Assembly (NCBI GenBank): GCA_016742095.1
Contig: JACVCJ010000030.1
Span: 1-41,857 of the forward strand
DNA length: 41,857 nt
Reading direction: 5' to 3'
From: Bacteroidia bacterium
Lineage (GTDB): Bacteria > Bacteroidota > Bacteroidia > CAIKAF01
In this document: positions 1 through 41,857 of the stretch, one piece after another
Numbering within the stretch: the stretch's first letter is position 1
How the letters are laid out: every line of letters starts with the position of its first letter
Translations under genes and position numbers: made by a program
The notes under the pieces: model-generated
What the model was told of the DNA's origin: nothing
Seen by the model: only the letters and a program-made list of their open reading frames with translations
Databases searched by the model: none

Positions 1-2
1 AC

Positions 3-338
3 TTGGAAGATAGCATATATAAAACAGCACTAATCACTGGAAAAACTGAATATCGTAATCCTCAAGTTAGTAAGTCAGAAGCAATATCTTTAAGAGAAAG
101 CTATTCTAATATAGAAAACTTTGAAGACTTATTAAAATTTGGGATGGGAAAAGAATCTCTTTCTCAACTTTTATCATACTTAAGTGCTAATGGTTTTAAC
201 CTTTCAAAAAAAGAAATTATTTCTGCTATTGACTTTATACCAGAAGAAATTGAAAAAATTTTCGACCAACTAGAATCTCGAGAAGAAATCGAAGAACCTG
301 AATCAGAAAATAGTTTAGTTGAAGACATGTTTGAATAA
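3..338 (+). CDS. C-terminal part of an unrecognised AT-rich gene (cut by the window edge)
   Basis: The frame is open from the left edge to a TAA at 336-338, so the gene probably begins outside the window; the TTG at position 3 is only the first possible start inside it. The 111 visible residues are largely helical in composition (alternating Leu/Ile with Lys/Glu) and end in a very acidic tail rich in Glu. No catalytic motif, signal peptide or membrane segment is visible and I do not recognise the family. Base composition is strikingly AT-rich, with A/T-ending codons, unlike every other gene here, which suggests horizontally acquired DNA ending near position 450. Confidence 0.55.
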   Translation: MEDSIYKTALITGKTEYRNPQVSKSEAISLRESYSNIENFEDLLKFGMGKESLSQLLSYLSANGFNLSKKEIISAIDFIPEEIEKIFDQLESREEIEEPESENSLVEDMFE

Positions 339-456
339 AGCTTTATTCAGTTATTAATCGCTATACAAAAGATATAATTTTATAAAATTACATTCTGCAA
401 ATTATTTTCATTCAATTATCTTCACAACTAAAGATATATCGCTATAAAATAATATT

Positions 457-894
457 ATGTTCAGGGAACCGATCCAAATCATACGCCATCTCAGTCAGCA
501 TGCAACTCCCTGCCGATGCTATGAAGTCCTGGCACGCAAAGCCGCACTACCCTGTACCGATCATAAAATACTTCAACTTCCTTCTATAAAAAGTGTCGTG
601 ACCGTCAGTAAATTGGCTCAGCTTATCGAACTCTCCAGTGAGAACGTTATCAGGCTTATAGTTGTTTCTATAAGAAAAGCAAAATGCTTCTTTGCCAAAG
701 AAGAACAAAGTCATCATCCTCCCCAAAGACCATGGATTTACTCGAACCGATGCACAAAGAATTCTGCGGTCGCTCTGATCAGTTACTGACCTCCTTTTCC
801 AAGACGGAAGTCGATGTAATTCAGAGTTACTTCACACAGGCCATCACCTTTAGGCCCCTAAACCTGTGCCTCTCCGACGAAAAAAGCAGCGCCC
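457..894 (+). pseudogene. possible decayed MarR-family regulator upstream of the phosphotransferase
   Basis: No single long frame explains this stretch, but two overlapping frames carry pieces resembling one MarR-type protein. The frame from 457 has a helix-turn-helix-like segment (VTVSKLAQLIELSSENVIRL, about residues 47-66). The frame through 684-905 has a helical C-terminal-like segment (MHKEFCGRSDQLL followed by SKTEVDVI). A frameshift around 660-690 would be needed to join them. MarR regulators often sit beside resistance enzymes, which fits the gene that follows. It could equally be non-coding sequence or an unrelated broken gene. This entry and the AT-rich 339-456 account for the stretch without an intact gene. 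Confidence 0.33.
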
Positions 895-2148
895 ATGCCA
901 AATAAAACAAAGTATATACGTAGTTTCCGGGAATCAGACAACACACAGTTCTCCCTCGTCGGCGGCAAAGGAGCTAACCTGGGCGAACTCTCCCGTCTGT
1001 CCGGCATACGCGTACCCGACGGCTTTTGTATCACGACGGAAGCTTTTCAGCGAATGATCGCAGAAACACCCGCTCTGAATCAACTGCTGCATGAACTTTC
1101 CGGACTGCACAGCCAGGCCCGGGAACAGATCACAAAGCTCAGCACAGAGATCCGCCGCCGCATCGAAGAAACGCCCATCTCCGGAGATATCCGGGAAGAA
1201 ATTGCGCAGGCCCTCTCCCGCTTCAGCGCACAGGAAGCCTTTGCCATCCGTTCCAGCGCCACCGCCGAAGACCTGCCCAACGCATCCTTTGCCGGTCAGC
1301 AGGACAGTTTCCTGAACATCCGCGGAACAGAGGCCATACACATGCATATACGCAAATGCCAGGCCTCCCTGTTCACGGAACGTGCCATCAGTTATCGCAT
1401 ACAGAACAGCTTCGATCATCGCCGGGTACAACTTGCGGTCATCGTACAGCAAATGGTCTTTCCGCAGGCTTCCGGCATACTTTTCACCGCCGATCCCGTT
1501 ACGGGCAACCGCCGGGTCTCTTCCATCGACGCGGGTTTCGGGCTCGGCGAAGCCCTGGTTTCCGGCCGCGTAAACGCCGATACCTACAAAGTGCGCGAAG
1601 GTCGCATCAGCGATAAAAAAATATCCGTTAAAAAGTTCGCCGTCCGGGCCGCTGCACCGGGTGGTACCAAAGACCAGGAACTCCCCGCCGGACAACAGCA
1701 GCAACAAACGCTCACAGACATACAGATCCTGGAACTGGAACGGCTGGGCCGCCGTATTGAAGCCTATTTCGGTCATCCGCAGGACATAGAATGGTGCCTG
1801 GCCGACGGGTTGTTCTACATCGTACAAAGTCGCCCCATCACTACCCTCTTTCCCGTTCTCGAAGCGCCCGACACCGCAAACCGCGTATATGCATCCGTGG
1901 GACACCAGCAAATGATGACCGACGCCATGCTCCCCCTGGGCCTTTCCATGTGGCAGATGCTCGCCGCACGACCCATGCAGGCCGCCGCCGGACGACTTTT
2001 CATCGACGTAAGCGAAATGCTCTCAACCGAAAAAGGCCGGCAAATGCTGCTAAACACCCTCGGCCAGTCCGACCCGCTCACAAAAGATGCACTGCAAATC
2101 GTTATAGATCGTAATTTTATACAAATACAATCCGATGAGACCAACTGA
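895..2148 (+). CDS. rifampin phosphotransferase / PEP-synthase-like protein, N-terminal half (ATP-binding domain)
   Basis: The 417 residues match the ATP-grasp domain of the dikinase family to which rifampin phosphotransferase (RPH) and Bacillus 'Pps' belong. Visible landmarks are VGGKGANLGEL (Lys25), RSSATAEDLP (Arg119), SFAGQQDS, TADPVTG, the QQxQTLTD segment (~268-275), DIEWCL (Glu299) and QSRPIT (Gln311, Arg313). These sit within two residues of the remembered ATP contacts of Listeria RPH. The domain ends near residue 325; the remaining ~90 residues are the beginning of the substrate-binding domain. The frame stops after DETN, where an RPH would continue for ~450 residues. That remainder is at 5372-6709. 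The substrate is unknown: RPH phosphorylates rifamycins with ATP, while others in the family are annotated as PEP synthases. It overlaps no intact downstream start and contains no internal stop. Confidence 0.88.
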   Translation: MPNKTKYIRSFRESDNTQFSLVGGKGANLGELSRLSGIRVPDGFCITTEAFQRMIAETPALNQLLHELSGLHSQAREQITKLSTEIRRRIEETPISGDIREEIAQALSRFSAQEAFAIRSSATAEDLPNASFAGQQDSFLNIRGTEAIHMHIRKCQASLFTERAISYRIQNSFDHRRVQLAVIVQQMVFPQASGILFTADPVTGNRRVSSIDAGFGLGEALVSGRVNADTYKVREGRISDKKISVKKFAVRAAAPGGTKDQELPAGQQQQQTLTDIQILELERLGRRIEAYFGHPQDIEWCLADGLFYIVQSRPITTLFPVLEAPDTANRVYASVGHQQMMTDAMLPLGLSMWQMLAARPMQAAAGRLFIDVSEMLSTEKGRQMLLNTLGQSDPLTKDALQIVIDRNFIQIQSDETN

Positions 2149-2155
2149 TCTTACA

Positions 2156-2246
2156 GGGCGTGTCCTCGCTTACAGCGAGACCGGGCTATCCGCTGCAAGT
2201 CCTCGCTCGTGCCTCGCTCCGGGCTTTCCGCTGCTATCCCTCACGC
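2156..2246. repeat. structured GGGCGTG...CCCTCACGC intergenic repeat at the break in the phosphotransferase
   Basis: This element starts 7 bases after the stop of the N-terminal half. It begins GGGCGTGTC and ends CCCTCACGC. It contains a 6-bp hairpin, CTCGCT-tac-AGCGAG (2165-2179), and two near-identical 15-mers, CGGGCTATCCGCTGC (2182-2196) and CGGGCTTTCCGCTGC (2220-2234), separated by a CCTCGCT-rich stretch. I recall elements of this layout, with variable hairpin arms, as dispersed intergenic repeats in many Bacteroidota genomes. That is from memory and only one full copy is in this window. The 16-mer across its hairpin recurs in the terminator behind groEL. Confidence 0.65.
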
Positions 2247-2302
2247 GGCGCCGGATCAGGGGTATCCATCTGCTTAAAAAATGTACGGCTGTTCTCCGGG
2301 GA

Positions 2303-3184
2303 ATGACAACAATAAAAACAGGTGTGCTTTCTGCTTTTTTTATCCTTACTTCGTGTAATCAAAAAATAACCATGCAGAACCACAACCTAAAACCCGCTGA
2401 AACAGCTTTCCGCAGTGGCTTTTCCGACATAAACGGTCTCCATATGTATTACGAGATCTACGGGGAAGGCAAACCGCTGGTACTCATTCACGGCGGTGGC
2501 TCTACCATAGAGTCCAACTTTGGCAAAGCCATTCCTCTTTTCGCAAAGAACAGGCAGGTAATTGCGGTGGAACTGCAGGCCCACGGACGTACCAGCGACC
2601 GTAATGCCCCGCTCAGCTTCGAACAGGATGCCGACGATGTGGCAACACTTCTCCGGAACCTGGGCATTTCAAAAGCCGATTTCTTCGGCTTCAGCAACGG
2701 CGGCACTACCACCCTGCAGATCGCCATCCGGCACCCGGAAATAGTAAACCGGATCGTGCTCGGCTCAGCCCTGGCCAAAAGGAACGGCGTACCGGACTTC
2801 TTCTGGGGTTTTATGCAGCAGGCCCGGCTTTCCAATATGCCGCAACAGCTGCAAAAGGCCTACCTGGCTGTAAATCCCGACTCGGCCGGCCTCCGGGTCA
2901 TGCACGATAAAGACGCTGCCCGCATGCTGGCCTTTACCGATATCCCGGAGGAAAAACTTCGTGCCATCAGCTGCCCTGCCCTTATCATCATCAGCGATAA
3001 AGACGTGATCACACCGGAGCATGCCCTGGAAATGCACCGGCTTATCTCCGGCTCCGAACTGGCCATTATCCCGGGCGGACACGGCGAATACATCGGAGAA
3101 ATAACCACCGTAACGGAAGATTTCAACGAACGTACGCTCATTGTTCCGCTTATTGAAAAATTCCTCGATAAAAAGCCGGAATAA
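2303..3184 (+). CDS. alpha/beta-hydrolase lipoprotein
   Basis: A 293-residue alpha/beta hydrolase. The start at 2303 gives a lipoprotein signal peptide with lipobox LTSC (Cys18), whereas the frame upstream of it would read through the intergenic repeat. Fold landmarks are the oxyanion-hole HGGG (63-66), the nucleophile elbow GFSNGG with Ser131, the acid Asp in SDKD (~232-234) and the catalytic His260 in GGHGEY. The substrate is not predictable; esterases, lactonases and proline-iminopeptidase-like enzymes share these motifs. It probably sits in the periplasm, anchored to a membrane. It lies inside the interval that separates the two phosphotransferase halves, 17 nt before the methyltransferase, so the two are likely cotranscribed. 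A second start at 2372 would remove the signal peptide. Confidence 0.8.
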   Translation: MTTIKTGVLSAFFILTSCNQKITMQNHNLKPAETAFRSGFSDINGLHMYYEIYGEGKPLVLIHGGGSTIESNFGKAIPLFAKNRQVIAVELQAHGRTSDRNAPLSFEQDADDVATLLRNLGISKADFFGFSNGGTTTLQIAIRHPEIVNRIVLGSALAKRNGVPDFFWGFMQQARLSNMPQQLQKAYLAVNPDSAGLRVMHDKDAARMLAFTDIPEEKLRAISCPALIIISDKDVITPEHALEMHRLISGSELAIIPGGHGEYIGEITTVTEDFNERTLIVPLIEKFLDKKPE

Positions 3185-3201
3185 TCGTAGAAAAAAAGTC
3201 T

Positions 3202-3828
3202 ATGACAAACGAAACCGAAAAGCCGGAATTCTGGGAAAGCAGCTTTCTCGAAAAACAGGAAATGTGGGGCTTTGAACCTGCAAAATCTGCCCTGCTTACC
3301 AAAGACCTTTTCCTGCGCGAAAACGTTAAGCAGGTACTCATTCCCGGTATTGGCTATGGCCGAAACGCACAGATATTCCGGGACAACGGCATGGAGGTGA
3401 CTGGCATCGAAATTTCAGCAACCGCTATTGAAATGGCCCGTAAACACTACGGCCCGGGTATGACCATTTATCACGGCTCCGTATGCGATATGCCCTTCGA
3501 TAACAAGCGGTACGACGGTATTTTCTGCTATGCGCTCATTCACCTGCTGGACGCAGATCAACGGCAGAAACTCATCCGTGACTGTTATGCCCAGCTGGCA
3601 GAGAATGGCTGCATGGTCTTTACCATGATCACGAAAGACGCACAAACCTACGGCAAAGGCACCCTTATCAGCAAAGACCGTTACGAACTGCATCCTGGCG
3701 TACAGATGTATTTTTACGACCGCGAAGCCGTGCAGGCTGAATTCGGCGATTTTGGCCTGTTCGAAATTACGGAAGTGAATGAAAATTTCCCGTTCTTCAT
3801 AGTGAAATGCAGGAAAAAGTATAGTTAA
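3202..3828 (+). CDS. class I SAM-dependent methyltransferase
   Basis: A 208-residue protein with a Rossmann-type methyltransferase core. Motif I is VLIPGIGYGRNA (~45-56), followed by the acidic residue at the end of strand 2 (VTGIEIS), a motif resembling GSVCDMPF (~94-101) and the strand-4 segment YDGIFCYALIHLL. The N-terminal FWESSFLEKQEMWGFEPA resembles the start of the TehB/thiopurine-type small-molecule methyltransferases. It is cytosolic, with no signal peptide or membrane segment. The acceptor substrate cannot be inferred. It follows the hydrolase lipoprotein by 17 nt and lies within the DNA that separates the two halves of the phosphotransferase. Confidence 0.82.
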   Translation: MTNETEKPEFWESSFLEKQEMWGFEPAKSALLTKDLFLRENVKQVLIPGIGYGRNAQIFRDNGMEVTGIEISATAIEMARKHYGPGMTIYHGSVCDMPFDNKRYDGIFCYALIHLLDADQRQKLIRDCYAQLAENGCMVFTMITKDAQTYGKGTLISKDRYELHPGVQMYFYDREAVQAEFGDFGLFEITEVNENFPFFIVKCRKKYS

Positions 3829-4163
3829 CTGGAAAATATCCGGTTTAGCTAAACGTCTCCAAATACCGGCCGTTCATTTTCTATCTTTAACCGTAAAAAC
3901 CATTCCGACCTGAACGATCACAAAATACCCTATCGAAAGAATGGGACTATTGTCCTATTAACAGGAACAGGGTTCTGAGAAAGAAAACCCTATAAAAAAC
4001 AAAACCCGGGAGCTTGAAGTAATTCAGGGGCAACCGGGAACTGTATAGAGCAAATATACTGAAAAAACGAATATGTTGAAAACAACCTGACACTAATTTT
4101 TAAAATGAAGTTTACCGACTTTGAACCCCAAAATACGCTATCTTTAAAACATAATAGTCCAAG
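3829..4163. other. 335-base intergenic stretch with a 12-bp palindrome and a promoter
   Basis: No credible gene is visible. A perfect palindrome GTTTAGCTAAAC lies at 3843-3854, just behind the methyltransferase stop. A weak -7-like TATCTTTA lies at 3882-3889. A 6-bp stem AGGGTT/AACCCT (3969-3974 with 3986-3991) has an 11-base loop. The esterase promoter is at the right end. The stretch is more AT-rich than the flanking genes. Confidence 0.5.
4120..4146 (+). promoter_or_regulatory. candidate esterase promoter
   Basis: TTTG at 4120-4123 and TATCTTTA at 4139-4146 resemble the Bacteroidota -33 and -7 elements, 18 nt before the ATG at 4164. The 15-base spacer is shorter than the usual 19-21 and the last base of the -7 box is A instead of G, so this is a weak match. 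Confidence 0.35.
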
Positions 4164-5297
4164 ATGCACAAGACCACACTTTCCATATTGTTCCTCTTTC
4201 TCCTGAACGCTCTCCGGGCCCAGACCACTGTGAACGGTTCCTTTGTGCACGGCGGCATCACACGTACCTACTCGTTCTATGTGCCGGCGTCTTACGTTCC
4301 GGGCGAGGCAGTGCCCCTGGTGATCGGGCTGCACGGCCTCAGTTCCAGTGGCTCTGATTTTGCGCAGTACCGTAATTTCGGGCCTATTGCCGATACGGCC
4401 AACTTCATTGTGGCCTATCCCGACGGGTCCCTGCTCTTCGGCGTGCGGTACTGGAACTACGGTATCACAGGCTCATCGCCCGACGACGTTGGTTTTATAG
4501 AAGCGCTCATTGATACCATTTCGGCCCAGTATACCATCAACCCCAACCGCGTATACAGCGTGGGCATGTCCAACGGCAGTTTCATGAGCTATTACCTGGC
4601 CTGCCAGAGCGACCGTTTTGCGGCGGTGGGCGGCGTAACCGGCTCTATGTCAACCAGCATGTACAACTCCTGCGTTCCCGCGCATCCCACGCCGGCCATT
4701 CACGTACACGGTACCGAAGACCCTACGAATCCCTACGACGGAACGGCCAGCATGACGGCCATCGAAGACCTTGTACAGTTCTGGGTGAACCAGAATAACT
4801 GCAATACCACGCCCCAGATCACGTCCGTGCCCAATACGAATACCAGCGACGGCGCCACGGCCGAACATTACCTGTACAGCGGAGGCACCGACGGACATAC
4901 CGTAGAGTTTTTCAAGGTGATCGGCGGGGAACATACCTGGCCCGGATGCCCGATGCCCGGCTCTTCGGACGTAACCTGTATGGATTTTGACGCCCGCGTG
5001 GAAATATGGCGTTTTTTCAGCCCGTACGAACGCAGCGGCAGCAGCTCCCTGGAAACCCATAGCAAGGGCGACTGGCTTAAGATGTACCCCAATCCCGCAC
5101 AGGATATCCTGAACCTGGATGCCGGTGAACGACTTATCAACACCGTAGTGATCATGGACATGAAGGGCCGCGTGGTAAAAAAACTGCGCGGACAGGCCAT
5201 TCAGCAGGTAGACATCAGTACGCTGAAGCCGGGACAGTATACAGCCGCCATGAGCGGCAAAGACTTTCACATAGTAAAAAAACTAACAATACTCTAA
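4164..5297 (+). CDS. secreted LpqC/PHB-depolymerase-type esterase with T9SS sorting domain
   Basis: A 377-residue secreted hydrolase. Residues 1-20 form a signal peptide ending AQ. The body resembles the COG3509 LpqC / polyhydroxybutyrate-depolymerase / feruloyl-esterase family: GLHGLSSSG (55-63), VAYPDG, the nucleophile motif GMSNGS with Ser136, Asp186 in HGTEDPTNP, and His257 in GGEHTWPG. From about residue 308 the typical type IX secretion tail begins (MYPNPAQDILNLD ... VVIMDMKGRVVKKL ... LKPGQYTA). The protein is therefore probably exported across the outer membrane and anchored or released at the surface. The exact ester substrate is unknown. It is the last gene before the second half of the split phosphotransferase, 74 nt downstream. 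Confidence 0.87.
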   Translation: MHKTTLSILFLFLLNALRAQTTVNGSFVHGGITRTYSFYVPASYVPGEAVPLVIGLHGLSSSGSDFAQYRNFGPIADTANFIVAYPDGSLLFGVRYWNYGITGSSPDDVGFIEALIDTISAQYTINPNRVYSVGMSNGSFMSYYLACQSDRFAAVGGVTGSMSTSMYNSCVPAHPTPAIHVHGTEDPTNPYDGTASMTAIEDLVQFWVNQNNCNTTPQITSVPNTNTSDGATAEHYLYSGGTDGHTVEFFKVIGGEHTWPGCPMPGSSDVTCMDFDARVEIWRFFSPYERSGSSSLETHSKGDWLKMYPNPAQDILNLDAGERLINTVVIMDMKGRVVKKLRGQAIQQVDISTLKPGQYTAAMSGKDFHIVKKLTIL

Positions 5298-5371
5298 AAG
5301 AACGTACGTTTAATGGAAACGAACGAAATAGCGACACCCGGCACACTTGCTGCCGCATAAACTTTTTACGC

Positions 5372-6709
5372 ATGCAGGAATTTCACAGGCAACCCGAAGC
5401 CGATCCCGCCATTGTCAGCGAACTGATACAGCAGAGCGAAGACGCGCTGGACCTGTTAAAGCAGCAGATCCGGCCTCTCTCCGGAGCCGCATTATTTGCT
5501 TTTATCCGGGAAGATATTGCTAAAATGAAGCAGGGCAATCTCTTTGGTTCGCAGAATATGCAGGCCATCCTGACCGGTATGAACGCCAGGAACCGGGTCA
5601 ACGAAAAAATGTACGAATGGCTGGGCGAAAAGAACGCGGCCGATACCCTCCTGCAGTCCGTACCCGGGAATATTACATCGCAGATGGGCCTGGAACTGCT
5701 CGATCTGGCCGATGCGGTCCGGCCTTATCCCGAAGTGATCACATTCCTTCAGCAGACAAAAAAGGACGATCTCATGGCGGAACTGCCGTCCCTGAATGGC
5801 GGCAGACAGGTCAGGGAAGCCATCTCTGCGTACCTGGAAAAATACGGCATGCGCTGCGCCGGGGAGATCGATATTACCCGCAGCCGCTGGGCCGAAAAGC
5901 CCTCTACGCTTATTCCCCTCATCCTGGGCAATATCAAAAACTTTGCCCCCGGGGAAGCCGCACGAAGGTTTGAACAGGGCCGGCAGGAATCGGAACAAAA
6001 AGAACGGGAACTGCTGAACCGCCTGGAACAGTTGCCCGACGGAAAAGAAAAAGCAGCGGAGACCCAACGGCAGATCCGGTTGCTGCGCAGTTTTGCCGGC
6101 TACCGCGAGTATCCCAAATACAACATCGTAAGCCGATTTTTCGTATACAAAAAAGCCCTGCTGCACGAAGCGGAAAAGCTCTTCCGGGCCGGCGTTATCC
6201 GGGAAAAAGAAGACGTTTTCTACCTCCGCTTTGAAGAGTTCTGCCAGGCCGTAGAGACGCAGACAGTCGATCCGGAACTGATCCAGCGGAGAAAAGAAGA
6301 ACAAAGCATATACGAAAAACGCAGTCCGCCGCGGCTTATCACCTCCGAAGGAGAATGTATCTCCGGCGCCTACCTAAAAGGGGACCTGCCCGCCGGAGCG
6401 CTGGCCGGACTGGCCGTTTCTTCCGGCATTACCGAAGGCCGGGCCCGTGTGTTGCTGCACATGGAAAATGCCAAACTGGAAAAGGGAGATATTCTTGTTA
6501 CCACTTTTACCGATCCCGGCTGGACGCCTCTTTTCGTATCCGTAAAAGGCCTGGTGACCGAAGTAGGCGGACTCATGACCCATGGTGCCGTTATTGCCCG
6601 GGAATACGGACTGGCCGCCGTTGTCGGGGTGGAAAATGCCACCACGCTCATTAAAGACGGGCAGCGTATCCGGGTGAACGGGACGGAGGGTTATGTAGAA
6701 ATACTGTAG
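5372..6709 (+). CDS. rifampin phosphotransferase / PEP-synthase-like protein, C-terminal half (substrate and His domains)
   Basis: These 445 residues correspond to the rest of an RPH/Bacillus Pps-type enzyme. Landmarks include WLGEKNAADTL, NITSQMGLELLDLADAVRPYPEV, KYGMRCAGEIDITRSRW and GYREYPKYNIVSRFFVYK in the substrate-binding domain. The swivelling phosphohistidine domain follows (SFTDPxWTPLF-like, then GGLMTHGAVIAREYG with His404), and the protein ends GTEGYVEIL. Adding the 417 residues of the N-terminal half puts this His at ~821, close to His825 of Listeria RPH. The His domain is C-terminal and no PEP/pyruvate TIM barrel follows, which separates it from true PpsA/PpdK. On its own it has no ATP-binding domain, so it needs the product of 895-2148 or is inactive. 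The ATG at 5372 is assumed; no ribosome-binding site is visible and the frame is open further upstream without family similarity. Confidence 0.88.
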   Translation: MQEFHRQPEADPAIVSELIQQSEDALDLLKQQIRPLSGAALFAFIREDIAKMKQGNLFGSQNMQAILTGMNARNRVNEKMYEWLGEKNAADTLLQSVPGNITSQMGLELLDLADAVRPYPEVITFLQQTKKDDLMAELPSLNGGRQVREAISAYLEKYGMRCAGEIDITRSRWAEKPSTLIPLILGNIKNFAPGEAARRFEQGRQESEQKERELLNRLEQLPDGKEKAAETQRQIRLLRSFAGYREYPKYNIVSRFFVYKKALLHEAEKLFRAGVIREKEDVFYLRFEEFCQAVETQTVDPELIQRRKEEQSIYEKRSPPRLITSEGECISGAYLKGDLPAGALAGLAVSSGITEGRARVLLHMENAKLEKGDILVTTFTDPGWTPLFVSVKGLVTEVGGLMTHGAVIAREYGLAAVVGVENATTLIKDGQRIRVNGTEGYVEIL

Positions 6710-6787
6710 ATCGACACTACAAGGTTTTTCTTCGGTTAAATTCGGCCCGCTGGTCGTATACTTCTGCCGTTTGTATATATAGTTTTA

Positions 6788-6795
6788 TACTTTTG
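6788..6795 (+). promoter_or_regulatory. -7 box (TACTTTTG) of the DUF808 gene
   Basis: A perfect TAnnTTTG, 23 nt before the ATG at 6819. A TTTG at 6770-6773 is 14 bases upstream, closer than the usual -33 position. Confidence 0.55.
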
Positions 6796-6818
6796 CGCAG
6801 CTTCAAGCACAACTGATC

Positions 6819-7694
6819 ATGGCCTCCGGTTTTTTTGCAATTTTAGACGATATAGCTTCCTTAATGGACGATGTGGCCGCCACCAGTAAAATGGCCACAC
6901 ACAAAACAGCAGGCATCCTGGGCGATGATCTCGCCGTGAATGCCGAAAAAGCCACCGGGTTTGTGGCCTCCCGTGAGCTGCCTGTACTCTGGGCCATTAC
7001 CAAAGGCTCTTTCCTGAACAAGCTCATCATTATACCCATAGCCCTGCTGCTGAATACATTTCTGCCGGTAGCCGTAAAAGTTATACTCATACTGGGCGGC
7101 TTTTACCTGGCCTACGAGGGCGTTGAGAAAATTGTGGAATACCTTTTTCACCGTAAACACGCCGGACACGAAGCGCCGGCTGCACCTGAAGAAAACAGCG
7201 CTGCCACGGCCGAAAAGACCAAGATACGCTCGGCCATCATTACCGATTTTATTCTTTCCATCGAAATTGTGATCATCGCGCTCAGCACCGTGCTCGAAAA
7301 AAGCCTGGCCATACAGATCCTTACCGTTTCTGTTACGGCTCTGCTGGCTACCATCGGTGTGTACGGCATCGTGGCGCTCATCGTACGTATGGACGACGCA
7401 GGTTATAAACTCATAAAACGCTCCGGGAACAAAGGTTTCCTGGCAAATGCCGGTAAGCTGCTGGTAAAGGCCCTGCCACTGGTGATCAAGTTCCTGGCGG
7501 TTGTAGGTACGCTGGCCCTGATCCTGGTTTCGGGCGGAATTTTCGTACACAACATCGAAGCCCTGCATCACGTGCTGCCCGAACTGCCCTCATTCGTGCG
7601 GGAGATCGCCGCGGGCCTGCTGGCCGGTGTGATCGCCCTGGTCCTGATCACCGCCGTTAAAAAGCTGTTTTCCCCCTTTCGCAAAAAAGCCTGA
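6819..7694 (+). CDS. DUF808 (YedI-like) inner-membrane protein
   Basis: A 291-residue membrane protein of the DUF808/YedI family. It is recognised by its N-terminus (ASGFFAILDDIASLMDDVA ... TAGILGDDLAVNA) and by the ASRELPVLWAITKGSFLNK segment. Five to six hydrophobic segments follow (around 70-105, 140-160, 165-190, 220-245 and 265-285). A charged Ala/Glu-rich loop lies at ~112-135. Function is not known in any member that I can name; it is not a transporter of known substrate. It has its own promoter and converges with the minus-strand gene ending at 7705, leaving only 10 bases between the stops and no clear terminator. Confidence 0.85.
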   Translation: MASGFFAILDDIASLMDDVAATSKMATHKTAGILGDDLAVNAEKATGFVASRELPVLWAITKGSFLNKLIIIPIALLLNTFLPVAVKVILILGGFYLAYEGVEKIVEYLFHRKHAGHEAPAAPEENSAATAEKTKIRSAIITDFILSIEIVIIALSTVLEKSLAIQILTVSVTALLATIGVYGIVALIVRMDDAGYKLIKRSGNKGFLANAGKLLVKALPLVIKFLAVVGTLALILVSGGIFVHNIEALHHVLPELPSFVREIAAGLLAGVIALVLITAVKKLFSPFRKKA

Positions 7695-7704
7695 TCCGCT
7701 CCCC

Positions 7705-8271
7705 TTACACCTGCCGGGATACCCTACGTACGGAGGCGTAGCGGAACAACAGACCGGCAATAAAGAACAGGCCGGCAAAAAATCCGCTGATGCCCAGTAT
7801 CTCTGTAGCCGAACCGCCGGAATAACGCTGCATACCCGTTAAGAGAGCAATGCCTGCCAGCAGTACCAGTAACAGGGACGCGGCATACATGGTACGTTCC
7901 ATCCCGGCCGCCTTCATACGGGCGCGCAGCGTACCGGCGATCAGTACAGGTATTACTACCATATACATCAGGTTGGCCGCATTGGGCCCGCTGCCGATGA
8001 GTCCCACCGCCAGGTTGGTCCAGATCATCAGGAACGCGGCGCCTAACGCCAGCGCGGCTGCCAGACGGTATACCCGGTTTACCGGTCCGCGGCTGAGCCA
8101 TACATAGGCCATTCCGGTGCCTGCTATCAGTGTGCCCATGACCAGGAAATCGGCAGGACTCCAGTTCACTTCTGTACTGAACTGCATGGCCACAAGAGGT
8201 ACCAGGAGCATAAGTGCGGTTACCAGTGCCACGATCCCTGCCGCCCGGGAAAATTTCTGCTGCTTTTTCAT
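7705..8271 (-). CDS. six-TM membrane protein of unknown family under operator control
   Basis: A 188-residue hydrophobic protein with about six transmembrane segments (near residues 12-33, 40-61, 70-94, 102-122, 130-149 and 158-180) and short polar loops. The start at MKKQQKFSR (8271) is chosen because it lies just downstream of a clear promoter; the in-frame extension to 8319 would begin inside that promoter. I do not recognise the family and no catalytic residues are evident. The last membrane segment is followed by a short Arg-rich end. The promoter carries a 19-bp interrupted palindrome between its -33 and -7 boxes, so the gene is probably repressed by a dimeric regulator encoded elsewhere. 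Confidence 0.75.
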   Translation of the reverse strand: MKKQQKFSRAAGIVALVTALMLLVPLVAMQFSTEVNWSPADFLVMGTLIAGTGMAYVWLSRGPVNRVYRLAAALALGAAFLMIWTNLAVGLIGSGPNAANLMYMVVIPVLIAGTLRARMKAAGMERTMYAASLLLVLLAGIALLTGMQRYSGGSATEILGISGFFAGLFFIAGLLFRYASVRRVSRQV

Positions 8272-8298
8272 AACATGAATTCTTTTGATCTTACAATT

Positions 8299-8330
8299 CA
8301 AAAGTACTTTGCATTTCAAAGTAAAACAAA
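8299..8330 (-). promoter_or_regulatory. promoter of the six-TM protein gene
   Basis: On the minus strand TTTG (8330-8327), 20 bases, then TACTTTTG (8306-8299) match both Bacteroidota promoter elements with standard spacing. The ATG follows 27 nt downstream. Confidence 0.7.
8305..8323. promoter_or_regulatory. operator: TACTTTG-n5-CAAAGTA inverted repeat
   Basis: Perfect 7-bp arms around a 5-base centre fill the spacer between the -33 and -7 boxes and share two bases with the -7 box. A dimeric repressor bound here would block RNA polymerase. The regulator is not identifiable in this window. Confidence 0.6.
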
Positions 8331-8510
8331 AAAACGGTCGAAATTTTATGTTAAAGTGCTTCTATGCAGGATCAGACGGGCTATCCCGGCAAATAATATT
8401 CCCGGGGAACAAAAAAATCCTGCGGATAAAATGTACGTAAACAAACGTTTCCTTTTTCCACAACCTGTAGCATCTGCACCACACTCCGGCGCCTGAAAAT
8501 GTCGTTCGTT

Positions 8511-9221
8511 TCAGTATTCCATATCGAAATAGCTGAAATTACCGCGGTCCCGGTACTTTTTGCTGAAGGCCACCATCAGGTATTGCCCGAAGGTCTTCAG
8601 GTAGCCCTGTTTCAGGAAGCGGCGGTTGGTCGTATATACATAGGTATTACTGATGCGAAATTTACGCGGGGCCACACGGTGCGTAAGGTCCCAGTCCTCG
8701 CCCAGGGCGATCTGTTCGTTAAATCCGCCCAGGCGCCTGTAGGCTTCGTTGCGCATCAGGATGAACATACCGGCCCCGAAGGCGCCAAACAAACGTGTAC
8801 GTGAGGCCAGACCGTGCGCAGCCCAGAGCAGGCGGTCGAGCCAGCGGGCATTTCGGCAGCGTATATAGGTGGTTACCAGGTCCAGCCGGCGCTTTTCGGC
8901 CAGTTGCAATGATTTTTCAATGGTATCCGGCTCTCCCAGTTCGATATCGGCATCCAGGAACAAAACGTAACGCGAACATGCATAACGTGCGCCCTGATTA
9001 CGCCCCACGGGGGGCAGTCCTCCCGGCACCACCTGTATGTTCAGGTGATCGCTGTAGCGGCCGATCACATCCAGGGTACGGTCCGTAGAACCGGCATCCG
9101 CAATAAATACAGGGGTTTGCGGGTTCACACAGGTTTGCCGGGTAAGTGACTCCAGCATTTTTCCGATATAGCCCTCTTCATTTCGGGCCGGGATCACGAT
9201 CGTAAGCATTTCTGTTCTCAT
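8511..9221 (-). CDS. family 2 glycosyltransferase
   Basis: A 236-residue GT-A fold glycosyltransferase. It begins with the GT2 signature LTIVIPARNEEGYIGKMLES. It has the nucleotide-binding DAGSTDRT (~40-47), the metal-binding DAD motif in VLFLDADIELG (~90-100), and the acidic ED of IALGEDWDLTHR (~180-190) near the acceptor site. There are no clear transmembrane segments, so it is probably cytosolic or peripheral. It would add a sugar from a nucleotide donor to a polysaccharide or lipid carrier; donor and acceptor are not predictable. It stands alone between htpG and the six-TM protein, all on the minus strand. No promoter box is obvious upstream. Confidence 0.85.
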   Translation of the reverse strand: MRTEMLTIVIPARNEEGYIGKMLESLTRQTCVNPQTPVFIADAGSTDRTLDVIGRYSDHLNIQVVPGGLPPVGRNQGARYACSRYVLFLDADIELGEPDTIEKSLQLAEKRRLDLVTTYIRCRNARWLDRLLWAAHGLASRTRLFGAFGAGMFILMRNEAYRRLGGFNEQIALGEDWDLTHRVAPRKFRISNTYVYTTNRRFLKQGYLKTFGQYLMVAFSKKYRDRGNFSYFDMEY

Positions 9222-9330
9222 ATATCATCCGTTTTGGGTTATCTTGATCTGTGTACGGCTGATAGAGGACCTCTACGTAAAAGGATACAAAAACCAGGCC
9301 AGTGCGTTTCGCATGCACTTCTGCCCTTTC

Positions 9331-9369
9331 CCCAAAAGAAAACCCGCCCTGCTGTTAACGGGACGGGTT
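9331..9369 (-). terminator. intrinsic terminator of htpG
   Basis: Read on the minus strand, the arms AACCCGtCCC and GGGCGGGTT (one bulged base) surround a ~10-base loop and are followed by TTTTCTTTT. It lies 20 bases past the htpG stop. Confidence 0.75.
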
Positions 9370-9389
9370 CCATAGACAAACAAAATAGC

Positions 9390-11204
9390 TTACAGCATTT
9401 CCAGGCTGCGCTTCACAAATTCGGTAAGCGCCTCGCCCTTCAGCAGGTTTTTATTCAGCAGTCCCAGCTGGAACACGTGACGGGCCACCGATTCCTGTTT
9501 TGCCGCGTCCGTTTCGAGCGAAAGGCGGATAAACAGGGGGTGATTGCTGTTGAGCAGTACTTTGTAACTGCCCGGAAAAGCGCCCATGAAACCGCCGCCG
9601 CCCACGGCCTGCATTTCCTGCATACGGCGCATAAATTCGTTTTCGGTGATAAGCACGGGAGCGTCTTTTTCGCTCAGGGCCGCAAATTCGAACTGGTAGC
9701 TGGTATCGCCGGCCACTTTTTCGAATACGGGTTTCAGCTGTGTCTTCTGTACTTCGGTAAGTATCTCCGGACGGGCCTCTCCCTTGTCGATGATCTTATC
9801 CAGTGCATCGCTGTCCACGCGGGTAAAACGCGTTTCGGGATACAATGCTTCCAGTTTGCTGATCACGTGTGCATCCAGCGGTGTATCGAGTAACACAACA
9901 TCGTAGCCCTGTTCGCGGGCGCCTGTGATATAGGCGTGCTGGGCCACCGCATCGTTCGTATACAGTACGATGAGTTTTCCGTCTTTATTTTTCTGTTCCG
10001 TGCCGATCTTTTCCATGTATTCCGGCAGGGTAAAATACGCGTCGGAAGTGGCAGAACGCAACAGGAAAAAGTCTTTGGTGCGCTCGGCGAACTTTTCGTC
10101 GGTAACCAGTCCGAAATTGATGAACAGTTTAATGTCGTTCCATTTGCTTTCGAGGTCGGCCCGGTTGTTCTTACACATATCGGCCAGTTTATCGGCCACC
10201 TTTTTGGTAATGTGATTACTGATCTTTTTTACATTCGGATCGCCCTGCAGGTAGCTGCGGCTCACGTTCAGCGGTATGTCCGGACTGTCCATCACGCCGT
10301 GCAGCAGGGTGAGGAATTCCGGCACGATGCCTTCCACGCTCTCGCTCACAAATACACGGTTGCTATACAGTTTGATCTTGTTGCGCTGTATCTCCATACG
10401 GTTCTCCATCCGCGGGAAGTACAGGATACCGGTGAGATTGAACGGGTAGTCCACATTGAGGTGAATATGGAACAGCGGTTCTTCAAAACTCATGGGATAC
10501 AGCTCGCGGTAGAAGTTCTTGTAATCCTCGTCGCTCAGTTCATTCGGTTTTTTCACCCAGGCCGGTTCGGTAGAGTTGATCTGCTCGTCTTCCAGGAAAA
10601 TAGGCACGGGCAGGAACTTACAGAATTTATCGAGCAGTTCGCGGATGCGTTCTTTGTCGAGGTATTGCTCGTCTTCGGGATTCAGGAAGAGTTTCACCTC
10701 GGTACCGCGTTCTGTTTTTTCAATCTCTTCGAGGGTATATTCGGGGCTGCCGTCGCAGGTCCATTTCACGGCGGGCGCACCGGTATACGATTTTGTAGAG
10801 AGTTCTACTTTCTGCGCCACCATAAAGGCCGAGTAAAAACCCAGTCCGAAATTACCGATGATGCCGGCGCCCTCGGTGCCTTCGTATTTACTTACAAACT
10901 CTTTCGCACCGGAAAATGCGATCTGGTTAATGTATTTCTCTACTTCATCGGCGCTCATACCCAGACCGGTATCGCGGATGGAGAGCGTTTTATTTTCCGT
11001 GTCGATCACTACGTCGATGCGCAGGTTGTCGATATCGCCTGTATTTTCGCCGCGGGCCGCCAGGGTTTTCAGTTTGGTGCAGGCGTCGGTGGCATTGGAT
11101 ACCAGTTCGCGCAGGAAAATTTCGTGCTCGCTGTAGAGGAATTTCTTGATGATCGGAAAGATATTCTCCGTTTGTACACTGATGTTTCCGGTTTTCATAG
11201 TCAT
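9390..11204 (-). CDS. htpG: molecular chaperone HtpG (Hsp90)
   Basis: A 604-residue Hsp90 family chaperone of the cytosol. The N-terminal GHKL ATPase is plain: IFLRELVSNATDA (~30-42), IRDTGLGM (~75-82), the lid segment IAFSGAKEF, and GNFGLGFYSAFMVA. The middle domain includes the FPRMENRMEIQRNKIKLYSNRVFV-like client/ATPase region (as short pieces) and LNVSRSYLQGD. The C-terminal dimerisation region (~480-604) is also present. Length is close to other Bacteroidota HtpG proteins and slightly shorter than in E. coli. Two starts six bases apart (11204 and 11198) are possible; the second gives the more typical MxxGNISV beginning. A palindrome at 11265-11277, shared with groES, lies 61 nt upstream, and a terminator follows the gene. 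Confidence 0.97.
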   Translation of the reverse strand: MTMKTGNISVQTENIFPIIKKFLYSEHEIFLRELVSNATDACTKLKTLAARGENTGDIDNLRIDVVIDTENKTLSIRDTGLGMSADEVEKYINQIAFSGAKEFVSKYEGTEGAGIIGNFGLGFYSAFMVAQKVELSTKSYTGAPAVKWTCDGSPEYTLEEIEKTERGTEVKLFLNPEDEQYLDKERIRELLDKFCKFLPVPIFLEDEQINSTEPAWVKKPNELSDEDYKNFYRELYPMSFEEPLFHIHLNVDYPFNLTGILYFPRMENRMEIQRNKIKLYSNRVFVSESVEGIVPEFLTLLHGVMDSPDIPLNVSRSYLQGDPNVKKISNHITKKVADKLADMCKNNRADLESKWNDIKLFINFGLVTDEKFAERTKDFFLLRSATSDAYFTLPEYMEKIGTEQKNKDGKLIVLYTNDAVAQHAYITGAREQGYDVVLLDTPLDAHVISKLEALYPETRFTRVDSDALDKIIDKGEARPEILTEVQKTQLKPVFEKVAGDTSYQFEFAALSEKDAPVLITENEFMRRMQEMQAVGGGGFMGAFPGSYKVLLNSNHPLFIRLSLETDAAKQESVARHVFQLGLLNKNLLKGEALTEFVKRSLEML

Positions 11205-11264
11205 AGTTTACTGTATAAATTACCGGAATGACGTCTTCAAAAAAAATACCAAACCCGGCCAAAC

Positions 11265-11277
11265 TGACAAATTGTCA
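11265..11277. promoter_or_regulatory. TGACA-n3-TGTCA palindrome upstream of htpG
   Basis: A perfect 5-bp inverted repeat with a 3-base centre. On the minus strand it reads TTGACAATTTGTCAGTTTG with its flanks. A close relative lies before groES (37838-37850). A T-rich -7-like run (TATTTTTTTTG) follows at about 11249-11239. It is a candidate heat-shock control site. Confidence 0.45.
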
Positions 11278-11341
11278 ATGGGTGCGAATAAAACACCGTC
11301 GTTTCAAAGCAATGTCCAACAGAAAAAAACTGAGTTCCGGC

Positions 11342-13123
11342 TTAATAATCGAACGAACTGTCCCTTAATTTGTTCCGGTAACTGTTGAAAATGGCCGATT
11401 TAGATACGAATCCCTGGTACATACCCTGATCGACCACCGGCAGGTTCCAGGCCCCGGTCTTGTCAAACTTCTTCATCACCTCGTCCAGGCTGTCGTTCGA
11501 TGATACCAGCGCCGGCGGCTGCACCATCAGGTCCCTTACTTTCAGGGCCTGGTTGGGTTCACGGTCAAAGATCACGGCCCGTATGGAATCCAGCAGGATA
11601 ATGCCCTCCAGTTTACCGTAATCGTTCAGTACGGGAAATATATTGCGTTTTCCTTCGGAGATCTTCTGTATCAGTATGTCCAGGCTGTCGTCCGGCCGCA
11701 CCGAAGGCAGACCGGTTTCAAGGATGGTATACACTTTCATGCTGGCCAGTATGGTCTGGTCGCGGTCGCCCGTAAAGGCCCTGCCGCTTTTGGCCAGCTC
11801 TTTTACGTCCATGGAATAGGGTTCGAAATAGCGCGACATGGCATAACTGATCGAAGACACGATCATAAGCGGGATCATCAGGTTATAGCCGCCCGTGATC
11901 TCGGCAATAAGGAAGATGGCCGTCAGCGGTGCATGGTACACGCCGCTGAGGATACCCGCCATGCCCACCAGGGTAAAATTGCTTTCGGGCAGTTTAAAAT
12001 CGAGCAGGTTGAAAAAGCGCGACAGGAAAAAACCGGCGTAGGCGCCCACGAAAAGCGAAGGGGCAAAATTACCCCCGTTACCGCCGCTGCCCAGGGTGAT
12101 ACCGGTGGCCAGGGCCTTGAATATCATGACAAAACCCACGAAAATGAGCAGTACCCATTCGTTGCGGCCGAAGCGCTCCAGTACGCTGCCCTCGATCACG
12201 TTGCCTGCCTGGTTATCGGCCAGCCAGCGGATGCTTTCGTAACCTTCGCCAAATAAGGTAGGAAATACGAAAATAAGCGCCGCCAGTGCCGAACCGCCCA
12301 GTACGGACTTTTGCAGGATGCCGAATTCCCGGTCGCGGAAATAATGCTCTACCCGGGTAAAGAAACGGGAGTGGTACACGGCCACAGTCCCGGTAAAAAG
12401 GCCCAGCAGCAGGTAAAACGGCAGGTTGGAATAATTAAAGTCCTGTGTGGCCTTGAAATTCAGCAAAATATCGCCGTGCAGTATGATATTGGACACCAGG
12501 GCGCCCGTAGCTGCTGAGATAATAAGCGGAATAAAGGCCGAAATACTGATATCGAGCAGCAGCACCTCGATGGCAAAAAGTACCCCGGCAATAGGCGCAT
12601 TGAAGGCCGCACCGATACCCGCCGCCGCACCGCAGGCAATGAGCAGGATGCGATCTTTATACGAAAGCTGGTAGCGCTGGGCAAAATTGCTGCCGAAGGC
12701 CGCACCGGTAAGGGCAATGGGTGCCTCCAGTCCGGCCGAACCACCGAGACCTACCGTGAGCGAACTGGTAACGATATGTCCGTACATGTGCTCGCGGGGA
12801 ATGATACCCGATTTGTTGGCCACGCTCTCGTGAACAAAACCCACGCCCTTGCGCAGGCGTCCCTTGAAAAAATAACGGACCACCAGCTGGGTAAAAAGGA
12901 TCCCCAGTAAGGGCAGAAAGAGGTAATAATAGTTGAAATTGGCTCCTTTATTGAAGGTAGCGATCACAAATACCCAGTGTACAAAGGTTTTGAGCACGAT
13001 GGCCGCCAGGCCCATGGAAAGGCCGATGACCACACTGGCCAGGAAAAGGAACTGCCGGGCTGAAAGCCTCCCCTGGATAAACCGCACAGACTGGAAAAAG
13101 AAATTACTTTTCGGAGCTCGCAT
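11342..13123 (-). CDS. ClC-family chloride channel/antiporter with C-terminal CBS pair
   Basis: A 593-residue inner-membrane protein. The ClC selectivity motifs are in order: GGSAGLEAPIALTGAAFGS (~120-140, with the gating Glu of the GxEGP motif kept and Gly replaced by Ala), GAAAGIGAAFNAPIAG (~165-180) and GSGGNGGNFAPSLFVGAYAG (~345-365). About ten hydrophobic helices span residues 20-430. Two CBS domains follow (~450-590, e.g. LETGLPSVRPDDSLDILIQKI and LMVQPPALVSSNDSLDEVMKKF). Whether it is a channel or a Cl-/H+ exchanger cannot be told here. The start at MRAPKSNF (13123) is preferred because a promoter box lies directly before it; the longer frame to 13195 would run into the pckA terminator. 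Confidence 0.93.
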   Translation of the reverse strand: MRAPKSNFFFQSVRFIQGRLSARQFLFLASVVIGLSMGLAAIVLKTFVHWVFVIATFNKGANFNYYYLFLPLLGILFTQLVVRYFFKGRLRKGVGFVHESVANKSGIIPREHMYGHIVTSSLTVGLGGSAGLEAPIALTGAAFGSNFAQRYQLSYKDRILLIACGAAAGIGAAFNAPIAGVLFAIEVLLLDISISAFIPLIISAATGALVSNIILHGDILLNFKATQDFNYSNLPFYLLLGLFTGTVAVYHSRFFTRVEHYFRDREFGILQKSVLGGSALAALIFVFPTLFGEGYESIRWLADNQAGNVIEGSVLERFGRNEWVLLIFVGFVMIFKALATGITLGSGGNGGNFAPSLFVGAYAGFFLSRFFNLLDFKLPESNFTLVGMAGILSGVYHAPLTAIFLIAEITGGYNLMIPLMIVSSISYAMSRYFEPYSMDVKELAKSGRAFTGDRDQTILASMKVYTILETGLPSVRPDDSLDILIQKISEGKRNIFPVLNDYGKLEGIILLDSIRAVIFDREPNQALKVRDLMVQPPALVSSNDSLDEVMKKFDKTGAWNLPVVDQGMYQGFVSKSAIFNSYRNKLRDSSFDY

Positions 13124-13127
13124 GCAG

Positions 13128-13135
13128 CAAAAGTA
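13128..13135 (-). promoter_or_regulatory. -7 box (TACTTTTG) four bases before the ClC start codon
   Basis: A perfect TAnnTTTG on the minus strand, with only CTGC between it and the ATG. Transcription from it would start at or next to the start codon, giving an mRNA with little or no leader. No clear -33 TTTG is seen. Confidence 0.5.
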
Positions 13136-13150
13136 GACATTCCGGGCCGG

Positions 13151-13189
13151 GCATAAAAGAAAAAAGCCACCCGCAACGGATGGCTTTTT
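13151..13189 (-). terminator. intrinsic terminator of pckA
   Basis: On the minus strand a 13-bp stem (AAAAAGCCATCCG / CGGGTGGCTTTTT, one G-U pair) has a TTG loop and runs into TTTTCTTTT. It starts 17 bases after the pckA stop and separates pckA from the ClC gene. Confidence 0.85.
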
Positions 13190-13206
13190 CCACACTGTAT
13201 TTTTAA

Positions 13207-14820
13207 TTATGCGTTCACGGCCGCTTTGGGAGCCCCTTCCAGGATCTCGTCGTTAGCGTAGTCTGCATATTTCTCGAAGTTCTTTTTGAACAATCCGGCC
13301 AGTTTCAGCGCTGCGGCATCGTACGCGGCAGTATCTGCCCAGGTACCACGCGGGTTCAGCAGTTCAAAAGGCACGTCCGGACAGCTGTTCGGCATCGACA
13401 GTCCGAATATCTCGTGCTGTGTATACCCCACGTTGTCCAGTTCGCCGTTAAGCGCGGCAGTGATCATGGCACGGGTATATTTAAGCGACATACGGCTGCC
13501 CACTCCGTAGGCGCCACCGCTCCAGCCTGTATTGATAAGCCAGATACGTACGTCGTTCTCTTTCATTTTTTTACCCAGCAGTTCGGCATATTTGGTCGGA
13601 TGCAGGGGCATAAAGGCGCTTCCGAAGCAGGCGGAGAACGTTGCCTGGGGTTCGATCACACCGGCCTCTGTACCAGCCACCTTAGCCGTATATCCGCTGA
13701 TAAAGTGGTACATGGCCTGGCCCGGGGTAAGACGGCTGATGGGCGGTAATACGCCGTAGGCATCGGCCGTGAGGTAGAAAATATTGCGCGGAACCGGTCC
13801 AACCGAAGGTGTAACGATGTTGTCGATGAAATCGATCGGGTACGATACGCGGGTATTTTCGGTAATGGACTTATCGGCGTAGTTCACTTCGCGGGTGCCC
13901 GGATGCAGCCCGATGTTCTCGAGCAGGGCGCCGAATTTAATGGCGTTGAATATCTGGGGTTCTTTCTCGGCCGAGAGGTCGATGCATTTGGCATAGCAGC
14001 CGCCTTCGAAGTTAAAAACGCCGCGATCGCTCCAGCCGTGCTCGTCGTCCCCGATCAGGGTACGGTCCGGGTCGCTGGAAAGCGTGGTCTTACCGGTGCC
14101 GGACAGGCCAAAGAACACGGCCGTGTCGCCTTTTACGCCGATATTGGCCGAGCAGTGCATGCTCAGTACGTTTTTCTGATGCGGCAGGATAAAGTTCAGG
14201 GCCGAGAAGATCGATTTCTTGATCTCACCGGTATAGCCTGTACCACCGATCAGTACAATTTTTTTGGAAAAGTTCAGGATGGCAAAGTTATGCTGACGGG
14301 TACCGTCCACAGCCGGGTTTGCAAAGAAACCGGGCGCATTGATGATGTGCCATTCCGCCTCAAAGGTCTGGATCTCTTCGTCGGTAGGACGCAGGAACAG
14401 GTTGTAGGCGAACATATTGCTCCAGGGATACTCGGTTACCACACGTACGTTCATACGGTACTCGGGATCGGCACATACAAAGCTGTCGCGTACGTAGATG
14501 TCTTTTCCCTGCAGGTAAGCGGTCATTTTCTGCTGCAGCTGGTCGAACTTTGCTGCATCAAACTTAATGTTAATATCACCCCACCATACTGCGTTTTCTG
14601 TAACTTCGTCACATACAATAAAGCGGTCTTTGGGAGAACGGCCGGTAAACTCGCCGGTTTCCACCGCAAGTGTTCCGTTTTCTGTAAGGAATCCCTGGCC
14701 CAGGATCAGTGTTTCTTCGGTTAATTCTGCCGGTGAAGCATTCCACCAAATACTGTCCACATTGCAGATGCCCAGGTGGTCAACACTCGCGTTCGGGCTC
14801 TTTTTGCCGTATTCTGTCAT
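13207..14820 (-). CDS. pckA: phosphoenolpyruvate carboxykinase (ATP)
   Basis: A 537-residue ATP-type PEP carboxykinase, converting oxaloacetate and ATP to PEP, CO2 and ADP at the entry to gluconeogenesis, or running in reverse in some anaerobes. Visible signatures are GEFTGRSPKDRF (~57-67), NAPGF (161-165), the kinase-1a P-loop GLSGTGKTTLS (238-248), the kinase-2 / metal-binding LIGDDEHGW (~255-263), the GGCYAKCIDLS segment and NTGWSGG near the adenine site. Length matches the family. It is cytosolic. It is monocistronic: a strong promoter precedes it and an intrinsic terminator follows. Confidence 0.97.
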   Translation of the reverse strand: MTEYGKKSPNASVDHLGICNVDSIWWNASPAELTEETLILGQGFLTENGTLAVETGEFTGRSPKDRFIVCDEVTENAVWWGDINIKFDAAKFDQLQQKMTAYLQGKDIYVRDSFVCADPEYRMNVRVVTEYPWSNMFAYNLFLRPTDEEIQTFEAEWHIINAPGFFANPAVDGTRQHNFAILNFSKKIVLIGGTGYTGEIKKSIFSALNFILPHQKNVLSMHCSANIGVKGDTAVFFGLSGTGKTTLSSDPDRTLIGDDEHGWSDRGVFNFEGGCYAKCIDLSAEKEPQIFNAIKFGALLENIGLHPGTREVNYADKSITENTRVSYPIDFIDNIVTPSVGPVPRNIFYLTADAYGVLPPISRLTPGQAMYHFISGYTAKVAGTEAGVIEPQATFSACFGSAFMPLHPTKYAELLGKKMKENDVRIWLINTGWSGGAYGVGSRMSLKYTRAMITAALNGELDNVGYTQHEIFGLSMPNSCPDVPFELLNPRGTWADTAAYDAAALKLAGLFKKNFEKYADYANDEILEGAPKAAVNA

Positions 14821-14852
14821 ATCGTATTTACTGAGAATTTAAAAATAAAGCG

Positions 14853-14884
14853 CAAAGGTAAGCAAAGCAAAAGCACCTTACAAA
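14853..14884 (-). promoter_or_regulatory. pckA promoter
   Basis: On the minus strand TTTG (14884-14881), 20 bases, TACCTTTG (14860-14853). Both elements and the spacing are a perfect match. The leader to the ATG is about 30 nt. Confidence 0.75.
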
Positions 14885-14926
14885 TACCCTCCGGCGAATT
14901 TTCGCACAGGAGATTAACAATTAACG

Positions 14927-17900
14927 TTAATACTCATATTCGGCGCTCCAGTACTCATAGTTGCCACTGGCCCGGATGCGGCGGCTCTCTTCGATCATTA
15001 CGTCGAAAACCAGGGCGTTCAGCTTCTCGCTGAGGCTCTTACGGGTTACGTCGGGGATATAGTTAAAGTTTTTCACCTCGATGTCTTCCTCCGGCGACCA
15101 GACCACGATCTTATAGGTCTGCTCCGGCGAATAGTTCTTTTCGTCCAGTTCGCGGAACACATAAAAGGTGGTCTCCCCGAAACGCTGGGTCTCTTTCAGT
15201 TTATATACCTTTTCGTCCTTCTTCTCGTCTTCGTCCTCGCCGTAATAGTAGGAATTACCTTCCGAGGCCAGCAGGTAGGCATTCAGGAAGCGCAGGGTGT
15301 CTATCGACTTAAGGCGGCTCCGGTTTTCGTCCTGCTGCAGGAACTCATAGGCCATTTCGGCCGATTTCTTGTTGTACAGCAGTGAATCCACGTAACTGGA
15401 GTCCATAATGCCCCCGAAAACGATCTTATTTTCGATCAGCGGCACGTAATAACCTGTGAACTTGTAGGTTTTAATTTTGCGCAGCTGGGTCAGCAGCTTT
15501 TCATCCGTGCGGAAATGGCGGGCAAAGGGCAGCATGGTTTCCAGGTTGTTGCTGATCCCGGCCTTTTCCGGGTCGAGTATATTGCCCGAGATATCTTTAC
15601 GCAGGGCCATCATCAGATCGTCGTAAATAATGCCGTGGTAGGGTTTCAGCTGTTCCCAGCTTACGTAACTGCTGTCGAGCGCACGGGCCGTAACCTCGTA
15701 AATATGGGATTTAAAGTCTTCGTAACGGCTGAATTTCAGGATGTCCGGGAATACCCTTCGGGCAACCGTATCATTGGTGGCGCAGCCGTGGAACAGGGAA
15801 TACGTGGCTCCGTACGAATAGTCGTACTCATTGCTGTTCATAAAGAAGGGGTTCTGTTTGAACAGTTCATAACCCTTGCTCAGGCTTTCGGCATGGTGCC
15901 GTGAAGTGAGTCCGTCGATCAGCGCCTCCTGGAAATCGGCCGTATCCACCCAGTTGTTGTAAAGTTCGGTAAGCACCGCCGCACGGCGTGTATCGTAAAA
16001 GGATGCATAAATAGTAATAAGACGTTTTTTAAGTTCGATCTCTTTCTTGCCCGTTGTGGCCCGGCGGATGATACGCTCTACCTGGGGCATGTCCGAAGCG
16101 GAGAAATTACCCGAATTCATATAGTAGTTTTCGTTCTTATAGTATTTAATGAGCGAGGAGTCATTGGCCTCGATGTGGTCCAGGATAAAGCGGCCCTGTT
16201 TTACCAGCGGGTCGAACTGCAGGGTATTGGTATCGGGCAGCATCTCGAAATTGGCGATCACCTTCTGCGACCAGGTGTCGCGCTGGTCTCCGGGCGCATA
16301 GGTAAGCCAGGAGAAACAGTAGGTCTTGTTGCCCTGGTGCATCATTTTCAGGTGCAGCTGCGGATATTCGGCGCCTTTCAGGTGTACATGAGCGGCCATG
16401 GAATAGCGTTCGCCTTCCTTTTTCAGTTCTTCTCTACTCAAAACCAGCTCTTTATCACGAAGACTGTCTTTGGAATGGGGCAGGATAAAATCTCCCCAGT
16501 GGAACCGGCCGAAATTTTCAAAGCCGTATACCTTTTCGTCGATGATGTTATCAAATATCTTATGCAGGCTGTCCACGTAATCGTTCACGCCGTACTTCAC
16601 AAAATCCACGCTCATTACGCGGTGTCCCACGCGGTCTTCGAGGTAGAACTGTTTGTCGTCGCGCTGGTACACCTTCAGGTCCTTCTCATCCTCGTCATAG
16701 CCCATGTCCCAGAAACTGTAGCTGTTTCCCGAGGATGAACCCTCCGGCTTCTGCAGCACGGTCTTCGTGCGGAAATAGGACGTACTGTCGGTCACTTCTT
16801 TTTCTTCGTTCAGCACCCAGTACGAAAAGTCGCGGGTTACCAGCGAAGAAACGGCACTGCGGGTATCGCTCTCGCTGCCTTTGGCCAGGAAACACCAGTA
16901 ATCGGGCGCTTTGGCGCGGATCTCTACGTACACTTTCAGTTTGGGATCGTAACAACTGGCTACCCCGCTGCCCGTCTTGTATTCCGTTTTTACCTGTGCC
17001 GTATTTATTTTCAGGTTGTTCATTACGCCCTGCAGGATCAGTGCGGCGTCTATGCTGTCTTTTTCGAGTGCGTCAAAATCGGAGAAGCTGCGGTGACGGG
17101 CATAGATATGCATACCGTCCTTCTTGAACAGGAAGTTGTGACGTACGGATACGTTCACCACCTGTCCGTCGCTGTTCATCTTGTTGTCGCCGGCCTCGGT
17201 AAAATTGTTCCAGGCCGTTTTCAGGTCCTGCTTATCGTCCTGTACTACCTGGAAGGACTTAATGAGCATTTTGGCTATCGGGCTGGCCATGTAGGACGGT
17301 GAGCCCTGCAGTTTGTAAAAAATGATGTGATAGGGCGCCAGGATCACAAAGCGCTGTTCCTGGTTGCCGCTGGGCAGTGTGTTACGTATTTCGAACGCCG
17401 GGTTACCAAACAGGCTGCTTTTGCTGGAATAGGTGATCTTGCCCGGGATGCTCTCGGAGATCAGGGAATCCATCTGGGCGTGCATTTTGTAGGGATCGTA
17501 ATCCAGGAAAACGCCCCCGGTCTGCAGCACGTCGATGATCAGGAAGGCTCCGTTACCGAGGTCCAGGCTGGTATAGGACGAAAAATACGGCGAGTTCATT
17601 TCAATGACCGTACCCGGCATTTTACTGCGGATACCGTCGCCCTTGTTGGAGGCAAAGTCTACCATCCTGGGCGGGGCGATCTTCTGCTCCATCTTGAGCA
17701 CCGACGATTTTTTCACGTGCTGACTGTTCATCACCACCGGTGTGAGCGAATAGCCTTTGGTACGCAGCATTTCGATGATGCCCTCGTTCCCCGGCAGGTG
17801 TGCGGCGCCGGCGGCGGCAAAAATGGTCTTTCCGCTGCGGATCACCGAATCGATGGTATTGGCCATCATCTCGTTGCGCAGGTCCAGCATGTAACGGCGG

Positions 17901-18586
17901 TACATTTTAGACTGGGTAAGATTGTTGAGCGAGTCCAGCATGCCCAGGCGTCCCGAGCGGTACGCGTCCTCGATCTTGTTCATGGCCACGCGGCGGATCT
18001 CGTAGCTCAGTTTACGGTCTTTGTCTTCCGGGGCTTTATCGGCCTGATCGGTCAGTTTGCGCGCTTTTTTAAAATCTTCGAGGGCCAGGGTCGGCTTCAG
18101 GAATTTCTTAGAAAGCTGGTAAATGTACATATCCAGGTAGGTACTTTCTTCAAAGCCCTCGTTGCCCTGCTGCTTGCGGAACAGGAAATAGTTGATGGCA
18201 CGCGGGTCGTACGCCATAAACTCCATAATGTCCTTTACCTTGTATTCGGGCAGGCTGAACACGCTTTTATACAGTTCGCGGGCCGATTGTACCTCGTACC
18301 CGGAATACAGGTACATGGGATATTCTTCTGAAAAATAGTTACGCACCCACTCTTCCGGTTCCAGTTCCAGTGCGGTTATATCGGTATTCTGTATGGCCTG
18401 GTAGAAGGGATCGTCCAGGTGAAAGGCCACCCGGTTGCTTACGTGCATGGAACCGAACAGGTACGAGGGTTTGGCGGCGCCGGGCGAACGTACTTCCCAC
18501 AGCAAAGCGGGATATTTATCGGCAACCTGGGTGTAAGCAGCTAAAAATGAACACAGGAAAACAAATAGTGAGAGGATTTTTTTCAT
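14927..18586 (-). CDS. giant TraB/TIKI-like (GumN) protein with ~930-residue unknown C-terminal region
   Basis: A 1219-residue exported protein. Starting at MKKILSLF (18586) gives a signal peptide of about 20 residues; the frame extends nine codons further upstream without improving it. Residues ~25-290 form a TraB/GumN-type domain: FGSMHV (His48), ALELE, the LRNEMMANTIDSVI helix (~237-250) and AAAGAAHLPG (His263). The paired GxxH/GAxHL motifs are those of the TIKI-like metalloprotease fold, so a metal-dependent hydrolase is plausible. The remaining ~930 residues match nothing I know. They are mixed polar with many Tyr, Asp and Lys, lack membrane segments, include a helical-repeat-looking stretch (~820-1050) and end in an acidic GEDEDEKKDEK loop plus a Tyr-rich tail. 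No T9SS tail is evident. Confidence 0.8.
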   Translation of the reverse strand: MKKILSLFVFLCSFLAAYTQVADKYPALLWEVRSPGAAKPSYLFGSMHVSNRVAFHLDDPFYQAIQNTDITALELEPEEWVRNYFSEEYPMYLYSGYEVQSARELYKSVFSLPEYKVKDIMEFMAYDPRAINYFLFRKQQGNEGFEESTYLDMYIYQLSKKFLKPTLALEDFKKARKLTDQADKAPEDKDRKLSYEIRRVAMNKIEDAYRSGRLGMLDSLNNLTQSKMYRRYMLDLRNEMMANTIDSVIRSGKTIFAAAGAAHLPGNEGIIEMLRTKGYSLTPVVMNSQHVKKSSVLKMEQKIAPPRMVDFASNKGDGIRSKMPGTVIEMNSPYFSSYTSLDLGNGAFLIIDVLQTGGVFLDYDPYKMHAQMDSLISESIPGKITYSSKSSLFGNPAFEIRNTLPSGNQEQRFVILAPYHIIFYKLQGSPSYMASPIAKMLIKSFQVVQDDKQDLKTAWNNFTEAGDNKMNSDGQVVNVSVRHNFLFKKDGMHIYARHRSFSDFDALEKDSIDAALILQGVMNNLKINTAQVKTEYKTGSGVASCYDPKLKVYVEIRAKAPDYWCFLAKGSESDTRSAVSSLVTRDFSYWVLNEEKEVTDSTSYFRTKTVLQKPEGSSSGNSYSFWDMGYDEDEKDLKVYQRDDKQFYLEDRVGHRVMSVDFVKYGVNDYVDSLHKIFDNIIDEKVYGFENFGRFHWGDFILPHSKDSLRDKELVLSREELKKEGERYSMAAHVHLKGAEYPQLHLKMMHQGNKTYCFSWLTYAPGDQRDTWSQKVIANFEMLPDTNTLQFDPLVKQGRFILDHIEANDSSLIKYYKNENYYMNSGNFSASDMPQVERIIRRATTGKKEIELKKRLITIYASFYDTRRAAVLTELYNNWVDTADFQEALIDGLTSRHHAESLSKGYELFKQNPFFMNSNEYDYSYGATYSLFHGCATNDTVARRVFPDILKFSRYEDFKSHIYEVTARALDSSYVSWEQLKPYHGIIYDDLMMALRKDISGNILDPEKAGISNNLETMLPFARHFRTDEKLLTQLRKIKTYKFTGYYVPLIENKIVFGGIMDSSYVDSLLYNKKSAEMAYEFLQQDENRSRLKSIDTLRFLNAYLLASEGNSYYYGEDEDEKKDEKVYKLKETQRFGETTFYVFRELDEKNYSPEQTYKIVVWSPEEDIEVKNFNYIPDVTRKSLSEKLNALVFDVMIEESRRIRASGNYEYWSAEYEY

Positions 18587-18761
18587 ATTGCGGGATAAGA
18601 TCATTGAGTGCATATGTAAAAACGAAAAAACAAAGGTTGGTTATATACGATTTAAAAAATTTAAGATGCAAATGTAACGTATTTGTATCAAACCACATAT
18701 AGTGTCTGCCCGCAAAGCAGAAATAGCCCCGGATAGAGCGAAAAAAATTATTGTTTTTTCT

Positions 18762-19643
18762 CTAAAATACGATCGTATCTCTGTAGCTGTGTAAGGTGCC
18801 GAAAATGCCGTACCCGTTACTGATATTGGAGTAGATCGGGGCCGGCTGTGAAAAGATGCTGCCCTTGTTACGCAGGTATTTGGCATACGTAAGCGCGTAC
18901 TGGTAATATTCGGCCGAAGTGTGTTTTAACTCTACGATCAGCTGAAGACTGTCGTGATGGTGAGCCGCGGAAGGCCGTATGCCGCTGTCGAGCCAGATCA
19001 TATCCGATACGCCGGAACTGAGGTAGGAATCGCTGAAATAGAGTCCTCCGCACAGTTCACGGTCGTTGTATTCGGCATTCCAGGCGCTGCGTACGCAACG
19101 GGTGCTCAGTTCCCACACGCCCTGTTTGTTCAGGCGGTAACGGTACAGGCTCAGCTGGTACAGATCGCCCGGGGTGGAAAGATCGCCGAACTGTACGCCC
19201 ACGCGGTAGGTATCACGGTTATCCTCCACACTGAAAGCCGTATCCAGGATCAGCTGCTGTATAGGCACCTGCACAGGCACACAGGACGTACCGCTACTCA
19301 GCAGGGGATAAGCGCCGTAGCTGCCTTTTATGGAATAGCATTTGCCCGCCTGTGGAAACGTGAACTGCCGGGCAATGTACAGGCCCAGCGAGTCTATGTA
19401 CATCATGCTGTCTACCAGGGTCTCGTTTTCGTATATAGCCAGGCGCGCTTCTGCATAGGGCAGTACCGAGGACGTATCGAGTATGCCCTTGCTCAGATCG
19501 GCATAGGCAATAAAAGGTAAGGCCGGCGTTACCAGGGCATTGAGCACCGGTTTCTGCACGGCGGAAGGCAGCAGGTCGCTCTCATCCTTTATGCAGGAAG
19601 CAAAAAATACGATCAGCAGGTATAGACAGTATCTTTTTTTCAT
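18762..19643 (-). CDS. DUF4249-type lipoprotein partner of the TonB receptor
   Basis: A 293-residue protein with a lipoprotein signal peptide (lipobox FASC, Cys17). The body resembles DUF4249 proteins: PVLNALVTP near the N-terminus, a beta-rich middle with alternating hydrophobic residues, LYQLSLYRY, and the late SNISNGYGIFGTLHSY pattern. DUF4249 lipoproteins are found almost only in Bacteroidota, next to a TonB-dependent receptor, as here. They are thought to be surface or periplasmic partners in ligand uptake. The start overlaps the end of the receptor gene by 4 nt (ATGA-type overlap), so translation is probably coupled. The ligand is unknown. Confidence 0.8.
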   Translation of the reverse strand: MKKRYCLYLLIVFFASCIKDESDLLPSAVQKPVLNALVTPALPFIAYADLSKGILDTSSVLPYAEARLAIYENETLVDSMMYIDSLGLYIARQFTFPQAGKCYSIKGSYGAYPLLSSGTSCVPVQVPIQQLILDTAFSVEDNRDTYRVGVQFGDLSTPGDLYQLSLYRYRLNKQGVWELSTRCVRSAWNAEYNDRELCGGLYFSDSYLSSGVSDMIWLDSGIRPSAAHHHDSLQLIVELKHTSAEYYQYALTYAKYLRNKGSIFSQPAPIYSNISNGYGIFGTLHSYRDTIVF

Positions 19644-22039
19644 TTTTTCCGGCTTTTCTGTTTTATGTCCTGAAACTTCATACCATAGCTGAAAGCCGGG
19701 ATCACCGGGAAAAGAGAGAGTTTTTTCAGCATAATATTTCCGTTGTCGTTATCGATAAAATAGAGAAAAGGATTATTGCGGCTGTAGGCATTGTATACCC
19801 CTATGGTCCAGGTACGTATGCCCCATTTTTTGGTCTTGCGGAAGCTAACGCCCAGGTCCAGGCGGTGATAAGCCTGCATACGGAAGTTGTTGCGGCTCTG
19901 TATATCTTCGGCATTGGCCCCGCCCTGCATCAGCAGCGGAATATCCGTTACCGATACCGAACCGCTGTAGGCCGTTACGGGCAGGGTTACCCAGTTGCCG
20001 GTACCGTACATCCAGGAGGCCGAAAGAGATATACCGGGCTTTATGTCCCAGGAAAACACCACATTAACTCCGTGGCGGCGGTCGTAACGGTAGGGGAACC
20101 ATTCGCCCCCGTTTATTTCGCCGAATCTGCGGTAACTCCAGGAGAGCGTATACCCGATCCAGCCGCTCCATACCTTGCCGGTCTTACGCAGCATGAATTC
20201 GGCTCCGTAGGCCCGTCCTTTACCGCGGGCGGCCAGGTCCTGCCAGTCGGCATCGTTTACGAAAGCGGCCCCGTCCACGTATTCCAGTACGCCGTCTATC
20301 TGGCGGTAGTAGCCGTCCAGTGAAAATTCCAGCCGGGCGTCTTTTACCGGGTAATAGGCCGAGATGCCCAGTACGGCCTCTTTGGAACGCTGCGGCGCTA
20401 TTTTGGGCGTGGCAGGCACCCACAGATCGGTGGGCAGCCCGATACCAAAGGTACTAAGCATACCGATGGGCTGAAACATGTGAGAATAGGCGGCTTTCAC
20501 GGCCCAGTTCTCCGAAGGTGTAAAGGCCAGCGAAATACGCGGCTGTACGTCCCAGTAAAAGCTCCTTTTCACCTGGTAAGCCACACCGTGTACCCCGATG
20601 CCGGCCTTCAGGAAAGAGGCCACACGCCATTCGTCTTCGGCAAAAGCGGTAAGATCGTGTCCTTCGTATACCGGTGTGCCCGGCGGTGGAACGGCCTTGG
20701 GCGGGTCTGTGGTCACGGAAAAGGTATTGCCGTCGGCCAGGTTGCGATGATAGATATACGATATACCGGCACGTACAAAATGATTTTTATGCGGACGGCC
20801 GGAAAACGTAAGCTGGGCATGATGGTCGCGTATACGGCTGAAATAGTTGTTCACCGAGCCGCTGCGCGAATCGTCCACGTAAAAAACCCGGATAAAGGAT
20901 TGCTGGGTGCGGTAATCGAAATCGGCCACTCCCAGGCGCGCCGTCATATTCCAGTCGGGGTTCAGGTTGTGTTCCAGGGTTACACTGCCCAGCAGGGTCT
21001 GCCAGCTCATATCAAAAATAAAGCGGGTCTCTTCGGGGTCCTGTTCGCTGGGATTGATCACCCTGCTGTTGATGCGGTCGAAGCCCCAGTAGCCGGTAAA
21101 GCGGATGCGGGTCCGGTCTGAAAAACGGTGAAAGATATGCAGGTTGGCGTCGTAAAAACCGAAACCGGGTTCTATGTTCTCTTCGATGAGGTTCTTACGG
21201 CCGTTGATCAGCTTCATTACCGGTTTGGCCCAGAGATTGATATAGCTGGCCCGCGCACCCGCCAGGTACGAGGTACTTCCCTTTTTCAGCGGCCCTTCGG
21301 CAAAGCCTTTGGCCGTAAGCAGCCCGATATTGAATTCGGCATTGTGCTTCTGCAGATCGCCGCTGCGCACCTGCAGGTCGGTCACTGCCGCCAGCCTGCC
21401 CCCGTAACGGGCCGGCAAGCCGCCTTTCATCACCTCTACCTGTGAAATGGTCTCGGTATTGAACAGGGAGAAAAAGCCCAGGATATGTGCCACATTGTAG
21501 AGCGGAATACCGTCGAGCAGTACCAGGTTCTGATCGGGCGAGCCTCCGCGGATATACACGCCCATACTGCCTTCGGAGCCGTTACTGACGCCCGGTGTAA
21601 GTGTAAGGGCCCGCATGATATCGGTTTCGCCGAAAAGCGCCGGCAGTTTCTGAATTTCGGCCATTTGCAGATTCACCACACCGGTCTGCACTCTTTCGGT
21701 AACCAGCTGGCGCTCTGCACGTATCTGCGCCCCGCTGAGGTTCTGGCTCTGCAGACTTACATTGATGACCGTATCCCGGCTTGCGTAAAAGGATACACGC
21801 TGAGGTTTGTGGCCCACATAACTAAAAACGATGCTCAGGCTATCGGCCGGCAGTCCCTGCAGACTATATTCGCCCGAAGCGCCGCTGCTGGTGCCTTTGC
21901 CACTCCCGGACACGTAAACGGCTGCGCCCGGCAAAGCCTGTCCCTCCTGGTCGCTTACCCGGCCGCTTACCTGTACCTGTGCCATAGCGGAGCCTGTAAG
22001 GCATCCGGATAAGACAAGTGTAAGCCAGGCCGTTTTCAT
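19640..22039 (-). CDS. TonB-dependent outer-membrane receptor with carboxypeptidase-like N-terminal domain
   Basis: A 799-residue outer-membrane receptor. A ~20-residue signal peptide ends AMAQ. A carboxypeptidase-regulatory-like beta domain follows (~22-95; VSGRVSDQEGQALPGAAVYV, FSYVGHKPQRV). The plug is at ~110-230, with ALTLTPGVSNGSEGSMGVYI, DGIPLYN and VEVMKGGLPARYGGRLAAVT. The rest is a 22-strand-type barrel rich in aromatic beta strands. The usual terminal aromatic strand is followed by a short basic extension (KQKSRKK). Energised by TonB-ExbBD, it would import a large or scarce ligand together with the DUF4249 lipoprotein. Nothing local identifies the ligand. A promoter box lies 5 nt before the ATG. 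Confidence 0.92.
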   Translation of the reverse strand: MKTAWLTLVLSGCLTGSAMAQVQVSGRVSDQEGQALPGAAVYVSGSGKGTSSGASGEYSLQGLPADSLSIVFSYVGHKPQRVSFYASRDTVINVSLQSQNLSGAQIRAERQLVTERVQTGVVNLQMAEIQKLPALFGETDIMRALTLTPGVSNGSEGSMGVYIRGGSPDQNLVLLDGIPLYNVAHILGFFSLFNTETISQVEVMKGGLPARYGGRLAAVTDLQVRSGDLQKHNAEFNIGLLTAKGFAEGPLKKGSTSYLAGARASYINLWAKPVMKLINGRKNLIEENIEPGFGFYDANLHIFHRFSDRTRIRFTGYWGFDRINSRVINPSEQDPEETRFIFDMSWQTLLGSVTLEHNLNPDWNMTARLGVADFDYRTQQSFIRVFYVDDSRSGSVNNYFSRIRDHHAQLTFSGRPHKNHFVRAGISYIYHRNLADGNTFSVTTDPPKAVPPPGTPVYEGHDLTAFAEDEWRVASFLKAGIGVHGVAYQVKRSFYWDVQPRISLAFTPSENWAVKAAYSHMFQPIGMLSTFGIGLPTDLWVPATPKIAPQRSKEAVLGISAYYPVKDARLEFSLDGYYRQIDGVLEYVDGAAFVNDADWQDLAARGKGRAYGAEFMLRKTGKVWSGWIGYTLSWSYRRFGEINGGEWFPYRYDRRHGVNVVFSWDIKPGISLSASWMYGTGNWVTLPVTAYSGSVSVTDIPLLMQGGANAEDIQSRNNFRMQAYHRLDLGVSFRKTKKWGIRTWTIGVYNAYSRNNPFLYFIDNDNGNIMLKKLSLFPVIPAFSYGMKFQDIKQKSRKK

Positions 22040-22044
22040 GGCTT

Positions 22045-22052
22045 CAAAAATA
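22045..22052 (-). promoter_or_regulatory. -7 box (TATTTTTG) five bases before the TonB receptor start
   Basis: A perfect TAnnTTTG on the minus strand, AAGCC, then ATG. Either the transcript is leaderless or nearly so, or the start codon lies further downstream. Confidence 0.45.
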
Positions 22053-22083
22053 CATTTTTATTTATGCGGCCGGGGCATTTGTT

Positions 22084-22974
22084 TCAGGCTGACTCCCATA
22101 TTTTTATCTCTTTATCGTCCGAGCCGGAGACCAGGCATTTTTCTTCCGCGATATATAACAGAGAATTAATACTGGCCCGGTGTCCGCCGCCGGCCCTTTC
22201 GATGCGTCCGAGAAAACTTCCGTCGACGGCCGACCAGAATTTGATCTTACGGTCGCGCGAGGCAGATACCAGGCGCTCTCCCGGCAGCATCAGCAAACGA
22301 TATACGGCATAATTGTGTGCGGCGATCTCCCATTGCATCTTCCCCTCCGGGTCCCATTTGCGGATATGCCCGTCCCGGCCCGAAGTATAGAGATATTCGC
22401 CCGAAAAGACCAGTCCGTACACGGATGGATCGTGCGCCTGCCAGCTGCTGATCACCCGCCTGTCTGCAAGGTTGAGCTGTGTTACCATACCTGCTGAATC
22501 GCCGATCCAGAAATGATCAGCGTGCAGAACGGCCGTACGCAGTTTGGCCCCGGATATCTTTATACGGTCCCGCAGGCTGAAATCTGTATTTATAAGGGCC
22601 AGCACGCCGTTACCACCGAGTGCATAATAACCTTCTGCATCGGGCAGGATACCGACCTGGAATACACCGCCTTCGAGGTAAGAAAGATGATGCATTTCCT
22701 GTTTTAAACCCAGGTCCAGTACGTGGATACCGCCTTTTTCCGTGCCGGCCAGCAGGTAACGCCCGTCGGCAGAAAGGCAGAGTGAAAATACCGCTGCCGG
22801 CAGCATGGCCAGGGCGCCTTTGTTCTCACCGCTTTGCAGGTCCCAGAGGGCAATAATACCATCGCCCGCCGCACTCAGTATTCCGGCTCCGGGCATCCAG
22901 GCGAGGCTGTAAACAGCTCCGCGATGGCCCTGCAGGGTATGCTTAAGGCGTAACGGCATTCTTTTTATCTTCAA
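22084..22974 (-). CDS. WD40-repeat beta-propeller protein
   Basis: A 296-residue protein made of seven WD40-like repeats of ~40 residues and no other domain. The clearest are the first (LQGHRGAVYSLAW ... IIALWDL), the fifth (SWQAHDPSVYGLVF ... GHIRKWD), the sixth (SASRDRKIKFW) and the last (SGSDDKEIKIWES). Seven repeats close one propeller. There is no signal peptide, so it is probably a cytosolic scaffold whose partner is unknown. Its start overlaps the end of cmk by 32 nt, or 17 nt if the ATG at 22959 is used. It is therefore the last gene of the HerA-like ATPase - cmk - WD40 group and is likely translationally coupled to cmk. Confidence 0.88.
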   Translation of the reverse strand: MKIKRMPLRLKHTLQGHRGAVYSLAWMPGAGILSAAGDGIIALWDLQSGENKGALAMLPAAVFSLCLSADGRYLLAGTEKGGIHVLDLGLKQEMHHLSYLEGGVFQVGILPDAEGYYALGGNGVLALINTDFSLRDRIKISGAKLRTAVLHADHFWIGDSAGMVTQLNLADRRVISSWQAHDPSVYGLVFSGEYLYTSGRDGHIRKWDPEGKMQWEIAAHNYAVYRLLMLPGERLVSASRDRKIKFWSAVDGSFLGRIERAGGGHRASINSLLYIAEEKCLVSGSDDKEIKIWESA

Positions 22975-23665
22975 TGGCTTTCAGGGCCCAGCCCAGCGCC
23001 ATCTGCAACTGTTCGTCGGGAGTAAGTTCCGAATTGTCGAGCACCATGGCGTCATCGGCCTGGCGCAGGGGATCTTCCACACGGGTGGAATCGATCAGGT
23101 CGCGGGTCTTCAGGTTCTCGCGCACCTGGTCCATGCTCACGTCCTGGCCTTTGGCACGTTGTTCCTCAAAGCGGCGCAGTACGCGCACTTCGGTATCGGC
23201 GGTCATAAATATCTTCAGTTCGGCATCGGGCATTACCACGGTGCCGATGTCGCGGCCGTCCATCACCACGCCTTTTTTCTCTGCCATGGCACGCTGCGAT
23301 TTGTGCAGTTTGCGACGTACGGCCTGTATGGCGCTCACCGGGCTTACGAGCGAGGCCACGTCCTGCGAACGGATCTCTTTTTCTACGTTCTTTCCGTTCA
23401 GCACCACGTCGGAACGGCCGGTTTCCTTATTGCGCTCAAAGGTAATATCGATCTCGTCCAGGCGGCGTGAAATTTCGTCCACGTACAGCAGTCCGTCCTT
23501 TACCAGGCCTTCTTTCATGGCAAACAGCGTTACGGCACGGTACATAGCGCCCGTGTCCAGGTAATGGTAATGCAGTTTACTTGCCAGAGCCTTGGCCAGC
23601 GTGCTTTTGCCGCAGGATGAAAAGCCGTCGATGGCTATGGATATTTTTATGTCTTCGTTGTTCAT
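22943..23665 (-). CDS. cmk: cytidylate kinase
   Basis: A 240-residue (d)CMP kinase that transfers phosphate from ATP to CMP/dCMP in the cytosolic pyrimidine pathway. The P-loop is GFSSCGKSTLAKALA (~14-28), followed by YLDTGAMYRAVTL (~35-47), the CMP-binding segment ending in MDGRDIGTVVMPDAELKIF (as short pieces, ~135-155) and the lid R residues in RVLRRFEEQ. Length is typical. The start at 23665 directly abuts the stop of the upstream ATPase gene (zero spacing), and its end overlaps the WD40 gene, so expression is probably polycistronic. Confidence 0.95.
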   Translation of the reverse strand: MNNEDIKISIAIDGFSSCGKSTLAKALASKLHYHYLDTGAMYRAVTLFAMKEGLVKDGLLYVDEISRRLDEIDITFERNKETGRSDVVLNGKNVEKEIRSQDVASLVSPVSAIQAVRRKLHKSQRAMAEKKGVVMDGRDIGTVVMPDAELKIFMTADTEVRVLRRFEEQRAKGQDVSMDQVRENLKTRDLIDSTRVEDPLRQADDAMVLDNSELTPDEQLQMALGWALKAIEDKKNAVTP

Positions 23666-25222
23666 TTAAAACCAGCCTGATTTTCGTTTGGACCGGGAAC
23701 CTTTCAGTCCCAGTACGCCCAGTATACCGCGGGTAACCTCCCGCATTACGGTATTGCCCACCTGGCGTACCATGGTGTTCCTGCTCATTTTTTCGAGCAT
23801 TCCGGGTTCTTCCTTTTCCTTTTTGGAAGCGGTATCTTTTGTTTTTTCCGTTTGGGGTTCCGTTGCCTCCTGTGCCGCCGCCTCCAGTTTGGCGCTCAGT
23901 ATCTCGTAAGCGCTTTCGCGGTCCACCGGCGTATTGTACCGTGCGGCCAGTTTACTCTGTGCCACCAGTGTATCGATTTCTACCGGCGCCAGTACGTCCA
24001 TGCGGGTCTGCGGCGCGCGCAGCATTACGTGTACCAGCGGCGTGGGAATACCTTTTTCATTCAGGGCCGTACAGAAAGCCTCCCCGATACCTAAGGCCGT
24101 GATCAGCTCATCGGTCTTGTAAAAGGCAGATATGGGATAATTCTCCGATGCTTTTTTAATGGCTTTGCGGTCTTTTTCGGTAAAGGCGCGCAGGGCATGC
24201 TGTATCTTGAGCCCGAGCTGACTGAGCACGGAATCGGGAATATCCTGTGGATTTTGTGTGCAGAAAAAGATGCCTACCCCTTTGGAACGGATCAGTTTCA
24301 CCACCGTTTCCAGTTGTTGCAGCAGCGCTTTGGATGCTTCCTGGAAGATCAGGTGCGCTTCATCGATAAATATACAAAGTTTGGGCTGTCCGGCATCGCC
24401 TTCTTCCGGGAATTTCTGGTACAGTTCGGCCAGCAGGCACAGCATAAACGTGGAGAACAGGGCCGGACGGTCCTGCATATCGCTGAGGCGCAGGATGGAA
24501 ATGATGCCCTGCCCCTGCTCGTCGATACGCACCAGGTCTTCCACTTCGAAGGAAGGTTCCCCGAAAAATGCGTCGCCGCCCTGCTGTTCGAGCGAGGTAA
24601 TGGCCCGCAGCACGGCCGAGGCCGATTGTGTGGTAATGAGCCCGTAGTGCTCCTTTATCTCATTTTTGCCTTCGTCCAGCGAATACTGGATCAGTTTACG
24701 CAGGTCTTTAAGGTCGAGCAGGGGCAGCTGCTTATCATCAGCATATTTGAACAGCAGGCCCAGTATACCGGCCTGTGTATCGTTCAGTTGTAAGATCTTG
24801 GCCAGCAGCACGGGGCCGAATTCGCTTACCGTGGCACGCAGGCGTACGCCTTTTTCGCCGGAGATGGAAAGCAGTTCCACCGGGGCATTCCAGGGACGGT
24901 AAGGAATATCCAGCAGCTTGTGTCGTTCTTCAATTTTGGGATTAGAAGTACCGGGTGCCGCCAGTCCGCTGATATCGCCCTTGATGTCCATCATGAGCAC
25001 CGAGACCCCGTTCTGGGAAAGCTGCTCGGCCAGTACCTGCAGGGTCTTGGTCTTACCCGTACCAGTTGCGCCGGCCACCAGTCCGTGCCGGTTCATGGTG
25101 CGCAGCGGTATATGTACACGGGCCGTGGGATGTACACTGCCGTTCCATATACCTGCACCCAGGACCACAGAAGGTCCCTGGCATACGTAGCCTTCACGGA
25201 TATGCTGTTCGAAGTCGTTCAT
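23666..25222 (-). CDS. HerA-like ATPase, DUF853 (YjgR) family
   Basis: A 518-residue P-loop ATPase of the HerA/FtsK superfamily. Walker A is GATGTGKTKTLQVLAEQL (~52-69), the adjacent MMDIKGDISGLA follows, and Walker B is KLCIFIDEAHLIFQEA (~285-300). Sensor-like FCTQNPQDIPDSVLSQLG (~325-342) and the DUF853 landmarks GIISILRLSDMQDRPALFSTFML also fit. The C-terminus has a Lys/Glu-rich linker (~445-470) and ends in a basic tail. Physiological role is unclear; relatives are described as putative DNA-pumping or helicase-like ATPases. It heads the ATPase-cmk-WD40 group and ends exactly one base before the cmk ATG. Confidence 0.9.
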   Translation of the reverse strand: MNDFEQHIREGYVCQGPSVVLGAGIWNGSVHPTARVHIPLRTMNRHGLVAGATGTGKTKTLQVLAEQLSQNGVSVLMMDIKGDISGLAAPGTSNPKIEERHKLLDIPYRPWNAPVELLSISGEKGVRLRATVSEFGPVLLAKILQLNDTQAGILGLLFKYADDKQLPLLDLKDLRKLIQYSLDEGKNEIKEHYGLITTQSASAVLRAITSLEQQGGDAFFGEPSFEVEDLVRIDEQGQGIISILRLSDMQDRPALFSTFMLCLLAELYQKFPEEGDAGQPKLCIFIDEAHLIFQEASKALLQQLETVVKLIRSKGVGIFFCTQNPQDIPDSVLSQLGLKIQHALRAFTEKDRKAIKKASENYPISAFYKTDELITALGIGEAFCTALNEKGIPTPLVHVMLRAPQTRMDVLAPVEIDTLVAQSKLAARYNTPVDRESAYEILSAKLEAAAQEATEPQTEKTKDTASKKEKEEPGMLEKMSRNTMVRQVGNTVMREVTRGILGVLGLKGSRSKRKSGWF

Positions 25223-25296
25223 ACACTGGGCTTATTTTTCGGCTAAAATAAGATAAATCCCGCACTGTTTTATACCGGGAAGCCGGGTTACGCGGC

Positions 25297-25869
25297 TCAG
25301 GCCTTTAAAAAATTGGCGATCATGGTCTTGCCCAAAGGCGTCATAACGCTTTCGGGGTGGAACTGTACCCCCCATATGGGCAGCTGCCGGTGCCGGAAGG
25401 CCATGATCCCGCCGTTCGTGTCTTCGGCGCTGACCTGTAATACGGCCGGGAAATCTTTTTTACGGAGCGTCCAGGAATGGTAACGGCCCACGGAAGTTTT
25501 CAGCGGTATATCGCGGAAAAGCGGATCGGCAGGGTCTTTGATGTAGATATCCGTCTGTTTGCCGTGCATCACGGCGGGCATATTCTGCAGTTCCGCACCG
25601 AAGAACTGTCCCAGGGCCTGGTGCCCGAGACATACGCCCAGTATTTTCATCCGGTCGTGATATTCCATGATCAGTTCCGGCATAATACCGGCAGCGGCGG
25701 GCAGGCCGGGACCGGGCGACAGCACCAGGGTATCGAATGCACGGGCATAGGCCGGCCGGATCTCATCGTTGCGGCGGACCTCTACTTCTACCCCTTCGTG
25801 ATGGCAGAAATAATGGTAAAGATTATACGTAAAGGAATCGTAATTATCGAGCAGGAGTATCCGCTGCAT
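25297..25869 (-). CDS. class I glutamine amidotransferase, TrpG/PabA type
   Basis: A 190-residue amidotransferase subunit that releases ammonia from glutamine for a chorismate-using partner. The start at MQRILLLDNYDSFTYN (25869) is the conserved family N-terminus; the longer frame to 25914 overlaps the upstream gene. Landmarks: LSPGPGLPAAAG (~52-63), the nucleophile Cys in ILGVCLGHQALGQ (~76-88), VGRYHSW, and the catalytic His-Glu in GVQFHPESVMTP (~168-179). It may serve anthranilate synthase (TrpG), aminodeoxychorismate synthase (PabA) or both. No TrpE/PabB is adjacent, so the choice is open. It lies 8 nt after the stop of the small membrane protein gene and is probably cotranscribed with it. 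Confidence 0.92.
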   Translation of the reverse strand: MQRILLLDNYDSFTYNLYHYFCHHEGVEVEVRRNDEIRPAYARAFDTLVLSPGPGLPAAAGIMPELIMEYHDRMKILGVCLGHQALGQFFGAELQNMPAVMHGKQTDIYIKDPADPLFRDIPLKTSVGRYHSWTLRKKDFPAVLQVSAEDTNGGIMAFRHRQLPIWGVQFHPESVMTPLGKTMIANFLKA

Positions 25870-25877
25870 CGGGTCTG

Positions 25878-26294
25878 TTATTGTTTTTTCAGCATAAAAT
25901 GGTCCAGGCTCCACACGTACATCAGGATGCCCAGCAGGGGCAGCACGGCCAGGAACTCGAGTCCGCCGAACATATTGTAGCCTGCGTACATGGCGGCCGC
26001 GCCCAGCAGCACGTTCACGAGCGCGTACAGCACAAAACCGGCGCTTTTACGGCGTTTCATAAGCCATATACCGGCCATGGCCAGCAGGGAGGAGATACCG
26101 ATGACGGCCACTACATTGTATACGTAACCGGACATCTGTGAGGTTACCGAAGCGCTGTGCATGATGCTTTTAACCCCCGCGGCGCCTACTACCCTGGAAG
26201 CGATCAGCTCCGGGTTGAACAGGCCCAGCAGGCAGAATGCCATTTTGGCTGCAAAGAACAGCAGCGAAATACCAAAAGCCACTTTGAATTTCAT
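25878..26294 (-). CDS. four-TM membrane protein of unknown function
   Basis: A 138-residue protein with about four hydrophobic segments (residues ~5-25, 55-80, 85-105 and 110-130). A basic MKRRKS loop lies after the second. The first segment (MKFKVAFGISLLFFAAKM) could be an uncleaved signal anchor. I do not recognise the family. It is probably cotranscribed with the amidotransferase 8 nt downstream; this looks like shared transcription rather than shared function. A -7 promoter box lies four bases before its ATG. Confidence 0.75.
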   Translation of the reverse strand: MKFKVAFGISLLFFAAKMAFCLLGLFNPELIASRVVGAAGVKSIMHSASVTSQMSGYVYNVVAVIGISSLLAMAGIWLMKRRKSAGFVLYALVNVLLGAAAMYAGYNMFGGLEFLAVLPLLGILMYVWSLDHFMLKKQ

Positions 26295-26298
26295 GCGG

Positions 26299-26306
26299 CA
26301 AACCTA
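26299..26306 (-). promoter_or_regulatory. -7 box (TAGGTTTG) four bases before the small membrane protein start
   Basis: A perfect TAnnTTTG on the minus strand, CCGC, then ATG. A TTTG at 26325-26322 is 15 bases upstream, slightly too close for a canonical -33. Confidence 0.5.
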
Positions 26307-26437
26307 CTAAAAATTCCAGGGCAAAGCAGGTGCCGGCATAAAAAATGAAAGCGGATGCTTAAAAAACAGGTTTTTAGCGGGGCTGACCGAAGGTTAAAAT
26401 TAACTTAAAACAGGGGGCCGGGCGCAGCAAAATTTTG

Positions 26438-26445
26438 TACCTTCG
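26438..26445 (+). promoter_or_regulatory. -7-like box (TACCTTCG) before fahA
   Basis: One mismatch to TAnnTTTG, 21 nt before the ATG at 26467. No clear -33 TTTG. It is divergent from the promoter at 26299-26306. Confidence 0.45.
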
Positions 26446-26466
26446 CCATCCGAAAAAGAACAGGTC

Positions 26467-27735
26467 ATGACAGATCACACAAACGATCCTACACTGGAAT
26501 CCTGGGTAAAAGGCGCCCGCGATACCGATTTCCCGATACAGAACCTTCCCCTGGGTATTTTCAGCACCTCCACCCTTACGCCAAGGGCCGGTATGGCTAT
26601 CGGGGAATACATAGTGGACCTGAACGCCCTGTATGAAAAAGGTTTCCTGGACGGACTGAACCTCAGCGGCAATGTGTTCGCACAGCCGGTGCTGAACAGC
26701 TTCCTGGCCGGCGGTCACACACGCTGGTCGGCCCTGCGCCGTATCGTTTCGGACCTGCTGACCGAGGGCAATGACACCCTGCGCCCGCATGAGCAGAGCG
26801 TACTGGTACCGCAGTCCATGGCCCATATGCACCTGCCCCTGCAGATACCCGATTATACCGATTTTTACAGCAGTATGGAACATGCCTCCAACGTAGGTAA
26901 GATGTTCCGCCCCAATATGGAAGCCCTGCTGCCCAACTGGAAACACCTGCCGGTGGGTTACCACGGCCGGGCATCCAGCATCGTGGTGTCGGGCACCGAT
27001 TTTCACCGCCCCTGCGGACAGACCATGAAAGACGGCGACGAAAGACCGGAATACGGGCCTACGAAACAGCTGGACATTGAGCTGGAAATGGCCTTTGTGA
27101 TCGGGCAGGCCACGGACATGGGCCGACGCATACCTACGGGCTCCGTGCGCGATTTCGTATACGGACTTTCCCTCTTCAACGACTGGAGCGCCCGTGACAT
27201 TCAGCGCTGGGAATACGTGCCCCTGGGCCCCTTCCTGGGCAAGAACTTCGCTTCTTCGCTGGCCCCCTGGATCGTTTCGCTGGACGCCCTGGAACCTTTC
27301 CGCGTGGAAGGCCCCGAACAGGACCCCGAAGTACTGGACTACCTGAAGACCAGCGGTGCGCAGAACTACGACATAGTACTGGAGGTATACCTTACCCCGC
27401 AGGGCGGCGAACCTTCGCTCATCTGCACGTCCAACCACAAATACCTGTACTGGAACATTGCCCAGCAACTGGCGCACCATACCGTGAACGGCTGTCCCGT
27501 AAGCGTGGGCGACGTATATGCATCGGGGACCATCAGCGCCCCGGACGAGAACGGTTTCGGCAGTATGCTGGAACTGAGCTGGAAAGGCACAAGACCCATA
27601 CAGCTGAAAGACGGAAGCACCCGTACTTTCCTGCTGGACCACGATACGATTACCATCAGAGGCTACTGCCAGGGCAACGGCTACCGGATCGGATTCGGTG
27701 AAGTTACCGGCACCGTTTTACCGGCTTTACCTTAG
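26467..27735 (+). CDS. fahA: fumarylacetoacetase
   Basis: A 422-residue enzyme that hydrolyses 4-fumarylacetoacetate to fumarate and acetoacetate, the last step of tyrosine/homogentisate breakdown. It has the family layout of a ~115-residue N-terminal SH3-like domain and a C-terminal beta-roll hydrolase domain. Active-site and metal residues are visible in DYTDFYSSMEHASNVG (~130-145; the Asp and catalytic His), DIELEMAF (~200-207; the two Glu) and LFNDWSARDIQRWEY (~236-250; the Asp). YHGRASSIVVSGT and the late FGSMLELSWKG also fit. Length matches the ~420 residues of the animal enzyme. Other tyrosine-catabolism genes are not next to it. It is probably monocistronic. Confidence 0.96.
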   Translation: MTDHTNDPTLESWVKGARDTDFPIQNLPLGIFSTSTLTPRAGMAIGEYIVDLNALYEKGFLDGLNLSGNVFAQPVLNSFLAGGHTRWSALRRIVSDLLTEGNDTLRPHEQSVLVPQSMAHMHLPLQIPDYTDFYSSMEHASNVGKMFRPNMEALLPNWKHLPVGYHGRASSIVVSGTDFHRPCGQTMKDGDERPEYGPTKQLDIELEMAFVIGQATDMGRRIPTGSVRDFVYGLSLFNDWSARDIQRWEYVPLGPFLGKNFASSLAPWIVSLDALEPFRVEGPEQDPEVLDYLKTSGAQNYDIVLEVYLTPQGGEPSLICTSNHKYLYWNIAQQLAHHTVNGCPVSVGDVYASGTISAPDENGFGSMLELSWKGTRPIQLKDGSTRTFLLDHDTITIRGYCQGNGYRIGFGEVTGTVLPALP

Positions 27736-27757
27736 TACGCGTTTATCCGGCACAAAA

Positions 27758-27789
27758 TTTGCAGGATAGATAGGAATTTGTTATATTTA
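27758..27789 (+). promoter_or_regulatory. recQ operon promoter
   Basis: TTTG (27758-27761), 20 bases, TATATTTA (27782-27789); the last base differs from TAnnTTTG. The leader to the ATG at 27825 is about 30 nt. Confidence 0.55.
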
Positions 27790-27824
27790 GTATTGAAAAG
27801 GTATTTGCCAACTATTCATTAAAT

Positions 27825-30047
27825 ATGGGAGACATGAGTAATCAGATCATGGACGCCACGTTAAACCTTCGTGAGCACTTAAAAACGCATTTCGGCTTCG
27901 ACCAGTTCAAGGGAAAACAGGAAGAGATCATTAAAAGCCTGCTTGACGGGAACGATGTGTTCGTCATTATGCCCACCGGCGGAGGTAAGTCGATGTGTTA
28001 CCAGCTGCCCGCGCTCATGAGCGAAGGTACGGCCATTGTCGTTTCGCCCCTGATCGCCCTGATGAAGAACCAGGTGGACAGCATACGCGCTTTCGGTTCC
28101 ACTGAAGGCATTGCTCACTTTTTTAACTCTTCGCTCACCAAGACCGAACGCGACCGGGTAAAACACGATACCCAGGCCGGCGTTACCAAGATCCTGTACG
28201 TGGCTCCCGAAAGTCTCACCAAAGAAGAGAACGTAGAGTTCCTCCGCAGCATCAAGATATCCTTCTTTGCCATCGACGAAGCGCACTGTATCTCGGAATG
28301 GGGACATGATTTCCGCCCGGAATACCGCCGCCTGCGTCCCATTATCGAAGCCATCGACCGCGTGCCCATCATTGCGCTTACCGCTACGGCCACACCCAAG
28401 GTACAGCTCGATATCATCAAGAACCTCGGCATGCAGGACGCCCTGGTGTATAAAGACAGCTTTAACCGCAGCAACCTGTACTACGAGATACGTCCGAAAC
28501 GCAACGAGATCAAGGAGATCATCACCATTATAAAGCAGAACAGCGGCAAATCGGGCATTGTATACTGCCAGAGCCGCAAAAAGGTGGAAGAGATCGCCCA
28601 GGCCCTGCAGATCAACGGGATCAATGCGGTGCCCTATCATGCCGGTATGGACGCCAAAAGCCGCGCCAAACACCAGGACATGTTCCTGATGGAGGAAGTG
28701 GAAGTGATCGTAGCCACCATCGCCTTCGGTATGGGTATCGATAAGCCGGACATCCGCTTTATCATCCACCACGATATTCCCAAAAGCCTCGAAAGCTATT
28801 ACCAGGAAACCGGTCGCGCCGGCCGTGACGGAGGCGAAGGCAAATGCATCGCCCTGTATTCCTACGACGATATCGTGAAACTGGAAAAACTGCTGTCGGG
28901 CAAGCCCGTGGCCGAACAGGAGATCAGTAAACTGCTGATGCAGGAAGTGATCACCTTTGTGGAAAGTTCGGTATGCCGCCGCAAGACCCTGCTGCACTAT
29001 TTCGGCGAAGAGTACGACGAACGCCAGTGTATCGCCTCCGGCGGATGCGACAACTGCAATAACCCCAAAGTGCGCTTCAACGCCAAGGACGACCTGGTAC
29101 TGCTGCTGCAGACCATACGCGACCTGAAGGACAACTATAAATCGAAACACATTGTGGACGTACTCTGCGGCCGTGTTACGAACGCCATTAAGACCTACCG
29201 CCACGATACCCTGCCCTGCTTCGGCGAAGGCGAGGAAAAAGGCGAAAAACACTGGAACGCCGTTATACGACAGGCCCTGGTGAACGACCTGCTTACCAAG
29301 AATATTGAACGCTACGGCACCCTGGTGCTCAGCGAAAAGGCCGAAGCCTTCCTGGCGAAACCCTACGATATCGAGTTCTTTAAAGACCACGATTACCAGA
29401 CCGAAGGCAGTGGCGACGACGGCATTATCTCCGGCGGAAAAAGCGGCGGTGCGCTCGACGATACCCTCATGGGCCTGCTGAAAGACCTGCGCAAAAAGAT
29501 ATCCAAAGAGAAGAACCTGCCGCCCTTCGTGATCTTCCAGGATCCTTCGCTGGAAGAAATGGCCACGCGCTATCCCATCAGCATGGAAGAAATGAAAGAG
29601 ATCTCCGGCGTGGGAGAAGGCAAGGCCGCCAAGTACGGCAAACCCTTCGTGGACCTTATTGCCCATTATGTAACGGATAACGACATCGACCGTCCGCAGG
29701 ACCTCTTTACCATGAAGAGCGCCGCCGGCAAAAGCGACCTGAAAGTGTACATTATACAGTCCGTGGACCGCAAAATGCCTATGGAATCCATGTCCAAGGC
29801 CAAGGATATGACCGTGAAGGAGCTGCTGCACGAAATGGAATCTATTGTAAATACAGGCACCAAACTGCACCTGGACTACATTATCCGCGAAATGATGGAT
29901 AACGACGAACAGGAAGAACTCTTCGATTTTTACCGGGAAACCGAAAATGCCGACCTCGAAGAGGCAATAAAAGAGTATGGTGACGTTTATAGTGAAGAAG
30001 AACTTCAACTCGTACGTATAAAATTCATTTCCGATCTGGGCAACTGA
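27825..30047 (+). CDS. recQ: ATP-dependent DNA helicase RecQ
   Basis: A 740-residue 3'-5' DNA helicase of replication repair and recombination. Helicase core ~20-360: Walker [15 protein letters not shown] (~50-63), DEAH box in [17 protein letters not shown] (~147-163), ALTATATP, and motif [13 protein letters not shown] (~325-335). The RQC zinc-binding cysteines follow ([12 protein letters not shown] ... [10 protein letters not shown], ~388-412). The HRDC domain is ~545-630 ([31 protein letters not shown]). About 100 more residues form a Bacteroidota-type C-terminal extension with a helix-turn-helix look. The next ATG in frame (27834) is an equally possible start. It is followed by lptB after one base, a pairing common in Bacteroidota. 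Confidence 0.96.
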
Positions 30048-30048
30048 T

Positions 30049-30789
30049 ATGATGAAACTCCGGGCCGAACGACTGGTAAAAAAATACAAGACCCGCGTGG
30101 TGGTGAACTCCGTATCTTTCGAGGTACAGCAGGGCGAAATTGTAGGGCTCCTGGGTCCGAACGGCGCCGGAAAGACCACTTCCTTTTACATGACCGTAGG
30201 CCTTATTAAACCCAATGAAGGCAAAATATGGCTCGATAACCGCGAGATCACCGAGCTGCCCATGTTCAAAAGGGCCCGCCTGGGCGTAGGCTACCTGCCC
30301 CAGGAAGCCTCCGTGTTCCGTAAGCTTACCGTGGAAGATAACCTGCGCGCCGTGCTGGAAATGACCACCATGACCAAGGCCGAGCAGAAACACAAGATGG
30401 AAAGCCTCATCGACGAATTTCACCTGAACAAAGTGCGTAAAAGCAAAGGAGAAGTTCTTTCGGGCGGGGAACGCCGCCGTACCGAAATTGCACGCGCCCT
30501 GGCCGTAAACCCGAACTTTATCCTGCTCGACGAGCCTTTTGCGGGGGTAGACCCCATTGCCGTGGAAGACATACAGAGCATCGTATATTCCCTGAAACGT
30601 AAAAATATCGGGATCCTCATCACCGACCACAACGTACACGAGACCCTGACCATTACCGACCGGGCCTACCTGCTTTTTGAGGGTAAGATCCTGAAAGAAG
30701 GCAGCGCCGAAGAACTGGCCGAAGACGAACAGGTACGCCGTGTGTACCTGGGTCAGAATTTTGAACTGCGCCGCAAAGAATTTAATTGA
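30049..30789 (+). CDS. lptB: LPS export ABC transporter ATP-binding protein LptB
   Basis: A 246-residue ABC ATPase that powers lipopolysaccharide transport from the inner membrane through LptFGC to the outer membrane. Walker [14 protein letters not shown] (~37-49), Q-loop region [10 protein letters not shown] (~83-92), signature [15 protein letters not shown] (~139-153), Walker [14 protein letters not shown] (~158-170) and the H-loop ITDHNV (~192-197). The LSGGERRR form and FAGVDP identify LptB rather than a generic ABC ATPase. It starts one base after the recQ stop (a second ATG is at 30052) and leads into the glycosyltransferase 39 gene. Its partner lptC is at 36916-37512. Confidence 0.96.
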
Positions 30790-30797
30790 TCCCAGCT

Positions 30798-32231
30798 ATG
30801 CTCCGTGCCTTTTTCAACAGGTATACGCAAACCCGGTACAGGTATCTGTGGGCATGGATCTGCACCGGTATTGCCGGCGGAGCGCTGTTGCTGCCCTTCC
30901 TGGTAACGGAAGGCCTGTTCCTGGACGGACTTGTGTACGCTACCGTGGCCCGCAATATGGCCCAGGGTTCCGGCACGTTCTTCATCCCGCTTTTCGAGGC
31001 CAATATGCATGTTCCGTTTTTCGAACATCCGCCGCTGGTCTTCTGGCTCGAGTCCCTTTTCTTCCGGGTCTTCGGTGACCATTTCTACACCGAAAAACTG
31101 TATTCCCTGTGCATGGCCGTATTAAGCGCCGCCGGCATTGCGGCCAACTGGCGCCTGCTTTTTGCCCGTACCGAAAGCGCCGCCCTCGGGTTCCTGCCTG
31201 TACTGCTCTGGATCTGTATACCCACCGTACACTGGTCGTACCAGAACAATATGCTTGAAAATACCCTGAGCGTACTGGTGTTGTGGAGCACCTGGTTCAG
31301 CATAAAAAGCATACAATCCGACAAGATCGAATACATTTTCCCGGCAGCCGTCTGCATCTGGCTGGCCTTCCTGAGCAAGGGGCCCGTAGCCCTGTTCCCG
31401 CTGCTTACCCCGCTGTTCTATGGTATTGTTCTCAAAAAACGGCGCCCGGGCGGAGCGCTGGTATCCACCATACTGCTTATGCTCTTTACCTCTGCCACCG
31501 GCGTGCTGCACCTGAGCATCATGCCCGATCTGAACATCAGCCTCAGCCGCTACCTGCATCAGCAGGTATTTCCTTCCATGCAGAACATGCGCGAGGTTAC
31601 CACATCCAACCCGGCTACCATACTGCTGTTCCTGCTGCGCGAACTGGCCATACCCGCCGCGCTGGTGCTGGCCGCCTGCCTGCTGTGTTTCCGCGAACGT
31701 ATCTTTAGGGATAACAACCGCAATATTTTCTTTTTTCTGCTGCTTACCGGCCTTTCGGCTTCCCTGCCGCTGATGGTCACCCTGAAACAGCGCAGTTTTT
31801 ACCTGCTGCCTTCCCTTCCCTATTACTGTATGGCCCTGGCCGTATTGTGCGCACCGCATGTACAGGCACTGCTGCATAAAAAATACGGAGTAAGGGGCCC
31901 GGCCCTGCTGGCACTGGTCAGTCTTCCCATACTGCTGGTGGTCACCGGCATGCGCTGGGGTAAAATAGGCCGTGACCAGGACCTGGTGCACGATATACAC
32001 CTGGTAAGCACCTACATGAAACCCGGCGAGATCGGCAACCTGGAAGAGGGACTCTGCAGCGACTGGAGCGTTTTTGCCTACAGCATGCGCATAGGCCGCA
32101 TCAGCTGGACCTGTGGCAACAGCGACCCCTGGTACCTGGCCGAACACGATACCACTACCCATGCCGGCCGGCCGCTGCGCCCGGTAGATGCACCCTTCCG
32201 GAGCCTCAAACTGTACCGCGCAGAAAAATAA
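30798..32231 (+). CDS. family 39-type (ArnT/PMT_2) membrane glycosyltransferase
   Basis: A 477-residue polytopic membrane protein with about eleven hydrophobic segments. The first periplasmic loop has the expected acidic motif (FLDGLVYATVARNMAQG, ~40-56), followed by HPPLVFWLESLFFRVFG (~75-91), as in undecaprenyl-phosphate-sugar-using transferases of the ArnT/PMT_2 group. The C-terminal ~80 residues form a soluble periplasmic part. It would transfer a sugar from a lipid carrier to lipid A, LPS or protein. Next to lptB, an LPS substrate is attractive but unproven. The start at 30798 (MLRAFFNRY) is preferred; the frame extends to a TTG at 30786 inside the end of lptB. Confidence 0.85.
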   Translation: MLRAFFNRYTQTRYRYLWAWICTGIAGGALLLPFLVTEGLFLDGLVYATVARNMAQGSGTFFIPLFEANMHVPFFEHPPLVFWLESLFFRVFGDHFYTEKLYSLCMAVLSAAGIAANWRLLFARTESAALGFLPVLLWICIPTVHWSYQNNMLENTLSVLVLWSTWFSIKSIQSDKIEYIFPAAVCIWLAFLSKGPVALFPLLTPLFYGIVLKKRRPGGALVSTILLMLFTSATGVLHLSIMPDLNISLSRYLHQQVFPSMQNMREVTTSNPATILLFLLRELAIPAALVLAACLLCFRERIFRDNNRNIFFFLLLTGLSASLPLMVTLKQRSFYLLPSLPYYCMALAVLCAPHVQALLHKKYGVRGPALLALVSLPILLVVTGMRWGKIGRDQDLVHDIHLVSTYMKPGEIGNLEEGLCSDWSVFAYSMRIGRISWTCGNSDPWYLAEHDTTTHAGRPLRPVDAPFRSLKLYRAEK

Positions 32232-32275
32232 GGTCCGCCTGTAACAAAAAGGCCTGCTCCTGCGTTCATTCCTAT

Positions 32276-33232
32276 ATGCTTCTGTCCGTCCCGTCTTCAC
32301 GCCGGCTCATTGCCATGCTCAGCCTCCTGCTTTGCGTATACACGGCTCCCGGCGGACATGCACAGATGAATGCCTGGCAGTATTTCCGGGCAGACAGCAC
32401 CGGCCTGAAGGTAAAAATGAAGCGCAGCCTGAAGAATTACCCGCGGCTGGCACAGCAGCTTACCGCACACCTGGAGGGCGATTCCTCGAAAGTACGCGCC
32501 ATTTACGTATGGGTAGCCGATAACCTGAGCTACGATCTGAACACCGTAAAAAAAGACCTGGAATACACCGTGCGCTCCGGCCGCGGCGTTTGCTGGCAGT
32601 ATTCGGATATTTTCTGCAAACTGTGCGAACAGGCAGGTATTCCCTGCAAGACCGTGAAAGGCTATGCCAAGACCACCCTGCTGGACCTGGGTAAAAAACG
32701 TACCAAAAGCCGGCACGCCTGGAACCGTGTACAGCTGAACGGCCGCTGGGAAGCGGTGGACGTAACCTGGGCCTCGGGCTACCTGGACCCGGAGACCAAA
32801 AAGTTTAAACGACTCGTGAACGGTCACTGGTTCCTGGTGAACGACAGTGTTTTTGCCAGCACGCACAATGCGGCCAACGAATATGCCTCCCTGGAACCGC
32901 TGCGGGTAAGCGATTCGGCATTTATCCGGAAGCCGCTGCATATCTATTACGAACCCCGGCCCGATATCATTTACACGTCCCTTTCAGACGGTATCCTGAG
33001 CATTCCGGCCGATAAAGACAGTTTCGATATACTGATACGTACCAACAAGAATGTACCCGCAGACAGTTTTTACGTACAGACCGGGCGCAACCGGCAGCTG
33101 TACCACATCATTCCTGAAAGAACGGAACTGAATACGCTGCGTTTCCGCATCCCGGGTAACCTGCCCGGCCTGGGACGCCAGCTGGGGCTGTACTTCTCGG
33201 GCGACCTGATCATCGCGTACAAACTGGAGTAA
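32276..33232 (+). CDS. exported transglutaminase-like cysteine hydrolase
   Basis: A 318-residue protein with a signal peptide (~30 residues, ending GHAQ). The transglutaminase-like core is complete: SSKVRAIYVWVADNLSYD (~70-87), the nucleophile Cys in GRGVCWQYSDIFCKLC (~102-117), GIPCKTVKGYA, catalytic His in SRHAWNRVQLNGRWE (~141-155) and the Asp in AVDVTWASGY (~157-166). The C-terminal ~110 residues are beta-rich and unassigned. Bacterial members are proteases or peptidoglycan/peptide hydrolases rather than cross-linkers; the substrate is unknown. It probably acts in the periplasm. It lies 44 nt after the membrane glycosyltransferase, possibly at the end of the recQ-lptB operon. Confidence 0.87.
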   Translation: MLLSVPSSRRLIAMLSLLLCVYTAPGGHAQMNAWQYFRADSTGLKVKMKRSLKNYPRLAQQLTAHLEGDSSKVRAIYVWVADNLSYDLNTVKKDLEYTVRSGRGVCWQYSDIFCKLCEQAGIPCKTVKGYAKTTLLDLGKKRTKSRHAWNRVQLNGRWEAVDVTWASGYLDPETKKFKRLVNGHWFLVNDSVFASTHNAANEYASLEPLRVSDSAFIRKPLHIYYEPRPDIIYTSLSDGILSIPADKDSFDILIRTNKNVPADSFYVQTGRNRQLYHIIPERTELNTLRFRIPGNLPGLGRQLGLYFSGDLIIAYKLE

Positions 33233-33239
33233 AACAAAA

Positions 33240-33260
33240 AATCCCGCCATAAGCGGGATT
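33240..33260 (-). terminator. intrinsic terminator of tRNA-Phe (possibly bidirectional)
   Basis: The stem AATCCCGC/GCGGGATT is followed on the minus strand by TTTTTTGTTTT, 11 bases past the tRNA 3' end. It may also end the plus-strand transglutaminase transcript, which stops at 33232. Confidence 0.8.
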
Positions 33261-33271
33261 CCTGATTTTTG

Positions 33272-33344
<73 letters not shown>

Positions 33345-33372
33345 ATCACATTGTTTCAGGTGAAACGGGCTG

Positions 33373-33402
33373 CAAATGTAACGCTTTTTATCGTATCGCA
33401 AA
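33373..33402 (-). promoter_or_regulatory. tRNA-Phe promoter
   Basis: On the minus strand TTTG (33402-33399), 18 bases, TACATTTG (33380-33373). The tRNA begins 28 bases downstream. It is divergent from the coaX promoter. Confidence 0.65.
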
Positions 33403-33419
33403 TATTTTTTCCTTTTTTT

Positions 33420-33427
33420 TATCTTTG
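33420..33427 (+). promoter_or_regulatory. -7 box (TATCTTTG) of the coaX cluster
   Basis: A perfect TAnnTTTG, 20 nt before the coaX ATG at 33448, preceded by a T-rich run. No TTTG at the -33 position. Confidence 0.6.
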
Positions 33428-33447
33428 GAGCCCTTTTGTTATTGATA

Positions 33448-34191
33448 ATGAGTAGGAAAATTATTCTGGATATCGGCAATACAAGACTGAAACTGGCCCT
33501 GCTGAACGAGGCACTGGAACCCGGAGAGCCCGTAACAGCCCCCCTGGAAGAGCTGAACGGCGTACTGCAGTCCTTGCATATACGTAATGAGGACACACTG
33601 GCGGTTTCCAGTGTGGCGGCGCTGGACGCAGAACAGGAAGCCCTGCTGCAGTCCTTTCCCGGCCTGCTGCGGGTGAACGGGTTAACGCCTGCCGGTCTGC
33701 ACATGGGTTACGAAACGCCGGAGACCCTGGGCCCGGACCGTTACATGGCCGCCGCAGGCGCTTTTTTCTCACAGGAACAGGCCCGGAATACCCTGGTGGT
33801 GGATTTCGGTACCTGCATCAAATACGATTTTGTTTCGGCAGATAAAACCTATATGGGCGGCGCTATTTCGCCCGGCTGGGACATGCGATTTAAGGCCATG
33901 CATACTTTTACGGGCAAATTACCGTTATTGGAAATCGAACCCGGTAAGGAAAGCCCCTCCTTTATTGGCAAAAACACTCTACAAAGCATGCATAACGGCG
34001 TTTCAGAAGGAATTACGGGAGAACTGCTCCACATGATACGGCAGTATCGTGCCGCCTGGGACGGCCTTTCCGTTTTTTTTACGGGCGGATATGCCGGAGT
34101 GTTTGTCAATAAGATGGAAAATGACATCTTTGTGCGCCCAAATTTAGTTTTATCGGGTTTGGCGCACGTAATTCGGTTTAACCAAAAGTAA
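33448..34191 (+). CDS. coaX: type III pantothenate kinase
   Basis: A 247-residue cytosolic kinase that phosphorylates pantothenate, the first step of coenzyme A synthesis. It has the ASKHA fold motifs of CoaX: phosphate-1 loop DIGNTRLKLAL (8-18), LGPDRYMAAAGAF (~95-107) with the catalytic Asp, VVDFGTCIKYDFV (~116-128), GGAISPGWDMR (~136-146) and FFTGGYA (~212-218). The start at 33448 is taken because it gives the family N-terminus; an in-frame TTG at 33436 is less likely. The stop is directly followed by the ATG of the barrel protein (no spacer), so it heads a tight cluster ending with lptC. Confidence 0.95.
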   Translation: MSRKIILDIGNTRLKLALLNEALEPGEPVTAPLEELNGVLQSLHIRNEDTLAVSSVAALDAEQEALLQSFPGLLRVNGLTPAGLHMGYETPETLGPDRYMAAAGAFFSQEQARNTLVVDFGTCIKYDFVSADKTYMGGAISPGWDMRFKAMHTFTGKLPLLEIEPGKESPSFIGKNTLQSMHNGVSEGITGELLHMIRQYRAAWDGLSVFFTGGYAGVFVNKMENDIFVRPNLVLSGLAHVIRFNQK

Positions 34192-35547
34192 ATGAACAAA
34201 GGCATCAGACGGATCTTAACCACCATTTTGGCAGGCGCCTGCATTACCGTAGCTTCTGCACAGTATGGTAACGTGTACGATACATATTCACAGTTAGGTG
34301 TAGGCCGGGTTTCCGGCAACGTACAGGCCGGTCAGATGGCTATGGGCGGTATCGGCGCTGCCTATGTTACCACCGATCTGGTGAACTACAGCAATCCCGC
34401 GTCCTATGCTCATTTCCGTAATATCATGCTTACGTTCGGCGGCGAGTACAACAGTTATTCACTCATCCGCGGGAACAGCCGCACCGGGCTGGCCGGCGGT
34501 TTTTTCAACCAGTTTGCCGTAGGCGTTCCCATTTACATAAAACGCAAACCCACCATGGGCATCAGCTTCGGCTATATTCCCTATTCACAGGCGGGTTATG
34601 CCTTTACCATGAACGATGCAGTGGCCTCGCCCGAAGATACCATCAATGTGAACCTGAACTACCAGGGCAAAGGCGGCGTAGACCGTATTTACCTCGGTTA
34701 CGGGGCCACGGTGGCCAAAGGGCTTTCTCTCGGTATCAACGGCAGCTTTTATTTCGGCAGTCTGCTTACCGAAAAGAACAGCACGTCCGAAGCTACCGGC
34801 TTCCTGAACACGTCCTGGGAACAGAACCTGCGCATCAGCGACTTTTCGTTCGATGCCGGCCTTATGTATACCGACACCATCAGCGTGCGCGATTCCCTGG
34901 GGCGTAAAAGACAAACTCCCTGGTTTATTACGGCAGGCGGTACCTACAGTTACGGGAACCGTATGCGGGCCAAAACCACCATTCTGGGCAAATATTTCAC
35001 AAGTACCGATATTACGGGCACACCCTACCTGATCGACACCCTGCTGTACCGCGAGCGTTCCACGGTGCGCTTCCCCTCTACGTTCGGCGTGGGATTCTCT
35101 TTCGGGAAAATTAACAATTTTTTAATTGGTACGGAATTCCAGTACCAGTTATGGAGCCAGTTCCGCAACAGTAATGGTCAGGCAGAACCTTATTTTTCAA
35201 ATAGTTACACCGCAGCACTGGGTGCAGAATATACGGCAAACAAACCCAAGGGCTTCTTCAATAAGCTTACGTACAGGGCCGGTTTCCGCTACGGAAATTC
35301 ATACGTGGCCCCCCTGGGCACTCCATTTTCAGAATTTGGCATTAGTTTTGGAGTAGGTTTTCCTATAATAATCAACGCTCTTTTAAAAGACGAAAACAGC
35401 CGTGTGATCTCGTCCATGCTGAACCTGGGCGTAGAGTACAGCTCCCGGAGCCATCCCGACCCCACCATAACCCGGATGAACAGCTGGAGGGTTGTTTTAT
35501 CGTTCAACTTAAGAGAACGCAGATTCTATAATTATAAGTTTAAATAA
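34192..35547 (+). CDS. outer-membrane beta-barrel protein (FadL-like), conserved beside coaX
   Basis: A 451-residue protein with a signal peptide of ~23 residues ending ASAQ and a long series of amphipathic, aromatic-rich beta strands. The N-terminal part (YSQLGVGRVSGNVQAGQMAMGGIGAAY ... NYSNPASYAHF, as short pieces) resembles FadL/PorV-type barrels, where an N-terminal NPAS/NPAA segment plugs the pore. The last strand ends in an aromatic-rich basic tail (RRFYNYKFK). Its function is unknown; fatty-acid or hydrophobic-ligand uptake would be a guess. It starts immediately after the coaX stop and is followed by the TPR gene after 17 nt, so the four genes are probably one transcript. Confidence 0.82.
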   Translation: MNKGIRRILTTILAGACITVASAQYGNVYDTYSQLGVGRVSGNVQAGQMAMGGIGAAYVTTDLVNYSNPASYAHFRNIMLTFGGEYNSYSLIRGNSRTGLAGGFFNQFAVGVPIYIKRKPTMGISFGYIPYSQAGYAFTMNDAVASPEDTINVNLNYQGKGGVDRIYLGYGATVAKGLSLGINGSFYFGSLLTEKNSTSEATGFLNTSWEQNLRISDFSFDAGLMYTDTISVRDSLGRKRQTPWFITAGGTYSYGNRMRAKTTILGKYFTSTDITGTPYLIDTLLYRERSTVRFPSTFGVGFSFGKINNFLIGTEFQYQLWSQFRNSNGQAEPYFSNSYTAALGAEYTANKPKGFFNKLTYRAGFRYGNSYVAPLGTPFSEFGISFGVGFPIIINALLKDENSRVISSMLNLGVEYSSRSHPDPTITRMNSWRVVLSFNLRERRFYNYKFK

Positions 35548-35564
35548 GAAATACGGAAACTGTT

Positions 35565-36914
35565 ATGAAACTGAAAATGAATGTAAAGAACTTCGTAGCC
35601 GTGTGTGCAATGGGCGGTCTGGGTCTTCCCGCTATTGCCCAGGTCGATTCTGCGGAGTGTAAAAAACAGTATTCTTTATTTAATGAATACTACCGTCAGA
35701 AAAACTATGAAATGGCCCGTGAGCCCTGGAAGTACAGCTTCAACAACTGTGAGGACATGTACCTGGGTACTTACGTATATGGCGTAGTTATGTATAAGGA
35801 CTTTTATAAAAAAGCCGCTGACGACGCTGCCAAAAAAGTAATGCAGGACAGCCTGGTGCTGATCTATGACAAATACCTGGCCCAGATCGAAAAGAATCCG
35901 GGCAAACACCAGGAAAAATACTGGAGCACCGGTCAGGTACTGGCTGCCAAGGCTACCGATCTGCAGGCGATGGACAAGGACAACTACGAGCTGACCTACC
36001 CGCTGTTTGAAAAAGCGCTGGCCCTGAACGGTAACAATACCTCGGCCAATGCGGTGTCTATGCACATTTACGCGGCTGCCCTGATGAAGAGCAAAAACCT
36101 GATCGAGTGCGACAAGATGGCCGATCTGTACCTGTCACTTTCCGACGTGGTGGACCATAACTTCAATGCCAGCAAAGACAGCTCCTACCTGAAAGCCCAG
36201 GCCAACCTGGACAAACTGGCCGAGAACTGCCTCGACTGCACCATGCTGGTAGAGAATTTCAGCAAACAATTTGAAGCCAGCAAAAAAGACACCAACTGGA
36301 TCCGGAAAGCCGCGTCCCTGCTCGACAAGAAAAAATGCCTGGCTAAAGACGAGCACATCAATAACGCTACCGTACTGAGCATCTACGAGATCGACGCACA
36401 AAACCGCCAGTCGGCCGATGCATTCTACAAGCTGGGTATGCTGTTCTATGCCAAAAAAGATAACGGCAAAGCCGAAAGCTATATCGAAAAAGCCGCAAAC
36501 CTGGAAACCGATAACGAGAAAAAGGCCGATTATACCTATATGCTGGCACAGCTCAATTACCAGAGCGGCAAATCGTCTACCGCACGCGACAATGCACGCA
36601 AGGCGGCCGGCCTTAAACCGGGCTGGGGCGATCCCTACATCTTTATCGGCGATATGTATGCCGGTTCTTACGGTAAACTGAGCGACGATCCCTGCGAAAA
36701 GGCAGCTCCGCTCTGGGCTGCAGCCGATAAGTACAACTATGCCAAAAGCATCGATCCGTCCTGCGCCGAAAAGGCCAACCGGCAACTGGGGCGCGTACAG
36801 GCCAACTATCCTACAAAGGACCAGCTCTTTTTCGACTGTCCTGATAAAAAAGAAGGTACGGCGGTAAGCGCCGGCGGCTGGATACAGGAAAGCACAACCA
36901 TCCGTACACGCTAA
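35565..36914 (+). CDS. exported TPR-repeat protein
   Basis: A 449-residue protein with a signal peptide (~26 residues, ending AIAQ) and tetratricopeptide-like helical repeats. The clearest lie in the C-terminal half: SADAFYKLGMLFYAKKDNGKAESYIEKAANL-type text at ~285-315, the following KADYTYMLAQLNYQSG and ARKAAGLKPGWGDPYIFIGDMY, and another around NYAKSIDPSCAEKANRQL. The N-terminal half has looser repeats and several Cys residues (ECKKQ, NNCEDM, ENCLDC). TPRs mediate protein contacts, so this may be a periplasmic adaptor, perhaps for the barrel protein before it or LptC after it (one base away). That link is inference from position. Confidence 0.85.
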   Translation: MKLKMNVKNFVAVCAMGGLGLPAIAQVDSAECKKQYSLFNEYYRQKNYEMAREPWKYSFNNCEDMYLGTYVYGVVMYKDFYKKAADDAAKKVMQDSLVLIYDKYLAQIEKNPGKHQEKYWSTGQVLAAKATDLQAMDKDNYELTYPLFEKALALNGNNTSANAVSMHIYAAALMKSKNLIECDKMADLYLSLSDVVDHNFNASKDSSYLKAQANLDKLAENCLDCTMLVENFSKQFEASKKDTNWIRKAASLLDKKKCLAKDEHINNATVLSIYEIDAQNRQSADAFYKLGMLFYAKKDNGKAESYIEKAANLETDNEKKADYTYMLAQLNYQSGKSSTARDNARKAAGLKPGWGDPYIFIGDMYAGSYGKLSDDPCEKAAPLWAAADKYNYAKSIDPSCAEKANRQLGRVQANYPTKDQLFFDCPDKKEGTAVSAGGWIQESTTIRTR

Positions 36915-36915
36915 G

Positions 36916-37512
36916 ATGCGTTCCGGCAGTACACATAAAATATTCCTCAGTAGCCCCGGTATGCCGGGGTTACTTTTTATGTTCATGGCCCTGACACTGT
37001 TCAGCGCCTGTACGCATAACACGCTCGAAGAAATAAACCGCCTGAAGGAAAAAGACAAGCAACCCCTGCTTACCGGCGTGGACGTGGTGATCGAATATAC
37101 CGACAGCGCCACGCTCAAGGCAAAGCTTACCACTCCCATGATGCGCGAATTCCCGCGGCCCGACAACTATACCGAACTGCCCTACGGTGTGTATATCGAA
37201 TTTTATAACCGCAGCGGCGGTATCACTTCGCGGATGCAGGCCCGTTATGCCACACACAATAAAAACAACGAAATGATGGAGGCCCGTCAGAACGTAGTGG
37301 TGGTGAACGAAAGCGGCGAAAAGCTGAATACCGAGAAACTGCTCTGGGACAATGCCCGGAAAATTCTGACCACCGACGCCTTTGTACAGATCACCAAGAA
37401 AGAAGAAATTCTGTACGGCGAAGGGCTCGAAGCCAACGAGAGCTTTACCAGATACAAGATCCTGCGCCCGCAGGGAAGCTTCCGGGTTGAAAATGCCCCG
37501 GACACACGCTGA
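36916..37512 (+). CDS. lptC: LPS export protein LptC (lipoprotein form)
   Basis: A 198-residue LptC-family protein, which passes LPS from LptBFG to LptA across the periplasm. The N-terminal hydrophobic segment ends in a lipobox (LFSAC, Cys32), so it is a lipoprotein as in other Bacteroidota rather than a transmembrane-anchored LptC. The beta-jellyroll signature appears in VDVVIEYTDSATLKAKLTTP (~55-74), the repeated short strands of ITSRMQARYATHNKNNEMMEARQNVVVVN-type text (~98-127), and LNTEKLLWDNARKILTTDAFVQI (~134-156), which is typical. It starts one base after the TPR stop. lptB is ~6 kb upstream on the same strand. Confidence 0.9.
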   Translation: MRSGSTHKIFLSSPGMPGLLFMFMALTLFSACTHNTLEEINRLKEKDKQPLLTGVDVVIEYTDSATLKAKLTTPMMREFPRPDNYTELPYGVYIEFYNRSGGITSRMQARYATHNKNNEMMEARQNVVVVNESGEKLNTEKLLWDNARKILTTDAFVQITKKEEILYGEGLEANESFTRYKILRPQGSFRVENAPDTR

Positions 37513-37581
37513 GGACGATCGCTGTTCTTCGGCCTTTCAGCGCCAAATACACAAAGCTGAAACTGCTCCCGACAAAATACG

Positions 37582-37589
37582 TACATTTG
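37582..37589 (+). promoter_or_regulatory. -7 box (TACATTTG) four bases before the small membrane protein start
   Basis: A perfect TAnnTTTG, CGGC, then ATG at 37594. No -33 TTTG at the usual distance. Confidence 0.5.
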
Positions 37590-37593
37590 CGGC

Positions 37594-37836
37594 ATGAATG
37601 ACAAACTGATACGTTTTGCCCGCATCGTAGAATGGATATGGCTTATTTTCGGCTTTATCTTTATCGGCCTTACCATCTGGAAGATCAATACGCTGGGTAC
37701 TTCCCGGGCGGCCATTTATTTTATGTTCCCGGTGATCGCCTTTGTCATGTACTACATGCGCCGCCGCCAGCGTATACGCCTGGAAAAACAACGCCGGGAG
37801 TTCCTGCAGAAACAACGTGACAGCGAAGAGGCCTAA
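37594..37836 (+). CDS. small two-TM membrane protein
   Basis: An 80-residue protein with two hydrophobic segments (~10-30 and ~40-57) and a highly basic, coiled-coil-like C-terminus of Arg/Lys/Gln/Glu residues (RRRQRIRLEKQRREFLQKQR, ~56-75). By the positive-inside rule the tail is cytosolic. I recognise no family. The ordinary codon use, the promoter directly before it and the lack of a competing gene support coding. It lies between lptC and groES, 81 nt after lptC. Confidence 0.75.
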   Translation: MNDKLIRFARIVEWIWLIFGFIFIGLTIWKINTLGTSRAAIYFMFPVIAFVMYYMRRRQRIRLEKQRREFLQKQRDSEEA

Positions 37837-37837
37837 A

Positions 37838-37850
37838 TGTCAGTTTGTCA
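37838..37850 (+). promoter_or_regulatory. TGTCA-n3-TGTCA element upstream of groES, related to the htpG site
   Basis: TGTCAGTTTGTCA differs in one half-site base from the palindrome before htpG, and both share a TTTGTCA half and TGTCAGTTTG text. It lies 118 nt before groES, right behind the small membrane protein stop. No CIRCE element is seen in this interval. Confidence 0.4.
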
Positions 37851-37968
37851 CCGAAGCAGCGGCGTCATACCCGAAAAAATGGCAGAAACCGGGCTTTGGC
37901 ATGAATTGTGATGCAGGCAGGATATAGAAATTCTAAGTAATAGATTAAAACAAAACATAACGAAGAGT

Positions 37969-38244
37969 ATGGCTATTAACATTAAACCTTTACATGACCG
38001 GGTAGTTGTAAAACCGGCAGAAGCTGAAACCAAAACCGCTTCAGGCATTATTATTCCCGATACCGCCAAGGAAAAGCCACAACGTGGTGAAGTTGTAGCT
38101 GTAGGCGACGGCAAAAAGGACGAGCCTGTGACCGTAAAAGTAGGCGACGTGGTACTGTACGGCAAATATGCAGGTACCGAGATCCAGATCGAAGGCACCG
38201 AATACCTGATCATGCGTGAATCTGATATTTACGCGATCGTTTAA
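37969..38244 (+). CDS. groS: co-chaperonin GroES
   Basis: A 91-residue Hsp10 that caps the GroEL ring in the cytosol. The family is plain from [29 protein letters not shown]-type text at residues 3-31 (mobile loop around 17-31), then [33 protein letters not shown] and the final ESDIYAIV. Length is typical. groEL follows after 38 nt, so they form the usual two-gene operon. The 132-base interval before it has a candidate heat-shock element but no clear TAnnTTTG box. Confidence 0.97.
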
Positions 38245-38270
38245 GTATAAGTAGTAATTAAGTTATTTAA

Positions 38271-39911
<1,641 letters not shown>

Positions 39912-39941
39912 GATAATGCGGTCTTTAAACAATAAAACGGA

Positions 39942-39982
39942 AAAGCCGGGCCGCCTCGCTTACAGCGAGGCGGCCCGGCTTT
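39942..39982. terminator. 19-bp perfect hairpin terminator behind groEL
   Basis: The arms at 39942-39960 and 39964-39982 pair over 19 bp with no mismatch around a TAC loop, ending in TTTC on the plus strand and CTTTTCCGTTTTA on the minus strand. Sixteen bases across the apex are identical to the hairpin of the repeat at 2164-2179. Confidence 0.85.
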
Positions 39983-40163
39983 CTACATATAGCTCCGTTC
40001 GCCCCCCGTTAAATAAAATACAGGAACGCCAACTAAACATCTACTTATCAGCAGGGTATTAAAAATCATATATAACCCGGACAAATACTCGATAAAAGCA
40101 TACGATAATGAATTACATCCCTACACTTGTCCGATAAGGAGGTAAGGCCTGATCTGCTTAACG

Positions 40164-40171
40164 TATATTTG
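40164..40171 (+). promoter_or_regulatory. -7 box (TATATTTG) of the repeat-protein gene
   Basis: A perfect TAnnTTTG, 24 nt before the ATG at 40196. No -33 TTTG at the usual distance. Confidence 0.6.
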
Positions 40172-40195
40172 CGGCCTGTCACAACTCACACAGAT

Positions 40196-41857
40196 ATGAA
40201 AAAACTGCTGCTCACACTTCTTGCAACCATCCCTCTTGTCCTTTTTTCGCAAACCATTACGGTAGTACAACCCAACGGCGCCGAAATTTTGTATCCCTGC
40301 CAGGTATATACGGTAAGCTGGAGTACCTCGGGCGCCGTTTCCGGGTATTACGACATCGATTATTCACTCGACGGAGGAATTATATGGGCTTCTGTTACAA
40401 CCAATTACCTGTCTCCCTCCAAAACCTATGCCTGGACCGTACCCAATGTACATTCGAATACCGTGCTGATACGGGTAAAAGATTCACAGAACGGGGTTAT
40501 TGTAGACCAGAGTAATTCTTTTTTCAGCATCAATATACCGGTTACGGTTACTGCACCAAACGGCGGAGAAACACTCACTCCACTCTCCAATGCCACGATC
40601 ACCTGGAACGCACAGGGTACCAGCAATACCTATAATATCGCCTACTCACTGAACAACGGTGGCGTATGGACTACGATCGTATCTAACTATAACTCTCCCG
40701 GGGGCAGCTATACCTGGACGGTTCCCAACAGCCCGTCCACCAGTTGCCTGGTGCGCGTGCGGGATGCCGTAAGCAGTTGTATGTTTGATGTGAGTGACAG
40801 TACATTTACGATCGCGCCACTCTCCCCCCTGCTTATTTACCCTAACGGAGGCGAAAATTTTAGTGTAGGACAACCTGTAAATATACTCTGGGATAAAAAC
40901 ACATTTTACAATAATGTACGTCTCGAATACAGCCTGGATAACGGACTTACCTGGATCAGTATTGCGACCAACACACCTAATGACGGCAGCGAAAGCTGGG
41001 GTCTACCCTACCTCCCTGAAAACCGGGCTTATACACAATGCCTGGTAAAGGTCAGTGACAGCAACAACCCCAACCTCAACGATGTAAGCAATGTGAGTTT
41101 TAATATTCGCAAACCCTTTACCCTGACCAGTCCTAACGGAGGAGAAACCCTTACAGGTTGCAATGCTTTCCAGATATCATCCTCGCTCTATAGCTACGGG
41201 CTTAATAGCTGGTCTATATATTATTCCCTGGATAACGGCAGTTCCTGGCAAACCATTGTAAACAACAATAACAGCCCAAGCTACCTGTGGTCGGTTCCAA
41301 ATTCATTAAACAGCAGCCAGGGCCTTATACGTGTGGTAAACAACAATTACCCGCAATACTCAGATACCAGCAATGCTACTTTTAACTTTACCACCAGTAA
41401 CGAAATATCGCTTACCGCACCCAATGGGGGTGAAATACTCAACTCCGGGCAAAACTACCTCATCAGCTGGACAAACGGACCCAATGTGTCCGGAGCGTAT
41501 ACGATTACCTACACTTCCAGCGCCGGTAATGGTACCATAGCTAACAATATTACAGGGAACAACCATATATGGACCGTACCCAACCAGCCAGCCACGAACT
41601 ATATCATTACCATAAGAGACCAGGCTAATTCCTGTAAACACGACGTAAGCGACTCCACCTTTACTGTATTACCCCTGGCACCTAAAGTTACCTACCCCAA
41701 CGGGGGCGAATGGTTTAACGGCGGCCAGACCATAGCGATCACCTGGGACCCTGCCACGTACTACAGTACCCAGGTACGTATCGAATATTCCGACAACGGC
41801 GGACTTACCTGGAATCTGCTCACCACCACCCAGTCCAGGACTTCGGGCTCTTATAAC
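40196..41857 (+). CDS. secreted repeat protein with ~95-residue NGGE (Kre9/KNH-like) domains, 5' part
   Basis: Translation from the ATG at 40196 stays open for all 554 codons to the right edge, so the gene continues outside the window. Residues 1-19 are a signal peptide (MKKLLLTLL ... FSQ). The rest is six tandem units, each starting with PNGGE or PNGAE (Pro at residues 26, 121, 216, 313, 409 and 501; spacing 92-97) and containing xxITW, YSLDNG.TW, a W.VPN motif and V.DS/VSD.S.F.I. The pattern resembles Ser/Thr-rich Kre9/KNH-like beta-sandwich domains seen in secreted Bacteroidota proteins. The sixth unit is cut by the edge. Function is probably adhesive or structural; a T9SS tail may lie beyond the window. 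Confidence 0.88.
   Translation, partial: MKKLLLTLLATIPLVLFSQTITVVQPNGAEILYPCQVYTVSWSTSGAVSGYYDIDYSLDGGIIWASVTTNYLSPSKTYAWTVPNVHSNTVLIRVKDSQNGVIVDQSNSFFSINIPVTVTAPNGGETLTPLSNATITWNAQGTSNTYNIAYSLNNGGVWTTIVSNYNSPGGSYTWTVPNSPSTSCLVRVRDAVSSCMFDVSDSTFTIAPLSPLLIYPNGGENFSVGQPVNILWDKNTFYNNVRLEYSLDNGLTWISIATNTPNDGSESWGLPYLPENRAYTQCLVKVSDSNNPNLNDVSNVSFNIRKPFTLTSPNGGETLTGCNAFQISSSLYSYGLNSWSIYYSLDNGSSWQTIVNNNNSPSYLWSVPNSLNSSQGLIRVVNNNYPQYSDTSNATFNFTTSNEISLTAPNGGEILNSGQNYLISWTNGPNVSGAYTITYTSSAGNGTIANNITGNNHIWTVPNQPATNYIITIRDQANSCKHDVSDSTFTVLPLAPKVTYPNGGEWFNGGQTIAITWDPATYYSTQVRIEYSDNGGLTWNLLTTTQSRTSGSYN

Follow-up and report, generated by a model that had tools for sequence, protein, structure and literature searches.

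A Flavo-1 element behind a split rifampin-phosphotransferase-like gene fits a mobile structured DNA repeat better than an RNA gene

The window, that is the whole stretch of 41,857 nucleotides analysed here from a Bacteroidia bacterium, carries a rifampin-phosphotransferase-like gene split into two halves, with a structured element directly behind the stop codon of the first half. What is this element, and did it split the gene? Its initial GGGCGTG starts at 2156, 7 nt past the TGA of the N-terminal half (2146–2148), so that the placement given by an earlier, sequence-only reading of this DNA was correct to the base. The hairpin claimed there was found as well, as a perfect 5-bp stem in CTCGC-TTACA-GCGAG. 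The same reading had described two internal 15-mers differing at one base; the pair with its single mismatch exists, but the repeats are 16 nt long (CCGGGCTATCCGCTGC at 2181–2196 and CCGGGCTTTCCGCTGC at 2219–2234). No second exact match of GGGCTWTCCGCTGC was present anywhere in the window. A 6-bp inverted repeat, CTGATC (2145–2150) and GATCAG (2255–2260), lies just outside the element; its left arm overlaps the stop codon of the N-terminal half and the repeat may be due to chance. All features are collected in Table 1.

Table 1. Positions in the window of the split gene, the intervening segment and the parts of the Flavo-1-type element.
Feature	Position	Strand	Basis or remark
N-terminal half (PPDK_N) of split rifampin-phosphotransferase-like gene	895..2148	+	Pfam PF01326; orthologues contiguous
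C-terminal half (PEP-utilisers domain) of split rifampin-phosphotransferase-like gene	5372..6709	+	Pfam PF00391
3.2-kb segment between the halves	2149..5371	+	
Complete Flavo-1-type element, three-way junction, GCGTG...CACGCCC	2156..2246	-	model R2 and Rfam RF01705
Outer stem, 5' arm GCGTG, partner 2158-2162	2242..2246	-	GCGTG/CACGC versus GCGTT/AACGC in other copies
Outer stem, 3' arm CACGC	2158..2162	-	pairing with 5' arm, covariation
5' AGCGGA box of Flavo-1 arm (one of the two noted repeats)	2222..2240	-	alignment and covariation
3' AGCGGA box of Flavo-1 arm (the other noted repeat)	2181..2200	-	alignment and covariation
Terminal loop, length and sequence vary among copies	2201..2218	-	copy comparison
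Side hairpin CTCGC-TTACA-GCGAG	2165..2179	-	helix 5 of the counted structure

The gene is indeed split, as had been proposed: its two halves are adjacent in 80 of 80 named orthologues, to which they are about 54–65% identical. Both halves are nearly complete because the gene is interrupted within a linker, about a dozen residues long and poorly conserved, and, since both are also open, a working two-piece enzyme is conceivable. The segment between them holds the element, an alpha/beta hydrolase lipoprotein, a methyltransferase and a PHB-depolymerase-like esterase with a T9SS tail; for the hydrolase, a search of the order at 1e-15 returned nothing. Elsewhere in the class the rifampin-phosphotransferase-like gene was found in 3 of 394 other genomes, in open frames of 873–911 aa, and within the order none of the 15 other genomes has it. 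At the contig end, positions 1–440 of the window have a GC content of 27%, against about 53% for the remainder, and are likely of different origin.

Judged by its matches to covariance models, the element belongs, as an intact copy, to the known family Flavo-1 (Rfam RF01705), an RNA motif described by Weinberg et al. 2010 (PMC2864571), and we regard this membership as sound. RF01705 matched it on the minus strand over model positions 1–76 of 76 with 27.9 bits (E 5.4e-4), below the 42 bits of the gathering score, which is a threshold for reporting and not an anatomical feature. A paralogue on contig C67 of the same genome, 77% identical to the window copy over 65 nt (blastn, E 2.1e-7), passes this cut-off with 55 bits. 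A covariance model (R2) trained on 21 elements, none of them from the own genome, located the element at 2157–2246 on the minus strand with 59.8 bits (E 8.4e-14). We rely on R2 and not on the matching model that includes the own-genome copies (R1), because the score of the latter is high by construction. The window copy shares with Flavo-1 the paired arm, the two AGCGGA boxes and the two 3x3 internal loops, and in the R1 alignment 19 of its 19 modelled pairs were standard. Beyond the Rfam model it has two further parts, an outer stem and a side hairpin.

This excess is not peculiar to the window. When about 60 copies from relatives were read, the Rfam model proved to span the inner arm only. 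The full element is a three-way junction of a covarying outer stem, the AGCGGA-box arm with its variable loop and a side hairpin, the last being an extra hairpin on the 3' side found in the subfamily to which the window copy belongs. The two strands of the outer stem changed in step: GCGTT/AACGC occurred in 12 copies, GCGTG/CACGC in 11, and GCGGC/GCCGC or GCGCC/GGCGC in others. In the arm, one pair was T-A in 23, G-C in 23 and A-T in 22 of 68 copies. Over 24 full elements, 97.8% of cells held standard pairs, and eight pairs showed double changes, amounting to 45 double-change cells, whereas at most 47.8% of cells were paired when the partner was slid by 1–3 columns. Without guidance, RNAalifold arrived at this three-way junction too. 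By minimum free energy, the fold of the plus strand was not unusual (z 0.77); the structure of the element sits on the minus strand and is visible by covariation, not by energy. A best-helix scan of the flanks barely separated real from re-paired sequences (mean 4.9 versus 4.5), because it does not fix the position of the helix; the position-fixed counts do separate them.

The sequence-only reading had taken the element for a dispersed, structured, intergenic one of Bacteroidota, and copies in the own genome and in relatives, together with the Rfam match, bore this out. A genome-wide search for the pattern of about 90 bp yielded further copies, so the element is not unique to this locus. The own genome holds three good copies, one degenerate copy and one fragment: blastn returned full copies at C62:11496 and C67:70990 (E 3.6e-14 and 2.1e-7) and a one-ended fragment on C49, R1 found the three full copies, and R2 recovered the other own copies including the degenerate one on C47 (29.7 bits). 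RF01705 matched in 22 of 40 relatives at E 0.01 or better, with 0 to 35 matches per genome, and gave none in the control genomes at E 0.01. With the longer model, two genomes from the same family yielded 31 and 19 copies. In three genomes the orientation of copies relative to genes was near random, these counts being approximate since they rest on simple ORF calls. Genome G024 (L038, L192–L210) differed from the others in that 17 of 20 copies had a downstream gene in the same sense. Copies lay closer to stop codons (median 49 nt, n=57) than to start codons (117 nt, n=71; p 1e-5), and 9 of the 57 stop sides were within 8 nt of the stop. A position 7 nt past a stop, as in the window, is therefore unremarkable for Flavo-1.

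The earlier suggestion that such elements might be mobile is consistent with their presence and absence between relatives, which we followed at one site. The purM–Flavo-1–purN arrangement of genome G036 was searched in 59 genomes of its genus and the spacers were read in 30 species: the element stood behind purM in 13 of them, and other sequence in 17, several of these element-less spacers holding hairpin-like sequences instead. On a PurM+PurN tree at least six changes of state were needed, at least three of them forced by strongly supported branches, as between the sister species L312 (without) and L320 (with the element). Shuffled labels required about 10 changes, so inheritance also contributes at this site. 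In copies shared between species the arms were alike, while the terminal loop could be a wholly different sequence. Across these spacers (L297–L326) entire repeats swap for one another between species behind purM. The spacer L298 carries an additional repeat of about 80 bp with ATTTTA on both flanks, resembling a target duplication. In IMG/VR a one-end pattern matched 51 stretches, among which the model found 35 elements. Full copies occurred on viral contigs, some of them directly behind a terminase-like gene (L290) or with a head maturation protease a few kb away (L247, L249); some of the matches may sit in host flanks of proviruses.

Does the family act as RNA or as DNA? Flavo-1 was catalogued as a probable RNA ('RNA? 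y'; PMC2864571) and has been ranked with the most abundant families of sRNAs (PMC9029176). As a putative small RNA gene or cis-acting RNA, the window copy would act in trans or on neighbouring transcripts. The strong structural covariation and the sRNA curation (PMC2864571) speak for this, as do several F. psychrophilum copies in transcribed 5' regions (PMC9723704), and the same-sense bias in G024 would be in keeping with a leader RNA. Against an RNA gene stand copy numbers as high as 35 per genome, with copies facing either way relative to genes, and the frequent lack of the element at an orthologous site, as between purM and purN. In F. psychrophilum, Flavo-1 matches occur indifferently in sense or antisense and many lie outside transcribed regions (PMC9723704). 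Wobble pairs were scarce as well: 3 of 471 cells in 68 Flavo-1 copies were G-U, against 10 of 320 in the TPP riboswitch set (p 0.009), a modest deficit relative to a control of one family from the same class. Low wobble, dispersal and the reported placement (PMC9723704) taken together lean towards selection on DNA. We thus consider an RNA function of the family unlikely, and find the evidence better accommodated by a mobile structured DNA repeat than by the present RNA label.

It is similarly doubtful that Flavo-1 is chiefly a hairpin at 3' ends, a terminator or mRNA stabiliser kept for that role. Copies close behind stop codons would be expected of such a hairpin, and the hairpin-like sequences that replace the element in purM–purN spacers point in the same direction. 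Many copies, however, lie in divergent spacers, and a terminator would need neither conserved AGCGGA boxes nor a variable loop.

The mobile repeat as such has weak points too. Its repeated presence between purM and purN could stem from ancient inheritance followed by losses, or from recombination that involved the purMN region, and neither a mobilising transposase nor a target-site duplication was seen. A REP element moved by a RAYT (Y1/HUH) transposase, the kind of driver the earlier reading had in mind, is very unlikely, although the element is folded, intergenic and dispersed. Y1_Tnp genes are many in the class, but only 2 of 60 such loci had a copy within about 2 kb. In G029 (L069 1501–2146) the sole RF01705 match lies 176 nt from the sole Y1_Tnp gene, and a copy in L061 is less than 1 kb from its RAYT. 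G024 and G030 are rich in copies (29 and 9) with no detectable Y1_Tnp gene, and the one weak Y1_Tnp match of the own genome has no element nearby. As a general mobiliser, RAYT was therefore rejected. A side observation concerns Acido-Lenti-1 (RF01687), another 'sRNA' of Rfam, which gave sub-threshold matches beside Y1_Tnp (RAYT) genes in L061 (1903–1947 and 2046–2090, an inverted pair) and L364 (1822–1865); it may be a RAYT-associated REP.

As to the split gene, the earlier proposal that the 3.2-kb cassette came in by way of the element, as a site of recombination or insertion, is highly improbable: the element does lie about 15 nt or less from the end of homology to intact orthologues and other copies in the genome could recombine, but the right junction has no copy or half-copy of it, the two junctions share no direct or inverted repeat and no target duplication of at least 8 bp, and a location about 10 nt or less behind a stop is common for Flavo-1. 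Around the intact orthologues, 46 stretches with lengths up to 21 kb contained no element. From the one genome read, the element is most likely a passenger that did not split the gene.

We therefore consider it probable that Flavo-1 is a non-autonomous, REP-like dispersed DNA element that spread as folded DNA, present at the split gene as a passenger and not as its cause. Such an element would comprise about 65–180 bp, with one strand adopting a branched fold that takes the form of a three-way junction in the subfamily of the window copy. It would spread as structured, probably single-stranded, DNA by means of some enzyme or by recombination between copies, and behind a gene its role would not exceed that of a 3' hairpin. 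The window copy may have entered at the front of the 3.2-kb segment or, alternatively, have reached the new spacer after the N-terminal half had acquired its stop. A bolder claim, namely that Flavo-1 is not an RNA family at all but mobile, single-strand-folding DNA of Bacteroidota and their phages, with an exchangeable loop and an enzyme other than RAYT, falls a little short of being probable.

How does Flavo-1 compare with known repeats? Like REP elements with their RAYTs, it is short, folded and intergenic, lies near gene ends and reaches high copy numbers in some relatives; dispersed intergenic copies and presence or absence between related genomes are shared with the RAYT-associated REPs in particular. 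Its fold, however, is larger and branched, with a variable loop, and a general linkage to RAYT is lacking. In the latter respect it resembles the CGTC-tagged repeats, as for both no dedicated transposase was found. For CGTC-type REPs of other bacteria the transposase is not known (PMC3733652). With regard to its variable loop, the comparison extends to a different system. Integron attC sites have folded conserved ends around a variable terminal structure, and Flavo-1 likewise combines conserved folded ends with a variable terminal part, which is a resemblance only.

The family itself is known; the interesting part here is the reading of Flavo-1 as a DNA repeat, which the present evidence favors over the RNA gene under which Rfam has filed it. 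Should Flavo-1 prove to be a mobile structured DNA repeat, Rfam would have misfiled a family that ranks with the commonest bacterial sRNAs, and annotation pipelines would be calling many false RNA genes. Bacteroidota would then own an abundant REP-like element whose mobilising enzyme can be searched for, and the outer stem and side hairpin described here provide a better model for that search.
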